Below are positions 1 to 64,000 of a stretch of 64,000 bases of DNA, one piece after another; the first letter of the stretch is position 1; each line of letters begins with the position of its first letter. A program made the translations under genes and the position numbers. This DNA comes from Pleurocapsa minor GSE-CHR-MK 17-07R (lineage in GTDB: Bacteria; Chloroflexota; Anaerolineae; Aggregatilineales; Phototrophicaceae). The notes beneath the pieces are model-generated. The model was not told the DNA's origin. It did not search any database and saw only the letters and a list, made by a program, of their open reading frames with translations. The stretch lies in contig JAHHHY010000011.1 of assembly GCA_019359125.1 (NCBI GenBank), positions 1 through 64,000 on the forward strand, in the 5' to 3' direction.

Positions 1-90
1 GTTGCTGTCATGCGCAAACTCGTGCATCTGGCCTACGGCGTGCTTAAGTCAAACCGCCCCTTTGATCCTCATTTCGCATCCGCTGCTTGA
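1..90 (+). CDS. IS110-family transposase, C-terminal fragment (cut by window edge)
   Basis: Reading from base 1 gives VAVMRKLVHLAYGVLKSN followed by RPFDPHF and a TGA stop. This is the conserved C-terminal tail of IS110/IS116/IS902 transposases (R-K-L-x-x-x-x-Y-G-x-L-K). The catalytic RuvC-like DEDD and serine regions would lie upstream, outside the window. About 30 codons are visible, so whether the element is intact cannot be judged. Confidence 0.65.
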   Translation, partial: VAVMRKLVHLAYGVLKSNRPFDPHFASAA

Positions 91-311
91 CTTTCAAGAC
101 GGTATCTCTCCACGATGTGGACGAGGGACAAAGAACGTGCGCCGCTGGCCGAGAATATGCCATGGTAGCGCCGTCTTGACGCGCCCGTTGTCCCGCCCTG
201 GCGGTTGAAAATATCGTTCAGGGCATGAGCGCGCGATTTTTTCACACTTTAAATATTCAACAAATGGAATATAATTCATGGTATATGACCTCTGGCACGG
301 GATGAACCTCC
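91..311. other. Non-coding region: IS110 right flank and padR upstream region
   Basis: No convincing gene. The first part should contain the right end of the IS110 element; IS110 elements lack clear terminal inverted repeats, so the border is not visible. The last 70 bases are AT-rich, with a TATAAT hexamer at 270-275 that could be a -10 box for the PadR gene, but no well-spaced -35 box is seen. Confidence 0.4.
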
Positions 312-863
312 ATGTTGAAATATGTGCTGCTGGGCGGACTAAACTATATGCCGCTGACCGGATACCAGTTGAAACAGTGGGTCGATACCGCCACGCATCA
401 CTTCTGGTATGCCCAGACCAGCCAGGTGTACCGCACGCTGGACGCGCTGGAGAAGGACGGCCTGCTGACCTCGCAGATTGAGCCGCAGGAGACGCGCCCC
501 GACCGCCGCCTGTATCACATCACCCAGGCCGGGCGCGACGACCTGACCGCGTGGCTGGCCGAGCTGATGACCGACATCACGCCCACCAAAGACGCGCTGC
601 TGGTGCGCCTGTTTTTCTCGGCCCAGCTGGACAAGGACACCGTGCTGACGCAGCTGCGCCTGCAGCGCGCCCTGCATCAGCGCCAGCTTGAGCTGTACCG
701 GGGCGAGATTCGTGACATGATCGCCGGCAGCGCGCAGGAAAATCCGCATCTCGCCCGCGATGCCATGATGTGGGACATCACGCGGCGCAATGGCGAGCTG
801 GCCGAAGAAGCGTATGTGCGCTGGCTGGATGAAACCATCCAACGCATCCTGACCGACTTTTAA
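312..863 (+). CDS. PadR-family transcriptional regulator
   Basis: A 183-residue protein with the PadR plan. The N-terminal winged helix-turn-helix (about residues 1-80) contains the typical MLKYVLLGGL start, GYQLKQW, FWYAQTSQVYRTLDALEKDG and a beta-wing ending RRLYHITQAG. The C-terminal half is a helical dimerisation domain of the Vir_act_alpha_C type. PadR proteins usually repress a neighbouring gene and respond to small aromatic or toxic ligands. The CocE-type hydrolase starts 14 bases after its stop, so the two are probably one operon. The ATG is close to a poor ribosome site (GGGAT), so the exact start is less sure than the family. Confidence 0.88.
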   Translation: MLKYVLLGGLNYMPLTGYQLKQWVDTATHHFWYAQTSQVYRTLDALEKDGLLTSQIEPQETRPDRRLYHITQAGRDDLTAWLAELMTDITPTKDALLVRLFFSAQLDKDTVLTQLRLQRALHQRQLELYRGEIRDMIAGSAQENPHLARDAMMWDITRRNGELAEEAYVRWLDETIQRILTDF

Positions 864-877
864 CGAGGATGAACCCT

Positions 878-2698
878 ATGCACAGCCTGACCCCCATCGC
901 GGACCTGCTGGCCGCTGCGCCGGACGCACGCTATCGCGGCGTGACCGCGACCTCGCAGTACCTGACCATGCGCGACGGCACGCAGATCGCCATCGACCTG
1001 ATGCTGCCCGCTGACCGCGCCGCTGACACGCGCCTGCCCGTCATCATGATCATGGCGCGCTACTGGCGCAGTATGGCCATGCGCGTGCCCGACCGGCCCA
1101 ACAAGGCGCTGATCGGCCCGCGTGAGCCAATCGTCGACTTTCTGATTCCGCGCGGCTTTGCCGTGGTCGTGGTCGATGCGCGCGGGGCCGGAGCCTCGAG
1201 AGGCGTCAACCGATTTCCGTGGTCACCCGAAGAACGCGCCGATTATGGCGAAGTCGCGGCGTGGGCGGCGGGCCAGCCGTGGAGCAATGGCCAGATTGGC
1301 GCGCTGGGCATTTCCTACGAAGGTTCGACGGCGCAGTATCTGCTGGGGGCGGGCGTGCCCGCTGTGAAGGCGGTCGCGCCGATGGAATACGAGTTCGATG
1401 TGTACCCGGATGTCGCGCTGCCGGGGGGCATCTTCAACCAGGCCTTCATCCGCCAGTGGAATGACAGCAACAGCCGGCTGGACAGCAACCGGACGAGCAG
1501 CCTGTTTCCGGCGCTGGCACGCCTGCTGGTCACCGGCGTGCGCCCCGTCGACAGCGACCGCAAATCACGCACGCTGCTGGCACAGGCCCTGCGCGAGCAT
1601 CAGGCCAATACCAACGTGTACGAGGCGATCTCGCGCATCACCTACCGCGACGACCAGTTTGGAGATACCGGTGCCACGCTCGACGATTTCAGCGTGTTTT
1701 CGCAGCGCGCCGCAATCGAGGCGTCTGGCGGGGCGATGTTTGTGTGGGGAAGCTGGCTGGATGGGACCACGGCCGATACCGTGCTGAGGACGTATAACAC
1801 GCTGGGCAATCCGCAGATTGGCGTGATCGGCGCGTGGAAGCATGAAATGACCGCGCACGGATCGCCCTACGACAAGCCGAAGGCAAAGCCGAATCCGCCG
1901 CACGTGCAGCAGTGGGATGCCCTGGCCGGATTCTTTGAGCGGACGCTGCGCGGGAATCAGCCGCCTACGGGCAAGACGCTGCTGTATTACACGCTGGGCG
2001 AAGAAGCCTGGCACCAGACCGATGTCTTTCCGCTGCCGAATACGCAGACGCAGGCGTGGTACTTCCGCGAGGGGAACGCGCTCTCGCCTGACCAGCCCAC
2101 GGGAGATGGCGCCGATACGTATACCGTCGATCCTGAGGCCAGCACCGGCCTGACCAACCGCTGGCATACGCAGATGGCCCGTCCGCTGGTGTATGCCGAC
2201 CGCGCCAGTCACGACCGCCGCCTGTTGACGTATACCAGCGCGCCTCTGGCACACGACATGGAGATTACCGGCTACCCGGTTGTCACGCTGCATATCGCCT
2301 CCAGCGAGGACGACGGCGCTTTCTTCGTCTATCTGGAAGATGTGGACGAAAACGGGGTGGTGCGCTATCTGACCGAGGGACAGCTGCGCGGTCTGCACCG
2401 CCAGCTTTCCGGCCAGCCTGCCCCGTACTGGACCGGGATGCCGTATCGCACTTTCACGCGTGCTGACGGCGCACCGCTGCCTCGCGGCCAGTTTATTGAG
2501 CTGACCTTTGGCCTGCAGCCGACCTCGGTCCTGATCCGGCGCGGGCATCGCGTGCGCGTCGCCATCGCCGGGGCGGACAAAGACACGTTTGCGCGCATCC
2601 CGTCTGATGCCATTCCGACCTGGCAGGTGGGCCGGGGCGGCGTGTATGCCTCGCACATTCAACTGCCCGTCGTGCACCGGAAAGGTGCCACATCGTGA
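878..2698 (+). CDS. CocE/NonD family hydrolase (X-Pro dipeptidyl-peptidase-like)
   Basis: A 606-residue alpha/beta-hydrolase with the CocE/NonD arrangement. The N-terminal catalytic domain contains the nucleophile elbow GISYEGS (Ser about 146) and an oxyanion-region Tyr in MARYW. A later Asp lies in WGSWLDG and a His in GAWKHEM, completing a Ser-Asp-His triad. The C-terminal jelly-roll domain starts near TGYPVVTLHI and ends with GHRVRVAIAGAD. Family members cleave esters, amides or X-Pro peptides; the substrate cannot be read from sequence. There is no signal peptide. The second ATG was chosen because GAGG sits nine bases upstream of it, whereas the first ATG at 869 directly abuts GAGG. Confidence 0.88.
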   Translation: MHSLTPIADLLAAAPDARYRGVTATSQYLTMRDGTQIAIDLMLPADRAADTRLPVIMIMARYWRSMAMRVPDRPNKALIGPREPIVDFLIPRGFAVVVVDARGAGASRGVNRFPWSPEERADYGEVAAWAAGQPWSNGQIGALGISYEGSTAQYLLGAGVPAVKAVAPMEYEFDVYPDVALPGGIFNQAFIRQWNDSNSRLDSNRTSSLFPALARLLVTGVRPVDSDRKSRTLLAQALREHQANTNVYEAISRITYRDDQFGDTGATLDDFSVFSQRAAIEASGGAMFVWGSWLDGTTADTVLRTYNTLGNPQIGVIGAWKHEMTAHGSPYDKPKAKPNPPHVQQWDALAGFFERTLRGNQPPTGKTLLYYTLGEEAWHQTDVFPLPNTQTQAWYFREGNALSPDQPTGDGADTYTVDPEASTGLTNRWHTQMARPLVYADRASHDRRLLTYTSAPLAHDMEITGYPVVTLHIASSEDDGAFFVYLEDVDENGVVRYLTEGQLRGLHRQLSGQPAPYWTGMPYRTFTRADGAPLPRGQFIELTFGLQPTSVLIRRGHRVRVAIAGADKDTFARIPSDAIPTWQVGRGGVYASHIQLPVVHRKGATS

Positions 2699-2716
2699 GA
2701 TAGACTGACCAGAAAG

Positions 2717-2756
2717 CATCACGGGAAAGCGCCTGGTGTGGGGCTTTCCCGTGATG
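2717..2756. terminator. Perfect 14-bp hairpin between convergent genes
   Basis: Arms CATCACGGGAAAGC and GCTTTCCCGTGATG match perfectly around a 12-base loop. It lies after the hydrolase and faces the convergent dehydrogenase gene. There is no T-tract on either side, so it may be a 3'-end stabiliser or an atypical terminator. Confidence 0.55.
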
Positions 2757-2861
2757 GCCAATGGTGTCGAGGCACGGCTGGCGCAGACGATCGCGCAGAG
2801 GCGAGGTCAGGCTGGCTGACAAGTCAGTTTGGCGGTCGATGGCATGGAGGGCGGGTCTGTT

Positions 2862-3863
2862 TCAGACAGCGGCGAGGGTGAGGATCACGCTCCCTTTCTT
2901 GTGCCCGCTCTCGACCATACGATGCGCTTCGGCGGCCTGCTCCAGCGGCAGGCAGGTATCGATGATCGACTTCAGCACGCCTGCCTCGGCCAGCGCTTTC
3001 AGCTCCAGTATATCGGCCGGCTTTTCCGAGCTCAGCGCACACACGACTTTTTTGCCAGTCGAGCGCGACGTGCGCAGCATCTGAAAGACCTGCTTCATCT
3101 TGAAGCTGGCCAGCAGATACACGCCATTAGGCGTCAGCGACCGCTGAATCTCCGCGAACGACCCTTTGCCCAGCACGTCGAAAATCAGGTCGTATTTCTG
3201 GCCGTTACGGGTGAAGTCCTCTTTCGTGTAATCGATCGTATGCTCCGCGCCCAGCGCCTTCACATAGGCCAGACCGGCGCTGCTGCACACGGCTGTCACC
3301 TGCGCGCCGGCGTGCCGGGCAAGCTGAATCGCGGCCGATCCGATTGAACCGGATGCCCCCAGGATGAGTACCTTCTGCCCCGGCTGAATATTTGCTTTGC
3401 GTAGCAGATTGAGCGCGGTCAGCCCACCGTACGGAAGGCCGGATGCTTCCGCGTAGTTCATATTGGCCGGCTTGGGCGCCACGAAGCCATCTTCAGCGAT
3501 GCACACATATTCGGCGTGCGTCCCCATCGACTGGCCGCGATAGCCAAATACCGCATCACCGCGCTTATAGTGCGTCACGCCGCTGCCCACGTCGGCCACG
3601 TCCCCGGCAAACTGCGACCCGAGGATATGCTTCTTCGGGGTATTCAGGCCAAAGGCGAGTCGCGCCATCGCCCAGAAAGCCATCGGCATATTGAACTGGC
3701 TGGGCGAGACGTGCCTGAAGTCACGCGCGATCACCTCTCCAAAGGCCACCGGCGCGGCCCGCACACGGACCAGGATTTCATTGGCTTTCGGCGTCGGCGT
3801 GGCGACCTCGCGGATGTGCAGGACATCGGGTGACCCGTACTGTGTGGCAAAGACTGCTTTCAT
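2862..3863 (-). CDS. NAD(P)-dependent alcohol dehydrogenase / quinone oxidoreductase-like (MDR)
   Basis: A 333-residue medium-chain dehydrogenase/reductase. The N-terminal GroES-like domain (about 1-125) includes GSQFAGDVADVGSGVT and the RGDAVFGY turn. The Rossmann domain has the nucleotide motif GASGSIGSAAIQLAR. The cysteine pattern of a structural zinc lobe is absent, so this is the zinc-free quinone-oxidoreductase-like branch, normally NADPH-dependent on quinones or enones. A strong site, GAGGAG, lies seven bases before the ATG. It is a single gene, convergent with the hydrolase. Confidence 0.88.
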   Translation of the reverse strand: MKAVFATQYGSPDVLHIREVATPTPKANEILVRVRAAPVAFGEVIARDFRHVSPSQFNMPMAFWAMARLAFGLNTPKKHILGSQFAGDVADVGSGVTHYKRGDAVFGYRGQSMGTHAEYVCIAEDGFVAPKPANMNYAEASGLPYGGLTALNLLRKANIQPGQKVLILGASGSIGSAAIQLARHAGAQVTAVCSSAGLAYVKALGAEHTIDYTKEDFTRNGQKYDLIFDVLGKGSFAEIQRSLTPNGVYLLASFKMKQVFQMLRTSRSTGKKVVCALSSEKPADILELKALAEAGVLKSIIDTCLPLEQAAEAHRMVESGHKKGSVILTLAAV

Positions 3864-3914
3864 GATGCTTCTCCTCAGGGATACAAAATTCGGTCAGATG
3901 GGTGAATCAGGTGT

Positions 3915-4133
3915 TCAGGCTTCGTCATCAAAGATGAAGACTTCTTCCAGCGGCTTTCCAAAGGCGCGGGCGATGCGAAAGGCCAGCTCCAGCGAGGGAA
4001 AGTATTTCGCGTTTTCGATGGCGATCAGCGTCTGCCGGGTCGCGCCCACTTTTTCGGCCAGTTCTTTCTGCGTCATCTCGTTGTGCTCGAAACGCAGCCT
4101 GCGGATGTTGTTGCGGATCAGGGGGCCAGTCAT
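3915..4133 (-). CDS. XRE-family helix-turn-helix regulator (YozG-like)
   Basis: A 72-residue single-domain Cro/CI-type HTH: NNIRRLRFEHNEMTQKELAEKV, recognition helix TRQTLIAIENAKYFPSLELAFRIARAF, and a short tail ending LEEVFIFDDEA. This size and tail (FxLEE-F) are typical of YozG-like regulators paired with a small membrane protein. It starts one base after the stop of the membrane protein at 4135-4581, so the two form an operon. A 30-bp palindrome in the operon promoter is the likely operator, giving autoregulation. Confidence 0.9.
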   Translation of the reverse strand: MTGPLIRNNIRRLRFEHNEMTQKELAEKVGATRQTLIAIENAKYFPSLELAFRIARAFGKPLEEVFIFDDEA

Positions 4134-4134
4134 C

Positions 4135-4581
4135 CTAGAATCCCCTCCGGTAGATGAAGAACGTCGACGCTTCGGATACCAGCTCTGATACGACGCCGGC
4201 GCAGAACAGCAGGGCGAACATGACCGACGGCGTCTGGTCGATGACCAGCGCGCCCATCGCCAGCACCACGCCGATGCCGAACACGTACTGCGAATTGCGC
4301 GTCGCCCGCAGCTCGATCAGCTTGTCGCGCTCGTCCATCACTTCCTGATCTTCTTCACGCGTGATGACGGTGTTGAGGATGCTGAATACGATGGTCACCA
4401 CGATCTTTGCGGCGATGGTGACCGGGATCAGGATCAGGACGAATGCGCCCCAGAAGCGGAACACGTCCGCCGAGTAGGCATCGACTGCCGGATAGCGCTG
4501 GACCATGACCGCTGCGTAAATCATCGCGATCAGCGCCGTGCTGACGAACGAGACGATTGCCCGCCTTTCCTGATACGACAT
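4135..4581 (-). CDS. Small membrane protein paired with HTH regulator
   Basis: A 148-residue protein with four predicted membrane segments (SFVSTALIAMIYAAVM, FWGAFVLILIPVTIAAK, YVFGIGVVLAMGALVI, VMFALLFCAGVVSELV). Between segments 2 and 3 is a conserved-looking EEDQEVMDERDKLIELRATR stretch, as in small membrane partners of YozG-type regulators. The ATG used here has a perfect AGGAGG eight bases upstream; a longer open frame begins inside the palindromic operator and is unlikely. Function is unknown; it may act as a membrane anchor or sensor for the regulator. Confidence 0.8.
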   Translation of the reverse strand: MSYQERRAIVSFVSTALIAMIYAAVMVQRYPAVDAYSADVFRFWGAFVLILIPVTIAAKIVVTIVFSILNTVITREEDQEVMDERDKLIELRATRNSQYVFGIGVVLAMGALVIDQTPSVMFALLFCAGVVSELVSEASTFFIYRRGF

Positions 4582-4609
4582 AAAGACCTCCTGGTGTACG
4601 CTTAAACGT

Positions 4610-4639
4610 ACCTTGTGTAAAATATACTTTACATAAGGT
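4610..4639. promoter_or_regulatory. 30-bp palindromic operator upstream of membrane protein/HTH operon
   Basis: Thirteen of fifteen base pairs are complementary. The half-sites read ACCTT-TGTAAA-TA and its reverse complement. It sits 29 bases before the ATG of the membrane protein and overlaps the proposed -10 element. A further TTTACA half-site lies just upstream (about 4669-4675). It is a natural binding site for the HTH protein at 3915-4133. Confidence 0.65.
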
Positions 4640-4663
4640 ATCATTATGCGTTCTTGATGTCAA
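4635..4663 (-). promoter_or_regulatory. Sigma-70 promoter of membrane protein/HTH operon
   Basis: On the minus strand a perfect TTGACA (4658-4663) is followed after 17 bases by TACCTT (4635-4640). The -10 box is the outer arm of the palindrome, so a bound regulator would block RNA polymerase. Confidence 0.5.
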
Positions 4664-4955
4664 GTATGTTTTACATATCTGGTGGCCACGGGGTTTCAGT
4701 CCTGTTGATTCACACGTGCAGACCGGGCTTCCTGAGATGTCCGCCCTGCTACGCATGATGCCAGACAGCCAGTCTCCGGCGGAGTCACGATCCGGAGACT
4801 GGCTGTTTACTGGTTGATAATGGACTTTTTGCTTTGCCGGAGAACCGTAGGCGTCGGCGTGGATGGAACGGGGAATCTCAGCGTCCCGGTCGGCAAATCA
4901 CGCCAGCGCGACTGAGACTATGGCGTCGATGCCGGGGGATGCACGCGCTGATCAT
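4664..4955. other. Intergenic region with long perfect hairpin
   Basis: No gene is supported. At 4765-4806 there is a perfect 15-bp inverted repeat (ACAGCCAGTCTCCGG and its complement, loop about 12). It lies 150 bases beyond the stop of the minus-strand gene at 4956 and has no T-tract on that side. Confidence 0.5.
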
Positions 4956-5765
4956 TTATCGCTGCATTGGCCTGCCCTCATTCCCGGATGCGCTGAAAAG
5001 CGACATGCGCTTGTCGATGAACAGGAAGTAGGCCGCGAGAACCCCGCTGAAGACCATGACACCCACATATATGGTCAGGCTCAGCCGCTGTTCGGGAATC
5101 ACATCCTCAAAATGCTGCAGAAACGGCACAATGAGCACCAGGTCATAAGCCAGGAAACCCATAAGCTGACCCTTCGCGTTGCCCCACTGCGGCTTTATGA
5201 GCGCGAAGATGAAGTAACACATCGCCCCCAGAAAAATCCACCCGTACAGAACGCGCAGCTCTTCGCCGATATTCCACGGGAAGATGTTGTTGGTTTTGAG
5301 AATCAATGCCCCACCCGCCAGGAGCAACGTCACCGCGAACAACGCAAACGAAATCCGCACGAAACGCGGCGTGGGCCGTTTATCCTTTAGTGCTATGCCC
5401 CACGATTTCCATGCAATTCCGGCGAGAGCGGCGGCGGAAAGCAGCGCCAAAATCCCGAACACGAGGATCGACTGGCGGCTTGTGTCTCCAAAGTAGAGCT
5501 GTATCGAGAACACCCCCATGCCGATGAAGGTGACAGTCAGATCGATGGCCCCGCCAAATACAGAGCCGATTTCCCCTTTCCAGCCGATCCATAAGGTGGG
5601 GATGGCGATGGCGAGGAGGATTGAGGCGATGAAAATGGCCGAGAGATAGCTCAGATTCCATGGAAACAGTGCGACGACCCATGAGATCTGGAAAGCAAAG
5701 CCCAGGGCGAGCAGCGTATACAAAAACCCTGAAACAAGTGAAGCCAACCGTAAAAAGCGATGCAT
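4956..5765 (-). CDS. Unknown multi-pass membrane protein
   Basis: A 269-residue, strongly hydrophobic protein with about seven to eight membrane helices. The first is LVSGFLYTLLALGFAFQISW; later ones include IFIASILLAIAIPTLWIGW, ILALLSAAALAGIAW, ISFALFAVTLLLAGGALIL and GVMVFSGVLAAYFLFI. It ends in a short charged tail. I do not recognise the family. The ribosome site GAGAGG lies eight bases before the ATG. It is a single gene on this strand, with hairpins on both sides. Confidence 0.7.
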   Translation of the reverse strand: MHRFLRLASLVSGFLYTLLALGFAFQISWVVALFPWNLSYLSAIFIASILLAIAIPTLWIGWKGEIGSVFGGAIDLTVTFIGMGVFSIQLYFGDTSRQSILVFGILALLSAAALAGIAWKSWGIALKDKRPTPRFVRISFALFAVTLLLAGGALILKTNNIFPWNIGEELRVLYGWIFLGAMCYFIFALIKPQWGNAKGQLMGFLAYDLVLIVPFLQHFEDVIPEQRLSLTIYVGVMVFSGVLAAYFLFIDKRMSLFSASGNEGRPMQR

Positions 5766-5993
5766 CTATAGCCTCTCTGACCATCATCAGTAATGCGGTT
5801 TCTATGAGGATAAAAACTTCAAAGCAGCCCTGAGGAAAGCACACACATAAAATGCGAATTCGCGGGGCGTGCGCCCTGTGACTACAGGGGCATTATAGTT
5901 CAATTCGGTTTGCCTTGTGGGCGACACAGCCGCTGCACCTGCGCCTGCGCACATGGCGCGGCCGTGCGCAGTAAGCACGCTGGGCCGGGCATC
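5766..5993. other. Intergenic region, possible promoter of membrane protein gene
   Basis: No gene is supported. A TATAAT reads on the minus strand at 5892-5897, about 125 bases before the gene at 5765; no convincing -35 partner is visible. The right half is GC-rich with dyad-like TGCGC repeats. Confidence 0.35.
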
Positions 5994-6032
5994 AAAAACG
6001 GGAATGCCTTTGCGGGGCGCATTCCCGTTTTC
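5994..6032 (-). terminator. Intrinsic terminator at end of glucan operon (possibly bidirectional)
   Basis: Perfect inverted repeat AACGGGAATGC / GCATTCCCGTT with an 11-base loop, followed on the minus strand by TTT and on the plus strand by TTTT. It lies just past the stop of the phosphorylase-like gene. Confidence 0.7.
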
Positions 6033-6065
6033 CTGATAACGCAAGGGGCGGCGCTTCTTTTTGCT

Positions 6066-9000
6066 TCAGGGCACGAACACGGTCAGATAGCGAATCGTCC
6101 CGTTGCGCTGGAAAATGTGTCCGCTGGTGAAATCATCGAGAACAGGCCCGTCCACGTTTTGAACAGATCCATTCGCATAATGCACTGTGATACCCAGGTG
6201 ATCTGAGTGCTCCACCACCACTGGTGTCTGGCAGATGGAGTATGCGAGTGATCCTGCTTTCAGCTCGATGACCTGTTCATGCCCAAAGACATCCAGATAC
6301 GAGAAGGCCGCCGGTTCGGTGAGGAACTCATGCCGATCCAGAAGGGTCGGATCAAATACCAGTCTGCCCTCCCTGACAGAGAACCCTATTTCTGCCTGCC
6401 GGGACAAGATGACTTCTTTGACCAGTCCAGTCATGCCCGGTTGTTTTGCTCCCTGGCCTTTGGGTGTGTGCGAATACGCGTCGGTCGGAAAAGCGCCGTA
6501 GGCATCGGGCGTCTTGTTGAAACTCAGCCCGTCTCGGATGTCCAGATAGCACGCCATCAGCGCGTCGGCCGTCGGGGTGCCCCTGAACCGGATGGCTGTT
6601 TCCTGTGCCGCCAGCAGCAGTTTTGCAACCATGTGCCAGTAGACACTCCCCAGTCCTTCGTAGGCAAAGAATGTCCCCGAACGTCCGGTGAACTCGTTGT
6701 GGCGGAAGGTCGCTTCAAACAGGGCCGCGATTTTCCCGGATTCCGCTTCGACGAGATCGGCGTAGCGCGCCTGTCCTCTGAGCGCATCAAGGGCGCGGCT
6801 GACATCATTGAAGTTGCGGATATGACCGCTGAAGTGATAAACGCCGTTGATATCACGGGTGATGACGGAGGTGTCGTGCGCCTCCAGCAGCCTGTCAAAC
6901 AGCGCGACACCGGCGACCTGTTCCTGCGTCAGGCGGTTCTTTTGCAGGAAGCCCGGCAGGTCTTTGTCAGGGTACAGAATATACGTGTGCTGTTCCGGCT
7001 GATAAAGTGCGCTGTTCCGCAGGCTCTGAAGCAGGGTCAGCGATTCCTCGCCGGAGAGCAGCCCCGAGGAGAGGATCGCTACCTGCCCCTCGAGCATCTC
7101 ATCCAGATGGCCGATGGCGGCGCGGCCATGATCCAGATGCAGGATATTGTAGGAATGATACAGGCCATCACTGCGCCGGTTCGCCCGCAGAGAATGTTCT
7201 ACGTACTGCTGCGCGAGGTCGAGGAACGCCACGATGTCTGCCACCGGTGACGATACAACATCTCCTGAGAACCCACGCTGGTAAAGATTCCAGCGGTAGT
7301 CACTCCCCGTTTCGCCCAGCGCATCCATGATGCTCCGGCGCTGTTCATCGGTGAAGGAGCTGCCCAGCGACCCCTGGAACTGGTTCAGAATGGTGGCTAT
7401 GCGGGTGCAGAACTGCTGCACTTCGCTGTTAAGCGGGACACTCGTAACCGTGCTGCTGCTGAAGCTCTCGCGGCAAAAAGCAATATAGCGCCGAATGTAG
7501 CACAGTGTCACCACGGACAGGCCTTTGCCGACCAGCGCATTGTTGGCGTCGTTCCACTCCGGGCGCTGGGTATTCATCCAGATGCCGCCTTCGGGGACCA
7601 GGTTGACCAGCTTGGCCAGCAGCAGCGTCAGCAGTTTTTCAGCCAGTGACACCTGCACGACGTGCCCGTTGGCGGCGCGGAGCAGTTTTGCATCCGTGCC
7701 GATTTCCTTCTGCTGTGCTTCGATCTCTCGTTCGAGTTCCCAATCAAACGCGATGGAGTTGTACGGGTCTTTCAGCAAGTCGGCATAAGGCTTGATGTGA
7801 TAGGGCACATGAGCCGAGCTGAACATGAACCGCGTCAGGAATCCCTGCAGCCTGCCGGGGTGGACTACCGTGCTGATTTCCATCAGCCGCAGCAGATAGA
7901 TGATCTGGTGATCGCTCCAGTAGCCGATGTTTGCCCACGGATTGTTCGGTTCGGGGACTTCCCAATCGACCCCACGGTAGGTAATCCGGTAGGGGTTGTA
8001 GCCATCTGCTGTGGTCGCGTTGAGGAAGGTCGCGATCATGCTTTCGACATATTCAGGGTATGAATAGGCGAGCGCCTCCCAGTTCTGGAAGATATCGCGC
8101 CAGTTTCCCTCATAGTCCAGCTTGATGGAGCCATCTGGCTTTTTGACGTTGATCGCAAAGCGGTTCCACGGGCGGCTGGGATCCCCGTGACGTCGGCTGA
8201 AAGTCAGGGGCAGGAACGAATAACTCAGCCGGATGACATCAGGCGAACCATGGGTCTCCGCCCGTGTCTGCAAATCAGAGACCTGAATGCGCGCTGGCAG
8301 CGCCTCGAAGAACGCGGCGTTGGTTTGCAGGGCATGGCGATTGCGAACGGACACAAACTCGATGAAATCTGCCGCCGAGACCCAATAATGATCGGCAAAA
8401 ATGCCGCCGCGCATCACATTGAACATCACATTGGAAAAATGATGGGCGGAGTAGATCGGGTTGTTCGTGAGCTGTACACCATCGGCGCTGGCCACAATCT
8501 TCCGCAGCGTCGCCTGGTTGGCGGCAATGTCTTCTTCCAGCTCCTGCGCCAGGGTCACCGGGTCACCGTGCAGCCAGCCGATCTTCTGAGCGATGGCCGC
8601 GCTGTCCTGGTCGACGTCGGCGATCAGATGCCAGCTCCACCCTTTATGCGTCGTCAGATCGAGCGTGGTATGAATCAGATAAGCGCCGCGCTGTCCGCGC
8701 ACTTCTGTTTCGGCGGTCAGAGGCTTCCCTGTGCGGAAACGATCGAGTTGTGCCGACGACAGCAGATGGTCGGCGTGAGGGAGTCCGAGCTGGGCAACGG
8801 TGGTCGCCAGCAGCGACTCGCTGGGTTCCGCGAGGTCGGTCAGCGTCGAATTCAGGGCAAAGATTGCCAGGCCGGTTTCAGGCTCCAGCTCGCTGCGCTT
8901 GTACGCGTCCAGCAGCGAACTGAACACATTTTGTGTCGTCAGCGCCACATTGGCGGGCAGGATATTCTGTAATCCATCGAGAAGCTCAACCTGGCAGGGC

Positions 9001-9524
9001 GCATCGGTGATATTTTTCAGCCAGGTCGTCTTGACGAAGCCGAATCGTTCGCTGGTGCGCCAGGCATACTGGTAAGCCAGACCGAGGTCGGTGTTGATTT
9101 CTTCAAAGACCAGGGTGGTTCCGGTCACGTTTTTATAGAGATTGCGCTGAATCGAATAGATGCCCTGCTGCTTTGAGAACGGCTCCCACAGGCTGGTGCG
9201 CCCCGCACGGGTGACCAGCAGGATCGCCTTGTTCCCGGTGTTGTCGCTGTTTTCTGTGAGCTTGTCTACCGTGTAATAGGGGAAAAGCGCGTGTTCTGCA
9301 TTGATTCGACCGGCTGACAATCCGCCGGTTGAGGCGATAAACAGCCAATGATCGGAGCTGCTAATGAGACTGATAAAAAAGGGCTCAATTGCGTCAAAAT
9401 TCTGTATCCGATAAAACGACTCGCCAAGGAGCCTGACGAAATCCCCGCGAACGGGCTGTTGAGTCTGTTTGTGTGCTGTGTCGCCAATAAAGATCGTCTG
9501 CGTATCCTGCTTCATGATCGGCAT
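6066..9524 (-). CDS. GH94/GH149/GH161-like glycoside phosphorylase (probable beta-glucan phosphorylase)
   Basis: A 1152-residue cytosolic protein. The N-terminal beta-sandwich region (about 1-330) is followed by a long helical barrel and a C-terminal region with YSHTPKGQGAKQPGMTGLVK, which resembles the QPGMTGxVKE signature of the GH94-type (GH-Q clan) phosphorylases. The size fits the large GH149/GH161 beta-1,3-glucan phosphorylases better than the ~800-residue cellobiose phosphorylases. It ends an operon with a secreted GH16 laminarinase-type enzyme and a sugar ABC importer, so it probably phosphorolyses imported beta-1,3-oligoglucans to glucose 1-phosphate. The ATG at 9524 (or 9515) is preferred because a longer frame starts inside the intercistronic hairpin. 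The family is inferred from motif and context; the exact CAZy family is uncertain. Confidence 0.62.
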   Translation of the reverse strand: MPIMKQDTQTIFIGDTAHKQTQQPVRGDFVRLLGESFYRIQNFDAIEPFFISLISSSDHWLFIASTGGLSAGRINAEHALFPYYTVDKLTENSDNTGNKAILLVTRAGRTSLWEPFSKQQGIYSIQRNLYKNVTGTTLVFEEINTDLGLAYQYAWRTSERFGFVKTTWLKNITDAPCQVELLDGLQNILPANVALTTQNVFSSLLDAYKRSELEPETGLAIFALNSTLTDLAEPSESLLATTVAQLGLPHADHLLSSAQLDRFRTGKPLTAETEVRGQRGAYLIHTTLDLTTHKGWSWHLIADVDQDSAAIAQKIGWLHGDPVTLAQELEEDIAANQATLRKIVASADGVQLTNNPIYSAHHFSNVMFNVMRGGIFADHYWVSAADFIEFVSVRNRHALQTNAAFFEALPARIQVSDLQTRAETHGSPDVIRLSYSFLPLTFSRRHGDPSRPWNRFAINVKKPDGSIKLDYEGNWRDIFQNWEALAYSYPEYVESMIATFLNATTADGYNPYRITYRGVDWEVPEPNNPWANIGYWSDHQIIYLLRLMEISTVVHPGRLQGFLTRFMFSSAHVPYHIKPYADLLKDPYNSIAFDWELEREIEAQQKEIGTDAKLLRAANGHVVQVSLAEKLLTLLLAKLVNLVPEGGIWMNTQRPEWNDANNALVGKGLSVVTLCYIRRYIAFCRESFSSSTVTSVPLNSEVQQFCTRIATILNQFQGSLGSSFTDEQRRSIMDALGETGSDYRWNLYQRGFSGDVVSSPVADIVAFLDLAQQYVEHSLRANRRSDGLYHSYNILHLDHGRAAIGHLDEMLEGQVAILSSGLLSGEESLTLLQSLRNSALYQPEQHTYILYPDKDLPGFLQKNRLTQEQVAGVALFDRLLEAHDTSVITRDINGVYHFSGHIRNFNDVSRALDALRGQARYADLVEAESGKIAALFEATFRHNEFTGRSGTFFAYEGLGSVYWHMVAKLLLAAQETAIRFRGTPTADALMACYLDIRDGLSFNKTPDAYGAFPTDAYSHTPKGQGAKQPGMTGLVKEVILSRQAEIGFSVREGRLVFDPTLLDRHEFLTEPAAFSYLDVFGHEQVIELKAGSLAYSICQTPVVVEHSDHLGITVHYANGSVQNVDGPVLDDFTSGHIFQRNGTIRYLTVFVP

Positions 9525-9553
9525 ACTTTCGCTTGGGAAGGGTGATCGCCGCC

Positions 9554-9586
9554 GTCCCTCGAAGCACAACTTGTGCTTCGAGGGAC
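9554..9586 (-). promoter_or_regulatory. Intercistronic hairpin between GH16 and phosphorylase genes
   Basis: A perfect inverted repeat with 16-bp arms (GTCCCTCGAAGCACAA) around a single central base; in RNA the loop would open to about five bases. It has no T-tract, so it is more likely an mRNA processing or stabilising element that sets the expression ratio than a full terminator. Confidence 0.55.
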
Positions 9587-9599
9587 ATGCGTTGCTGGG

Positions 9600-10454
9600 C
9601 TATGACCTCTGGAAGACGCGCACGTAGTCCACTAAATACTGTGTTGGAAAGACCGTATCCAGACCGATGGGCCCGGGGAGCGTTCCGCCCAGCGCGAGGT
9701 TGAGGATGAAGAAGAACGGTTGGTCAAAGGGCCAGTCGCGCTCGCCAACGTCGCTGCGCGAATACGATCCGTATTCTTCCCCGTCGTAAAACCAGGTGAT
9801 CTGGTCTTCATCCCACTCGATGCCATAGGTGTGGAACTCATCGGCAATGTCATAGTCCTGACGGTTCCAGTGGCTAAGCCCCAGCGCGCCCGAATAGCCT
9901 GGGCCGTGGATGGTTCCGAAGATCAGGTCTGGTTCCCTGCCAATATACTCCATAATGTCGATTTCACCGGAATTGGGCCAGCCGACCTCGCTGAAATTCG
10001 AGCCCAGCATCCAGAACGCGGGCCACAGCCCCCGGCCAACCGGCACTCTCAGGCGGGCCTCGATGCGCCCATACTGGAATTCCTGCAGGCCCTGCGACTT
10101 GAGCCGCGCTGATGTGTAGTACGACTCCATAAAGCGTTCCTGGCGCGCTTCAATCACCAGGAAGCCGTCTTCGATACGGGCGTTTTCAGGACGATCTGTA
10201 TAGTACTGTGACTCGCCATTGCCCCAGCCGCCAGCACCTATGTCATACGTCCAGTTTTCCTCGTTGATCTCGTCGCCATCAAACTCATCGTGCCAGACCA
10301 GCTCCCAGCCTTCGGGCACGACAATCGGTGTGGCTTCGGGTTCGGGTGTGGCCTCAGTCGTGGCGTCATCCTGGGCGGTGGCGGAGGTGACGAGACCGAT
10401 GCCCACGATCAGAAGTGCCAGCGGCAGAAACCAGCGATTAGCAGTTGTTCGCAA
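9600..10454 (-). CDS. Secreted GH16 endo-beta-1,3-glucanase (laminarinase type)
   Basis: A 284-residue GH16 enzyme. Residues 1-28 are a signal peptide (hydrophobic core LPLALLIVGIGLV, cleavage after ATAQ), then a Thr/Pro/Glu linker (29-46) and the beta-jelly-roll domain. The catalytic motif GEIDIMEYIG gives nucleophile Glu164, helper Asp166 and acid/base Glu169, with the beta-bulge Met of laminarinases. Other GH16 marks are WHDEFDG near residue 55, GRGLWPAFWMLG and the C-terminal VDYVRVFQ. It would cut beta-1,3(1,4)-glucans outside the cell for import by the adjacent transporter. Same strand and operon as the permeases and phosphorylase. Confidence 0.93.
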   Translation of the reverse strand: MRTTANRWFLPLALLIVGIGLVTSATAQDDATTEATPEPEATPIVVPEGWELVWHDEFDGDEINEENWTYDIGAGGWGNGESQYYTDRPENARIEDGFLVIEARQERFMESYYTSARLKSQGLQEFQYGRIEARLRVPVGRGLWPAFWMLGSNFSEVGWPNSGEIDIMEYIGREPDLIFGTIHGPGYSGALGLSHWNRQDYDIADEFHTYGIEWDEDQITWFYDGEEYGSYSRSDVGERDWPFDQPFFFILNLALGGTLPGPIGLDTVFPTQYLVDYVRVFQRS

Positions 10455-10510
10455 AATGTTACCCTCAAATATGCGCTAAGTGGCGTGATATCCATGGATG
10501 GTTATGTGTG

Positions 10511-11371
10511 TTATCCCTTGACGGAACCGGCAGTCAGCCCAGAGACGATATAGCGCTGCAGGAACAGGAACAGGATGACCATCGGCAGGGTCAGCATTAA
10601 CACAGCGGCTGCCAGTACGGGCCAGTCGCTGCCATACACGCCCTGGAACACAATCAGGCCACGCGTGATCGGATAGTAGTTGCTGTTGGTCAGGTAGATC
10701 GTCGGCAGGATGATTTCATTCCAGATGCCGATGGCATGCAGCACGATGACGGTAGCGAGCGCAGGCCGAATGAGCGGCAGCACGATCGACCAGACAAAAC
10801 GGAAATAGCCACAGCCATCGAGCGCGGCTGCTTCATCCAGCTCTTTGGGGACGGTTTTGATATAGTTCACCAGAATGACAATGCCAATCGGGTTGACAAT
10901 AAACAGCAGGATATACCCAACCGGGTTGTTATAGAGCCCCAGGCGTAATATGAGCTGGAATTGTGGAATAAGCGCCGGCGGTAAAAACAGCGCAATCACG
11001 AATAACGTCAGCAGCAGGCCGGAACGCTTCACGTAGCCACGCGCGATTGGGAACGCGACAAAAACGGCTGTCACGACGTAGATCGCGGTTGCGGAAACGG
11101 TGTACAGCGCCGAATTGAGCAGATACTGGGGGAAGTTCGCTTTCTCCCAGGCCTCAGCGAAATTCTCGAAATTCGGCTGGGTGGCCAGCGCGGTTGCATT
11201 GCGCATGAAAGACGGCGTCGTCCTCAGCGAGGTATTGACGAGCATCAGCAATGGGCCAAGATAGATGATCGCCATCACCACGAGAAACGCATACGATCCG
11301 ATCTTGCCCCATCCCACACGCCGAAAGGGTTGTGAAGGTGTCCGGGTTTTCAGGCTGGTGGTCGCACTCAT
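10511..11371 (-). CDS. Carbohydrate ABC transporter permease, MalG type
   Basis: A 286-residue permease with six membrane segments. The EAA loop reads ELDEAAALDGCGYFRFVWSI, the ATPase contact. A long hydrophilic stretch follows helix 1, and the C-terminus YIVSGLTAGSVKG is typical of MalG (CUT1) subunits. The ATG at 11371 overlaps the stop of the upstream permease (ATGA), so the two are translationally coupled. It imports an oligosaccharide, presumably beta-glucan fragments given the neighbouring GH16. No ATPase is encoded in this locus; a shared MsmX-type ATPase elsewhere is likely. Confidence 0.93.
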   Translation of the reverse strand: MSATTSLKTRTPSQPFRRVGWGKIGSYAFLVVMAIIYLGPLLMLVNTSLRTTPSFMRNATALATQPNFENFAEAWEKANFPQYLLNSALYTVSATAIYVVTAVFVAFPIARGYVKRSGLLLTLFVIALFLPPALIPQFQLILRLGLYNNPVGYILLFIVNPIGIVILVNYIKTVPKELDEAAALDGCGYFRFVWSIVLPLIRPALATVIVLHAIGIWNEIILPTIYLTNSNYYPITRGLIVFQGVYGSDWPVLAAAVLMLTLPMVILFLFLQRYIVSGLTAGSVKG

Positions 11372-12294
11372 CCCATTAACCTCGCTTCTCTGCGCCGCAG
11401 GATATACTGCAATGACAATCCGATCACTAGCACTAAAACGAACATGACAATTGATGCGGCGGCTGCGTAGCCCTGGCGGAAACTGGTCACCATGCTGCCG
11501 GACGTCTGCCCGAAGCCCGTCGCGTAAATCAGGTATCCCAGCACCTGCGTGCCGTTGCGGTAGCCGAGCAATACCAGAAACAGCTGCCATGCCTGAAGGC
11601 TGCCGATGACATTCAGCAGCAGGTTGGTGTTGACACTGGGCGTCAGCAGCGGCCACGTGACATTGGCAAATACCTGCCAATGGTTTGCGCCGTCAATGCG
11701 GGCTGCCTCATAGTAGTCTTCCGAGATGGTCTGGAGGCCGGCAAGGAAGATGATCATTGTCGTCCCCATGTTGGCCCAGATCTGGATCGCAATGACCCAG
11801 GCAAACGCCTCGGTGGGCTGCGCGCCCAGGAATTCGGAGCGAAGGCCGAATATCCCGAGGAACTGCGACAGTGGACCGCCGAGCGGGTACAGGAACAGGC
11901 TCCAGATCAACCCCTGAATGACAGCACCCAGAATGACCGGCATGAAGTACAGGGTTCTGAAGAAATTTCTGCCGCGCAACTTTTGATTCAGAACGATTGC
12001 GACCAGCAGGCCGATGCCGAACTGTATGGTGGTGACGAAGAAGCAGAAGACCAGCGTTCGTCCCACCGCGTTCAAATTGTCTCTGGCTGCCTGGCCCAGG
12101 AAGAGAAACTCATTGTAGTTGTCCAGCCCAACCCAGTTTATGGGCGCACCTGGCAAACCTGTAGCGTCTGTAAAAGAGTAAACTGAGGTCGCCAGCGAGG
12201 GGCCCAGCGCGACAACGAAGTAAGCAATAAGCCCCGGCAGCAGCAATAAGTAGGGAAGCCAGCGCGTTCGACCACGACCAAAGTGATACGTCAT
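11368..12294 (-). CDS. Carbohydrate ABC transporter permease, MalF type
   Basis: A 308-residue CUT1 permease. Its N-terminal segment LPYLLLLPGLIAYFVVAL, the NFFRTLYFMPVILGAV motif and the EAA loop EDYYEAARIDGANHWQVFAN identify the MalF-type partner of the downstream MalG protein. AAGGAGGAG lies before the ATG. A strong hairpin separates it from the binding-protein gene, which usually keeps permease levels lower than those of the binding protein. Confidence 0.93.
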   Translation of the reverse strand: MTYHFGRGRTRWLPYLLLLPGLIAYFVVALGPSLATSVYSFTDATGLPGAPINWVGLDNYNEFLFLGQAARDNLNAVGRTLVFCFFVTTIQFGIGLLVAIVLNQKLRGRNFFRTLYFMPVILGAVIQGLIWSLFLYPLGGPLSQFLGIFGLRSEFLGAQPTEAFAWVIAIQIWANMGTTMIIFLAGLQTISEDYYEAARIDGANHWQVFANVTWPLLTPSVNTNLLLNVIGSLQAWQLFLVLLGYRNGTQVLGYLIYATGFGQTSGSMVTSFRQGYAAAASIVMFVLVLVIGLSLQYILRRREARLMG

Positions 12295-12321
12295 AACATC
12301 ACTCCTCCTTTCTGGCGGAAC

Positions 12322-12360
12322 GCAACTGGGCTTCCCCCGATGCGAGGGAAGCCCAGTTGC
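12322..12360 (-). promoter_or_regulatory. Intercistronic hairpin between sugar-binding protein and permease genes
   Basis: Perfect 15-bp stem (GCAACTGGGCTTCCC and its complement) with a nine-base loop, directly after the binding-protein stop. No T-tract follows in the minus direction. Such stems commonly protect the binding-protein mRNA and reduce read-through to the permeases. Confidence 0.6.
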
Positions 12361-12371
12361 CAGATGATGAA

Positions 12372-13667
12372 TTAGTTGCTGGCAGCATCCAGGCCAGACT
12401 GGAGGTCAGCCTGAACCGTATCGGCAAGCGTCTGAGGATCATCAAACGTGCCAAACGGCTGGAAGTACGATGCCCACGGGTTGGCATACTGACCGACACC
12501 GCGCGGCGCGACCCAGTACTGCTCGAATCCCACACGGAAGTTGGCCAGATAGGGCGCGACCTGCTCACCGAGGCGGGTGTCCAGCTGCGCGGTCGGCTGC
12601 GTGGGGATGAAGCCCACAGCGTTGACGAACGCCTGATAATTTTCCGGCTCAGAGAACGCGGCCAGATAGGCCATGGAAGCCTCAGCATTCGGGGTGTTGG
12701 CAGCGACCGCCCAGCCCTGGTCGTACTTGCCGAACAGGTACTGATTGTCTTCAGCGTTATCGGAACCAGGGAACGGAATGTAGCCCCATTCGAATTCCGG
12801 CTCGGCGCTCTCGATGGCAGGCGCGTACCACGTTCCACCAGGGAACATCGCGACTGCGCCGGAGGCGAAACGGCCAGGAGCGGCATCACCAGCGATACCA
12901 CTGGCGCCAGATTCGATCATGTCGCGGGTGTAGACCTGCATCTTGGACCACATCTCCAGCGCCTGTTCGTCGTTCCATGTGGTCGTGCCTGTCCACAGGC
13001 CTTCGACCAACGCGGCCTGGTCGGGATACAGCGCACCGATCAGCCCGTAAGCGCCGACGAAAATCGGCCAGCCGTCACGTCCGCCCGCGGTCATGCACGG
13101 GATGCCAGCGGCGGTGAAGGTCTCGCAGGCCACAACCAGTTCATCCCACGTCGTCGGAACAGTGACGTTGTTTTCGGTGAACAGGTCCATGTTGTAGAAA
13201 ATGCCGCTGTAGGACACGCGACCCAGGTTGATCGAGTACACACGGCCGTTATAGGTGCCGGCGTCGGCGATTGTGGCTTCATCGTAGTTGGCGACGAATG
13301 GCTGGTCGGTCAGGTCCATCAGCAGGCCGGCATCAGCCAGCTGCTGCCAGTTCGGCGGATCGACGTTGGCCATGTAGGGCTGCGCTGCGTTGGAGAAGCC
13401 GAACATGTCGATCACGTCGATGTCGTTGGCGCTCAGACGGGTCTGCGTCACCGTGCTCAGGTCGTTGGCGTTCACCACCGACATATCAATCGCGATATCG
13501 GGGTTATTTGCCTGGAACTGCTCGTTAAACGCCTCCATGAATTCCACCATCGGGGGATTCTGGTGGACGAGCACGCGTAAGGTCGTGCTTTGTGCTGCCA
13601 GGGGCTGAATGAGCGTCATGCCCAACAGCGCTACGGCTGTAACGGAAAGCAAAACTGTCCTTCTCAT
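12372..13667 (-). CDS. Extracellular sugar-binding protein of ABC transporter (CUT1)
   Basis: A 431-residue family-1 solute-binding protein. Signal peptide RRTVLLSVTAVALLGMTLIQ, cleaved after PLAAQ; no lipobox Cys is visible. The mature start TTLRVLVHQNPP and the domain-linking TWDELVVACETF, GGTWYAPAIESAEPEFEWG and EASMAYLAAFSEPENYQAF elements match CUT1 binding proteins. It delivers the oligosaccharide to the two adjacent permeases. The ATG at 13667 is eight bases after GGGAG; an in-frame ATG two codons upstream is too close to the site. Confidence 0.9.
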   Translation of the reverse strand: MRRTVLLSVTAVALLGMTLIQPLAAQSTTLRVLVHQNPPMVEFMEAFNEQFQANNPDIAIDMSVVNANDLSTVTQTRLSANDIDVIDMFGFSNAAQPYMANVDPPNWQQLADAGLLMDLTDQPFVANYDEATIADAGTYNGRVYSINLGRVSYSGIFYNMDLFTENNVTVPTTWDELVVACETFTAAGIPCMTAGGRDGWPIFVGAYGLIGALYPDQAALVEGLWTGTTTWNDEQALEMWSKMQVYTRDMIESGASGIAGDAAPGRFASGAVAMFPGGTWYAPAIESAEPEFEWGYIPFPGSDNAEDNQYLFGKYDQGWAVAANTPNAEASMAYLAAFSEPENYQAFVNAVGFIPTQPTAQLDTRLGEQVAPYLANFRVGFEQYWVAPRGVGQYANPWASYFQPFGTFDDPQTLADTVQADLQSGLDAASN

Positions 13668-13792
13668 GATCATTTCTCCCTCATTAATTTATTCATCTGC
13701 TGGTGAACTGCTGTGATTCTGCAAGCGCGATGTCGAAAAACCTGATCTTTCCTCCTCCATCTCATCTTGTTGTTGGCGCGTTCGTCAGGCCA

Positions 13793-13987
13793 TCATGATT
13801 GCTTCCGCAAACGTTGCGCCGCTAAAAGACGCGCTTCCGGGTTGGGCTGGTAATTACACTCGCGAATAATCCGCAGCACACGCTCACGTGTCACGGCACT
13901 CACACCCGCCTGTCCGTTTGCAACGCGTGAGGCTGTTGAGCGTGACACCCCGGCTAATTTCGCGATCTCCTCTAAAGTGATCGCCAT
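13793..13987 (-). CDS. LacI-type HTH domain as a stand-alone 64-residue protein
   Basis: A complete LacI DNA-binding headpiece: [20 protein letters not shown], the [16 protein letters not shown] turn and the hinge-like [18 protein letters not shown]. It then stops where a normal LacI regulator would enter its sugar-sensing domain (about 270 more residues). AGGGG lies before the ATG, so it may be translated as is. A LacI-operator-like sequence is 22 bases upstream. It is either the remains of a truncated regulator or a split design working with the adjacent LacI-sensor hybrid kinase, which has the sensor but no such headpiece. Confidence 0.75.
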
Positions 13988-14008
13988 ACTTAACCCCTGG
14001 CTGCTTAT

Positions 14009-14022
14009 AGGAAGCGCTCCCA
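14009..14022 (-). promoter_or_regulatory. LacI-family operator-like site upstream of the HTH stub and glucan operon
   Basis: Minus-strand TGGGAGCGCTTCCT. The left half and centre match the LacI-family (CebR/BglR-type) operator TGGGAGCGCTCCCA, with two mismatches in the right arm. It lies at the promoter end of the putative glucan operon. Confidence 0.55.
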
Positions 14023-14162
14023 AAACCCAAATTCATTTTAGGAACTGCTCATATATGCGACATGAATAAAAGCGTGGCGCACATGGACATTTCATAGCCA
14101 CGTGCAGATGGCATGGTCTGGGGCCAGCAAAAGCAGAGAATCCGGGGAGAGGCTTGCAGGCC

Positions 14163-17100
14163 TCAGGAACGCCTGAAGATTTCGGGGGACATGCCGGTTT
14201 CGCGGTGGAAAATACGGCTGAAATAGCCGCTGTCGGAAAAGCCGACATTCGACGCGATCTCGGTGATGGTTTGCTGGCTTTCCTTTAGCAGGCGTTTGGC
14301 CTGATGAATCCGATAGCGCTGAAGGTAGGCGATCGGGGTTGTTCCCAGTTCCTGGCGGAAGCAGAACGTCAGATGATCTTCTGAAAGACCGACATGCTGT
14401 GCGATCGCCTGGCGTGAGATTGTCTCGGCAAAGTTCTCATGGATAAAGGCCATTGCCGCCCGAACCAGCCGCTGCGACTCGCCACTCAGTTTGCGTTTGT
14501 GTTCCAGTGCGGCGCTGATATGGCTGAGGGTTTCCTCGATACTGAACAGGCCTTTTCCCAGGACAGCCGCAACCCCCTGATTCAACTGCGCCATATCCGC
14601 TTCTGTCAGAACCTTGCCCGTGACCACGATAACGGGGATATTGCGTGTGGTTTCCATGCCGCGCATGGCCTCCAGCACCTGAAAGCCATCCATCTCCGGC
14701 ATCTGCAAGTCCAGCAGGATGAGATCGACGATCTCGCGGTGCAGGATTTCCAGGGCTTCCTTGCCGTTGCGCGCCTTGAGGACGCGGTTAGACGAAGAAT
14801 GCGACTGAACAATCCGGGCATGCATTTCCAGGGTGCCTGGCTCGTCATCGACGACCAGCACCGTGCGGTTTGGATGATGGGCATCCGGCAGCAGCCAATG
14901 CTGATCGAGTGCTCTGGTCAATTCCGAGATTTCGATCGGCTTGGTGAGGTAATCCAGCTGAAGCAATGACCCATTGACCTGCGAAGTCGAAAAGAAGAAT
15001 ACTGGCGTCGCGTCGAAGGCCTGGCTGGCCTTGATTTCTTTGAGCACATCCCAGCCGAGCGCCGTATCCCTGCTCACATCCAGCACAATCGCGTTGGGGC
15101 ATCCTCGGTTGAGCTGCAAGCGCCAGTCCGAGTCTCGTGCCAGCACCACGACATCCACGTCGAAGTCGCGCTGGCGCAGGTGTGCACACAGGCGCTCGCT
15201 CGTGTCGGGGTTGCCGGTCAGCACCGCCACACTTTGCCGTGCTGCCGGCTGTTTCTCCGGGCTCTGCGCCTGTTCGGGCGGTGGCTCCACCAGCGGGAGT
15301 GTGAAGGAGAAGGTTGAGCCTGCCCCCTCTTCGCCAGCCGAATACACAGAGATGCTGCCGCCGTGCATTTCGACAAGGCGCTTGCTGATCGCCAGGCCCA
15401 GGCCCAGCCCGCCAAAGCCGCGGGCCACGCTCCGGTCGGACTGCCGAAATTCGTCAAAGATCGCCCGTTGTTCATCGGGGGGAATGCCCAAACCCGTATC
15501 GCGCACCCGCACCCTGACGCTGGTGCCATCCTGTTCAAGGCGCAGGCTGACAGTACCGCTCGAGGTGAACTTGATCGCATTGTTGATCAGATTGAGCGCA
15601 ATCTGTCGCAGGCGCGTCGGGTCACCCCACACCCAGAGCTTCGTTTCGGGCAGCTCTGCCTCCCAGAGCAGTCCTTTGTCGGCTGCCAGCTGCCGGCCAC
15701 TTTCAGCGACCATGCGCAGCGTATACTCCAGATCGACGAATTCGTTGTGCAGGCGAAGCTGCCCGGCATCGCTGGTCGCCAGGTCGATCACATCGCCAAT
15801 CAGGCCGCCCAGGTGTTGTGAATACGCGTGGATGCGATCAACATCCCGTCGGGTTGTTTCGGGCAGGGAGGCGTCACTCTCGTCGCTGTCGCGCAGCACC
15901 ATGCCGCTTAAGCCCACAATCAGGTTGAGCGGTGTCCTCAGCTCATGGCTGATGGTGGACAGGAAGCGACTCTTCATCCGGTTCGCTTCTTCCGCCACGC
16001 GGCGGCTCTCGGTGGCTTCACGATACAGGCGGGCCGTGTTCAGCGCGCCGCCTAATTGCTGGACAATCGCACCATACAGATCAAAATGATCGGCATCAAA
16101 GGCCATAAAGCCGATCTGGCCGGACTGGTCAACCAGAGGGATGACGGTCAGGATGAACTGTCCCTCGGCAAACAGGCTTGCAGGCGGAAATTCCCGGCTG
16201 CGCAGGCGCACAAACTGCTGCTCTGGCTGGAGGGTATTGCGCACGGTCATCCACGCGACCGGATCCTCCTCCTCCGCTTCAAACAGCCCAAGCATAGCGG
16301 TGTGGATATCCATGTCGGGCAAGTGCGCCGCCAGGATGTCGTAGATCTGCATTTCATCGAGGGCGGTCAGCAACCTGGCCGTTAACAGGCTGAGGCGGCT
16401 GGATGTCCATCGCTCGTCCATGACGTAATGCTGGTGCTGACGCTGCATCGCGGCGCTGATCGTCAGTCTCGCCTCGCTCAGCAGCGCCCGCGCCAGCAGG
16501 GCTGATGCTGGCGTCGGCTCAGGGGTTTCACTGAATGCATCGCTCAGCAGAGAAATGGCATCCTGCCAGATATGGGTATCATCAGCGCCAGCGGCTGTCC
16601 GTTCAAGGACATCTGCGAGGGCTGTTTGAAATTCGGAACGCTCACCGTGCTGAAGGCTTGCCGCGAAGGCGCGCACTAAACGCTCGCACAGCACCAGCCC
16701 TTCCTCCTCGGTGAGGCTGTGCGCCTGATTCAGGATGGCGGATGCCAGTGCGCCTGCCAGCGGGGCATGGGTCTCGCTGCCCTCTGACCGCTGTGACAGG
16801 CTGCCGGGCTGCGTCACACCCCCGCACCCGCACGATTCGCGTATCACCAGATGGGTATCGACCTGAACCAGTTCAGGCAGCGCCGTCGCGCTTTCAATCG
16901 ATTGCAACAGCAGATCGACGGCGCGATAGCCCATATCGAACAAAGGCACATGAATGCTGCTCAGGCCTGGTTTCTGGGCGCTGCCCTCCAGGCGGTTGTC
17001 AAACCCGATCACGGCGACATCGTGCGGGATGCGCCGCCCGGCGTCCTTGAGCGCCTGCATCGCCCCTAATGCCGATTCGTCATTGCTGGCCAGGACTGCT

Positions 17101-17729
17101 GTAAACCTGGCTCCCGAGTTCATGACCTGCTGCATCGCCAGATAGCCGCCGTCATACACGTGGCGTCCGTACGCCAGCAGCTTCGGGTTTCTGTCCAAGC
17201 CATAGGTTTCGCAGCCGGTCAGGTAGGCCTGGAGACGCTCGCCGCTGTCTCCGCGCATGTCCTCCACGGTGCCGGCGATAAAGGCAATCTGCCGGTGACC
17301 ATGTTCTACCAGATGCCGCAGGGCTTCCAGAATGCCCCCTGCGTTATTGACAGCGATGGTTGGGCCGATTTCTCCTGAGCCCAGAAACAGGATGGGATGC
17401 CCGCTGGCGATCAATTCCTGAATATACGCTGACCGTTCCTGTGAGTTGAGCGGAACGGCAATGATTAATCCATCCGTGTTCCACGGGCCAATCGGCGCGA
17501 AATCATGATCTGCCGAGGGGACAGGCCAGACTGGACGCAGCGGATCGGTGGGGTTGGCGGAAGGGCCCATCCCGCAGCCCAGCAGCACATTGCAGCCCAG
17601 GCTTCTGGCCGCGCGCGTCACACCGCGAAAAACCGGCGCAAGATAGCTGAGGTTGGTTGCGGTCCTGTAAAACTGCCAGCCGGCCAGGACGCCGATCGTC
17701 GGTCTGGTATGAACGTGAGGTGCATTCAT
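14163..17729 (-). CDS. Hybrid sensor: LacI-type ligand-binding, histidine kinase, two receivers, AraC HTH
   Basis: A 1188-residue single-chain signalling protein with no membrane segment. In order: a LacI/periplasmic-binding-type sugar sensor (about 5-305, starting TIGVLAGWQFYRTATNLSYL and ending LVIRESCGCGG); a helical plus GAF-like region (about 310-590); HisKA with phospho-acceptor His in STISHELRTPLN; HATPase with NLINNAIKFTS, DTGLGIPP and GLGLGLAIS; a first, weakly conserved receiver (VLDVSRD); a second receiver (VLVVDDEP, LILLDLQMPEMDG); and a C-terminal AraC DNA-binding domain ending GYFSRIFHRETGMSPEIFRR. It probably senses an intracellular sugar and activates the neighbouring glucan operon. 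The ATG at 17729 is preferred over an in-frame TTG at 17753. Confidence 0.85.
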   Translation of the reverse strand: MNAPHVHTRPTIGVLAGWQFYRTATNLSYLAPVFRGVTRAARSLGCNVLLGCGMGPSANPTDPLRPVWPVPSADHDFAPIGPWNTDGLIIAVPLNSQERSAYIQELIASGHPILFLGSGEIGPTIAVNNAGGILEALRHLVEHGHRQIAFIAGTVEDMRGDSGERLQAYLTGCETYGLDRNPKLLAYGRHVYDGGYLAMQQVMNSGARFTAVLASNDESALGAMQALKDAGRRIPHDVAVIGFDNRLEGSAQKPGLSSIHVPLFDMGYRAVDLLLQSIESATALPELVQVDTHLVIRESCGCGGVTQPGSLSQRSEGSETHAPLAGALASAILNQAHSLTEEEGLVLCERLVRAFAASLQHGERSEFQTALADVLERTAAGADDTHIWQDAISLLSDAFSETPEPTPASALLARALLSEARLTISAAMQRQHQHYVMDERWTSSRLSLLTARLLTALDEMQIYDILAAHLPDMDIHTAMLGLFEAEEEDPVAWMTVRNTLQPEQQFVRLRSREFPPASLFAEGQFILTVIPLVDQSGQIGFMAFDADHFDLYGAIVQQLGGALNTARLYREATESRRVAEEANRMKSRFLSTISHELRTPLNLIVGLSGMVLRDSDESDASLPETTRRDVDRIHAYSQHLGGLIGDVIDLATSDAGQLRLHNEFVDLEYTLRMVAESGRQLAADKGLLWEAELPETKLWVWGDPTRLRQIALNLINNAIKFTSSGTVSLRLEQDGTSVRVRVRDTGLGIPPDEQRAIFDEFRQSDRSVARGFGGLGLGLAISKRLVEMHGGSISVYSAGEEGAGSTFSFTLPLVEPPPEQAQSPEKQPAARQSVAVLTGNPDTSERLCAHLRQRDFDVDVVVLARDSDWRLQLNRGCPNAIVLDVSRDTALGWDVLKEIKASQAFDATPVFFFSTSQVNGSLLQLDYLTKPIEISELTRALDQHWLLPDAHHPNRTVLVVDDEPGTLEMHARIVQSHSSSNRVLKARNGKEALEILHREIVDLILLDLQMPEMDGFQVLEAMRGMETTRNIPVIVVTGKVLTEADMAQLNQGVAAVLGKGLFSIEETLSHISAALEHKRKLSGESQRLVRAAMAFIHENFAETISRQAIAQHVGLSEDHLTFCFRQELGTTPIAYLQRYRIHQAKRLLKESQQTITEIASNVGFSDSGYFSRIFHRETGMSPEIFRRS

Positions 17730-18220
17730 ATATTTTATCAATACCTTTGCCAAAAATTTTTATGGTGCACCACGATCAGCAAGCGGACATCATGCGCCGC
17801 GCTGTCCGTGTTCGAATGTGCACTTGCTATAAGCATACCCTAACTTGCCTGCGCGAAGGATGGATTGGGGGAGTGAACAGAATGAAGACAGGGCTGAGGA
17901 GCTGCCCATCAGCCTGGGCAGACTCGGCCATCAGCGGGGATGATCGTTTTCAGACGAAACAATACCAGGGGCTTTATTGCGACCGGAACTGCCATCCTGA
18001 AACCTGCTTCGCGTGCAGGTGATGATCCGGGGGGTGGGCCTATAGCACCTGCGGTGACGCTGATCTGTCATGGGCATGGATTACTGCACACAATCTTAAG
18101 CAGCGGCGCAGCATATGCCGAAAGTGTGGGAGCATTTCTTATCTGCATCGGCCTAAGCGTTTTCTAGGCGCTCGATCCTTAGAATGACAAACAGTATTCA
18201 TTCAACATAGAGGGTCTGAC
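17730..18220. other. Divergent intergenic region of 491 bases
   Basis: Lies between the hybrid sensor (minus) and the propeller protein (plus). No credible gene is seen. Near the sensor gene there is an AT-rich block (AAAAATTTTT) next to the palindrome GGTGCACC (17764-17771), possible control elements for the sensor gene. Confidence 0.45.
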
Positions 18221-19609
18221 ATGAAGAAAAAGTTTGGTCGATGGGTTTGTCTGCTGCTCGTGTCGACAGGCATCAGCAGTCACGCCAGCGCGCAGTTCAC
18301 TGGCCAGCCAGAGCCTGTCGCCGGATGCCAGATACAGAATTATGCTTTCGATCCCGTCCGCGTGTACGAAACACCCCAGTTGGACGCGCCTGCTATCGGC
18401 CAGCTTGAGGCGAACATCGTGTACAAGTCGGATGGTTTCATCAGGCTTGGCAATGAAACCTGGTTGGTGCTGACCGAGTATGACGGCAGCGCCGGAGCAG
18501 CGGGCTTCGTCTCGCGGCGCGACGTGGCGATAACAGCCAACTGCCCGCTGGTCTCGCTGCCTGGTATCGCAGTCCCCAGTCCGGTCACGCTGAGAGGAGA
18601 GCCACTGCTGGCGTATGGCTCGGATCGCAGCGGCGATTATGAGATGTACGTCTGGGATGGCGAGCAATCGGTCAACATCAGCATCAATCCGGGCGCGAAC
18701 GTCAGTGACCCGGTGTGGAATACTTACGGCGAATTGGCGTGGTTTACCTACTCGACCAGTGACGGCAATGGCGACGTGTACATCTGGGACGGCCAGCAGA
18801 CCATCAACCTCGATCAGCTGCTGGAGCAAGACTTAAGTCCCGGCAGTTGGCCTGCGTGGAGTCCTGATGGACGGCTGACGTGGTCGGGCGGCGAATCGGG
18901 GAGCCACGAAATCTATATCTGGGATGGGCAGGAGCTCACCAACGTCAGCCAGCACGCGGCAAACGATGTTCAACCGGCGTGGAGTATGGATGGTCGCCTT
19001 GCCTGGGTGTCCGAGCGCAACGGCAATCGCGAGATCTACCTGTGGGATGGTGAACAGACGATCAACGTCAGCCAGAATCCGCGTGGAGACGACAGCAACC
19101 CGATGTGGAGCGCCGATGGTCGCCTCGCGTGGGGCGGCATCGTCAACGACAACCTTGAAGTGCTGGTCTGGGATGGCAATGAAATCATCAACGTCAGCCA
19201 GGATTCCGAGTGGGATGCATGGAAAGCGTGGAGTCCTGACGGTCGTCTGGCGTGGGTTTCGACCCGTAATGGATATGGTGCCGTGTATGTCTGGGATGGC
19301 GAGTCAACGGTTCAGGTCAGTGAAGCGGATGCTAACGCAGCCAACCCCGCATGGACAGCGGACGGCCGTCTATCGTGGCAGTCAGAGCGCGACGGCATCT
19401 ACGACATCCATATCTGGGATGGCGAGAGCGTCACCTACTTCACGCAGTCACTGGAAAATGACTATTCGCCGGAGTGGAATGCGGAAGGTCACCTCGCCTG
19501 GATTGTCGCCACAGATGATGACTGGGATATTCACGTGTGGAACGGCAGCGAAATCATCGATATCAGCCAGAACACCAGCGTTGATCGCTATCACGCGTGG
19601 TCGCCGTGA
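18221..19609 (+). CDS. Secreted SH3-like plus TolB/WD40-type beta-propeller protein
   Basis: A 462-residue exported protein. A signal peptide (WVCLLLVSTGISSHASAQ) is followed by a bacterial SH3-like domain (about 35-110, VRVYETPQLDAPAIGQLEA...GFVSRRDV). Then come about eight repeats of roughly 40 residues: W-s-p/x-D-GRLAW, S-x-R-N/D-G-x-x-x-IYxWDG, and xxTxNVSQ. These form a TolB-like or WD40-like beta-propeller. The repeats suggest a binding scaffold at the cell surface; the ligand is unknown. GAGGGT lies before the ATG. It is divergent from the hybrid sensor. Confidence 0.85.
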   Translation: MKKKFGRWVCLLLVSTGISSHASAQFTGQPEPVAGCQIQNYAFDPVRVYETPQLDAPAIGQLEANIVYKSDGFIRLGNETWLVLTEYDGSAGAAGFVSRRDVAITANCPLVSLPGIAVPSPVTLRGEPLLAYGSDRSGDYEMYVWDGEQSVNISINPGANVSDPVWNTYGELAWFTYSTSDGNGDVYIWDGQQTINLDQLLEQDLSPGSWPAWSPDGRLTWSGGESGSHEIYIWDGQELTNVSQHAANDVQPAWSMDGRLAWVSERNGNREIYLWDGEQTINVSQNPRGDDSNPMWSADGRLAWGGIVNDNLEVLVWDGNEIINVSQDSEWDAWKAWSPDGRLAWVSTRNGYGAVYVWDGESTVQVSEADANAANPAWTADGRLSWQSERDGIYDIHIWDGESVTYFTQSLENDYSPEWNAEGHLAWIVATDDDWDIHVWNGSEIIDISQNTSVDRYHAWSP

Positions 19610-19698
19610 GCGCCTGTGACGGCCTGCGAAATCGTTTGCCACTGTCAATCCGAATTTAACCCATGACCTCTGCTGCATACTCAGGGCCGGCATCGGCC

Positions 19699-19740
19699 AC
19701 GTCATCACCACATCACAATCACCAGATGTGGTGATGACGT
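19699..19740 (+). terminator. Long hairpin after propeller gene
   Basis: Perfect 16-bp arms (ACGTCATCACCACATC and complement) with a ten-base loop, 90 bases past the stop. No T-tract follows. Confidence 0.5.
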
Positions 19741-19814
19741 CTCCTCACATTCATTCGTACCCTCTTCTCATTGTCAGACACATCAGCTTCGCAGACCTGA
19801 TAAAGGGGTACGAG

Positions 19815-20540
19815 ATGCATCACGAAACATCACAGGTGGGTAATAAGCGCAATTCACGGCAGATACCGCTCTCGCGCAGGGAATGGCTGGTCACCGTTGG
19901 CCTGATTCTGCTTGCCGTCGTGCCTGTCCTGGCCGGCAGCGTCCGCGTCGGGCAACTGACCGTGGGGGCTGCTTCAACGCCGGTGACGCCTGAAAATGCC
20001 CGCTTTTTCGCCGCGCCGCTGCCAGTCATCGTGCACATTATTGGCTCCAGCCTGTATGCCCTTGTGGGGGCGTTCCAGTTCGTGCCGCGCCTGCGCCTGC
20101 GCTACCCGCGCTGGCATCGTTGGGCGGGTTGGCTGCTCGTTCCCGCCGGGCTGAGCTCGTCGCTCAGCGGGCTGTGGATGGCCCAGTTTTACCCGTGGCC
20201 TGCCGGGGATGGGGTGGTCCTGTACGGGATGCGGCTGCTGGTGGGGGGTGGGATGACGCTGTCCCTGGTCCTGGCCGTGGTCGCAGTGCGTCAGCGCAGG
20301 TTCGCGCAACACGGGGCATGGATGGTTCGTGCCTATGCCCTCGGCCTGGGCGCGGGGACACAGGTGCTGACGGCGATCATCTGGGCGGTGCTGGGTGGCG
20401 CATCGGGCGAGGCTGGCCGGAATGTGGTGATGGGCGGCGGCTGGCTCATCAACATCATCGTCGCGGAATGGGTGATCCAGCGCCGGCTGACGCGCCCGCA
20501 GCGCAAAACGGCGCTTGTCCCCTCCGACAGCCGTTCTTAG
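19815..20540 (+). CDS. DUF2306 family membrane protein
   Basis: A 241-residue protein with about six membrane helices: WLVTVGLILLAVVPVLAGS, VIVHIIGSSLYALVGAFQFV, then a loop RYPRWHRWAGWLLVPAG, and later helices ending GGGWLINIIVAEWVI. The R-x-x-x-W-H-R-W-x-G and HxxGSxLYxxxGAFQF motifs are those of the DUF2306 (cytochrome b561-like) family; function is unknown. AAAGGGG seven bases before the ATG at 19815 decides the start. It is convergent with the polysaccharide cluster. Confidence 0.82.
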   Translation: MHHETSQVGNKRNSRQIPLSRREWLVTVGLILLAVVPVLAGSVRVGQLTVGAASTPVTPENARFFAAPLPVIVHIIGSSLYALVGAFQFVPRLRLRYPRWHRWAGWLLVPAGLSSSLSGLWMAQFYPWPAGDGVVLYGMRLLVGGGMTLSLVLAVVAVRQRRFAQHGAWMVRAYALGLGAGTQVLTAIIWAVLGGASGEAGRNVVMGGGWLINIIVAEWVIQRRLTRPQRKTALVPSDSRS

Positions 20541-20545
20541 GCGCT

Positions 20546-20582
20546 CAGGCAGGCAGGGACAAGCGCCCTGCCTGTCTGCCTG
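20546..20582. terminator. Hairpin between convergent genes
   Basis: CAGGCAGGG / CCCTGCCTG stem with further imperfect pairing outward, between the DUF2306 gene and the first glycosyltransferase. No T-tract on either strand. Confidence 0.45.
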
Positions 20583-20619
20583 GCTCGACTGCGCTGTTGC
20601 AGCGGATGTCCCGCAAGTC

Positions 20620-21420
20620 TCAGGGATTGTAATGTCCGCGCACCACGTTTAGCAGAATGCCGATCAGCTTCGCATTGCCCCTGAAGCCTTTGATCTTGGT
20701 CGGCGTCTTGCCGCTTGACGGGTATGCCCGCGTGACCGGAATCTCTTTCGTCTTAAACTGCAACTGCGGGGCACGCACCGACAGATACGCCAGCAGTTCA
20801 TACGTTTCAAACACATCCCGAAACGGCTGCACACGCGGATCGAGCAGCAAACGGCGGGAGTATCCGCGGTATCCGTTGGTGGTATCGGTGTATGGGAAGC
20901 GCGCCCCAAGACTGATCAGCGGTGCATGCATGAGCCTGATCGCCAGCATCCGAGAGAGCGGCGTGTTGATCGCCTTGCCGCCGGGGACGAAGCGCGACCC
21001 CTGCACCATGTCAAACCCTTCGCGCAATTCTCGAATAAACGCTGGGATCGCATCGACATTATCTTTATCGTTGCCGTCGATCGTGACAATGCCCTGATAG
21101 CCCTGCCTCAACGCATACGCATATCCCATGCGTAACTGCGCGCTGAGTTTGCCGGGTCCCGTTTTGACAAGCAGCGCCCGCACACCCTTAGCGCGCAAAT
21201 ACTCGTGCGCGGTGGAGCCGTCCGTGCTGCCGCCATCGAGAATCAGGATATCGGCATAATCCGCGATGGTGTGCTGCATCATATCCGCCAGTTCGCGCCG
21301 GATGCGCTCGCCTTCGTTGATGATGGGAATGCACACGCAGTAATCCGTTTTGCGCGGCGCGAATTCATGCAGCTCAAAAGCAGGCATCTGCCATTGAGAG
21401 TCGTTGAGTTGCTCGGTCAT
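20620..21420 (-). CDS. Family 2 glycosyltransferase (polyprenyl-phosphate sugar transferase-like)
   Basis: A 266-residue GT-A enzyme without membrane anchors. N-terminal YCVCIPIINEGERIRREL and ILILDGGSTDGST bind the nucleotide sugar. VTIDGNDKDN replaces the usual DxD region, and GFDMVQGSRFVPGG is typical of dolichol-phosphate mannosyltransferase-like enzymes. The later block SLGARFPYTDTTNGYRGY fits the same group. It is the last gene of a tightly packed minus-strand set; its ATG overlaps the stop of the isomerase gene (ATGA). Confidence 0.88.
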   Translation of the reverse strand: MTEQLNDSQWQMPAFELHEFAPRKTDYCVCIPIINEGERIRRELADMMQHTIADYADILILDGGSTDGSTAHEYLRAKGVRALLVKTGPGKLSAQLRMGYAYALRQGYQGIVTIDGNDKDNVDAIPAFIRELREGFDMVQGSRFVPGGKAINTPLSRMLAIRLMHAPLISLGARFPYTDTTNGYRGYSRRLLLDPRVQPFRDVFETYELLAYLSVRAPQLQFKTKEIPVTRAYPSSGKTPTKIKGFRGNAKLIGILLNVVRGHYNP

Positions 21421-22229
21421 GAATAGGCCTCAAGGGTGGTGTGAAGCGCGACTTTGACTGCTTCCAGATCGGGCGTTTTCCAGCCGCTGCGCATTTCGAC
21501 AGCGACCCACCCGTGATAGCCGATGCGTTTGAGCGCGGCGGCAAAGCGCGGGTGATCGACCGTGCCCTCTCCAACCACGGCCAGCTGAGGCTCGCTGGCA
21601 TGGAAATGCGCCAGATACGGCGCGGCATTTTCGATGGCGGTTTCAACATGCTCGCCGTTCATGGTCATGATGGCCGCGTCCAGGTGCAGGCGGAAATGCG
21701 GATGATTCACGCGGCTGACCAGCTCGATCGCCGGGGCCGTCGTGCGCACAAAGTCGCACGCATAGTCCGCCGGGTTGGGTTCGATGCACAGGATGACGTT
21801 TTCCTGTGCGGCGGTGTGCGCCAGCGTCGTGAAAAATTCGGCGGCGATGTCCATCGCTTCGCCATCGGGGAGTGTTCCTTTAAGCCGATTCTTCGGCGAG
21901 CCAAACACCAGCGGACGCGCGCCCAGCTTGCCCGCCAACCTGAGCACGGCGGTCATATAGGCCGTCATCTCAGCGCGCACTTCCGGCGATCCGAACAGCA
22001 TCAAATCCGGGCGACCATAGATGAGCGACTGCATGCCGATAATCGTTATCCCGTGCTGGGCCCAGAATGCGCGGTAGTCCGCGAGGGCCTGATCGCTGGC
22101 GTCGGCAGGCGAAGCCCAGAATTTTGTATACGCGACATCCACGCCGGTGATGCCGTGGTCACGCAGAAACGCGGCGACCGACGGCTCTTCTTCGTTCTTC
22201 CATGCGATATTCGAAATGGAGACGTTCAT
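21417..22229 (-). CDS. Sugar phosphate isomerase/epimerase (TIM barrel, AP-endonuclease family 2 fold)
   Basis: A 270-residue xylose-isomerase-like TIM barrel. Metal ligand candidates are the Glu in ILCIEPNP, the Asp/His in RLHLDAAIM, the His in LAHFHASEPQ and the Glu in WVAVEMRS. Also seen are PLVFGSPKNR and GTVDHPRFAAALKRIGYHGW. It acts on an unknown sugar within the polysaccharide cluster. The ATG at 22229 shares a base with the stop of the SDR gene (TGATG), so the longer open frame is not needed. Confidence 0.85.
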   Translation of the reverse strand: MNVSISNIAWKNEEEPSVAAFLRDHGITGVDVAYTKFWASPADASDQALADYRAFWAQHGITIIGMQSLIYGRPDLMLFGSPEVRAEMTAYMTAVLRLAGKLGARPLVFGSPKNRLKGTLPDGEAMDIAAEFFTTLAHTAAQENVILCIEPNPADYACDFVRTTAPAIELVSRVNHPHFRLHLDAAIMTMNGEHVETAIENAAPYLAHFHASEPQLAVVGEGTVDHPRFAAALKRIGYHGWVAVEMRSGWKTPDLEAVKVALHTTLEAYS

Positions 22230-23002
22230 CAGGCGGGTTTCTCCGCCTGGGCGAAAGCCCGAATCTGCGCGTAAATCTCGTCGGCGCTGGCGATATAGCG
22301 TCCGCTTTTCCCCCATAAACCCGCGTGCAGCGTCTGCATGTCATAGCTGACGGGCGGGTTGGCGGTCTGGTGTGTGTAGTCCACAGCGAACACCTGGCGG
22401 GCGACATCCCCGGCGCGCACGGGCTCGGTGGCAATATGAATCAGGCGCATGGCTGGATCAGCCCGAAGCACACGCTGCACATCGCTCCACAGATTCGCCA
22501 TGTTGTAGAACTGAAAGACACTGTCGGCGTGCGTCCACTCGGAAGCGCCGCGATGAATCATGTCAAACAGAAAGTTCTTCTTCAGCCCCGCGCCGAATAA
22601 TCCCGGCAGCCGCAGCACGTACACGTTCGGGAACTGCGCCAGCGCGAACTGTTCGAGTTCGTAACGGTTGCGTCCATAGGCATCCAGCCGATCCGGGGTG
22701 ATCGGTGTGGATTCGTCCACGGCGGGAGGCATCCTGAAGACATCAATCGTTGAAATCAGCACGAACTGACCCGCCCTGGCGTGCCTGAGATGCTCCATCA
22801 GGCCGAGCAGATTCGCGCGGTCGCCGTCCGGGTCCTGATTCGCCTTCCATTTGGCGGCCGGCGCGGCGGCGCACACGATCAGGTCGTACTCCTGTCCGCG
22901 AATATCCGCGATATTCTGCGAGTTATAGAGCGCGTCAAATGAGGTTTGTGCACGCAGTGTGGTGCCGACAAATCCGGTATACCCTAACAGGGCGGTGGGC
23001 AT
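22229..23002 (-). CDS. NAD-dependent epimerase/dehydratase-like (SDR) protein
   Basis: A 257-residue extended SDR. The Rossmann glycine motif is GYTGFVG (7-13). LISTIDVF holds the catalytic Ser/Thr strand, and the active-site motif is YGRNR: the normal YxxxK lysine is an arginine. The protein is shorter than typical extended SDRs (about 300). Linked to sugar-nucleotide enzymes and glycosyltransferases, so it probably acts on, or binds, a nucleotide sugar. Activity is doubtful because of the K-to-R change. Confidence 0.78.
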   Translation of the reverse strand: MPTALLGYTGFVGTTLRAQTSFDALYNSQNIADIRGQEYDLIVCAAAPAAKWKANQDPDGDRANLLGLMEHLRHARAGQFVLISTIDVFRMPPAVDESTPITPDRLDAYGRNRYELEQFALAQFPNVYVLRLPGLFGAGLKKNFLFDMIHRGASEWTHADSVFQFYNMANLWSDVQRVLRADPAMRLIHIATEPVRAGDVARQVFAVDYTHQTANPPVSYDMQTLHAGLWGKSGRYIASADEIYAQIRAFAQAEKPA

Positions 23003-23014
23003 GGCGTCCCCTTC

Positions 23015-23998
23015 TCAAGACTGCACGATATTGAGTTTTTCCTGCTCGATGGTGCGGCTGTAACTGCTCACCGTGCTGTGATCTTCATACTCGACGAAGT
23101 ACAGCGGCTCGTCTTTGGCTTCTTCCAGCAGACGCCCAATGTACTCGGCCAGAATGGCCAGAATGATAAACAGCAGCAAGAACATGGTCGTACTGGTGAC
23201 CGAAGTTGTCAGCCACCCTTCGGCAAGCTGTCCCTCGCGCACAATCGTGACAAGAATAATGTAGCCCACATACAGCAGATTGAGAAAGCTGGCAGCCAGG
23301 CCAAGCAGCGCGGCGAGGCGCAGCGGCGCGATCGAGTTGTTGATCACCAGCGTGATGACCGCCCCGATCTTCTGCGTGCGTTTCACGCCGCTGATCGCGG
23401 TTCCGCTGTCGCTGAGGATATATGCGTGACGATAGCCGACCATTGAGCCGAAGTGCTTTAAGTGGCGGCGGCGGTTGCGAATCTGCGTCAGGGCATTGAC
23501 CGCGCGGCGGCTGAATAAGCGCGTAAAGCCATCTTCAAGCACGACTTCATAGCCTAACATGCGGCTGGCAAAGCGATACATCGCCCGCCCTGCCCAGCGG
23601 TCGAGCGGCGAATACAGGCGCGACAGGTTGCGCCGCACCACGACGATATCATTGCCCTCGTGCGCTTTTTCCACCAGCTGGGCAATCAGGCTGAACTCGG
23701 CATCCGGTTCGATCAGGATGACATAATCCCCGATGGCGCTGTCCAGCGCCGCCGTGACCGCCGTGTCGAGGCTGTAAATCCGCGAAAGGCGCACCAGCCG
23801 CATGTTGGGGATGTGTTTCAGCTTCGCCCCAACCAGACGATCCGTCCCATCGTTTGAGGCGTTGTCCAGGATGAGGAGCTCATAATACTGGTACAGGCCG
23901 GACAATACGCCGGTGAGCGCGTCAAGCAGGGCGTCGATGCGCTGGGATTCATTGCGGATAATCATACAGACCGAAATCAGGCTGTCACGGTTGGTCAT
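23015..23998 (-). CDS. Family 2 glycosyltransferase with C-terminal membrane helices (DPM1/GtrB-like)
   Basis: A 327-residue protein. The GT-A domain (1-215) has ISVCMIIRNESQRIDALLDAL, YELLILDNASNDGTDRL and IGDYVILIEPDAEFS. Two hydrophobic segments follow (LGLAASFLNLLYVGYIILVTI and TTMFLLLFIILAILAEYIGRLLEE), ending in the EYIGRLLEE-like motif typical of bactoprenol-phosphate glycosyltransferases. It probably loads a sugar on a lipid carrier. The start at 23998 has GGAGG six bases upstream and overlaps the end of the FAD gene by 14 bases. Confidence 0.88.
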   Translation of the reverse strand: MTNRDSLISVCMIIRNESQRIDALLDALTGVLSGLYQYYELLILDNASNDGTDRLVGAKLKHIPNMRLVRLSRIYSLDTAVTAALDSAIGDYVILIEPDAEFSLIAQLVEKAHEGNDIVVVRRNLSRLYSPLDRWAGRAMYRFASRMLGYEVVLEDGFTRLFSRRAVNALTQIRNRRRHLKHFGSMVGYRHAYILSDSGTAISGVKRTQKIGAVITLVINNSIAPLRLAALLGLAASFLNLLYVGYIILVTIVREGQLAEGWLTTSVTSTTMFLLLFIILAILAEYIGRLLEEAKDEPLYFVEYEDHSTVSSYSRTIEQEKLNIVQS

Positions 23999-25139
23999 GG
24001 GATGCCTCCGCCATGTCCTGATCGATGGGCTGGGCAAACTGCTGCAAATACTTCAGAACATCGTAGATGTTGTCGATTTTACCGCCCATCACCAGATACA
24101 GGTTTTTCAGTCCGTAATCCTCGCGGCATAAAATCGGCCGACCATCATCCGTTTCGTTTTTGATCAGCACGGTTTTTACCTCGTACAACGAGCGAACATA
24201 GCGCGCCTTGCTCAACACGGGAAGATAGCGCTGCGCATCGTGGATCATATAGGTCGCGTGTGTCTGAATATCCAGACCAGCGATATAGGCATACGGATCA
24301 CGGTAGCCGTTGACCAGATCCGCCCATGATTCGTGCGGCGTATAGCGGACATGGCTCAGGCTGTGCAGTCCTGCTGCCGGGAACGGCATCGTCGAGAAGA
24401 ACGCACCGTCCATCACCGTGATGCCCAGGTCGCGCAGTTCGGGCGGCGGCTCGATCAAGGCCAGCTCGGTGATTTCATACTTCATCGGCAGCAGCGGCAG
24501 CCCGGAATGGTGCAGCAGGGTGTTGATCTGTGCGTAGGTGCAGTTGAAAACCGACTTCGCGCGCAGGGTTTCGCCGCTGGCAAGCGTCACGCGCAATGTA
24601 TTTGCATCTGCCTGCGCGATGTGATGCGCTTCCGCCTGAAACTGCACGGGCACATCCAGCCGGGCCAGCCTGGCGCGCATCAACTCGCGCAGCACCACCG
24701 CATTAAAGGCAAACTCGCGCACCGTGTAGACGTCTTCGATCAGATCGGCATTGAACAGGCGCCTGATCGACGCGGAGGCAGGGCGGATTGGCGCGCCGAT
24801 GTTCCGGCAAAATTCCCTGAACTGGTAGGCGTTTACTTTGCTGCCACGCCGCGCAATCGCGTAGATTTTTTCGAAGCTGCTCTCCACGCACTCGCGAAAA
24901 TCGAGAATGAAGCGGGGAAAGTTCACCAGCGAACGCCACGCGGTGATGAAGCTGCGTGGATAATGGTAGCCATTATGAATGCGCGCCTGATTGACGTAGC
25001 TGGCACGCTGCATCAGGTCAGCACCGGCTTCCAGAATGACTACATGGTGGCCGTTCTGACGCAGGAAGACCGCCAGTGCGCAGCCGTAAAATCCCCCGCC
25101 TATGATGACTGCGTCCCAGACAGATGACGGCGTACTCAT
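23985..25139 (-). CDS. FAD-dependent oxidoreductase (DAO family)
   Basis: A 384-residue protein with an N-terminal dinucleotide motif (AVIIGGGFYGCALAVFLRQNG, Gly-x-Gly-x-x-Gly) and the ribose-binding acid ILEAGADLM. A DAO-like substrate domain follows, with GETLRAKSVFNCTYAQ and a C-terminal FAD loop NLYLVMGGKIDNIYDV. It lies between a glycosyltransferase and a membrane protein of a surface-glycan cluster, so it probably oxidises a sugar or amine intermediate. The substrate is not predictable. Confidence 0.85.
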   Translation of the reverse strand: MSTPSSVWDAVIIGGGFYGCALAVFLRQNGHHVVILEAGADLMQRASYVNQARIHNGYHYPRSFITAWRSLVNFPRFILDFRECVESSFEKIYAIARRGSKVNAYQFREFCRNIGAPIRPASASIRRLFNADLIEDVYTVREFAFNAVVLRELMRARLARLDVPVQFQAEAHHIAQADANTLRVTLASGETLRAKSVFNCTYAQINTLLHHSGLPLLPMKYEITELALIEPPPELRDLGITVMDGAFFSTMPFPAAGLHSLSHVRYTPHESWADLVNGYRDPYAYIAGLDIQTHATYMIHDAQRYLPVLSKARYVRSLYEVKTVLIKNETDDGRPILCREDYGLKNLYLVMGGKIDNIYDVLKYLQQFAQPIDQDMAEASHDQP

Positions 25140-25252
25140 TGCTTAGCCCTTTGCTGCGTCGCGAATCGTCCAGCGGCGGTTTGCATCGTGATTCACCACC
25201 ATACTAACATCCATCGCAGCGATATGAGCGACACTCACGCCTGGGCTCATGC

Positions 25253-26695
25253 TCAGCTGCGCCTGCTTTGACCCACAAAGATGTGCCCGCGTGTCAGAAA
25301 GAGCGCGGTTAAATAGGCAAACATGAGGCCAAAGGGCAGGAACAGTGTGATGGCATTGATATGAAAGTGACAGGCGCTGTGCCCTGTTGCCAGGATGAGC
25401 CAGGTCAACGAAACCGGAATCGAATACGCGGTGGCCACGGCAAGCGCACGGATGTCATCGGCCTGGCTGCTGGTGCCGGTTGACTCAGGACGTCGGCTTA
25501 GCCTGTACGCCAGCAGGGTCACTAACGCCGTCCCGCTGATCAGGAAAAGCCATCCGATTAGCACCGGAAACGAGAAGGTTATCACAAGGAATGCGCTTGT
25601 GGCGACAACGAGCAGCGCCAGGAAGGCAAAAAGTGTGGTTCTGCCCAGCTTTGAAAAAAGAAAGGACATGACGCGCGATGCCCATGGTGTGCCCGCAAAA
25701 AAGAGCAGGCCACTCTGAAGAAGCGCCGCGGCAAAGAGGAGGATGATAGGGGAAAAGATCCTGTACGGCAAAAACGGGACATTTATCATGTACTCGACCG
25801 ACGTACTGATCATGCCTTCCTGATTGCATTGAGCGGGAATCTCGCCAAAAGTGCGCACGGAGGCTCGGCTGGCAATCACATTGATCATGTCCTGGAGGGA
25901 GCCGCCCAGGTACGCACTGCCTTGCAAGAGATGAAGTCCAAAAGCGATAGCGAACGCGACGACACCCGCAATGCCGATCGCAATCACCTGAAGCCCGATA
26001 GACCGCAGGGGTATTTTTTCCCTGAAGCCATAATAGACGACAGCAACCGATGGCGCGGCGATCACATTGGTGATGTACTCATAGCCCGAGAGCGCCTTGA
26101 ATAGAATGAGTGCGCCCAAAATCAGGCAGTAGGCTGCGAAACTCAGCTTTCTGTTCAGCACCCTGGGATAGAGCAGAAATGCGATCACAAACGGTAAAAA
26201 CTGTCCCCATATCTGCCAGTACAGGCTTGTGGAAAAGTACGTGATCCAGCCAAAAAGCGACAGCATGCTTACTGCGATGGCGACAGTGCGTAATCCATGT
26301 TTGCCTAGTGTGTGAAAGGTGATCACCAGCAGAAGCACGATAAATAGCAGTGCGTTCCCTATCCGCATGATGCCGAGAAAGGCCTCTGCACTGAGGATGG
26401 GCTGCACGAGTTGATAGGTGTAATGGAGCAGTGTTCCCTGAAATCCCGCCTGGGACAGATAGCTGGAATAGGTCGCCGCATCGGGATTATAAATATGTAA
26501 AAATCCGCCGAACTGCTGAAGTTCGTCGCTGATCGACAGTTCGGCCAGTATCTTTGCGTTGACCAGAGCATCACTGTCGTCCTGAAACCTGGCCTGTACA
26601 CCGGGGCTCTGTGAAAAATACTGGGTCGTAAAGATCAGAAATAACCACAACCCGGCGTTGAATGCCCAGAATCTGACGTTGGAACGCGATGCCAT
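25253..26695 (-). CDS. Unknown multi-pass membrane protein in glycan cluster
   Basis: A 480-residue protein with about eleven to twelve hydrophobic segments. The first is FWAFNAGLWLFLIFTTQYF; later ones include LLFIVLLLVITFHTL, GQFLPFVIAFLLYP and FALIAFGLHLL-like stretches. A loop with QDDSDALVNAKILAEL sits between helices 1 and 2. The size and topology resemble lipid-linked-sugar transferases (GT-C) or O-antigen polymerases, but I see no diagnostic motif. The position at the head of the glycosyltransferase set supports a role in glycan assembly. Confidence 0.72.
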   Translation of the reverse strand: MASRSNVRFWAFNAGLWLFLIFTTQYFSQSPGVQARFQDDSDALVNAKILAELSISDELQQFGGFLHIYNPDAATYSSYLSQAGFQGTLLHYTYQLVQPILSAEAFLGIMRIGNALLFIVLLLVITFHTLGKHGLRTVAIAVSMLSLFGWITYFSTSLYWQIWGQFLPFVIAFLLYPRVLNRKLSFAAYCLILGALILFKALSGYEYITNVIAAPSVAVVYYGFREKIPLRSIGLQVIAIGIAGVVAFAIAFGLHLLQGSAYLGGSLQDMINVIASRASVRTFGEIPAQCNQEGMISTSVEYMINVPFLPYRIFSPIILLFAAALLQSGLLFFAGTPWASRVMSFLFSKLGRTTLFAFLALLVVATSAFLVITFSFPVLIGWLFLISGTALVTLLAYRLSRRPESTGTSSQADDIRALAVATAYSIPVSLTWLILATGHSACHFHINAITLFLPFGLMFAYLTALFLTRGHIFVGQSRRS

Positions 26696-26824
26696 GAGTA
26701 CCTCGATTGAGCACGGGAGTTCAGGTTGATTTCACAGCCATAAGGAACAGTAACGCGGATGATTTGGAGCCGCAAGCGACTGTTAACCCGCCCCTGTTTT
26801 CCCTGCACGCCTGACAGCTTTTGA
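26696..26824. other. Spacer upstream of glycan membrane gene
   Basis: Non-coding on inspection. It separates the membrane protein start from a decayed plus-strand coding fragment. Confidence 0.35.
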
Positions 26825-27001
26825 ACCCAGCCCGTACAGGAAGCCACATCCCCAGGCGAGGTGAATGGTCAGGAACGGGAGCAACTGCACGCGATGCGCG
26901 AACGCTCACGCGCGCTGATTTCCGGTGAGCTGTCTCGGCAAGCGGTCGCGCGAATGCATATCGCGCTGTATCAATCTTTGCTCGATAAACTCAATCAGTG
27001 A
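26825..27001 (+). pseudogene. Remnant of a glycosyltransferase-like C-terminus
   Basis: An open plus-strand frame from 26825 ends at TGA 26999-27001. It contains QEREQLHAMRERSRALISGE and LSRQAVARMHIALYQSLLDK, which look like the last two helices of a family 4 glycosyltransferase. There is no start or catalytic region; a stop precedes the frame at 26822. Insertion sequences lie 160 bases downstream, so this is probably debris of a gene removed by rearrangement. Family assignment is tentative. Confidence 0.4.
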
Positions 27002-27108
27002 AGCGCCGCAGCAGTTTCGCGCCTGCGTCCATCAGGCGCAGCGTCAACTGTTACGCCACTAAACCAGGCTACCTGATCCACTGTTCTCGACAACTGTTCT
27101 GCCGACTT

Positions 27109-28104
27109 TCAGGAGTGAAGCAAACAATGGACCGTGCGATTCAGGCCTATTTTGAAACTGTATAGTCCCAAGTTGAGATGGAACGGTTCTGAAGTGAAGC
27201 TGTCAGGCTCAGATTGCCATTTCAGGCAGATAAACTCAAAAGGGGTTAATCCCTTCAGCGTCTTCAGCTGCTTGGCAAAGTTGTAGGCAACCAGGAAGGT
27301 CTGGAGGTGGTTGTCCAGCTCGTCAGCGGTAGCATAGAAATAGCGATGGACTGTCGCTTCCTTTAGGGTTCGGTTCATCCGCTCGACTTGTCCATTCGTC
27401 CAGGGATGATTCGGTTTGGTGAACCGATGCTCAATGCCGTGCGCCCGACAGATACGCTCAAACAATGGAATGATGTAACGATTCTGGTCAGGTCGTGAAG
27501 CGAACTGCACGCCGTTGTCGGTCAAAATGGTATAGATGCGATAAGGTACATGGGCAATGAGTGCCTTGAGGAAAGCTGCTGCGTGCATCCGTGTTGCGCG
27601 CGGATAGAGGCGGGCAAAGGCAAGCTTGGAGGTGCGGTCGATGGCCACAAACAGGGAGCGTTTTCCTTGAGCAGTCGTCACCTGGGCGATGTCGATGTGA
27701 AAGAAGCCGATGGGGTATTGCTTAAACTGCCGCCGCTTCGGTTTCTCCCCTTGCATATCGGGTAAGCAGCTGATCCCATGACGCTGCAAGCAGCGGTGCA
27801 GCGACGAGCGCGTCAGATGCGGAATGGTGTCTTGCAGCGCGTAGAGACAGTCATCCAAAGGTAGCAGCGTGTGACGACGAAAGGCAACGATGAGTGCTTC
27901 TTCCTCGACTGTAAGCACCGTCGAGCGGGCTTGTTTCGGTCCCATGGGCTCATCCTGCACCTCCGCCCGCTTTTTCCACTTTGATACGGTTTTCGGATTG
28001 ATACCGTACTGCTTTGCCAGCACCCTTACGCTCGCTTGACTGTTCTGGATTGCGCGACGGACTGCCTCTGTCGTGCGGGCGCTGCCGTGTAGTACCTGTC
28101 CCAT
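27109..28104 (-). CDS. IS481-family DDE transposase
   Basis: A 331-residue transposase. An N-terminal HTH (SVRVLAKQYGINPKTVSKWKKR) is followed by a short linker and an rve integrase core with catalytic Asp in FFHIDIAQV, Asp in ILTDNGVQF and Glu in NGQVERMNRTLKEA. The C-terminal part (QLKTLKGLTPFEFI) is typical of IS481. The frame has no stop before the left terminal repeat, so the last 16 or so residues (after FHLNLGLYS) come from the flanking DNA. It otherwise looks intact. Confidence 0.9.
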   Translation of the reverse strand: MGQVLHGSARTTEAVRRAIQNSQASVRVLAKQYGINPKTVSKWKKRAEVQDEPMGPKQARSTVLTVEEEALIVAFRRHTLLPLDDCLYALQDTIPHLTRSSLHRCLQRHGISCLPDMQGEKPKRRQFKQYPIGFFHIDIAQVTTAQGKRSLFVAIDRTSKLAFARLYPRATRMHAAAFLKALIAHVPYRIYTILTDNGVQFASRPDQNRYIIPLFERICRAHGIEHRFTKPNHPWTNGQVERMNRTLKEATVHRYFYATADELDNHLQTFLVAYNFAKQLKTLKGLTPFEFICLKWQSEPDSFTSEPFHLNLGLYSFKIGLNRTVHCLLHS

Positions 28105-28160
28105 AGCTGTTTCCGTTCGTCACCACTTAACTTTGTACCAGTATACTCTGGGACTGTACA
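27159..28160 (-). mobile_element. IS481-like insertion sequence
   Basis: About 1.0 kb, bounded by inverted ends: TGTATAGTCCCA at 27159 and, on the opposite strand, TGTACAGTCCCA ending at 28160 (11 of 12 bases equal). It carries one DDE transposase. No clear target-site duplication is visible. A second element (IS5-like) begins four bases beyond its right end. Confidence 0.75.
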
Positions 28161-28164
28161 CCTA

Positions 28165-29051
28165 GAGCCTGTTAGGGACCTAGGAAGTGGGCTACACTTG
28201 AGGGGAAAGGTGGCGAGTTTACGAGGAGATTGAAGCCATGCGCAAGCCCTATCCAGCAGATGTGCCGGATGAAGAATGGGCATTTGTAGCACCCTATTTG
28301 TCGTTATTGCCCGAAGACGTATCTCAGCGGATGTATCCGTTACGCGAAGTCTTCAATGGCATGCGTTACATTCTCAAGACGGGTGCTCCCTGGCGCTGGA
28401 TGCCCAATGACCTGCCGCCGTGGGAGATCGTGTATCAGCAGACCCAGCGCTGGTTGAACGCAGGCGTATTCGAGAATATGGTGCATGATTTGCGCGTGCT
28501 GCTGCGCATCTGCGAGGGAAAAGAACCGATGCCCACGGCTGCCATCTTCGACAGCCGAACCCTGCAATCGACGCCGGAGAGCGGTGCCCGAGCAGGCTAT
28601 GATGGCGCTAAAAAACGCAAGGGTAGCAAAGTGCATCTGGCGGTAGACACGCTGGGCAACCTGCTGGGCTTGTACGTCACCCCGGCCAATGAACAGGACC
28701 GCGCGCAGGTGAGTGAGCTGGCTGAGCAGGTTCAGGAAGCAACTGGTGACCACATCCAGGTGGCCTTTGTCGATGCGGGCTATACCGGCCAGCAACCCGC
28801 AGAAGATGCTGCTGCAGAAGGGATAGCGCTGCATGTCGTCAAGCTCGATCAGGCGAAACGTGGCTTTGTTCTCCTGCCCAGACGCTGGGTGGTCGAGCGT
28901 AGCTTCGCCTGGACCAGCCGTTTCAGACGTCTCGCCCGCGATTATGAACGCCTGCCTGAGACCCTGAAGGGCATTTACATCGCTGCCTTCGCCATTCTCA
29001 TGCTGCAACAATGGCTCCGCTTTCCAGTCGAAATAGGTCACTAACAGGCTC
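28165..29051 (+). mobile_element. IS5-family insertion sequence (IS427-like)
   Basis: An 887-bp element. The ends GAGCCTGTTAGGGACCTA (left) and GAGCCTGTTAGTGACCTA (right, reverse complement) match at 17 of 18 bases. A TA dinucleotide flanks both ends (28163-28164 and 29052-29053), the usual duplication for this group. One intact transposase gene fills the element. It lies four bases from the IS481-like end, so it may have inserted in that element's flank. Confidence 0.88.
28238..29044 (+). CDS. IS5-family transposase (DDE, single ORF)
   Basis: A 268-residue transposase. The N-terminal DUF4096-like region reads [17 protein letters not shown] and [20 protein letters not shown]. The DDE core has Asp in [10 protein letters not shown], Asp in [12 protein letters not shown] and Glu in [20 protein letters not shown] (the Y/R-x-x-x-E signature). 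GAGGAG lies nine bases before the ATG. Uninterrupted, so probably functional. Confidence 0.93.
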
Positions 29052-29096
29052 TAGATACTGCCAGTACAATTGCGGCATCAAAGTCAATGACCTTAT

Positions 29097-29450
29097 TCAC
29101 CACCAAGCCATTATGCTGTCACGAAGCTTTTGAAATCCTGTGCGGGGCTGACAATTCTGCACCTGTTCTTTGACGAAGTTATATAGTGCCAGCCCCGAGT
29201 CAGCTTCATCAAACTCTACCGATTGCCGTTCTACCATCGATAATCCCGGTAAATTATCTTTCACAACATACGCTGCGCGAGCTGATTTGGGAAATGATGC
29301 AGTGTTCTCCCAAACCAGATAAATATAGATCTCCTGAAAAATAGGGCGAGCGCTGGGAATCACCAGTTCGAAACCGGTCGATGTCGACGTTATGATAAGA
29401 TCTGGAAAATCAGTAGCCAACCGTTGTAACTGCTCATTAAAGTGACTCAT
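29097..29450 (-). CDS. Hypothetical 117-residue protein
   Basis: A short soluble protein: N-terminal helix SHFNEQLQRLATDFPDLII, then alternating strands (GFELVIPSARPIFQEIYIYL) and a C-terminal FQKLRDSIMAWW. I do not recognise the family. It stands between the IS5-like element and the oxidoreductase gene on the same strand; codon usage is more AT-rich than its neighbours, hinting at transfer. Confidence 0.5.
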   Translation of the reverse strand: MSHFNEQLQRLATDFPDLIITSTSTGFELVIPSARPIFQEIYIYLVWENTASFPKSARAAYVVKDNLPGLSMVERQSVEFDEADSGLALYNFVKEQVQNCQPRTGFQKLRDSIMAWW

Positions 29451-29453
29451 TAT

Positions 29454-30476
29454 TTACTCCAGATAGATCTCCCGCTTTTCGCGGGCGGACTGGTAGATGG
29501 CCAGCACCAGCTCGACCGAGCGGCGGGCTTCGCTGCCCGGCGTGGCCGGTGGACGCTGCTCCGCGATCGCGTCCAGCAGATCCGCAATCTGCTCGCGGTG
29601 GCTGAAACCATACACCGTCGGCGGATCGACCGCCTCCGCCATCAAGATCTCGCGCTCGCGTTCGATCTGGCCGGCAATTTTCCAGAACTCCTTGCGGTTG
29701 AGCGCCGTCCCGCCTACCTTGACCGAGCCGTGTTCCCCGAACAGCGCGATCGACCCTTCCAGATTCTGCGGGTACGTCAGCGTCGACGCTTCGATGCTGG
29801 CCAGTGCGCCAGACGCGAATTTCACCAGCGCCACGCCGACATCTTCCGCTTCCATGCGGTGTGCGAGCGTTGCCGTGTACGCGGTCACGCTGACGGGTCT
29901 TCCCAGCAGCCACAGCAGCGCGTCGATATGATGGATCGCCTGATTCATGAATACGCCGCCGTCCATTGCCCATGTGCCGTGCCAGCCGTCCTCATAGTAT
30001 GACTGTGGACGATACCAGCGTACGGTGACATTGCTCAGGAAGATCCGCCCCAGTTGGCTGGAGTCGACGAGCTGACGCAGCTCCCGCATCGGCGGGTTGA
30101 AGCGGTTTTGCAGCACCACGCTGAGCGTGACCCCGGCTTCCTGACAGGTCTGAATCAGCGCGTCGGCATCGGCCAGCGTCAGCGCGATCGGCTTTTCCAT
30201 CAGCACGTGCTTGCCCGCGCGGGCGGCAGCCTCACCGACCGTCGCATGCAGGCCGGAGGGCAGACACACCGTCACAATATCGACATCGGGGCGGGCCAGT
30301 ACCGCGTGATAATCGGTGTACGGCGTGCCGCCGAATTCCTGCGCCAGATTTTCCGCCCGCGACGCGATTACGTCGCAGGTGGCAACCAGTTTCACGTCCC
30401 GCTGCTGCTGCAGCTCGCGCAGCGCCTGTCCGTGGCGCAGCGAGATCCGTCCGCAGCCGATGATGGCAATGTTCAT
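29454..30476 (-). CDS. Gfo/Idh/MocA family oxidoreductase
   Basis: A 340-residue NAD(P)-dependent sugar oxidoreductase. Rossmann motif IAIIGCGRISLRHGQAL at the N-terminus; the conserved MEKPIALT holds the catalytic-site Lys. The C-terminal alpha/beta domain contains GGVFMNQAIHHIDALLWLLG with the catalytic His. WlbA-like enzymes of this shape oxidise UDP-sugars at C3 in glycan synthesis, which fits the cluster. It ends four bases before the next gene's coding end; the upstream GT4 gene overlaps its ATG. Confidence 0.9.
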   Translation of the reverse strand: MNIAIIGCGRISLRHGQALRELQQQRDVKLVATCDVIASRAENLAQEFGGTPYTDYHAVLARPDVDIVTVCLPSGLHATVGEAAARAGKHVLMEKPIALTLADADALIQTCQEAGVTLSVVLQNRFNPPMRELRQLVDSSQLGRIFLSNVTVRWYRPQSYYEDGWHGTWAMDGGVFMNQAIHHIDALLWLLGRPVSVTAYTATLAHRMEAEDVGVALVKFASGALASIEASTLTYPQNLEGSIALFGEHGSVKVGGTALNRKEFWKIAGQIEREREILMAEAVDPPTVYGFSHREQIADLLDAIAEQRPPATPGSEARRSVELVLAIYQSAREKREIYLE

Positions 30477-31699
30477 ATGACCTCGTTCAGGATGGTGAGA
30501 TAGGCATGGACATTCTGCTCAACTTGCAGATGCTGCTCGGCATAGGCGCGACCGGCCTGTGCCATCTGCTGACGGAGGGAGGGCTGTTCAAGCAGGCGCT
30601 GCACCGCTGCAACCATGCCGGGAGTGTCGCCAACTGTAACCGCTTCGCCTGCTCCGGCGGCGGTGAGCATGGCCGCGCCTTCACCGCGAATGGCCGCGAT
30701 CACGGGCGTCCCGGTCGCGAAAGCCTCATACATTTTTGCTGGAAGCGTACCGCCTGCCACAGCGTGATCGCGCAGCGCAATCAGGCACACATCCGCCGCC
30801 GCCCACAGTTCCGGCATCCGTTCATGCGGCAGCGTACCGGTGAAATGAACGTTCGGCAGGGTCGCGGCTTTGGCGCGGATTGTCTCCGCCTGCGAACCAG
30901 CACCAGCAAAAACCAGTTCCAGATCGGGCAGAGCCTGTGCTACTGCCAGCAGCAGATCCAGATCATAAGTCAGGCTCATGTTGCCGACATGCACGGCCAC
31001 GAATTTGCCTGTCACGCCAAACGAGTGTTTAGCTGCCTCGCGGTCGGAGGCTGAAACAGGCCGGAAGCGCTCAAGGTCAACGGCATTGCGGATCAGCGTC
31101 ACGCGATCAGTGTACGGGGTGATGCCGTCGCGCACGCCATCAGTCATCGCAACGACATGCGCGGCATCGCGGTATGCCCAGTGTTCGACCGGAAATGCCA
31201 GCCTGACGATCGGGCTGGTGGGAGTCAGTGCCCCGGTTGCAATGGCCGACTCCGGCCACAGGTCAGACACATTGAGGACGATTGGGGCGCGTTTAAGGCG
31301 CTTCAGCCAGCCCCCGGTCAGGCAGACGAACAATGGATGCGACTCGACCAGCAGCACATCGGGGCGCTGCATGAAGCTGCCGCGTACAGCGGCCAAAACA
31401 GCAAAGCTAATCTGATTTAGGATGCGGCTCAGCGAGCTTTTACGCGGCGATGCATACAGCCAGACACGCCGCACGTCCACGCCATCCAGATTTTCTGAAG
31501 CAATCAGCCTGCCGCGATACGCCGGCGCAATTGTGCCCGCCGGGTAATTGGGCATGGCGGTAAGAATAGTCACATGATGCCCGGCACGGACAAAGGCCTG
31601 CGCCAGACGCGTCAGCCGAATGGCGGCAGCCCCGATTTCCGGTGAAAAGTAGTGGGTTACAATCCAGATATGCACTCTGCTGACCAACGGGCTGGGCAT
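30473..31699 (-). CDS. Family 4 glycosyltransferase (WbuB-like)
   Basis: A 408-residue GT-B enzyme. The N-terminal acceptor domain begins VHIWIVTHYFSPEIGAAAIRL, with TAMPNYPAGTI and LLVESHPLFVCLTGG. The donor domain contains FVAVHVGNMSLTYDLDLLL, and the E-x7-E region lies in MYEAFATGTPVIAA. This is the WbuB/WcaI-like L-fucosamine transferase group of surface-glycan clusters. It overlaps the Gfo/Idh/MocA gene by four bases. No strong ribosome site precedes the ATG; a GTG at VHIW is an alternative start. Confidence 0.87.
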   Translation of the reverse strand: MPSPLVSRVHIWIVTHYFSPEIGAAAIRLTRLAQAFVRAGHHVTILTAMPNYPAGTIAPAYRGRLIASENLDGVDVRRVWLYASPRKSSLSRILNQISFAVLAAVRGSFMQRPDVLLVESHPLFVCLTGGWLKRLKRAPIVLNVSDLWPESAIATGALTPTSPIVRLAFPVEHWAYRDAAHVVAMTDGVRDGITPYTDRVTLIRNAVDLERFRPVSASDREAAKHSFGVTGKFVAVHVGNMSLTYDLDLLLAVAQALPDLELVFAGAGSQAETIRAKAATLPNVHFTGTLPHERMPELWAAADVCLIALRDHAVAGGTLPAKMYEAFATGTPVIAAIRGEGAAMLTAAGAGEAVTVGDTPGMVAAVQRLLEQPSLRQQMAQAGRAYAEQHLQVEQNVHAYLTILNEVI

Positions 31700-31762
31700 C
31701 GCAACAGCGCAATCATAGCATAAACCAGTCGGTTAGCGGATGAAGGTTCGGTTCTCAAACTG

Positions 31763-31990
31763 TCAGGACAGGGGGAAGGTCGGGCGGGTGGGCCTGAGCA
31801 AAATAAAAACCTGGGCTGGGGAAAACGTCCCAGCCCCGATGACCGTCCTGACGCTGGCTGAGCAGACGTACATCCGCATCAGAATCTTCTGAGCCCGTGC
31901 GCGGTACTGATTGTTATTCGGCCACGGACACGCCCGTCGCGCTTTAGTCGGGTGCTGCTCGTCCAGCAGCGACCGGATGGCGTAGGTCAT
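31763..31990 (-). CDS. Small ORF coupled to phage-like fragment
   Basis: A 75-codon frame beginning MTYAIRSLLDEQHPTKA whose ATG overlaps the stop of the preceding frame (ATGA), as in phage structural operons. Its last third runs through an intrinsic terminator, which suggests decay or a frameshift near the 3' end. Function unknown. Confidence 0.3.
   Translation of the reverse strand: MTYAIRSLLDEQHPTKARRACPWPNNNQYRARAQKILMRMYVCSASVRTVIGAGTFSPAQVFILLRPTRPTFPLS
31799..31836 (-). terminator. Intrinsic terminator closing the mobile patch
   Basis: Minus strand: GGGCTGGG, eight-base loop, CCCAGCCC, then a GTTTTTATTTT tail. Canonical rho-independent structure downstream of the phage-like and sigma-like genes. 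Confidence 0.8.
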
Positions 31991-32305
31991 GCGGGGATTT
32001 CTTGATACTGGGCCAGCAGTCGCAGCGCCGGAGCTTGGTGACCGCGCTTGAACTTGTCCAGCCAGCGCGTGCCCGGTTGATACACCTCCCCGAACGCCGC
32101 CTCGACGTGCCGCCGAACGATGCTGACGTAGCAATAGATCAGATGTGCTGGTAGTCGTGTAGACAGCGCCACTGGATTGATACGTACCGACAAGCGGTCG
32201 ATTTGCCATGTAGTCCGGGTTGTCGCGTACCTGCTCGTTGAGAGCATCGGCGGTGACAAGCTCGCCGATGCTCCATGTCTTGGGTGTTGTCCAAATTGCA
32301 GTCAA
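31987..32305 (-). pseudogene. Phage tail-like protein, frameshifted remnant
   Basis: From a TTG at 32305 (AAAGGA eight bases upstream) the frame reads TAIWTTPKTWSIGELVTADA then LNEQVRDN, an N-terminal pattern (WTTPxTWxxGExVTAxxLNxxxRDN) seen in phage tail or minor structural proteins. After about 60 codons sense coding seems to move to another frame, which carries IVRRHVEAAFGEVYQPGTRW and ends at 31987. I read this as a decayed prophage gene. The tail assignment rests on that N-terminal pattern only. Confidence 0.45.
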
Positions 32306-32608
32306 AGTGTTTTTTCCTTTCTGATTCCGATGACACTTGAACAATAGAACATAAATTCTATTTTGAGGTGGAAATACAGTCGGAAATATGGTCACTAGAA
32401 TCTATGCTTTGAGGGAGGATGATTACGTGGCAGCAAGCCTCAGCATCAGGCATGGCCTCATCTCGCCAACATCTGCGCAGGTGGGTATCAGCGACAATCG
32501 ATGCAATTTCCAGAAAGCGCTGCAGGCGTCAATTGCTGCGTCATCTGTCAAAACCCAGGGGCATCACAAGATGGCTGGAGTTAACGTCCCCAGCCAGGAC
32601 GCTGCCGC
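32306..32608. other. Spacer between phage-like remnant and sigma-like gene
   Basis: 303 bases without a supported gene. The left end is AT-rich and supplies the ribosome site of the tail-like remnant. Confidence 0.35.
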
Positions 32609-33532
32609 TCAGGCGGGATAGGCTGCCTTGAGCAGCTTCCCTGCCTGCGTCATGCGGCGCTTGAAGCTGTGGAAGCTCTGGCCGTAGTGTTCGGCTGCCT
32701 GCTGGACAGTCTGCCCATCCAGCTGTGCCTGCAGCGCTTGGTACATGCATGGCATATGCACGAACTCCTGGAGCAGTGCATCCGCGGGAATAGTATTCCC
32801 CTGACAGTACGCCTTACGCCAGGCATGGCACGGCGGAGCGTGATGGGCGCTGCGCCTGCGGCTGGGCTGGTCTACGACGGTTGCGGGCGCTGCGTAGGGT
32901 TGTGAATCCAGAAACACCTGGGCGAATTCGTAACGCAGTTCTTCACGCATCGGCAGTGCGTAGCTGTGATACCAGCGAGACGGATCCGCACCGACGATCC
33001 GGGCGGCATCGACGCGGCTGACCTGCGTCGTCAGGTGGTACAGCGCGACCAGGTGCTTGAGAGAGTGCTCGTACTTCGCTGCCAGCTTGCCCATGATGCG
33101 CTCGATATCCACCACCATGTCCACCTGCGAAGCCCAGCCCGCCCAGCGTTCGCCATGCTGATGCTGCATCCCGTCAATCTGCTCGTCGGCGGTGTTGTGC
33201 CAGTCGCTGCTGACCAGCGCATCCAGGCTGTCATACTGATTCGCCTGGTAGCGCATCGACGAGATTTTGCAGCGCGCCAGGATGAAGAACACCGTCTGCT
33301 TGCGCGACTTGTCGGCGAGGAAGTCATGGTCCTGCGTCAGCGTCTCCAGCAGCGCGATGAAACCAACCTGCTGGCAGTCGGGCAGCTCGTCAGGGGTGAT
33401 GCTGAAGTTCTTCATCACGTTGGAGGCGTAGTGGGCCAGATCGTCGTAGATCTGCGGATAGGTCAGCTTGCCTGCCCAGCCGGTCTGGTAGACGGCAGCG
33501 GGCACATACGGCCTGATATTGAATGTGGACAT
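32609..33532 (-). CDS. Sigma-factor-like protein of mobile origin
   Basis: A 307-residue protein. Residues about 25-110 resemble sigma-70 region 2: IYDDLAHYASNVMKNFSITP, DELPDCQQVGFIALLETL and FFILARCKISSMRYQ. The C-terminus (GQTVQQAAEHYGQSFHSFKR) looks like a region-4-type HTH. A His/Pro-rich linker separates them. Proteins of this plan act as divergent sigma factors or phage late regulators. It lies beside phage-tail-like fragments on the same strand. AAGGGG seven bases before the ATG at 33532 decides the start. The sigma relation is inferred from weak similarity. Confidence 0.5.
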   Translation of the reverse strand: MSTFNIRPYVPAAVYQTGWAGKLTYPQIYDDLAHYASNVMKNFSITPDELPDCQQVGFIALLETLTQDHDFLADKSRKQTVFFILARCKISSMRYQANQYDSLDALVSSDWHNTADEQIDGMQHQHGERWAGWASQVDMVVDIERIMGKLAAKYEHSLKHLVALYHLTTQVSRVDAARIVGADPSRWYHSYALPMREELRYEFAQVFLDSQPYAAPATVVDQPSRRRSAHHAPPCHAWRKAYCQGNTIPADALLQEFVHMPCMYQALQAQLDGQTVQQAAEHYGQSFHSFKRRMTQAGKLLKAAYPA

Positions 33533-33591
33533 GGGGACGCCCCTTCGGCGGAACCGGTTGGGATACGCCAAGCTCGTCGAGCGCAACCGCT

Positions 33592-34258
33592 CAACGTCAG
33601 GGCGATGCGCTCTACTTTCTGAGCACAGATAGCCCAGATGCGACGACATCCACCCTGCAACAAATCAACCTGACGCGCCTCGATCCCTATGTTCAACCGC
33701 TCCTGACCGCTGAGTTTGAAGCAATCTTAAGCACCTCCCCGGATGTCCGTCATGTGTTGGCGTTGATGGACGATAACGGCAGGCTGGACTTACCGTACGA
33801 ATCCGAAATGTGCTGTTCCGGGCGCGATCACTGGCTAATGACGATCATCAGTGCCGAAGATGGCCAGATCATCTATCAGTCGCTACCGGTGGCGGTGTTC
33901 AAGGCCGACCAGATAGGGTGGCTGGATGAGCAAACACTCGTTTTCATCACCACAGACTCGGTCATCCATCGGGTTAACCTTGCATGACCGCGGTGTGGAT
34001 GTGGCCACGACGAGTAGATACGCGATAGATCGGCAGGAACTGCGCGAGTCGCTTATTAATGAGCGTTACTGGTTGGTTCCCGAAGCGTATGCGGTTTTGG
34101 ACCTGCTGACGTTTGAACCCTTGCCGCTGGTGAATCCAGAGGCACTGGCGCTGTATGACGTGTCCATGCATGCGCTTGGTGATGACGCGGTACAGGTAAC
34201 GATTACATCGAGAGAGGGGGCTGGGTCAGCAGTTTATGCTGTTTCCTTTGCGGAATGA
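33592..34258 (+). pseudogene. Broken secreted propeller-like gene (5' truncated, frameshifted)
   Basis: Two adjoining plus-strand frames read as one protein: ALYFLSTDSPDATTSTLQQI ... VFITTDSVIHRVNL, then after a shift near 33984 HDRGVDVATTSRYAIDRQEL ... GAGSAVYAVSFAE. The alternating strands and L-D-x-x-T / F-x-x-D turns look like a TolB-type propeller, but the N-terminal half and signal peptide are missing. The 5' break coincides with the start of the divergent sigma-like gene, suggesting loss by insertion of the mobile patch. Confidence 0.45.
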
Positions 34259-34601
34259 GGGGCAGATAATCCGGCCATAGTTGAGCAGGAGTGGCGGGAG
34301 TAGCGCGTAGGGGGATCTGACGAATCGTTATGTAAATATTTGCAAGAAGACGTGAATGGCTCCGCCTGCACAGACCTACAGGTCGAGCCATCCTAAACGC
34401 CACAAATTCTCCCCGCACCCGGTCATCTCTAATGACCGACTCGCTCTATCTCCACCTCCTGCGAACTGACTGCCCACTGCCGCCCGGCACACACGTCGTC
34501 ATCTACTGCGGATTAGATGAAGACTGCGTCAGCGTCACCCCGCCCGCGTTCATCATCTGGTTGGAGCTTTGCAGTAAGGTTGTAGTCACCGCAACACGGG
34601 G
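34259..34601. other. Intergenic region downstream of tRNA-Ala
   Basis: 343 bases in which I see no supported gene, only short unconvincing frames. Confidence 0.4.
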
Positions 34602-34637
34602 AAACAGAAACGGGAACGCTGCACATGGCATTCCCGC
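34602..34637 (-). terminator. Intrinsic terminator of tRNA-Ala
   Basis: CGGGAA / TTCCCG stem with partial inner pairing, followed on the minus strand by TTTCTGTTT, 24 bases beyond the tRNA 3' end. Confidence 0.6.
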
Positions 34638-34660
34638 TTTCCATTGATTCCGTCTGGTTG

Positions 34661-34733
<73 letters not shown>

Positions 34734-34980
34734 GCATATCGCAAAATTGTATAACCCACGCGGGAAACATGTCAAGCCACAACCTCGCGCGCGGGCTGTT
34801 ATCAGTCCTTCAGTAATTATTTATGTAATTTTAAGCTGGTGCTCCACAATCGTCTTTGAAATGGGGCTACCTGTGCGGCATAAATTCCCCTCACTCCTCC
34901 CGTATTGGCCCGCACATGGGAACCAATCGACAGGTTTGAACGTCTTTTGACTAACCAATTTTGTTCAAGTGAGGAGCATC

Positions 34981-36054
34981 ATGAAACACACCAGAATCCT
35001 GATTACCATTATCGCCCTGATCGCCTGCGTCTTCGCGCTGCCAGCCGCCGCCCAGCCCCCCAACCCACTGGCTGGGACTGCCTGGGAGCTGGTCTCAATC
35101 AACGGCGAGAGCGTCGTTGAAGGCAGCACGGTCACGCTCAGCTTTGGCGAAGACGGACGCGCATTTGGGTCGGGCGGCTGCAATGGCTACGGCAGCAGCT
35201 ATTCCTTCAATGAAGACCGCATCTTCTTCTCGCAGGCGATCAGCACTATGATGGCCTGCATGGACGAAGGCGTGATGGAGCAGGAGCTCGCGTTCCTGTC
35301 GGCGCTGTCCACCGCCGAGACGTTCACCCAGACGGCCGAGCAGCTCACGATCACGCTGGCAGACGGGGGCGAACTGGTCTTCGCGCCGCTGTTCACGCTG
35401 ACTGGCACCAACTGGCAGGTCTTCACGCTGGGCGGCGAAGAGACTGTCGCGGCCATCACGCTGTCGTTTGGCGATAATGGCGAGGCCAATGGCTCTGGCG
35501 GGTGCAATACCTTCAGCACGACGTACACCGACAACGCCGGCGACCTGCGCTTCGGCCTGACGCTGAGCACGCTGCGCCTGTGCGTCGATGAAGCGGCCAA
35601 TGCCCAGGAACAGGCCTTCTTCCAGGCGCTTGAAAGTGTGACGAGCTATGCCATCGTCGACAGCCAGCTGGTCATCAGCTATGGCGAGGGCGAGCAGATG
35701 GTCCTGAACGCGGTGAGCGTTCTGGCCGGCACGCGCTGGCAGTTGGTCTCGCTGGGCGGCGAGGATATCGTTGAAAACACCCTCGTTACGCTGGAATTTG
35801 CCGAAGGCGGTGACGTGCGCGGTGAGACCGGCTGCAATATCTACGGCACCCGTTACAGCGAAAGCGGCAGCGCGCTCGCTTTCACCGACGAGATTGTCAG
35901 CACGCGCCGCGCCTGTGTGGACGAAGCGGCTGCTGCCCAGGAACAAGTCTGGCTGTCCGCGCTGGGCACTGCCTCTGCCTACACCATGGCCGATGATGTG
36001 CTCATGATCACCTATGGCGACGGCGCCGAGATGGTGCTGACCCCGCTGAGCTAA
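34981..36054 (+). CDS. Secreted protein with three META (HslJ-like) domains
   Basis: A 357-residue protein. The signal peptide ILITIIALIACVFALPAAAQ is followed by three repeats of about 110 residues, each with the META pattern: L-A-G-T-x-W-x-L-V-S, a TLSFGEDGxAxGSGGCN-type core, YS, and ERR/ACMDE with two conserved Cys. The domain occurs in HslJ, linked to novobiocin resistance and protease-inhibitor-like folds. GAGGAG precedes the ATG at 34981. It stands alone, with its own terminator. Confidence 0.9.
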   Translation: MKHTRILITIIALIACVFALPAAAQPPNPLAGTAWELVSINGESVVEGSTVTLSFGEDGRAFGSGGCNGYGSSYSFNEDRIFFSQAISTMMACMDEGVMEQELAFLSALSTAETFTQTAEQLTITLADGGELVFAPLFTLTGTNWQVFTLGGEETVAAITLSFGDNGEANGSGGCNTFSTTYTDNAGDLRFGLTLSTLRLCVDEAANAQEQAFFQALESVTSYAIVDSQLVISYGEGEQMVLNAVSVLAGTRWQLVSLGGEDIVENTLVTLEFAEGGDVRGETGCNIYGTRYSESGSALAFTDEIVSTRRACVDEAAAAQEQVWLSALGTASAYTMADDVLMITYGDGAEMVLTPLS

Positions 36055-36073
36055 CCCTGCTTCCCCCCATCTT

Positions 36074-36113
36074 ACAGGGACACCGATTCGCCTTCGGTGT
36101 CCCTGTTTTATTA
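36074..36113 (+). terminator. Intrinsic terminator of META-domain gene
   Basis: ACAGGGACACCGA / TCGGTGTCCCTGT perfect 13-bp stem with a seven-base loop, followed by TTTTATTATTTG. Confidence 0.9.
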
Positions 36114-36173
36114 TTTGTTACTCGTACCCCGTAATATTGTGCATAAATGCTCATTTGGTCGCGTGCCATTCTG

Positions 36174-36202
36174 TTGGTATGCGCCGTTCACCGTGCTATA
36201 CT
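36174..36202 (+). promoter_or_regulatory. Promoter of the sdh operon
   Basis: TTGGTA (36174-36179), 17-base spacer, TATACT (36197-36202), about 115 bases before the first sdh gene. Confidence 0.6.
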
Positions 36203-36320
36203 CCGCTACAAATGGTGCTCTTACATATTCCTCTGATTAATACTGTTTTTGCGGTATCACCAGCTCGGCCACGGAGCACCACATCGTCCGCTGTCCATCT
36301 TACTCAATGGGAGTCTTGAC

Positions 36321-37421
36321 TTGACCTCTCTTGTCCTCACACTTACCGAGACCCTGCGCTATCGCGGTGCGATCGGGCAGTGGAGCTGGGTGCTGCATCG
36401 CCTCACCGGTCTCGGTGTCGTGCTGTTCCTCACGCTCCATGTCATCGACACTTCGTGGGCCGTCTTTTATCCAGAGCTGTATGTGCGCGCGATTGCGGCC
36501 TATCAGACCCCCCTGTTCACCCTCGGTGAATTTGGCCTGGTGGCCTGCGTGGTCTATCACGCGTATAACGGCCTCCGCATTGCGCTGATTGATACCCGCC
36601 CCGCGTGGTGGAAGTATCAGCAGCGCGCCGCCAAGATCGTGCTGGCCGCCACGGGCATCACGCTGGTGCCGGTCTTCATCCTCATGTTCAGCCACGTCGT
36701 CAAGTTCTATCAAAGCCCCGAATCGGCCAATGTGCTGCCGCTGGTGGAAGTGCTGCGCGAACAGCTTCCCTTCATCGCCGGTATCGCCATCGCCGTCATC
36801 GGCGCGGTGCTGTTCTCGGCCGTCACGGGCGTGATCGCCGGTGACAGCGAAGCGCAGACGAAGCGCCAGGGCAGCCAGATCGAGCGTTTCTGGTGGAGCT
36901 TCATGCGTATCAGCGGCCTGCTGATCGTGCCGCTGGTCTTCGGCCACCTGGCGATGATGCACATCCTCCAGGGTGTGTTTGACATCACCACGCAGACGAC
37001 CGTCGTCGGTACGCCGTTCATCAATGAATCGGCCACCGCGGTCGAATTTGTCGCCAACCGCTGGGGACTGGTGGTGGGCGGCGTGTTCGTGTGGCGCGTG
37101 TATGACTTCGCGCTGCTCGTGCTGGTCACCATCCACGGCTTCAACGGCCTGCGCTACGTGCTGACCGACTACACCGCCAAGAGCCGCCTGCTGAAGAACG
37201 CCTCGATTTACCTGGCGACCATCGGCGCGGTGGTGCTGCTGGTGGTGGGCGGCGCGGCCCTGTTCAATACCATTCCGGCGACGGCCATCGAGCAGGCAGA
37301 GCTGGCGATGGAACGCCTGCACGGTGGTGAAGGCGAAGCACACGAAGCGGAAAGCGGTGCCGCCTCTGGCGAGACAGCCGCTGAAGAAGTACCCGCCGAG
37401 ACCCCGGAATCCGGCAGCTAA
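36321..37421 (+). CDS. sdhC: Succinate dehydrogenase membrane subunit, SdhC-SdhD fusion
   Basis: A 366-residue cytochrome b-type anchor. The first half (to about 160) is SdhC-like: WVLHRLTGLGVVLFLTLHVI with HR-x-TG and a haem-ligand-type His, then VYHAYNGLRIALID. The second half repeats the plan: FMRISGLLIVPLVFGHLAMM and VTIHGFNGLRYVLTDY. Six membrane segments in all, so one gene replaces sdhC and sdhD. It ends in an acidic Ala/Glu tail. It anchors SdhAB and passes electrons to quinone. A TTG start at 36321 has GGGAG seven bases upstream; the frame contains no earlier good site. Confidence 0.85.
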   Translation: MTSLVLTLTETLRYRGAIGQWSWVLHRLTGLGVVLFLTLHVIDTSWAVFYPELYVRAIAAYQTPLFTLGEFGLVACVVYHAYNGLRIALIDTRPAWWKYQQRAAKIVLAATGITLVPVFILMFSHVVKFYQSPESANVLPLVEVLREQLPFIAGIAIAVIGAVLFSAVTGVIAGDSEAQTKRQGSQIERFWWSFMRISGLLIVPLVFGHLAMMHILQGVFDITTQTTVVGTPFINESATAVEFVANRWGLVVGGVFVWRVYDFALLVLVTIHGFNGLRYVLTDYTAKSRLLKNASIYLATIGAVVLLVVGGAALFNTIPATAIEQAELAMERLHGGEGEAHEAESGAASGETAAEEVPAETPESGS

Positions 37422-37472
37422 CGGCGCATTACCGTTTACGACGCACGAAACAGAGTTAGATTGAGGACGCAA

Positions 37473-39299
37473 ATGGCAAAAGTTCACCAGTTTGATGCGC
37501 TCGTGATTGGCGCCGGTGGCGCGGGTCTGATGGCGGCGCTGTATGCCACCAAAGGCGGCGCGAACGTGGCCGTCATCAGCAAGCTGTATCCCACGCGCAG
37601 CCACACCGGCACCGCGCAGGGCGGCATTGGCGCTGCTCTGGGTAATCTGGAAGAAGACCGTCCGCTGTGGCACGCCTACGACACCGTGAAGGGCGGCGAC
37701 TATCTCGCTGACCAGAACGCGGCGATGGTGCTGGCTTCGGAAGCCGTGGAAGCGGTGATCGAGCTGGAGCACATGGGCCTGCCCTTCGACCGCACCGACG
37801 ACGGCAAGATCAGCCAGCGTCGCTTTGGCGGCCACACCAGCAACTTCGGCGAGAAGCCTGTGCGCCGTGCCTGCCACGCCGCCGACCGCACTGGCCATAT
37901 GATTTTGCAGACGCTGTACCAACAGTGTATCAAGCATAACGTCACGTTTTTTGATGAATTTCAGGTCGTCGACACGATCATGAACCAGGGCGCCTGTGTG
38001 GGCGTGGTCGCGCTGCAGATGGGCACGGGCGAAATGCACGTGTTCCACAGCAAGGCTACCCTGTTCGCGACTGGCGGCTGGGGCCGCGTGTGGTCGGTGA
38101 CCAGCAACGCCCACAGCCTGACGGGCGACGGCGCGGCGGCGGTCTATCGCCGTGGCGTCCCGCTGCAGGACCTGGAGTTCTACCAGTTCCACCCCACCGG
38201 CATCTACAAGATGGGCATCCTGATCACCGAGGGCGTGCGCGGTGAAGGCGGCGTGCTCATCAACGGGCGCGGCGAGCGCTTCATGGAAAAATATGCGCCG
38301 CGCATCAAGGACCTGGCCAGCCGCGACGTCGTCAGCCGCGCCATTTACCTGGAGCTGCGCGAGGGCAACGGCATCAAGGGCAAAGACTACGTCTACCTCG
38401 ATGTGACGCCGAACACGGTCAACAAGTATCTGGCTGAAGCGGGCGAGACGCGCCGCATCACCGAATCGGATGTTGAGAAGAAGCTGCCCGACATTCTGGA
38501 TTTCTGCCGCGTGTACCTCGGCGTCGACCCGGTCAAGCAGCCGATGCCGATCCAGCCGACCGCGCATTATGCGATGGGTGGCATCCCCACCAACATCGAT
38601 GGCCAGGTGGTGACTGATGCCAACTGGACCGTGCTGCCGGGCATGTACGCCGCTGGTGAAGTCGCCTGCGTGAGCTGCCACGGCGCCAACCGCCTCGGCA
38701 CCAACTCGCTGGTCGACCTGGTGGTGTTTGGCCGCCGTGGTGGCAAGCACATGGCCGAATACGTCAAGCATGCCGACTTCATCCCGCTGCCGGCGAATCC
38801 GGCTGGCGAGGTGGAAGCCGAGATGAGCCGTATCCGCAACAGCAGCGGCAAGACCAAGCCGTATGAACTGCGCCAGGCCATGCAGAAGACGATGATGGAA
38901 AAAGTGGGCGTGTTCCGCGAGGCCAAGGGCATCGAGGCGGCCATCGAGGAAGTGCGCGAGATGAAGATGCGCTACCAGAATGACCTCGTCATCGATGACA
39001 AGGGCAGCAAGTGGAATACCGACCTGCTGGAAGCGTGGGAGCTGGGCTGCCTGCTCGACCTGGCCGAAATCACGGCCATCAGCGCGCTCAACCGCAAGGA
39101 AAGCCGTGGCGCGCACAGCCGCGAAGACTTCAAGGAACGCGATGACGTCAACTGGCAGGTGCACACGCTCATCAAGAACTGTGCCCCCGCGCCGTACGCC
39201 AAGGGCATCTATGACCCTGAAGTGAACGTCGACAAGAAAGTGGATATGTCGCTGGCCGCCGAGGACGAGAAGTTCGTGCCCAAGGTACGTGCATACTAA
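37473..39299 (+). CDS. sdhA: Succinate dehydrogenase/fumarate reductase flavoprotein subunit
   Basis: A 608-residue flavoprotein. FAD motif [17 protein letters not shown] at the N-terminus; [15 protein letters not shown] holds the His for covalent FAD attachment. Active-site elements are [28 protein letters not shown] and [20 protein letters not shown]. The C-terminal helical domain begins [14 protein letters not shown]. It oxidises succinate to fumarate (complex II). GAGGA five bases before the ATG decides the start; it follows the fused anchor gene by 51 bases. Confidence 0.96.
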
Positions 39300-39303
39300 C
39301 GAC

Positions 39304-39404
39304 AGTACTGAGTGCCGAGTACTGAGCAATGAGTGCAGGACGATAAAACTTCACTCACCACTCAGGACTTGGTACTCAGCACTCAGCACTCAGTACTCAG
39401 TACT
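39304..39404. repeat. Inverted arrays of 7-base repeats between sdhA and sdhB
   Basis: The left block (39304-39338) is five consecutive heptamers of the type AGTACTG/AGTGCCG/AGCAATG. The right block (39351-39404) is eight heptamers of the complementary type (TCACTCA, CCACTCA, GTACTCA, GCACTCA). A 12-base AT-rich gap separates them. The blocks can pair into a long hairpin in the sdhA-sdhB transcript. This resembles short tandem repetitive heptamers known from cyanobacteria. Confidence 0.85.
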
Positions 39405-39434
39405 TCTTTTGAACTTGTAGAAAGACACCAACCC

Positions 39435-40193
39435 ATGGACCTGACATTCAGAATTCGCCGGTTTAACCCGGAAGCGCCGGAAGGCAAGCGCAAGCCCTAC
39501 TGGCAGGAATTTACCCTTCAGAACGTGGACGAGACCGACCGCGTGCTGGAGCTGCTGCACCGCATCAAGTGGGAGCAGGATGGCACGCTGACGCTGCGCC
39601 GCGCCTGCGCGCACGGCATCTGCGGGTCAGACGCGATGCGCATCAACGGCGTCAACAAGCTGGCCTGCAAGGTGCTGGCCAAAGAAGTGGGCGCGAAAGT
39701 CCAGATCGAGCCGATCCTGGGCCTGCCCGTGCTGAAAGACCTCGTGGTGGATATGGAGCCGTTCTTCGCCCACTACCGCAGCGTCATGCCCTATTTCATC
39801 AACAATTCGGCCGAGCCTGCGCGCGAACGTTTCCAGACGCAGCACGACCGCGAGCTGTATGACGACACCACCAAGTGCATCCTGTGCGCGTGCTGCACCA
39901 CCAGCTGCCCCAGCTACTGGGCCAACGGTGACTATGTCGGCCCGGCTGCCATCGTGCAGGCGCACCGCTTCATCTTCGACACGCGTGACGAAGGCGCGAA
40001 AGAACGCCTGGACGTGCTGGCCGATCCCGATGGCGTGTGGCGCTGCCGCACCGTCTACAACTGCACGCCGGCCTGCCCGCGTGGCATCCAGGTCACGCGC
40101 GCCATCGGCGAGGTGAAGCTGGCCATCATGCGCGGCTCACCGGAAGGTATCATCAAGGAAGGCGTGGGCGAAATCGCCACCAGCTCCGGCTGA
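39435..40193 (+). CDS. sdhB: Succinate dehydrogenase iron-sulfur subunit
   Basis: A 252-residue protein. The N-terminal [2Fe-2S] domain has Cys58, Cys63, Asp66 and Cys78 (CAHGICGSDAM ... LACK). The C-terminal ferredoxin-like domain has CILCACCTTSCPSYW and CRTVYNCTPACPRGI for the [4Fe-4S] and [3Fe-4S] clusters. It carries electrons from SdhA to the membrane subunit. Separated from sdhA by the 135-base heptamer region. The ribosome site is weak, and the ATG is chosen by family alignment. Confidence 0.95.
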   Translation: MDLTFRIRRFNPEAPEGKRKPYWQEFTLQNVDETDRVLELLHRIKWEQDGTLTLRRACAHGICGSDAMRINGVNKLACKVLAKEVGAKVQIEPILGLPVLKDLVVDMEPFFAHYRSVMPYFINNSAEPARERFQTQHDRELYDDTTKCILCACCTTSCPSYWANGDYVGPAAIVQAHRFIFDTRDEGAKERLDVLADPDGVWRCRTVYNCTPACPRGIQVTRAIGEVKLAIMRGSPEGIIKEGVGEIATSSG

Positions 40194-40230
40194 TCGTCGG
40201 CGCTCACACGCAGCACAAACGAGCATCATG

Positions 40231-40268
40231 CGCCGGACGGGGAAATCTCCTCGTCCGGCGTTTATTTT
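40231..40268 (+). terminator. Intrinsic terminator of the sdh operon
   Basis: CGCCGGACG / CGTCCGGCG stem with a 12-base loop, followed by TTTATTTT. Confidence 0.88.
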
Positions 40269-40271
40269 GGG

Positions 40272-41027
40272 TCACAGGGACGAGGGTTCAAGCTGGCGAT
40301 ACCAGTAGTCATACAGGTGGGTGAATCCCAGCCGGGCATACAGCGCGCGCGCCGCGGCGTTACTGGCCATCACCTGCAAGTAGGCGGTGTGCGCGCCTTC
40401 GGCTGCGCCCCAGTTGAGCAGATGCAGCAGCAGCTGATGGCCAAAGCCCTGCCTGCGCCGACTGGGCGCCACGATCACGTCGTAGATGCCCATGTAGCCG
40501 CGCTCCAGCACGACCATCGCCGCGCCGACGGTTTGCCCCCCTGCGATCAGCCGGATATAGCTGCACGGCAGGGTAATCAGCGACTGCTGACGGGCAAATG
40601 TCATCGCGGTCTGTTCGCTGAACAAGCCCATGCGGATGGTGTCTTCCATCCAGGCGGGCGTGAGAAAGCTGTCCATCGCCGCCCAGGTCTGACCATCCAG
40701 CGGGGGGACATCGTGAATCGGCCGGCTGAGCATCTGCGTCGGGGCATCCAGCGCGTAGCCCTGCGTCTCCAGATACGCGTCAGTTTTTTGGTGCGCCGGG
40801 TCCGAGGTCAGCTTGAACACGGTGCGTTTCTGCAGGGCGTTATACACGTCGCGGCAGTAGGCCACTTTTTCCGGCAGCGGCAGGCTGCCCGGATACAGCA
40901 TCTGAATGCTGTTGGCGCGCCGCGCCTGGCCGTCATAACTGCGCAGCATCCAGCCATCATATGACAGGGTGTAGAACGCCGGGAAAGCGTTCAGCGAAAG
41001 TTCTTCAAACAGCGTAATCTGATTCAT
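40272..41027 (-). CDS. GNAT-family N-acetyltransferase
   Basis: A 251-residue protein. The C-terminal half is a GNAT fold: motif A IYDVIVAPSRRRQGFGHQLL (acetyl-CoA binding R-x-x-G-x-G) and motif B AYLQVMASNAAARALYARLG. The N-terminal half (DGWMLRSYDGQARRANSIQM) is the second, decayed GNAT-like module found in double-GNAT proteins. The substrate is unknown. Convergent with sdhB. No clear ribosome site precedes the ATG. Confidence 0.86.
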   Translation of the reverse strand: MNQITLFEELSLNAFPAFYTLSYDGWMLRSYDGQARRANSIQMLYPGSLPLPEKVAYCRDVYNALQKRTVFKLTSDPAHQKTDAYLETQGYALDAPTQMLSRPIHDVPPLDGQTWAAMDSFLTPAWMEDTIRMGLFSEQTAMTFARQQSLITLPCSYIRLIAGGQTVGAAMVVLERGYMGIYDVIVAPSRRRQGFGHQLLLHLLNWGAAEGAHTAYLQVMASNAAARALYARLGFTHLYDYWYRQLEPSSL

Positions 41028-41165
41028 ACAGGCAGGTTGACGAGGTGGTCCGAGAGATACTGCGCGAAAGTGTACCGCGCCTTGTGAAACCTGCCACGAT
41101 CGATTTGCGTAAATAGCATACGCTACAATAGCAGGTTATGTGTCAGCCGAGAGGATAAACCGGGT

Positions 41166-41642
41166 ATGCCAACTTGGTGGGGAACCCCGCAGGCCGTATC
41201 ACCCCGTCTGCGGCTGGAGGTCGAGGCCATGCGTGCGACCTTCGGCAAGACATTTCAACTGCGCGTGAAGCCGCACGAGCTGCTGTACTGGGAAGGCACG
41301 GTCGAGATCAATCTGGCCACGCTGACCCGGCCAGAACACACGATCAAGATCGTGTATCCGGAGCATTACCCCAACAGCCCGGCGGAGGCCTATACCGTGC
41401 AGCCGCGGCTGGTGAGCAACAAGCATATGTTCCATGACGGGCAGTTGTGCCTGTTTAATCCGCGTGATGGCGAGCATTACGGCTGGAATCCAGCCAGCAG
41501 CACGGCCGTCACCGTGACGGCATGGGCCATTCAGTGGCTGTATGCCTACTACACCTACCGCGCCACGGGCACCTGGCCGGGCGTGGAGGAACGCGTGACC
41601 GGCCGCGACCGACCGGATCCAACCGGGGAGAATTGGCCATGA
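41166..41642 (+). CDS. E2/UBC-like ubiquitin-conjugating protein (bacterial)
   Basis: A 158-residue UBC-fold protein. The central E2 signature is readable: strands EGTVEINLATLTRPEHTIKI, the PxxYPxxPA turn VYPEHYPNSPAEAY, and the active-site loop HMFHDGQLCLFNP with candidate catalytic Cys95, followed by YGWNPASSTAVTVTAWAIQW as the crossover helix. The eukaryotic HPN triad is replaced by HMF. Bacterial E2-like proteins occur in operons with E1-like and JAB proteins, and the next two genes encode exactly these. The stop overlaps the next ATG (ATGA). Strong call for the fold; substrate unknown. Confidence 0.78.
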   Translation: MPTWWGTPQAVSPRLRLEVEAMRATFGKTFQLRVKPHELLYWEGTVEINLATLTRPEHTIKIVYPEHYPNSPAEAYTVQPRLVSNKHMFHDGQLCLFNPRDGEHYGWNPASSTAVTVTAWAIQWLYAYYTYRATGTWPGVEERVTGRDRPDPTGENWP

Positions 41643-42766
41643 GTGTGACAAAATCGCGGGGCGGCGTGCCCAACCTGATCGTGGCCGAGCGCGTGCTCAA
41701 GCGGATGCTTCAGGCCACACGGCAGCACATGCAGGACGAAACTGGCGAAGCGATGGTCGGGCTGGTGGTGCCGCCGTCGCAGGGCGCCTCGGTTGCATCT
41801 GTCTACATTCTCGACACCATCGCGCCGGATGCCTCGGCCGTGCGCCAGCAGTTCACCTTTCAGCAGGGCGATGCCCGCCAGGACGAGCTGATCTACTGGC
41901 TGCAGGAAAACTGGGATGTCGGGCGCAGGGAACAGCGGCCCACCGGCGTGCGCCGTATTTTCGGGGCGGGTGCGGGCGGTAAGTTTGACGTGCCGCTGCG
42001 CTTTCTGGGCGACTGGCACAAGCAGCCCGGCCATATGATTCAGCCCAGCGGCGGCGACCTGGACACCGCGCTCGACTGGATCCTCGACCCTGAGAACGAG
42101 ACCGACTTCCTGATCGCACCGATAGTCACGCTGGGCCATGCGGCCACCGTGGAGGCCAACAGCCCGATCTCCAATTTTGTCACTGTGCCGACCGGCAGTG
42201 GCGATGCCCTGCGCGCCGATTTCTGGTACATCGACCGCAAGACGCAGTTGTTCCAGCCGGTCACGCCGGCCGTGTATCCCGACGACCAGCTTCCCATCCT
42301 AAGCCCGTACCCGTGGCATATCCAGCAGGAAGCGCGCTATGAGGAAGAACTGGCCGCCTTCACCAAAGACGGGCTGTTTCAGGCCATGTCCTACTGGAAT
42401 GCCGACAGCGAGCTGCCGCTTGAATTGTGCTTTCTGACCGGGCGCGTGGGGGCAGACCACCTGCTGCTGCTGGTGACGCCCAACGATTATCCGGAGCATG
42501 CGCCGCAGGTGCGCATTTCGCCGTATATCCCGATGGCGTCCGGCGATGATATCTACGCGGTCTTTCGCCAGGCGTTCGAGCACAGCAAGGTGCTGCCGCT
42601 CGACCTGAAGTGGCACCCGAAAATGCTGCTGGTGGATGCGGTGCGCGCCGCTGAAGAGTCGCTTGTGCCAGCCAGCGCAAAGCCATCGCCCGCCAAACAG
42701 CCCGCGCCGGAGCACAAACCCGCTTCTGCCGACCTGACCGACAAAAAGACGGAGCACGGCTCATGA
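41639..42766 (+). CDS. JAB/JAMM-domain protein with C-terminal UBC-like half
   Basis: A 375-residue protein. Residues 1-160 form a Prok-JAB/MPN domain: Glu37 in TGEAMVGLVV, and the metal motif FLGDWHKQPGHMIQPSGGDL with His127, Ser137 and Asp140. The second His of the normal HxHP is Gln129, so zinc binding may be altered. Residues about 230-345 (LPLELCFLTGRVGADHLLLL, NDYPEHAPQVRISPY) look like a second, Cys-less UBC/RWD-type domain. A Pro/Ala-rich charged tail follows. JAB proteins of this type remove or mature ubiquitin-like modifiers. Starts four bases inside the E2 gene and ends four bases inside the E1 gene. Confidence 0.72.
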   Translation: MSVTKSRGGVPNLIVAERVLKRMLQATRQHMQDETGEAMVGLVVPPSQGASVASVYILDTIAPDASAVRQQFTFQQGDARQDELIYWLQENWDVGRREQRPTGVRRIFGAGAGGKFDVPLRFLGDWHKQPGHMIQPSGGDLDTALDWILDPENETDFLIAPIVTLGHAATVEANSPISNFVTVPTGSGDALRADFWYIDRKTQLFQPVTPAVYPDDQLPILSPYPWHIQQEARYEEELAAFTKDGLFQAMSYWNADSELPLELCFLTGRVGADHLLLLVTPNDYPEHAPQVRISPYIPMASGDDIYAVFRQAFEHSKVLPLDLKWHPKMLLVDAVRAAEESLVPASAKPSPAKQPAPEHKPASADLTDKKTEHGS

Positions 42767-43644
42767 GCTTTGACCGCGTGGAGCGCCTGATCGGGCGCAG
42801 CAATCTGGAAATTCTGGCCGGGCGGCGCGTGGGCATTATCGGGCTGGGCAGCGGCGGCAGCTTCGTCGCCCAAAGCCTGGCCATGAGCGGCGTTGGCCGC
42901 TTCGTGCTGATCGACGATGACGTGCTGGAGGCGGCCAATGTGGTGCGCCACGCCAACGACCTGCGCGATGTCGGCCGCCCGAAAGCCGAGGCCGTGGCCG
43001 ATGCCATCCGCCTGCGCAGCCCTGCTGCCGAAGTCGACGTGCGCGTGGGCCGCTTTGAGGCGTATCCCGATGCGCTGGACGGGCTGGATACGCTGGTGGT
43101 AGCTGTCGATGGCGAACTGACGAAATATGCCATCAACGAGGCCTGCCTGAAGCGCGGCCTGAAGGCGGTGTATGCCGGCGTGTATGCGCGCGGCGAGGGC
43201 GGCGATGTGTGCGTCATTCGGCCGCATGACGGCCCGTGCTATGCCTGCTGGGCCGAAGCACTCCGCGGCGAAGTGCTGGTCAGCCGCGATGCCGACGATG
43301 CGCTGGATTATGGCATGATTGGCGAGAATGGCACGCTGGAGGCCGAGCCCGGCCTGTGGCTGCATGTGGTGCGCGTGGCGGCGGCGCAGGCCGATATGAC
43401 GCTGGCGCTGCTGCTGGAAGGCACAACTGCGGCGCGGGCGTATCCGGCTAACAGCGTCATCATGGCCAACAGCGCGTTGGAAATCATCGAAGGCGAAATC
43501 ACCCCACCGTATTCGGCTGTATGGGTGGATGTGGCGCGTAATCCCGCCTGCCTGGTGTGTGGCGACGGCGCGCAGGCGCAGGAAGACATCTCGCTGGCAG
43601 ATTTGCTCGACAGCGATGATGGATCTTTTGTCGCAAATGGTTAA
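42763..43644 (+). CDS. E1/ThiF-MoeB-like adenylating protein
   Basis: A 293-residue Rossmann-like E1 domain. GIIGLGSGGSFVAQSL holds the glycine loop (27-32), LIDDDVLEAANVVRH the acidic ribose-binding residues and the N-x-x-R pair (Asn59, Arg62), GRPKAEAVADAI the conserved Lys74, and VVAVDGELTKYAINEAC the metal Asp116. Two CxxC pairs (Cys159/162 and Cys263/266) form the structural zinc site. No obvious separate catalytic-Cys domain is present. It would adenylate the C-terminus of a modifier and pass it to the E2 encoded upstream. Overlaps the JAB gene by four bases. Confidence 0.85.
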   Translation: MSFDRVERLIGRSNLEILAGRRVGIIGLGSGGSFVAQSLAMSGVGRFVLIDDDVLEAANVVRHANDLRDVGRPKAEAVADAIRLRSPAAEVDVRVGRFEAYPDALDGLDTLVVAVDGELTKYAINEACLKRGLKAVYAGVYARGEGGDVCVIRPHDGPCYACWAEALRGEVLVSRDADDALDYGMIGENGTLEAEPGLWLHVVRVAAAQADMTLALLLEGTTAARAYPANSVIMANSALEIIEGEITPPYSAVWVDVARNPACLVCGDGAQAQEDISLADLLDSDDGSFVANG

Positions 43645-43723
43645 ACCATTGCCAACAAATCTGATGTAAGCTGATATGCAGGTCACCATGTTTGATCTGC
43701 CTGAACAGAGGAAGTGACCGAAA

Positions 43724-44029
43724 ATGACCGACGAAAACGTGAATTCGACACCGACGCCGGGCGACCTGCCCGAAGCGGAAACAGCCAATAGCGCGAATGA
43801 GGGTTCGCCCTCTGCGGGTGCGCCGGAAAATGAGTATTCCGTCCGCTTGGAACGGCTGGGCGGCGAGCCCGCCCCGGCCATCACGCCGGAAGAATTTGCC
43901 CGCCTGCAAAAGGCCGGGCAGGTGCACATCGACGCGCGCGGACGCGTGCATGCTGCACGCCGTTCCGATGCTGAAGCGGGTGTGTCGCTGAAAAAGCGGC
44001 GCGCATGGTACACCCCGGCCCGCCAGTAA
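43724..44029 (+). CDS. Small acidic N-terminus/basic C-terminus protein next to E1
   Basis: A 101-residue protein. The first 45 residues are rich in Glu, Pro, Ser and Thr and look disordered; the middle AITPEEFARLQKAGQVHIDA may form a helix-strand unit; the end SLKKRRAWYTPARQ is basic. GAGGAAG precedes the ATG. There is no visible beta-grasp fold and no terminal di-glycine, so it is not an evident ubiquitin-like modifier, but its position 80 bases after the E1 gene makes it a candidate partner or target. Confidence 0.6.
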   Translation: MTDENVNSTPTPGDLPEAETANSANEGSPSAGAPENEYSVRLERLGGEPAPAITPEEFARLQKAGQVHIDARGRVHAARRSDAEAGVSLKKRRAWYTPARQ

Positions 44030-44059
44030 TTCACTGCCATACATGCACCATAGGAGCCT

Positions 44060-45244
44060 ATGAGCGAAGCCCTGACAGCACAGACGCTCGTGAACACATT
44101 GAAGCAGCGCGGCGAGCTGCACGACAGCCGCGTTGAGCAAGCCTTCCTGAAAGTGCCGCGCGCCGCTTTTCTGCCCGCCGACGCGCGCGCGCAGGCCTAT
44201 CACGACGCGCCGGTCGTCATCCGGCGCGACCCCGACGGAACCGTCGTCAGTACCTCCAGCCAGCCGGGTATGATGGCGCTCATGATCGAGCAGATGCGCC
44301 TGACGACCGGCATGAATATCCTGGAGATTGGCGCGGGATCCGGCTATAACGCCGCGATCATGAAGCATATCGTCGGGCAGTCTGGCCGCGTGACCAGCGT
44401 GGAATATGACCCGGTGATCGCCAGCACCGCGCAGGACAATTTACAACGCGCAGCGATGGGCGAAATCACGGTCGTCCATGCGGATGGCTCTGGCGGGTTT
44501 TCGCCCCGTGCCGCCTACGACCGCATCATCGCGACCGTGGGCGTGTATGACCTGCCACGCCACTGGGTGCGCCAGCTCAAGCCGCGTGGCCTGATCGTCG
44601 CGCCATTGTGGCTGGAAGGCTTCCAGTTCAGCGGTGCGTTCCAGCTTCAGCCGGACGGCAGCCTGTACAGTGAGCGCAGCCTGCCTTGCAGCTTCCTGCG
44701 CATGCGCGGCCCGTTCGCCGGCCCAAAGGTGGAGATGCGCCTCGGCTCTGGCGGCGCGATGCAGCTGTTGTCGTCGGGCGTGGCGGGCGGCCAGATCGAC
44801 CCGGCCATGCTGGCCTCAATGGGCAGCGACCAGAGCGAAGGCTTTATGGGCATTCGCCTGTCGCCGTGGGAAATTTCCACCCAACTGGTGCCGTATCTGC
44901 TGCTGGCGCTCAAGCATCCGTACTTCATGGCCAGCTTCAGCATCGCCGACGGCCAGCAGGTCTTCGGGCTGACCGGGCAGGGCTTTGCTGTGCTGTCGCG
45001 GGGCAGCGCCTGTTTCGTCCCGCTGAATGGCGGCGGCACCACGCTGACGCTGGGCGCGGCGGCCGCAGACCTGGCTTTGCAGGATGCCATCACGACCTGG
45101 GAGCGCGATGGCCGCCCCGGCGCCGAGCAACTGCGCCTGCGCCTGTCACCGCTGGCCTCCAGCGCGCCGCGCCGCCCGGATGACAATCCGCTGGCGATCG
45201 TCTCGCCCCGCATCGACCATGCCGTCGAGGCCTGGATGGAGTAG
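44060..45244 (+). CDS. Protein-L-isoaspartate O-methyltransferase-like protein with C-terminal extension
   Basis: A 394-residue protein. The first 200 residues are a PCMT-type methyltransferase: QAFLKVPRAAFLPADARAQA, SQPGMMALMIEQMRL, SAM motif MNILEIGAGSGYNAAIMKHI and AYDRIIATVGVYDLP. The remaining 190 residues are an extension not found in the standard ~210-residue repair enzyme; similar extended forms modify peptides or proteins in secondary pathways. It follows the small protein by 30 bases and overlaps the DUF5946 gene by one base, so it is likely part of the E2-JAB-E1 transcript. Confidence 0.78.
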   Translation: MSEALTAQTLVNTLKQRGELHDSRVEQAFLKVPRAAFLPADARAQAYHDAPVVIRRDPDGTVVSTSSQPGMMALMIEQMRLTTGMNILEIGAGSGYNAAIMKHIVGQSGRVTSVEYDPVIASTAQDNLQRAAMGEITVVHADGSGGFSPRAAYDRIIATVGVYDLPRHWVRQLKPRGLIVAPLWLEGFQFSGAFQLQPDGSLYSERSLPCSFLRMRGPFAGPKVEMRLGSGGAMQLLSSGVAGGQIDPAMLASMGSDQSEGFMGIRLSPWEISTQLVPYLLLALKHPYFMASFSIADGQQVFGLTGQGFAVLSRGSACFVPLNGGGTTLTLGAAAADLALQDAITTWERDGRPGAEQLRLRLSPLASSAPRRPDDNPLAIVSPRIDHAVEAWME

Positions 45245-45699
45245 TGTCAGCGCCAGTGTCGTGCCACGAATGCGGTGCAGACTGGCACGATGGGCAGACC
45301 TGCACCGATCATTTCCACACGCTGCTGTTCTGGGAATTTGACCACAAGCTGTTTGATGTGCACTACCTGCTGGTGGCGTCTTACCACATGCAGCACCCGG
45401 CGCTGTACTCGCCGGAAGCGCTGAAAGAGGCACCAGGCCTGATGATCGGCTGGCTGGAACAGGGCAAACACCCGCACCAGACGAGGCGCGAATTTGGGCC
45501 TGCTGTGCAGTCGGACGTGCGTCCGTTCAGGATTACCGGCACGCCGGAGCATCATGGCGCATACATGCACCCGGTCACATGGACGATGCGTGTGGGCGAC
45601 GTGGTCAGGCGCGGCATTGATGCCTATTATGACAGCACGCGGGCGTGGGCTGCGTCCATCCTGGCGTCACTGCGCGCATCCGGGAATATGATGGCGTAG
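45244..45699 (+). CDS. DUF5946-like protein
   Basis: A 151-residue protein starting at a GTG that shares a base with the preceding stop. CHECGADWHDGQTCTDHFHTLL is a Cys/His-rich start that may bind zinc; LLFWEFDHKLFDVHYLLVAS and HHGAYMHPVTWTMRVGDVVR match the DUF5946 pattern as I recall it. Function unknown. Last gene of the plus-strand group beginning with the E2-like protein. Confidence 0.62.
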   Translation: MSAPVSCHECGADWHDGQTCTDHFHTLLFWEFDHKLFDVHYLLVASYHMQHPALYSPEALKEAPGLMIGWLEQGKHPHQTRREFGPAVQSDVRPFRITGTPEHHGAYMHPVTWTMRVGDVVRRGIDAYYDSTRAWAASILASLRASGNMMA

Positions 45700-45721
45700 A
45701 AGGGGTTTTCAGGGAGCGAAT

Positions 45722-46141
45722 TCAGCCTTCCGAAGCTTTGACGTTCACCTCAAATGCGCCCTGTGCGCGATAGAAGCACACATCAAACTCCATGAAGAAG
45801 TTCATTTGCCCGAAAATGACTGGTACATTTTCAGACTGTGTCCAGGCAAAGGCTAATCGGATGCCTGCCTCTTTGGTGATTTGCGGATGTGATGCCGTAG
45901 TTATCAACGCCCGCGCTTCAAATTGTCCCAAACTTCCGACCAGCGATACAGGAACTGTTTGGTCTGCCCATACAGCTCCGAGCGCTAATCCGACGCGATA
46001 AGGCAGGACGCTGACCGCCGCGCCGGTATCCAACAGCCCCACCACCTCGACCGATAGCCCATCCAATGACAAGTTCATCGGCAAACGTGGCATCAAACTC
46101 GTCGGTAGGCTATTCGCTGCGACATACGGAAAACGCGCCAC
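45722..46141 (-). CDS. Retropepsin-like aspartic protease domain protein
   Basis: A 139-residue protein with the retroviral-protease-type active-site motif GLLDTGAAVSVLP near residue 37, preceded by a hydrophobic strand (MNLSLDGLSVEVV) and followed by SLVGSLGQFEARAL and VIFGQMNFFMEFDV. Only one D-T-G is present, so a working enzyme would be a dimer. It begins at a GTG overlapping the stop of the upstream 75-residue gene by one base, forming a two-gene unit. Confidence 0.7.
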   Translation of the reverse strand: MARFPYVAANSLPTSLMPRLPMNLSLDGLSVEVVGLLDTGAAVSVLPYRVGLALGAVWADQTVPVSLVGSLGQFEARALITTASHPQITKEAGIRLAFAWTQSENVPVIFGQMNFFMEFDVCFYRAQGAFEVNVKASEG

Positions 46142-46368
46142 TACAGGGTATCTTTCTTTGATGCTTCCAGGAATTGCGCGAGAAGCTGCGCGGCGTCTTC
46201 GTTGCCGTAGGGCGTGCTGAGCTCATACGTCGCGCCGGGAATCAGCAGGGCATCTTCTTCAACTGCCAATTCGGTGACCAGGACTTGCATGGCACGCAGC
46301 TTATCCGCTCGGTTAAGCGCGCGCAACGCGTGGATGAGATTCTCCGACAGCATAAGGCCAACCTTCAT
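46141..46368 (-). CDS. Hypothetical 75-residue protein coupled to retropepsin-like protein
   Basis: A small, mostly helical protein: SENLIHALRALNRADKLRAM, then QVLVTELAVEEDALLIPG and a helical C-terminus DAAQLLAQFLEASKKDTL. Such ~75-residue partners often precede retropepsin-like proteins in cyanobacteria and Chloroflexota; a regulatory or antitoxin-like role is possible but unproven. Confidence 0.6.
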   Translation of the reverse strand: MKVGLMLSENLIHALRALNRADKLRAMQVLVTELAVEEDALLIPGATYELSTPYGNEDAAQLLAQFLEASKKDTL

Positions 46369-46476
46369 CCTGTTTTGACCAACGTGATGAGACTATTTTA
46401 CCGCAAGGCCTGGGGAATTATCGACCTGTTGAATTGGCCCCAGCCACCTATCCACACCCCAAATTACCCCAGTTAG

Positions 46477-46504
46477 TTGACAGGTTGAGTAGGGTTCATA
46501 TAAT
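46477..46504 (+). promoter_or_regulatory. Consensus promoter of the sulfate assimilation operon
   Basis: Perfect TTGACA (46477-46482), 16-base spacer, perfect TATAAT (46499-46504). Transcription should begin near 46511, about 30 bases before the leader ORF. Such a strong promoter implies control downstream of initiation. Confidence 0.85.
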
Positions 46505-46539
46505 CTGAAAGAGTTCATGAAACACAGGAAGTGTTCAAC

Positions 46540-46611
46540 GTGACTTTCAGCCAGCAGCGCCAGACCATGTGTATGATGTGTTGTCTCGCCACAAGCGCGC
46601 CCGCTGCCTGA
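46540..46611 (+). CDS. Cysteine-rich leader peptide 1 (sulfite reductase attenuator)
   Basis: A 23-codon ORF from GTG 46540 to TGA 46609-46611, with AGGAAG eight bases upstream. The peptide reads MTFSQQRQTMCMMCC then LATSAPAA: Cys at 11, 14 and 15 and Met at 10, 12 and 13. An internal ATG (46567) could also be used. It lies between a consensus promoter and an intrinsic terminator, ahead of the sulfite reductase gene. Cysteine shortage should stall the ribosome at the Cys codons and change folding before the terminator. Similar poly-Cys leader ORFs control sulfur genes in mycobacteria. Confidence 0.7.
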   Translation: MTFSQQRQTMCMMCCLATSAPAA

Positions 46612-46651
46612 TGTTTTGCCGTTGAACCTGACCAACAGGATCGCCATTTGC

Positions 46652-46684
46652 AAAGCCCCGGTGTCAGCATCGGGGCTTTTTTTG
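46652..46684 (+). terminator. Leader terminator (attenuator) before sulfite reductase
   Basis: AAAGCCCCG / CGGGGCTTT perfect nine-bp stem, ten-base loop, then a T7 tract. It lies inside the 5' leader, 28 bases before the start codon. A possible competing helix pairs TTTGC just after the leader stop with GCAAA at the base of the stem. Confidence 0.85.
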
Positions 46685-46711
46685 TTTGAATACACAGGGA
46701 AATGACCAGGT

Positions 46712-48406
46712 ATGGCCAAAAAAAGCCCGGAACAAATCAAGGCAGAAAGCCGTGGATTGCGCGGCAGCATCGCGCAGGAGCTGACTAACAGCGACCGCTT
46801 CTTCACCGATGAGGCCGACAAACTACTGAAGTTTCACGGCATCTATCAGCAGGAAGACCGCGATGCGCGCAAGGCCGACCGCACGCAGGATCACCACAGC
46901 ATGATGATCCGCACCAAGCTGCCCGGCGGCCGCCTGACGCCCGCGCAGTATATCGCGCACGACGAGGTGGCCTCGAAGTATGCCAATGGCACGCTGCGCA
47001 TCACCACCCGCGAGTGCTTCCAGTTTCACGGCGTGCTGAAAGGCGAGCTGCGCCAGACCATGCGCGAGATCAACGAGGCGCTGGTCACGTCGCTGGGCGC
47101 GTGCGGCGACATCGTGCGCAATGTGATGGCCTGCCCCGCGCCGACTGCCGACCCGCATCGCCAGGCCGTGCAGGACTACGCGCTCAGGCTGTCCGACGCG
47201 CTGTTCCCGAAGACCAATGCCTACCATCAGATCTGGCTGGACGGCCAGCCGCTGATCGATGATTCCGAAATTGATGAGCCGCTGTACGGGCGCACCTACC
47301 TGCCGCGCAAATTCAAGATCGGCATCGCCTACGCGGGCGATAACTGCGTGGACGTATACACGCATGACATCGGCCTGGTGGCCCTGTTTGCCGAAGATGG
47401 CGCGCTGGAAGGCTTCAATCTGCTGGTGGGCGGCGGCATGGGCATGACCCACAACAACGACGCCACCTATGCCCGCCTGGGCGACGAAATTGGCTTCATC
47501 ACGCCCGACCAGGTGCTGCCCGTCGTGGCGGCCATCGTCACCATCCATCGCGATTTTGGCGACCGCGAGAACCGCAAGCATGCCCGCCTGAAGTATGTGC
47601 TGGCCGAGCGCGGCGCGGACTGGTTCCGCGAGGAGCTGGCCGCGCGCGTGGGCTATGCGGTCGCGCCGCTGCGCCCGATGCCGCCCTTCCGCGTCGACGA
47701 TCATCTGGGCTGGCACGAGCAGGGCGACGGGCGCTGGTTCCTCGGCCTGCATGTCGAGAGCGGGCGCATCATCGACCGGGGGACTTACCGCCTGCGGTCC
47801 GGCATCCGCGCGATTGTCGAGCGTTTTCAGCTCCCCGTCCGCCTGACCGCCCAGCAGAATATTCTGCTCACCGATATCGTCGCCGACGACCGCGCCGCCC
47901 TCGAGGCGCTGCTGGATGAGTATGGCATCCGCCGCGTCGAGAATATCTCGGCCATGCGCCGGGCAGGGCTGGCGTGCGTCGCGCTGCCCACCTGCGGCCT
48001 GGCCATCACCGAGGCCGAGCGCGTGTTTCCCCAGGTCATCAGCGAATTTGAGGACGCGCTGGAGGAGATCGGCCTGGGCGATGCCGACATCGCCGCCCGC
48101 ATGACCGGCTGCCCCAACGGCTGCGCCCGCCCGTATGTCGCGGAAATCGCGTTTGTCGGCCGCTCGCTGGATAAATACACCGTGTTCCTGGGCGGCAACC
48201 CGGCCGGGACGCGCCTGGCGAAGCCGTTCATCGACCTGGTGCCGCTGGCCCAGCTGGTGCCCACGCTGCGCCCGGTGCTGCAAAGCTACCGCGATGACCG
48301 TGACCCTGGCGAGTCGTTTGGCGATTTTGTCATGCGCGTCGGCCTGGATACGCTGCGCGAACAGGTGCCGGCGGAATGGCGCACGCTGGGGGCTTATGGC
48401 GATTAA
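46712..48406 (+). CDS. sir: Ferredoxin-type sulfite reductase (nitrite/sulfite reductase family)
   Basis: A 564-residue siroheme/[4Fe-4S] enzyme. Two ferrodoxin-like half-domains are visible: RTKLPGGRLTPAQYIAHDEV, TTRECFQFHGV, LVGGGMGMTHNN and FLGLHVESGRI. The metal ligands are in CVALPTCGLA (C-x5-C) and MTGCPNGCARP (C-x3-C), the latter Cys also binding siroheme. The family includes ferredoxin-nitrite reductases, but linkage to cysH and a sulfate transporter favours reduction of sulfite to sulfide. Translated after a cysteine-rich leader and attenuator, which suggests repression when cysteine is sufficient. Confidence 0.88.
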   Translation: MAKKSPEQIKAESRGLRGSIAQELTNSDRFFTDEADKLLKFHGIYQQEDRDARKADRTQDHHSMMIRTKLPGGRLTPAQYIAHDEVASKYANGTLRITTRECFQFHGVLKGELRQTMREINEALVTSLGACGDIVRNVMACPAPTADPHRQAVQDYALRLSDALFPKTNAYHQIWLDGQPLIDDSEIDEPLYGRTYLPRKFKIGIAYAGDNCVDVYTHDIGLVALFAEDGALEGFNLLVGGGMGMTHNNDATYARLGDEIGFITPDQVLPVVAAIVTIHRDFGDRENRKHARLKYVLAERGADWFREELAARVGYAVAPLRPMPPFRVDDHLGWHEQGDGRWFLGLHVESGRIIDRGTYRLRSGIRAIVERFQLPVRLTAQQNILLTDIVADDRAALEALLDEYGIRRVENISAMRRAGLACVALPTCGLAITEAERVFPQVISEFEDALEEIGLGDADIAARMTGCPNGCARPYVAEIAFVGRSLDKYTVFLGGNPAGTRLAKPFIDLVPLAQLVPTLRPVLQSYRDDRDPGESFGDFVMRVGLDTLREQVPAEWRTLGAYGD

Positions 48407-48544
48407 CCCGCCAAACAGGCGCATACTTATAGATAGGTGCTGACGCATCTGGCGATTCGGTCTGTTTCATTTCTCCCGTTTTTCCCGACACAGTTGAGGG
48501 GCGGGGGCCAGCGGCTGCCGATGAAAAAGCACACAGGGAACATC

Positions 48545-49258
48545 ATGCTGGATATTGCAGGGCTTAACGCGCAGTTTGAGCAGGAAGCGCCACAGGACAT
48601 TCTCGCGTGGGCAGCGGAGACGCTGGCCGACAGATTCGCGCTGGTGACCAGTTTTCAGCCCAGCGGCCTGGTGCTGACGCACATGCTCGGCCAGATCGCG
48701 CCGCACGCCCCGATCATCACGCTGGATACCGGCCTGTTGTTCCCGGAGACCTATGCGCTGATGGCGCAGTATGAGCGCGAATATGGCATCACGATTCAGC
48801 GCGTGTCGCCCGCCCAGACGGTGGCCGAACAGGCCGGGACGCACGGCGACGCGCTGTGGGCGCGTGACCCGGATGCCTGCTGCGGCCTGCGCAAAGTCGC
48901 GCCGCTGCGTCAGGCGCTCACCGGCTATGAGGCGTGGATTACCGGCGTGCGCCGCGACCAGAGCGCATCGCGCCGAAACACGCCGATTCTCGCCTGGGAC
49001 ACGCGCCACAACAATCTGAAGCTGGCCCCGCTGGCGGCCTGGACCGAAGACATGGTGTGGACGTATATCCACGCGTATGCGCTGCCGTATAACCTGCTGC
49101 ATGACCAGGGCTATGCCAGCATTGGCTGCCAGCCCTGCACCCGCGCGGTCGCCCCTGGCGAGGATAAACGCGCCGGTCGCTGGAGCGGCCAGAACAAGGT
49201 GGAGTGCGGCATCCACCTGCCAGAAGTCACGACACCCTCAGACGCCCGCACCGTCTGA
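48545..49258 (+). CDS. cysH: APS/PAPS reductase (assimilatory)
   Basis: A 237-residue PAPS-reductase-fold protein. The P-loop-like VTSFQPSGLVLTHML and ITLDTGLLFPETY bind the nucleotide. CysCys in DPDACCGLRKVAPLR, CxxC in IGCQPCTRA and the catalytic Cys in VECGIHLPE are present; the CC...CxxC set binds a [4Fe-4S] cluster as in adenylylsulfate reductases. ITGVRRDQSASR is the substrate loop. Produces sulfite for the upstream reductase. AGGGA before the ATG at 48545 decides the start, although in-frame upstream codons remain open. Confidence 0.9.
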   Translation: MLDIAGLNAQFEQEAPQDILAWAAETLADRFALVTSFQPSGLVLTHMLGQIAPHAPIITLDTGLLFPETYALMAQYEREYGITIQRVSPAQTVAEQAGTHGDALWARDPDACCGLRKVAPLRQALTGYEAWITGVRRDQSASRRNTPILAWDTRHNNLKLAPLAAWTEDMVWTYIHAYALPYNLLHDQGYASIGCQPCTRAVAPGEDKRAGRWSGQNKVECGIHLPEVTTPSDARTV

Positions 49259-49274
49259 CATGGAAAGGATGCAT

Positions 49275-49367
49275 ATGCTCCGCTATAGTGCTTTGCAGCA
49301 GATGTGTTGGCTCAGCCCGGCAGGCCTGAAGACGCGCTCATGTTGTCGCTTTTTATGTTGTGCCTAA
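49275..49367 (+). CDS. Cysteine-rich leader peptide 2 (sulfate transporter)
   Basis: A 30-codon ORF beginning MLRYSALQQMCWLSP and ending RSCCRFLCCA, with five Cys (11, 23, 24, 28, 29). AAAGG lies six bases before the ATG. Leader 1 shares QQ and Met10-Cys11. It lies between cysH and the sulfate-binding protein gene. The two Cys-Cys pairs fall within a TCATGTT/AACATGA inverted repeat (49338-49372), so a stalled ribosome would disrupt it. No T-tract terminator follows, so control may be on translation or by rho. Confidence 0.65.
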   Translation: MLRYSALQQMCWLSPAGLKTRSCCRFLCCA

Positions 49368-49445
49368 CATGACCAAGTCTATCGGGATTGTCAATAAACA
49401 TGCTGACCGATTATCATGATCCTGCAAACGAAGGAGACTCACCCC

Positions 49446-50534
49446 ATGAAGCACTTGAAACTGACCCTGGCCGCTGCCGGCCTGCTGGCTTTGTCCGCAT
49501 TTGCGCCTGTCGCGGCGCAGGATGCCCCTGAGCCAATCACCCTGACGCTGGCCGGCTATGCCGTGCCACGTGAGGCCTATGGCGATATCATCCCGCTGTT
49601 CCAGCGCTACTGGCTCGACCAGACCGGCCAGCAGGTGATCGTGCTGGAGTCGTATCAGGCGTCTGGCGCGCAGTCCCGCGCCGTGGCGGGCGGCTTTGCG
49701 GCGGATGTCGTCGCGCTCTCGATCGAGCCGGACATCACGCGCCTGGTCGATGCCGGCCTGGTCAGCGAAGACTGGAAGGACGACAATCCGTACAGCGGCA
49801 TCGTCACGCAATCGCTGGTGGTGCTGGCCGTGCGCGCGGATAATCCGAAGAATATTCTGGACTGGGCCGACCTGGCCGCCGAAGGCGTGGAGATCATCAC
49901 GCCAGACCCGGCCACCAGCGGCGGCGCGCAGTGGAATATCCTCGGCGCTGCGGGCGCTGCCGAACGCGGATTCGTCCCCGGCTACGAGGGCGAGACTGCC
50001 GTGGCCGATTTTCTGACCGCGCTGGCGGGCAACGTGCTCGTCTTCGACCGTGACGGCCGCGAAAGCTATCTCACGTTCGAGCGCGGGATTGGCGATGTCG
50101 CCATCACCTACGAAAATGAGGTGATCGGCGCGGCGCTGGCGGGCGGCACTGACGCGTACGTGTATCCGGCGTCGACCATCCTGATCGAGAATCCGGTGGC
50201 GGTGGTGGACACCTATGTCGACCAGAACGGCACGCGCGAAGTCGCTGAGGCGTTTGTCGAGTTCCTGTGGACGGCTGATGCCCAGCGCGCCTTTGCCAAC
50301 CGCGGCTTCCGCCCGGTCACGCCGGAAGTGCGCGCGCAGTATGGCCTGGCTGAAGAAGGCGAAGAAATCGCCGAAGCCGGGGCCGGCGCAGTGGAAGTGA
50401 ACGCGTCGATCGTGTATCCTGCGGTGGAAGATGAATTCACGATTGAGCATTTTGGCGGCTGGAGCGAAGCGCGTGCGACCTACTTTGGGGATGAGGGCCT
50501 GTTCACCCGCATCGCCGCGGAAATCCAGGGCTGA
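49446..50534 (+). CDS. cysP: Sulfate/thiosulfate ABC transporter substrate-binding protein
   Basis: A 362-residue exported protein. Signal peptide LKLTLAAAGLLALSAFAPVAAQ; the mature part begins ITLTLAGYAVPREAYGDIIP, the typical sulfate-binding start. Binding-site elements QASGAQSRAVAGGFAADVV, ITPDPATSGGAQWNILGA and GDVAITYENEV are present, with YPASTILIENPVAVVD near the C-terminus. AAGGAG precedes the ATG. The transporter (cysP-T-W-A) supplies sulfate to CysH and the sulfite reductase encoded upstream; a cysteine-rich leader ORF lies just before it. Confidence 0.93.
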   Translation: MKHLKLTLAAAGLLALSAFAPVAAQDAPEPITLTLAGYAVPREAYGDIIPLFQRYWLDQTGQQVIVLESYQASGAQSRAVAGGFAADVVALSIEPDITRLVDAGLVSEDWKDDNPYSGIVTQSLVVLAVRADNPKNILDWADLAAEGVEIITPDPATSGGAQWNILGAAGAAERGFVPGYEGETAVADFLTALAGNVLVFDRDGRESYLTFERGIGDVAITYENEVIGAALAGGTDAYVYPASTILIENPVAVVDTYVDQNGTREVAEAFVEFLWTADAQRAFANRGFRPVTPEVRAQYGLAEEGEEIAEAGAGAVEVNASIVYPAVEDEFTIEHFGGWSEARATYFGDEGLFTRIAAEIQG

Positions 50535-50554
50535 CAGCGTTGACGGAGATTCCT

Positions 50555-51400
50555 TTGGCTTTTGACTCGACTGGCGTGCAGACTAACCCGCGCGATACCG
50601 ATGCTGTGTTCGGCAAATGGGGACTGCGCTGGGTGGCCCTGGGCTACCTGACCATGTTTATCCTGGTGCCGGTGCTGGTGATCAACGTGCAGGGGCTGCG
50701 ACTAGGGCTGGATGTGTTCTGGGAGAGCATCACGCGGCGCGAGGCCGTCAGCGCGATCTGGCTGACGATAACCTCGTCGGCCATCATGACGGTCATCAAT
50801 GTCGTGATCGGCACGCTGACGGCCTATGTGCTGGTGCACTACAGGTTTCCGGGGAAGCGCCTGTTTAACACGCTGGTCGACCTGCCATTCGCCATCCCGA
50901 CGATGGTGACCGGCGTGATGCTGGTGGTGCTGTACGGCCCGCAGACGGCCATCGGCCAGTTTCTGAGTGATGAGCTGGGGATTCGTGTGTTGTTTGCAGT
51001 GCCGGGCATCATCCTGGCACTGCTGTTCGTGGGCTATCCGTTTGTCATCCGCACGGTGCAGCCGGTGCTGCTCAAAATCGAGGCGGCGCAGACCGAGGCG
51101 GCGCAGACCATCGGCGCATCGTCGTGGACCACGTTCTGGCGGGTGATCTTCCCGATCATCCGCCCGGCCATCCTCACCGGCGCGCTGCTCAGCTTTGCCC
51201 GCTCGCTGGGCGAATTTGGCTCGATCATCGTGGTGGCGGGCAATATCCCGAACCGCACGCAGACGGCCACCGCGTATCTGTACACGCAGGTGGAGGCGGG
51301 CAACCTGCAGGCCGCCAGCGCCGTCTCGATGGTGCTGCTGTTGGTGGCGTTTGCGATCACCATCGGCGTGGATGTGTTCCGCTGGAGGCGCCATGCGTGA
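50555..51400 (+). CDS. cysT: Sulfate ABC transporter permease CysT
   Basis: A 281-residue permease with six membrane segments. LGYLTMFILVPVLVINVQGL is helix 1; LPFAIPTMVTGVMLVVLYGP is the CysT/CysU signature; the EAA loop is EAAQTIGASSWTTFWRVIFP. A TTG at 50555 with GGAG six bases upstream is preferred; an in-frame TTG at 50540 is possible. Ends eight bases inside cysW, so the two are coupled. Confidence 0.92.
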   Translation: MAFDSTGVQTNPRDTDAVFGKWGLRWVALGYLTMFILVPVLVINVQGLRLGLDVFWESITRREAVSAIWLTITSSAIMTVINVVIGTLTAYVLVHYRFPGKRLFNTLVDLPFAIPTMVTGVMLVVLYGPQTAIGQFLSDELGIRVLFAVPGIILALLFVGYPFVIRTVQPVLLKIEAAQTEAAQTIGASSWTTFWRVIFPIIRPAILTGALLSFARSLGEFGSIIVVAGNIPNRTQTATAYLYTQVEAGNLQAASAVSMVLLLVAFAITIGVDVFRWRRHA

Positions 51401-52199
51401 GATTTCGCCGCGTTCGCCGTGGGCCATCCTGCTCATCGTGATCGTGCTGGGCTATGCCGGCATCCTGTTCATCGCGCCGCTGATCGGCATTATATCGGCG
51501 GCTTTCGCGGACGGCCTGGAGCCGATTATCGCGACGCTGAACGACCCGTCGGTGCAGCATGCCTTCTACATCTCGTTTGCGCTCGCCATCGGCGCGACCG
51601 CCATCAATGCCGTACTGGGGCTGATCGCCGCGTGGGTGCTCACGCGCCAGCGTTTTCGCGGCCGCCGGCTGTTTGACGCGCTGGTGGACATCCCGTTCGT
51701 GTTTTCGCCGGTCATCGCCGGCTATGCCATGATCGTGCTGTTTGGCCGCGAGGGCTGGATCACGCCGCCGTTTGCCATTGTGTTCGCGCTGCCGGGCATC
51801 CTGCTGGCCAAGACCTTCGTCTCGCTGCCGTATGTCATCCGCGAGGTGCAGCCGGTGCTGGAGACGCTGACGCCGGAGGCCGAAGACGCCGCCTATACCA
51901 TCGGCGCGACGCGCTGGACGACCTTTCGCAAGGTGGTGCTGCCGGAAATCTGGACGGCGCTGCTGTATGGCATCGTGCTGACGTTCGCGCGCGCCATCGG
52001 TGAATTTGGCGCGGTGTCGGTCATCAGCGGCAATATTGAGGGCTATACTGAAACCGCGACCAGCTTTGTCTTTCGGGCGCTGAACGACCGCAACGCGTCT
52101 GGCGCATATATCGTGTCGCTGCTGTTGTGCCTGATCTCGGTCATCATCCTCGTGCTTATGAACGTGCTGCGCTCGCGCGTGGTTCGGAAGGGTGTGTAA
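51393..52199 (+). CDS. cysW: Sulfate ABC transporter permease CysW
   Basis: A 268-residue permease partner of CysT. Six membrane segments; VDIPFVFSPVIAGYAMIVLF and the EAA loop EDAAYTIGATRWTTFRKVVL are characteristic, as is ARAIGEFGAVSVISGNIEG. GGAGG four bases before the ATG at 51393 decides the start within a much longer open frame. It stops one base before the cysA ATG. Confidence 0.93.
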   Translation: MREISPRSPWAILLIVIVLGYAGILFIAPLIGIISAAFADGLEPIIATLNDPSVQHAFYISFALAIGATAINAVLGLIAAWVLTRQRFRGRRLFDALVDIPFVFSPVIAGYAMIVLFGREGWITPPFAIVFALPGILLAKTFVSLPYVIREVQPVLETLTPEAEDAAYTIGATRWTTFRKVVLPEIWTALLYGIVLTFARAIGEFGAVSVISGNIEGYTETATSFVFRALNDRNASGAYIVSLLLCLISVIILVLMNVLRSRVVRKGV

Positions 52200-53261
<1,062 letters not shown>

Positions 53262-53270
53262 GCCGTGCTG

Positions 53271-54410
53271 TCAGCTCGCCTGGGCGATCGGGAAATACAG
53301 GCAGAACGTCGTGCCCGCGCCGACCGTGCTCTCGCACGAGATGCGCGCCCCGTGCATCTGGATCACATGGCGCACGATCGCCAGGCCAGAGCCAGACCCC
53401 TGATCTTCGTAAATCACACGGTCGATCTGGTAGAACGTCTCGTAGATGCGCGTGATTTCCGCCTCCGGGATGCCGCGCCCGTGGTCGGTCACGCACATCT
53501 TGATTTCGCTGCTGTCGGGCAGGAAACAGGCGGTCATCTCGATGGGGCCGCCCTCTGGCGAAAACTTGACCGCGTTGGCCAGCAGTTGATTGATCGCGAT
53601 CTGGATATAGGTGGCATCCCCATAGAAGCGCGGCATGTTCGGCTGCACCTCGACGCTGACCGGGTTGGTATCGCTGGGGGCGAGCACGGTTGACTTGGCG
53701 GTGTTGAAAATGCGCTCGACATCGCTGATGAGCATGCGCCGCAGCTCAAAATTGCGCGCTGCCTCCCCCGTCTCAAATTCCACCAGCGTGATGAAATTTT
53801 CCACCAGGCGGCGCAGGCGCACCGCGCCGGTGCTGACGCCCTGCAGGAAGGTAGCCATATCGGCCTCGCTGAGCTGATGGCTCTGATGCTCGCTCAGCAT
53901 ATCGGCATAGGCGACCACGAAGGTCAGCGGCGTGCGGAATTCATGGTTGAGGATGGCCAGGATGCGCTTCTTCACATCCATCATGTCTGAGGCGCGCGCA
54001 CGCTCGATGCCGCGCATGCGTTTCAGGCGGCCTTCCACGGCAATCAGCAGGTCCTGCGGGTCAAACGGCTTGATGAGGTAATCGTCCACACCCATCTGCT
54101 TACCGCGCTGCACGTCGGTTTTATCGCCGCGCGCGGTCAGGAAGATGAAAGGGATATTCACCCAGGCGTCTTCCAGGCGCATCTTTTGCAGCAGCTCGAT
54201 GCCATCCATGTGCGGCATCATGATGTCAGACACGATAATTTCAGGCATGTGCGCGCTGCCGCGGCGGGTGGTCTCGCGCAGCACGTCCAGCGCCTGATGC
54301 CCGTTTTCAGCGGTATACACGGTGTATCCGTCAATTTCCAGGACGGAGCGCACGCCTTCCAGAAGGTTCAGGTCGTCTTCCACGACCAGGATTCTCGCTT
54401 TGTTCATCAT
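53271..54410 (-). CDS. Receiver-histidine kinase hybrid without DNA-binding output
   Basis: A 379-residue cytosolic protein. The receiver domain (1-125) has ILVVEDDLN, phospho-acceptor Asp in EIIVSDIMMPHMDG, and a Lys in DYLIKPFDP. HisKA has His in AILNHEFRTPLTF. HATPase has INQLLANAVKFSPEGG, DHGRGIPEAE and GSGSGLAIVRHVIQMHG. The receiver lies in front of the kinase, so it probably works inside a phosphorelay, taking a signal from another kinase. Convergent with cysA. The ATG at 54410 is one of two adjacent Met codons. Confidence 0.9.
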   Translation of the reverse strand: MMNKARILVVEDDLNLLEGVRSVLEIDGYTVYTAENGHQALDVLRETTRRGSAHMPEIIVSDIMMPHMDGIELLQKMRLEDAWVNIPFIFLTARGDKTDVQRGKQMGVDDYLIKPFDPQDLLIAVEGRLKRMRGIERARASDMMDVKKRILAILNHEFRTPLTFVVAYADMLSEHQSHQLSEADMATFLQGVSTGAVRLRRLVENFITLVEFETGEAARNFELRRMLISDVERIFNTAKSTVLAPSDTNPVSVEVQPNMPRFYGDATYIQIAINQLLANAVKFSPEGGPIEMTACFLPDSSEIKMCVTDHGRGIPEAEITRIYETFYQIDRVIYEDQGSGSGLAIVRHVIQMHGARISCESTVGAGTTFCLYFPIAQAS

Positions 54411-54582
54411 TGATGACACGCCTGTGACATTCGCGCTGCAAAAACGTTATTCCCGCTAATCATAATGGATAACACTGAAATAGTTCGTAAACATACGCGC
54501 GCATCTGGCTATGCCGCAAACGCACGAAGCCCCTTACAATGGGGCCATCGCATTCATGAACACACAGGCGCGGGGAATCCCC

Positions 54583-54996
54583 ATGATCATCGACCGAGTG
54601 ACGCTTATCGGGCTGATCGCCAGCATCGGCGGCCTGATTTTTATCCTGGAGCTGGTGCGCCGTGGCAAGCTGCGCGAGGACTATTCGCTGCTGTGGCTGG
54701 CCACCGGCGTGGTGCTCATCCTGCTGACGCTGTTTCGCCCGCTGCTGGACGAAATCGCCCGGCTGATGGGCATCGTGACATATCCACCGGCGGCCCTGTT
54801 TCTGGTCGCGATTGTGTTCATGCTGTTCCTGCTGCTGCAATTTTCCACCGCGCTGACCCGGCTCAGCCGCGAGAACAAGAAGATCGCGCAGGAGATGGCC
54901 CTGCTGCGCCACGAGCTGGACAGCGTGAAGGCCTCAGCTGGTGGCCAGCAGGCGGGCGCCAATCAGCACGAGCAGCAGGGCACAGAAGTACACTGA
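54583..54996 (+). CDS. DUF2304 family membrane protein
   Basis: A 137-residue protein with three membrane helices: VTLIGLIASIGGLIFILELV, YSLLWLATGVVLILLTLF and PPAALFLVAIVFMLFLLLQF. A cytosolic coiled-coil-like tail (SRENKKIAQEMALLRHELDS) follows. The RRGKLREDYSLLWL loop is the DUF2304 mark; these proteins usually accompany glycosyltransferases. Its last 63 bases overlap the end of the convergent rhomboid gene. Confidence 0.82.
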   Translation: MIIDRVTLIGLIASIGGLIFILELVRRGKLREDYSLLWLATGVVLILLTLFRPLLDEIARLMGIVTYPPAALFLVAIVFMLFLLLQFSTALTRLSRENKKIAQEMALLRHELDSVKASAGGQQAGANQHEQQGTEVH

Positions 54997-55833
54997 CACA
55001 GCGCCATAGCGTTTCTTCAGCGGATTGGTGTCTTCGGCCAGCAGATCAGCCGGGTTTTCCGGGTGACGGCGCAGGTTGAACCAGGGCGTGATGAACCACG
55101 CCAGCAGCGCACCGCCCAGCGCGCCGCCCATGTGCGCCCAGTTGTCGATGCGGCCGAGCGCGCTGCCCGCGTTCGAGAGCAGGCCGAACAGCAGGTTCAT
55201 GCCGATCAGGATGAGCGTGTTTTGCAGGCGGATGCGCCCGGTGGCCCCAAACAAGCGCCGATGCTTGTAGATGAACACGACTTCCGCGGCCAGGATAGCG
55301 AAGACCGCCCCGCTGGCCCCGATCGAATTGACCGCCGGGCTGTTCAGCACGGCGCTGGCCACCGACCCGGCCAGCCCGCCCAGGATGTAGACCAGCGCAA
55401 AACGCGTATGGCCGAAGAAGCGTTCGATTTCCCCGCCCACGCTGTACAGCGCCAGCATATTGAACACCAGATGCAGGCTGTTGGTCAGCGCCAGCTCGCC
55501 ATTGCTGCTGTAGATGCTGGCATGCAGGAACATCGACGAGAGCAGGCGGTAAAACTCGCCCTGCTGAAGCACCAGCACGGGGTTATTCGCGCCCCATTCC
55601 AGCAGCAAGCGGTCCAGGTCAAACGAGAGCGCGCGGGCGATGAAGATGGCCACGTTGATGACGATCAGGACATAGGTGACATTGGGCCGCACGGTGGGGA
55701 TGCGCAGGTTGATGCGCGACCCGCCCGGTGAGCCGCTGCCGGGGGGTGGCTGTGGCGCCCGCTCCAGCGGATGCTGCGGCTTGCGGGGCGACTCGCCCGG
55801 CGGCGGTGTTTCCAGGGCGTTGAAGATTGGCAT
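54934..55833 (-). CDS. Rhomboid-family intramembrane serine protease
   Basis: A 299-residue protein. A Pro-rich cytosolic N-terminus (ALETPPPGESPRKPQHPLE) precedes six or seven helices. Active-site Ser lies in NSIGASGAVFAIL and the catalytic His in NWAHMGGALGGALLAWF; the conserved HLVFNMLALYSVG (H-x-x-x-N) forms the oxyanion region. It cleaves transmembrane segments of unknown clients. AGGACG before the ATG at 55833. Confidence 0.92.
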   Translation of the reverse strand: MPIFNALETPPPGESPRKPQHPLERAPQPPPGSGSPGGSRINLRIPTVRPNVTYVLIVINVAIFIARALSFDLDRLLLEWGANNPVLVLQQGEFYRLLSSMFLHASIYSSNGELALTNSLHLVFNMLALYSVGGEIERFFGHTRFALVYILGGLAGSVASAVLNSPAVNSIGASGAVFAILAAEVVFIYKHRRLFGATGRIRLQNTLILIGMNLLFGLLSNAGSALGRIDNWAHMGGALGGALLAWFITPWFNLRRHPENPADLLAEDTNPLKKRYGAVSVYFCALLLVLIGARLLATS

Positions 55834-55885
55834 TATTCGTCCTACAATCACGGGACAGAGATGCGTATGACGCACGAGGTCAAGT

Positions 55886-56191
55886 ATGCCAGCTTACGAT
55901 TACGCCTGCAATTCGTGTGGTAAGTCCAGCAGCCTGTTTTACAAGTCGTATGCCGCCTATGACGCCGCCCGCGCCGGGGGCATCACCTGCCCGCACTGCG
56001 GCAGCAGCGACATCGTGCGCGTGATCGTGGGCGTCACGCTGGCCAAACCGTCCGCCGACCGCAGCTATAAGAAGATGACCAGCGGCGAGATGCTGAACGT
56101 GCTGGAATCGGGCAAGGCGGGCGAAGTGAATGAAATGGTGCGCCAGGTCACCGAGACGGCCAAAGATATCCCGACCACGCCCACGCCCTGA
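55886..56191 (+). CDS. FmdB-family zinc-ribbon protein
   Basis: A 101-residue protein. The N-terminal zinc ribbon has CNSCG and CPHCGSSD; the family start MPAYDYACNSCG is typical. A flexible tail ends in TPTTPTP-like sequence. Members are putative regulators; function unproven. Divergent from the rhomboid gene by 52 bases. Confidence 0.88.
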   Translation: MPAYDYACNSCGKSSSLFYKSYAAYDAARAGGITCPHCGSSDIVRVIVGVTLAKPSADRSYKKMTSGEMLNVLESGKAGEVNEMVRQVTETAKDIPTTPTP

Positions 56192-56287
56192 ACCGGCACG
56201 GTCTCAGGTCCATTCCGCTTGCCAGAAGCCACACTCGCGCCGTACGCTTAACCACAATCTCTCAGTTTCGCAGGAACAGCACATCTT

Positions 56288-57499
56288 ATGGCGGCATCCT
56301 TCTCGCGCTTTCTGACCAGCACGCGTGACCTCCCGCGCGCCTTTTCGTTTTCAAGCTGGCTGGCCGCCCTGCTGGTCGTCGTCGTCGTGTTTTCGGGGCC
56401 GATCCTCATCATCCTGCAGGCCGCCGACGCGGGCAATCTGACAGCGGAACAGGCCACGAGCTGGGTGTGGGCGGTCACGTTTGGGTCCGGCCTGCTCAGC
56501 GTGATCATGTCGCTGTGGTACCGCATGCCCGTCAAGGCCGCCTGGAATACGCCCGGCGCGGTGCTGCTGGTCTCCAGCCTGAACCTGTACGACTATCGTG
56601 TGGCGGTGGGCGCGTTCATCATCGCGGCCGCCATCCTGGTGCTGCTGGGCGTCACCCGCCTGTACAGCCGCATCATCGGGCTGGTGCCGAACGCGGTCAT
56701 CATGGGGATGCTGGCCGGGGTGCTGCTGCGCTTCGGGCTGGGGCTGTTTGCCCCGCTGGTCGACAACACTGTGCTGGTGGCCGCCATGATCCTGACGTTT
56801 TTTGCCCTCAAACGGGTGAAATTTCGGGTGCCCACGCTGGGCGCGATGGCGGTCGGCCTCGTCATCACCGCGCTGTCGGGGACGCTGAATATCCCGCCCA
56901 TCACGGTGGGCATCACATTGCCGGTGTTCACCGCGCCGGCCTTCACTTTCGAGTCTGTGCTGGGGCTGTCGATTCCGCTGGTCATCATGGCGCTGACCAC
57001 GCAGAATGCCCCCGGCGTGGCGGTGCTGAAGGCCTCCGGCTACACCCTGCCCATCGACGGCGCGCTGATTTTTACCGGGCTGGGGTCGCTGCTGCTGGCG
57101 CCGTTCGGCTGCCACGGCCTGAATCTGGCGGCCATCACCGCCGCCATGATTACCAACCCTGAGGCGCATAAAGATGCCAGCAAACGCTATACGGCGGGCG
57201 TGGCGATGGGCGTGTATTACATGCTGATCGCGTTTTTCAGCGCGGCTGCCGTCGCGGCTTTCACTGCGCTGCCCTCGGCGCTGATCTCCAGCGTGGCCGG
57301 GCTGGCGCTGCTGGGCACGATCATGAACGGGACGGCCGTGGCGATGGAGAAGCCCGAAACGCGCGACGCCGGGCTGGTCGCCCTGCTGTGCAGCGCCGCC
57401 AATTTCAACCTGTTCGGCATCGGCGCGGCGTTCTGGGCGCTGCTGCTGGGCGTCATCGTGCACCTGCTGCTGACCTGGGGGAAACGCCGGGCGGGGTGA
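56288..57499 (+). CDS. BenE-family benzoate/proton symporter-like transporter
   Basis: A 403-residue protein with about twelve membrane helices. Motifs of the BenE family: SFSSWLAALLVVVVVFSGP-like start, GLLSVIMSLWYRMPVKAAWN, TPGAVLLVSS, LGVTRLYSRIIGLVPNAVIM, MALTTQNAPGVAVLKASGY and FGCHGLNLAAITAAMITNPEA. BenE imports benzoate with protons in known cases; the substrate here is not certain. No catabolic genes are adjacent. Confidence 0.9.
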   Translation: MAASFSRFLTSTRDLPRAFSFSSWLAALLVVVVVFSGPILIILQAADAGNLTAEQATSWVWAVTFGSGLLSVIMSLWYRMPVKAAWNTPGAVLLVSSLNLYDYRVAVGAFIIAAAILVLLGVTRLYSRIIGLVPNAVIMGMLAGVLLRFGLGLFAPLVDNTVLVAAMILTFFALKRVKFRVPTLGAMAVGLVITALSGTLNIPPITVGITLPVFTAPAFTFESVLGLSIPLVIMALTTQNAPGVAVLKASGYTLPIDGALIFTGLGSLLLAPFGCHGLNLAAITAAMITNPEAHKDASKRYTAGVAMGVYYMLIAFFSAAAVAAFTALPSALISSVAGLALLGTIMNGTAVAMEKPETRDAGLVALLCSAANFNLFGIGAAFWALLLGVIVHLLLTWGKRRAG

Positions 57500-57835
57500 G
57501 GTGAAGAGTTAAAGGTTAAAAGGGGAAAGTTAAAAAGGGCGGATACGCAGGGACGAGGCCTGCCTCGTCCGTCAGGGGGAACATTCGAACCCTGGCAAAC
57601 CCCATTTCAATCCTTGAGTCGACGCACATGTTGGCCCCTGCTGCGAGGGCACAGACATACCCTTATCCCAAAAAGTAGCGTTATCGACCTGTTTCTCTCC
57701 GGTGTTCCCACTAACCTGAAAGGTGAGGCCGTTCATACAGGACGGCTATACTTGCGATAGCGTTTGTCTTTCGTTATTCTGGATCAGCCTCCACCCTGTT
57801 TCCAGAATGACCACAACCGAATACAGGACACTCTC
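57500..57835. other. Intergenic region between BenE and ART toxin genes
   Basis: 336 bases without a supported gene. An A-rich GTTAAA repeat block lies at its left end; a GGACGAGGC/GCCTCGTCC inverted repeat near 57550 may end the BenE transcript. A TATACT near 57747 could be a -10 box for the toxin gene, with no good -35. Confidence 0.4.
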
Positions 57836-59566
57836 ATGCCAAAGCGCGCTGCTGCCAGGACATCCACCAAAGCTCTGCCGACGATCAGTCCAAAGGACAG
57901 CGCCTCGCACGTCCCCGATGAGGCCGTGCAAAATATCCAGCCCGCTTCCCCAGGCAAGCTGCTGCACTTGCAGCGCACCATTGGCAACCGTGCCATGACC
58001 CACCTGCTGTCTCCCTCCATGTCAGCCAAAGGCTCGTCCTCGCCCAGAATTCAGCGCGAGGTGATGTCGTACGGGAAGTTTGTGGAGATATCGGGACAGA
58101 ATAAAAGTCCGGAACTCGCGAAAGTATTCTCAGGAGAAAAAGGCCGCGACGACCTGAATGAGACGCGGCAAAAGGCAGGATCACCCCAGAAATTCAGCGA
58201 AGACTACGCACAAGGCACGAACATCAACCGCGCCATGGCTGAGCTTGAATTTTCACGGAAGCACGGTAACCCGGAAGAAATCATGCTTAACCTGTGGAAG
58301 CTTCATAACGCGATTCAATACTGGCAGACCATGTATGCTGCCAGCCCGGAAGCCGCCAGCCATAAAATTCTGCTGGATACGCTGAGCGGCAGTATCCGGG
58401 ATGAAGTGAACAAGCTCACCAAAGACAAGAACAAAGCCGCGTCAGCCGGCGAGGGCGGAGAAACAAACGCGTTGTCAAAAGGCCTGAAGAAGTTCGGAAA
58501 AATGGGCAAGAAGACTGTCGGCAGCCTTAAGGAAAAAGCGATCAAAGGCAGGAACCTCGAATTTCAGGAAACTGACTTCATGGACGAGGCGGATGCTTTT
58601 GGATTGTCTCCGGACATGAAAGAACTGAAGGCGGCGGGCGTCCCGATAGACTATATCCTGCAATACTTTATGGCTGTAGACGGCGATTCTGCCGACGAGA
58701 AGGAGAAGAAAGCGCTTCGCCAGTCAACCATCAGCATGGTACTGAACCTTCTCGCCTCGAAGAGAGCAGAAATGATGTCGTATATTGAGGACGCGTTTGC
58801 CGACCTGGAAGCCACCGGTCTGCCCAGCGTGTATATGCTGAAAGCCATCATCTACTCGCGCTTCGGCATTGTAATGGAGAAAATCCTCGGAACGGACAGG
58901 GATCAGGCCATCGGGCAGCCACTGACCAAACAGGAAGAAGATGCCATCCGCACGTACTCCGGTGGCGCGTACGGCGCGATCAACAAAGAGGCGCGCGCTG
59001 CAAAAGCGGGTAAGGACGATGCGGCCCAGCCAAAAGCGCACGGATCGATCATGGAGCTGCTGGTCAGCGGCCTGAACAAGCTGCCCAAATACGAAGGGCT
59101 GGCCTATCGCGGCCTGTTAAAACCCCCGCCGGGATTTGAACAATATGCGACTGAAGGCGGCGAAACAGCAGACCTGGGTTTTTCGAGTGCGACGCCCGCG
59201 CTATCCGCGGTCTACAACTTCTTCGAGGCATATCCAAATAACCCGAGCAATACGATCTTCATGATGCAGTGTAAGACTGCCTCAAATATCATCAATTATT
59301 CGGTCAATCCGCAAGAAGGCGAAATCCTGTTCAGGCCGGGTACGCGCTTCCGGATCAATAAAATCTGGACGCATGATGCCAACGGAAATATCCCCGACGA
59401 CGCCCCGGCTGAGGTCAAGATGATCCTTCATGCCCGCGGTGAGGCCAGAAACAGAGTGGGTGAAGAGTTTGTGCCGGGTCAACACAAAGAGTTCATCAAT
59501 GGCAAAGACGGGACGAAAATTCAGAATCGCTTTCAGAATCGGGTGCTGATCCTGTCGGAAGTATGA
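57836..59566 (+). CDS. ADP-ribosyltransferase toxin with eCIS-cargo-like N-terminus
   Basis: A 576-residue protein. The N-terminus holds GKLLHLQRTIGNRAMTHLL (about 40-58), matching the L-x-x-LQRTIGNxAxxxLL motif of cargo loaded by extracellular contractile injection systems. The central 100-380 region is helical and unassigned. The C-terminal domain is an R-S-E class ADP-ribosyltransferase: Arg425 in LAYRGLL, the Ser motif DLGFSSAT (450-453) and the ExE motif in PQEGEILFRPGTRFRI (Glu494, Glu496). It probably modifies host or prey proteins. AGGACA seven bases before the ATG decides the start. No immunity or eCIS genes are adjacent. Confidence 0.8.
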   Translation: MPKRAAARTSTKALPTISPKDSASHVPDEAVQNIQPASPGKLLHLQRTIGNRAMTHLLSPSMSAKGSSSPRIQREVMSYGKFVEISGQNKSPELAKVFSGEKGRDDLNETRQKAGSPQKFSEDYAQGTNINRAMAELEFSRKHGNPEEIMLNLWKLHNAIQYWQTMYAASPEAASHKILLDTLSGSIRDEVNKLTKDKNKAASAGEGGETNALSKGLKKFGKMGKKTVGSLKEKAIKGRNLEFQETDFMDEADAFGLSPDMKELKAAGVPIDYILQYFMAVDGDSADEKEKKALRQSTISMVLNLLASKRAEMMSYIEDAFADLEATGLPSVYMLKAIIYSRFGIVMEKILGTDRDQAIGQPLTKQEEDAIRTYSGGAYGAINKEARAAKAGKDDAAQPKAHGSIMELLVSGLNKLPKYEGLAYRGLLKPPPGFEQYATEGGETADLGFSSATPALSAVYNFFEAYPNNPSNTIFMMQCKTASNIINYSVNPQEGEILFRPGTRFRINKIWTHDANGNIPDDAPAEVKMILHARGEARNRVGEEFVPGQHKEFINGKDGTKIQNRFQNRVLILSEV

Positions 59567-59617
59567 CGTGGTTTTAGGGCGTGTGGCAGACGATGCTTGT
59601 TGTTCCCTCAATATCCG

Positions 59618-60754
59618 TTACAGCGCGGCGTGGATGACGTCCAGCGTCCAGGCGATATCGTCGTCGGTCAGTTCGGGGGAGACGGGCAGGCAGATCAGCT
59701 CTGTGGCCAGCTGGTCTGTCACCGCCAGCCGATCAGACCCGGCCAACGGAAGCGTATACACGGGATGCTGGTAGGCGGGTGGGGTGTAATGCAGCACAAC
59801 TTCCACGCCCGCTTCGCGCAGCTGATGATACAGGCTGCCCTGGTTCGGTGCACGCACGCAATATGACCGGAACGTCGGGGCTGATTCCGGGCGGAATGTC
59901 GGGGTCAGCACGCCGGTATCCGCCAGCCCGCGCCGATAGGCCTGCGCGATCGCCTGCCTGCGCGCTGTCCATTCAGGCAGGTGAGGCAGCTTGACCAGCA
60001 GCACTGCTGCCTGCAGCGTATCCAGCGGCACATTGTAGCCTTCGGCGATGTAGTGCTGGTGCCCAACCGGCCGCCCGGTCGCGCCAGGGGTATGGCCATA
60101 GCCCACCAGCAGCCGCAGCCGCTCCGCGACCGCTTCGTCTGAGGTGACGACGACCGCGCCGGTGCCTGCGCCGCCTAATGGCTTGAACGGCGCAAAGCTG
60201 AACACCGCCGCATCTGCAAAAGCGCCCACGGGCCTGCCATGGTCATGTGCGCCGACCGCCAGCGCGGCATCCTCCACGATGAGCAGCCCATGGGCATCCG
60301 CCAGCGCCCGCAGCGCCTTCACATCGGCCGGATGCCCATGTAAATCAACTGGCAAAATGGCCTTCGTGCGCGGGGAAATCAACGCGGCCACCCTTGAGGT
60401 ATCGAGCGTATAGTCGCTTTCCAGCACATCGCACAGCACGCAGACTGCGCCGCAGTGGTGCACCGCCGCCGTGGTCGAAATATCGCTGTTGCCCACGGTG
60501 ATCACTTCATCGCCGGGGCCGATACCACACGCTTTCAGCGCGAGGAACAGCCCAACCGTGCCGGATGTCACGCCGACTGCGTGTGTCTGCCCAACGGCAG
60601 CTGCAAATTCAGCCTCAAACCGGTCGCGCAGGTCATGCACCCCACGCAGGTCCCCATAGACGATGCTGTCCAGTGCACGCGTGATGTCCTCGCGCATGGA
60701 GGCATGGGTCAGGTGCGCACGTGAGCGCGGAACGCGGAACGGTTCGGAAGCCAT
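59618..60754 (-). CDS. DegT/DnrJ/EryC1/StrS aminotransferase
   Basis: A 378-residue PLP enzyme of the sugar-aminotransferase family. VTSGTVGLFLALKACGIGPG binds PLP phosphate; EDAALAVGAHDHGRPVG is the conserved acidic site; the Schiff-base Lys lies in SFAPFKPLGG. Family members form amino sugars on nucleotide carriers. It ends facing the ART toxin gene and is followed by peptide-type permease genes on the same strand, but no functional link is evident. Confidence 0.9.
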   Translation of the reverse strand: MASEPFRVPRSRAHLTHASMREDITRALDSIVYGDLRGVHDLRDRFEAEFAAAVGQTHAVGVTSGTVGLFLALKACGIGPGDEVITVGNSDISTTAAVHHCGAVCVLCDVLESDYTLDTSRVAALISPRTKAILPVDLHGHPADVKALRALADAHGLLIVEDAALAVGAHDHGRPVGAFADAAVFSFAPFKPLGGAGTGAVVVTSDEAVAERLRLLVGYGHTPGATGRPVGHQHYIAEGYNVPLDTLQAAVLLVKLPHLPEWTARRQAIAQAYRRGLADTGVLTPTFRPESAPTFRSYCVRAPNQGSLYHQLREAGVEVVLHYTPPAYQHPVYTLPLAGSDRLAVTDQLATELICLPVSPELTDDDIAWTLDVIHAAL

Positions 60755-60769
60755 CAGGCGCGTCCTGTA

Positions 60770-61720
60770 CTAGTCGCGGCCGCGCGTCTTCGGGTCGAGC
60801 ACATCGCGCAGCCAGTCGCCCAGGAACACGGCCCCCAACACGGTGATCGTCGTGGCGATGCCTGGCCAGGTGGTCATCCACCACGCGCTGGTGATGTACT
60901 GCCGCCCGTCAGCCAGCATCACACCCCAGGTGATCGTCGGGGGCTTGACGCCAAGGCCGAGGAAGCTGAGCGAGGATTCTGCCAGAATCGTGACGCCCAC
61001 CTGGGTGGCCGCCAGCACGATGGCGGTCGAAATCACGTTGGGCAGGATGTGCCGGAACATGATCATGTACGGGCGCTGGCCCAGCGCATAGGCGGCGGTG
61101 ACGTAATCCAGTCCGCGCGTCTTCAGCACCTCGCCGCGAATCACGCGGGCGTAGGTCACCCAGCCGGTCAGGCCGAGGATGAGGATGACGGTCGTCAGGC
61201 CTGCGCCGACGATGCCCGAAATTGACACGACAAGGATGATGAACGGAATACCCAGCAGCGCGTCCACCAGGCGCATCAGCAGCGAATCCAGCCAGCCGCC
61301 GACGAACCCCGCGATCAGGCCATACAGCACGCCCACGGTGCCCGCGATGATGCTGGAGATGACGCCGATCAGCACCGAGACGCTGCTGCCTGCGATGATG
61401 CGGCTGAAGATGTCACGCCCAAGCTGGTCGGTGCCCATCAGGTAGGTGCCGCTGTCATTGGTGAAGCCCGGCTCCATGAAGCGGGCACGCAGGTTTGCTT
61501 CTTCGGGGTTATGTGGCGAGACCACCGGCCCTAAGACGGCCAGCAGCGTCACCAGCAGCACGATGATAAATCCCGTCAGGCCGGCCGGGCTGCGCCGCAG
61601 CGACTTGTAGATGCGTCCGGCGCGATAGCGCAGCGAGCTGCGTTTGTTCTCAAGCTGCACGGGGGCAGCGGGTTTCAGAGCGTTCGTGACAGGCACATTC
61701 ATGGTCGTTTTTCTATTCAT
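60770..61720 (-). CDS. Peptide/nickel-type ABC transporter permease DppC
   Basis: A 316-residue permease. Helix 1 is GFIIVLLVTLLAVLGPVVSP; the OppC/DppC mark HNPEEANLRARFMEPG and GTDQLGRDIFSRIIAG follows; the EAA loop is TRGLDYVTAAYALGQRPYMI and the C-terminal WGVMLADGRQYITSAWW, WLRDVLDPKTRG is typical. Its ATG overlaps the stop of the DppB gene by eight bases. Substrate may be a peptide, sugar oligomer or nickel. Confidence 0.92.
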   Translation of the reverse strand: MNRKTTMNVPVTNALKPAAPVQLENKRSSLRYRAGRIYKSLRRSPAGLTGFIIVLLVTLLAVLGPVVSPHNPEEANLRARFMEPGFTNDSGTYLMGTDQLGRDIFSRIIAGSSVSVLIGVISSIIAGTVGVLYGLIAGFVGGWLDSLLMRLVDALLGIPFIILVVSISGIVGAGLTTVILILGLTGWVTYARVIRGEVLKTRGLDYVTAAYALGQRPYMIMFRHILPNVISTAIVLAATQVGVTILAESSLSFLGLGVKPPTITWGVMLADGRQYITSAWWMTTWPGIATTITVLGAVFLGDWLRDVLDPKTRGRD

Positions 61721-62630
61721 AGCTGATACGCGGGTCGAGGAACGTGTAGGCCACGTCCACCGCGAGGTTAATCAGTGCGAAAGACAGCGCAAACCACAAC
61801 AGTCCCGCCTGTACGACGGTAATATCACGGACATTGATCGACTCGACCATCAGCCTGCCCAGGCCGGGCCACGAGAAGACCGATTCCACCACCACCGAGC
61901 CGCCCAGCAGCCAGCCGAGTTGCAGGCCGAGCACGGTGATGAGGGGGATGAGCGCGTTGCGCAGCGCATGGCGAATGACGACTGACTGTTCGTTCAGGCC
62001 CTTGCTGCGGGCCGTGCGCACATAGTCTTCATTCAGCACTTCCAGCATGGCCGACCGCGTAAGGCGCGACAGGCGCGCGGCCATGCCCACCCCCAGCGTG
62101 ACCGAGGGCATGATGAGCGATTCGGGCGATAACGCCCCGAATGCGGGCAGGATGCGCAGTTGCACCGAGAAAATCAGGATTAGCACCAGTCCCAGCCAGA
62201 AGCTGGGCATCGCGGTGCCCAGCGCCGACAGCGCCGTCACCAGCAGGTCCAGCGGGCTGTTGCGTTTGAGCGCGGAAATCACGCCCAGCGGCACGGCAAT
62301 CGCCATGCCCACCGCCGCTGAGGTCAGCGTCAGCAGGTAGGTATTGCCCATGCGTTCGAATACCAGCTCCATCGCCGGGCGGCGCGCCTGAATCGACTGG
62401 CCGAAGTCCCCGGTGACGGCTTTGCTCAGGAAGATGAGATACTGTTCCACCAGCGGCTTGTCGAATCCCCAGGCGGTGCGCAGCGCAGCGATCTGTTCGT
62501 CGCTGAAGGTGGGTGGAGCCATCACAGAAATCGGATCACCCCTCAGCCGCACCATGAAGAACACAATCAGGGAGACGATGAAGATGGTAATCGAGAGCTG
62601 GATGATCCGCTTGAGGATGTAATTTCTCAT
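61713..62630 (-). CDS. Peptide/nickel-type ABC transporter permease DppB
   Basis: A 305-residue permease. NYILKRIIQLSITIFIVSLI is the typical N-terminal helix; GDFGQSIQARRPAMELVFER, the EAA-region EDYVRTARSKGLNEQSVVIR and the C-terminal VDVAYTFLDPRISYE mark DppB/OppB. Paired with the downstream DppC. Two tandem hairpins separate it from the binding-protein gene. Confidence 0.92.
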   Translation of the reverse strand: MRNYILKRIIQLSITIFIVSLIVFFMVRLRGDPISVMAPPTFSDEQIAALRTAWGFDKPLVEQYLIFLSKAVTGDFGQSIQARRPAMELVFERMGNTYLLTLTSAAVGMAIAVPLGVISALKRNSPLDLLVTALSALGTAMPSFWLGLVLILIFSVQLRILPAFGALSPESLIMPSVTLGVGMAARLSRLTRSAMLEVLNEDYVRTARSKGLNEQSVVIRHALRNALIPLITVLGLQLGWLLGGSVVVESVFSWPGLGRLMVESINVRDITVVQAGLLWFALSFALINLAVDVAYTFLDPRISYE

Positions 62631-62655
62631 CAGGTCTCCGGATTATCTTTCAGGG

Positions 62656-62725
62656 CGGGGACAGGGCGAGCCTGCCCCCGCGAAGAGAATTCCCTGCGCT
62701 GGCCCTGAATTCAGGCCAGCGCAGG
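62656..62725 (-). promoter_or_regulatory. Two tandem intercistronic hairpins between binding protein and DppB
   Basis: 62656-62680: CGGGG-x-CAGG / CCTG-x-CCCCG. 62693-62725: CCTGCGCTGGCC / GGCCAGCGCAGG, perfect 12 bp. No T-tract on the minus strand. Same layout as the hairpin after the sugar-binding protein at 12322, suggesting a shared way to favour binding-protein mRNA. Confidence 0.6.
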
Positions 62726-62743
62726 CATAACAGAACCTCTGGT

Positions 62744-64000
62744 CTAGCCACCTGCCAGGCGCAGATCGCGGAAGGTGAACCAGCCGTCCTTGCGTGGGGT
62801 GAACTCGAATTCGGCGGTGTTGAAGCCCATCACGCTGTCCACTTCAAACAGGGTGATCGTCTGTGCGTAATCGAGATAGTAGTCCCACCACTGGCTCCAC
62901 AGCTCCAGGCGTGCTTCCGGATCGACGGTGCGCACGATTTCGGTGCCGATGGCGTCCCATTCCTCAACGCACACGTTGTAGTTCGCCTGCACCCAGTCGC
63001 ACACGTAGAACGTGGGCACCAGCGAGGGCGAGCAGCCCAGCGTGGTCATCATCATTTCGCGGTTGTTGCCGCTCGACACGACCTGCTCGTTGTAGGCGCT
63101 GGCATCCAGCACATTCAGCTCCACATTGAAGCCGACTTCTTCGAGCATGACTTCGGCAATCTGGGCGACTTCGGCATCGTTGCCGCTCTGGAATGTGGGC
63201 GCATCCATGTAAATGGTCGGGCCCTGGCCATTGGCCACGTCATAGCCGGCTTCGGTCAGCAGCTGGCGCGCCAGCTCGGGGTCGTACCAGTTGGCGACGA
63301 CTTCGGGGTCAGCCAGGCGGTCCGGGAAGCCTTCAGGATAGTACGAGCACACACGGCCCAGACGCGGCTGGGCAGAGCCCTGCACTTCGGCCAGGAGGAC
63401 GCGGTCCAGCGCATGGCTGATGGCGAGGCGCACGTTGTTGTCCAGCGTGGCCGGCTCATAACCAGGGTACGTTTCCGCAAATGAGCCCGTTTCGGTTTCA
63501 ACGCGCAGGTAGAACTGAACCATGCGGTTGCTGGTTTCTGTCAGCAGCGACAGGCCTTCGGTCGACGCGACACGTTCGCGGTCCGGCACAGGCACGGCGG
63601 AGATCATGTCGACCTGGCCAGCCAGCAGCGCGGCCACCTGGGCCGACTGTTCCGGAATGACCTGGTAGATCACACGGTCGACTTCCGGACGGCCACCCCA
63701 GTAGCCATCCCACGCTTCAAACACGTAACGGTCGCTTTCCGTGAATTCGGCCAGGCGATACGGGCCGGAGCCAATCGGGGCGCGTGCGAATTCTTCTTCA
63801 CCCACTTCGGCCATGTAGTCCGGGGGCAGAATCTGGCAGCCGTTGAAGCTGATGTCGTATTCGAAATAGGCGTGCGGCTCATCGGTCTTGATGTCCAGCG
63901 TCAGCTCGTCGATGACGATCACTTCGTCCACGAACAGCCACTGCGGGTGCACCAGGAAGTCTTCACGCGCCAGCACACGGTCGATATTCCACTTCACTGC
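62744..64000 (-). CDS. Family 5 extracellular solute-binding protein (N-terminus outside window)
   Basis: About 418 C-terminal residues of an SBP_bac_5 protein. ARAPIGSGPYRLAEFTESDR, YWGGRPEVDRVIYQVIPEQS and AALLAGQVDMISAVPV are the conserved ligand-cleft segments; NVRLAISHALDRVLLAEVQG is the family hallmark. The C-terminus WSQWWDYYLDYAQTITLFEV ends in RDLRLAGG. The frame runs off the window edge, so the signal peptide is not seen. It feeds the adjacent DppBC permeases. Confidence 0.9.
   Translation of the reverse strand, partial: AVKWNIDRVLAREDFLVHPQWLFVDEVIVIDELTLDIKTDEPHAYFEYDISFNGCQILPPDYMAEVGEEEFARAPIGSGPYRLAEFTESDRYVFEAWDGYWGGRPEVDRVIYQVIPEQSAQVAALLAGQVDMISAVPVPDRERVASTEGLSLLTETSNRMVQFYLRVETETGSFAETYPGYEPATLDNNVRLAISHALDRVLLAEVQGSAQPRLGRVCSYYPEGFPDRLADPEVVANWYDPELARQLLTEAGYDVANGQGPTIYMDAPTFQSGNDAEVAQIAEVMLEEVGFNVELNVLDASAYNEQVVSSGNNREMMMTTLGCSPSLVPTFYVCDWVQANYNVCVEEWDAIGTEIVRTVDPEARLELWSQWWDYYLDYAQTITLFEVDSVMGFNTAEFEFTPRKDGWFTFRDLRLAGG

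Follow-up and report, generated by a model that had tools for sequence, protein, structure and literature searches.

Operons combining E1, E2 and JAB genes are described as sporadically distributed among bacteria in the part of the Iyer 2006 article available to us (PMC1779556), which also describes the type 6d operons. According to the partial text of PMC10097602, one such operon that has been tested acts in phage defence, and the protein conjugated in CBASS is the CD-NTase, which has a conserved C-terminal Gly or Ala. For the Bil system, the excerpted text of PMC11354881 gives BilB as an E2 with a CEHH motif (Cys, Glu at +6, His at +8 and His at +13) and BilD as having a catalytic Cys417.

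A grouping of this kind was found in the window, the whole 64,000-nucleotide stretch of DNA that was analysed, with its genes on the plus strand in the order E2, JAB and E1. The gene for the UBC-like E2 (41166..41642; 158 aa) is followed by the JAB gene, encoding a JAMM-UEV protein (41639..42766; 375 aa), and by the gene for a ThiF/MoeB-like adenylating enzyme, the E1 (42763..43644; 293 aa). Both junctions are ATGA overlaps, and the three coupled genes of the original prediction are real and lie where it had placed them. A small fourth gene, here called g4 (43724..44029, plus strand; 101 aa), starts 79 bases past E1, and a gene for a PCMT-like methyltransferase with a C-terminal extension (44060..45244, plus strand; Pfam PCMT, 4.7e-48) starts 30 bases past g4. 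The E2-JAB-E1 grouping was present in 73 of the 80 loci in which E1 and JAMM-UEV were traced; the whole-genome counts given below cover E2 and g4. Individual loci showed some irregularities. In L042 (10318-12543) JAB and E1 form a single 741-aa open frame, either a natural fusion or an assembly frameshift, and in L029 (6283-6813) additional small ORFs separate JAB from E1, one of them DUF2283-like by eye. The full operon was also seen in a Bacteroidetes-labelled record (L072) whose tree partner, L056, is from Chloroflexi, probably indicating a mislabelled assembly.

The E2 matched the PADLOC E2 model PDLC00876 (E=2.8e-16) over residues 17-143, spanning the catalytic Cys, and in the PDB it matched UBE2L3 (7e-4). 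Both Cys95 (codon 41448-41450) and His87, eight residues upstream, were kept in 81/81 sequences (80 loci and the window), and Cys95 was present in 99% of a 121-sequence E2 set, so that the UBC-like protein with an active-site Cys95 expected from the original prediction passed the conservation check. The residues at +6, +8 and +13 from Cys95 are Asp101, Glu103 and Asn108. Homologues of the E2 carry the precomputed Pfam label PF26395; the Prok-E2_B profile gave no match in the genome, in a search that had no working control.

Structure was predicted for the JAB protein and for its C-terminal half. The N-terminal half has the MPN fold, in agreement with the JAB/JAMM protein first proposed for the operon, and the C-terminal half (residues 222-348; 42302..42682, plus strand) has a UBC fold without a catalytic Cys, that is, a UEV-like domain. 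The top two Foldseek matches were BRISC and BRCA1-A chains, and hhalign of the C-terminal half against the E2 gave a probability of 14.6%. The JAMM residues on the plus strand are Glu34 (41738-41740; placed by eye against the Chloroflexota cluster L095), His127 (42017-42019), Gln129 (42023-42025), Ser137 and Asp140. Gln129 stands where the JAMM motif has its second zinc-binding His (HxQ), and the full residue set of an active JAMM (Glu, HxH, Ser and Asp) is accordingly absent from the window protein. HxQ was found in 73 of 78 JAMM sequences and HxH in the remaining five (L026, L035, L041, L042 and L073), which form a sister, basal clade. In the main clade the His-to-Gln change would make the JAMM a weaker hydrolase, and the UEV half would hold the modifier or the E2 in the manner of eukaryotic UEVs. 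The extra UBC-like half had been suggested as a possibly new architecture; the JAB-UEV fusion holds and may not be unique, given a second Chloroflexota cluster, L098, in which a UEV/RWD-like stretch (by eye, without a Pfam flag) lies C-terminal to the JAB domain.

The E1 was assigned to the ThiF family (2.9e-30), with ThiF and MoeB as its nearest families, and it shows the glycine-rich nucleotide site, the N/R/K/D residues and the two CxxC pairs of the ThiF/MoeB superfamily, as anticipated for an E1-like adenylating enzyme. The zinc-type cysteines Cys159, Cys162, Cys263 and Cys266 were invariant in 74/74 E1s (73 loci and the window), as were Asp51, Asn59, Arg62, Lys74 and Asp116, and judging from these last five residues the enzyme would be active. 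Besides the zinc four, the sole common cysteine is Cys128 (65/74), a position at which ThiF and MoeB also have cysteine. A cysteine between Cys162 and Cys263, and so between the zinc pairs, was found in 0/74 E1s; this stretch is where the crossover cysteine of MoeB, Cys187, falls in the alignment. With no candidate thioester cysteine in the E1, transfer would run from the acyl-adenylate to the E2 directly. Combined with the loss of a JAMM metal ligand in the main clade, the same feature makes a non-conjugating function possible.

Conservation was compared across the four genes. For nine pairs, dN/dS was well below 1 in all of them (E2 0.00-0.12, JAB 0.05-0.21, E1 0.04-0.13, g4 core 0.005-0.058), the values being rough since several dS exceed 1. 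Among the window and 34 loci (35 sequences), the g4 core had a mean pairwise identity of 0.83, against 0.75 for the whole E2, 0.63 for E1 and 0.47 for JAB. The idea that nothing in the set is more conserved than the g4 core was rejected, since the E2 reached 0.87 in its best 56-residue stretch; the E1 reached 0.75. The conservation of the g4 core is thus about that of the E2 active-site region.

The g4 protein consists of an N-terminal tail that varies in length and sequence, and is likely disordered, and a conserved 56-residue core (residues 41-96, beginning RLERLGGEPAP and ending KKRRAWY; 43844..44011, plus strand). It had no match in Pfam, NCBIfam or PADLOC, and its homologues numbered 1449 at E<=1e-3. 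Residue statistics were taken from the 120 listed homologues among these, including the window's own copy. In this set 47 of the 56 core columns had one residue in at least 95% of sequences, and position 91 (codon 43994-43996) was Lys in 118 and Arg in two. The GG of RLERLGG was kept in 120/120, the basal clade, whose JAMM remains HxH, having Ser-Gly instead. The AWY motif was followed by 0-11 residues, and Ala or Gly stood at the C-terminus in 44/120. Two kinds of match were set aside as chance: a CodY PDB profile match (E=0.004) covering the tail plus the N-terminal half of the core, and three weak matches (E 1e-4 to 7e-4) from beyond the order, lying in frames of 317-453 aa. A role for g4 as a modifier without a beta-grasp fold, passed from the cysteine-less E1 straight to the E2, or as the source of a disordered Pup-like tag ending RLERLGG and freed by JAMM-UEV, was judged improbable, and the lack of a fixed g4 C-terminus counts against activation of g4's own C-terminus.

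Of the 30 best g4 loci (L132-L161), 25 had the PCMT gene following g4. In the basal-clade loci (L026, L035, L041, L042 and L073) E1 is followed by g4 with PCMT not adjoining, and by eye, among six loci of one large genus, PCMT follows g4 in two (L158 and L160) and a NUDIX-like gene does so in four (L149, L150, L157 and L161). The absence of PCMT next to g4 in the basal clade and the varying gene after g4 in the large genus suggest that the E1-g4 link is the older one, and PCMT was regarded as peripheral to the module.

The distribution of E2 and g4 was surveyed in 154 genomes of the order, 90 of them of good quality. The names of close hits (L005, P0165 and P0222) point to Aggregatilineales as the probable order, with P0144, another hit, bearing the name Phototrophicales. 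The E2 was found in 135/154 genomes and 87/90 good ones, the three good genomes without it all belonging to family f97, and g4 in 135/154 and 83/90, respectively. The E2 was single copy at this similarity level, with a second, distant match in three genomes. Both genes were present in 130 genomes, E2 only in five, g4 only in five and neither in 14, giving a Fisher p of 4e-12 that overstates independence because presence follows families; for the same reason the link between g4 and the module rests on few independent events. Families f94, f95 and f97 (12 genomes) had neither gene; the two occur in families f1, f91, f92, f93 and f96. The five g4-only genomes were at most 84% complete. As for the five E2-only genomes, judging from positions, three have contigs that apparently stop short of where g4 would be expected, and two (G497 and G513) have contigs that apparently stop within the usual g4 distance range for that genus. 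Where both genes shared a contig they lay on the same strand in 108/108 genomes, with g4 downstream of E2 by 2.0-3.4 kb in 82, by 11-36 kb in 25 and by 152 kb in one; the distance was 11-36 kb in the large genus where the contig was common to both. This wide spacing, like the PCMT neighbour of g4, counts against tying g4 to the module. In 22 genomes they were on different contigs. The E2 is thus a core gene of the order, co-inherited with g4.

In a phylum sample of 400 genomes the E2 was found in eight, two of them close, both from the window's family, and six distant (31-41% identity), and g4 in five, two close and three marginal. None of the 123 pattern matches in viral contigs was a relative. 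Two of the distant E2s (L096 6394-7895 and L097 6564-8065) lie next to a CD-NTase-like gene by eye, forming a minimal E2-only CBASS-like pair.

The original prediction had also linked the operon to Bil-type anti-phage operons. A Bil- or CBASS-like defence system would be consistent with the scores of the E2, JAB and E1 against PADLOC models and with the CD-NTase-like neighbours of these two distant E2s. The tested neighbours of the operon in the window (succinate dehydrogenase (SDH), GNAT, g4, PCMT, DUF5946, sulfite reductase and others) included no CD-NTase. Of ten neighbours searched with PADLOC, three were flagged, one for an unvalidated candidate and two for general folds (48437-49255, PAPS reductase; 52200-53258, ABC ATPase). 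The candidate, PDC-M52B, matched a 139-aa protein on the minus strand (45722-46141; 1.1e-46), which also speaks for defence; its gene overlaps a 75-aa ORF on the same strand. Ordinary neighbours such as succinate dehydrogenase, GNAT and PCMT, together with an E2 that is core and single copy in the order, point the other way, and a defence function was considered quite improbable. The Bil-type kinship is likewise not supported, given the lack of a BilA-like gene in the operon, a CEHH motif and an E1 crossover cysteine, the core status of the E2 in 87/90 good genomes and neighbours with one PADLOC candidate only. A ubiquitin-like conjugation system, the other part of that prediction, is still the reading that best fits the folds and the conserved residues.

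No ubiquitin-like modifier gene had been visible beside the operon, and this was upheld: among ORFs of 50-260 aa ending GG, GGx or GGxx within about 10 kb either side in the 80 loci and the window, no family occurred in more than four loci, and those that were shared had the appearance of shadow frames. In the whole genome, YukD had no match in a search whose control worked; ubiquitin (PF00240) also had none, a result that leaves absence unestablished as no control genome matched. Proteasome and HslV families had no match with a working control, making a proteasomal fate unlikely. The genome does encode another MoeB-type E1, and ThiS-family and other Pfam Prok-JAB (JAMM) matches occur in two proteins each. 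One protein joins a MoaD-type domain to a seeming MoaE (by eye). One ThiS-like protein, of 105 aa, ends AGGQ (L084 1447-1764, with L081 and L085; own genome C19:152288-160078) and within about 5 kb of it lie genes for a JAMM protein and for a MoeB-type E1 that seems, by eye, to end in a rhodanese-like region. It also adjoins a MetX-like gene (by eye) and resembles a sulfur carrier requiring C-terminal trimming. The second JAMM protein (L086 1477-2007; own genome C22, JAMM match 625652-625981) has a canonical YHSHP motif and a seeming C-terminal membrane helix, and adjoins a prepilin-peptidase-like gene (by eye).

These proteins bear on two further explanations. In a classical pathway, the E1 would activate a beta-grasp modifier encoded elsewhere and the E2 would attach it to many proteins, leaving g4 as just a regulator or a neighbour that binds RNA or ribosomes. 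The E1, E2 and JAMM families are all present for this, as are the two ThiS-family proteins; however, the AGGQ protein has its own MoeB-type E1 and JAMM nearby, YukD is missing, and the AGGQ protein is not co-distributed with the E2, being present in E2-less families f94 (2/2) and f97 (4/9) and absent from the E2-bearing genomes G401 and G411 (98-99% complete). On this distribution it was rejected as the modifier, and the classical pathway appears somewhat unlikely. Sulfur-carrier chemistry of the MoaD/ThiS/CysO kind would fit an E1 nearest to ThiF and MoeB, but the genome already has the other MoeB-type E1, the ThiS-family pair and the Prok-JAB pair, and an E2 is not known as a component of such pathways; this explanation was considered highly unlikely.

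Taken together, the core E2, its co-occurrence with g4, the JAMM Gln and the cysteine-less E1 argue against Bil- or CBASS-type defence and in favour of a conjugation pathway with vertical inheritance. We favour, with moderate confidence, the view that this is a housekeeping module for ubiquitin-type conjugation in one order of bacteria, with g4 as its likely dedicated client. In such a module the E1 would activate a protein C-terminus by adenylation and would likely pass it straight to Cys95 of the E2, and JAMM-UEV would bind or trim the product. The modifier would be encoded elsewhere in the genome, and g4 would be handled by the machinery, most likely as an acceptor via Lys91, the one lysine common to nearly all g4 copies, or as an adaptor.

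A literature search, which did not extend to many subscription papers, turned up no description of a module like this from the order. A module inherited across most of an order would represent a bacterial ubiquitin-type pathway in ordinary physiology. It raises the questions of whether an E1 without a thioester cysteine can feed an E2 and what role is played by a JAMM in which Gln is fixed in place of His, and it brings g4 forward as a conserved small protein of the module's neighbourhood.

The window module is a further variant of the bacterial E1-E2-JAMM kind and likely works as a conjugation system. Like BilABCD and the type 6d operons of Iyer 2006, it has separate E2, JAB and E1 genes within one operon. 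BilABCD differs in having the ubiquitin-like BilA gene, for which the window operon has no counterpart; the CEHH pattern of BilB is not found in the window E2, and BilD has a catalytic cysteine whereas window-type E1s do not (0/74). With type II CBASS Cap2-Cap3 it shares the lack of a ubiquitin gene, and its E2, E1 and JAB match the PADLOC E2, E1-E2 and JAB models, which we take to be the CBASS models. However, Cap2 is an E1-E2 whereas the window E1 and E2 are separate proteins, the window E1 lacks a thioester cysteine, and the JAMM carries a UEV domain and mostly Gln for His. Likewise, the C-terminal Gly/Ala conserved in CBASS CD-NTases is not conserved in g4, the tested neighbours of the operon do not show the combination of CD-NTase and effector, and the E2 is a core gene.

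Also comparable are the Chloroflexota JAB-E2-E1 clusters L095 (1727-10673) and L098 (2289-12995), a type found in 2/400 genomes of the phylum sample. Both have long JAB proteins, an E2 39-40% identical to that of the window with the same Cys motif, an E1 that, as in the window, has no Cys between the zinc pairs (by eye), and TPR proteins, without a visible ubiquitin gene, and may be sister systems. They differ in their partners (vWA in L095, SPFH and RWD-TPR in L098), in their HxH JAMM motifs and in having no g4 among the ORFs listed there. The L098 cluster has a second JAB besides RWD and SPFH. The Caldiarchaeum operon is Ub-E1-E2-RING-Rpn11, likewise a small E1-E2-JAMM module; the window operon has no ubiquitin or RING gene. 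Finally, BRCC36-BRCC45 of BRISC and BRCA1-A, in which BRCC45 is of UEV nature, pairs a JAMM with a non-catalytic UEV fold as the window protein does, but there the two are separate chains whereas here they are one polypeptide, a likeness of analogy rather than kinship.
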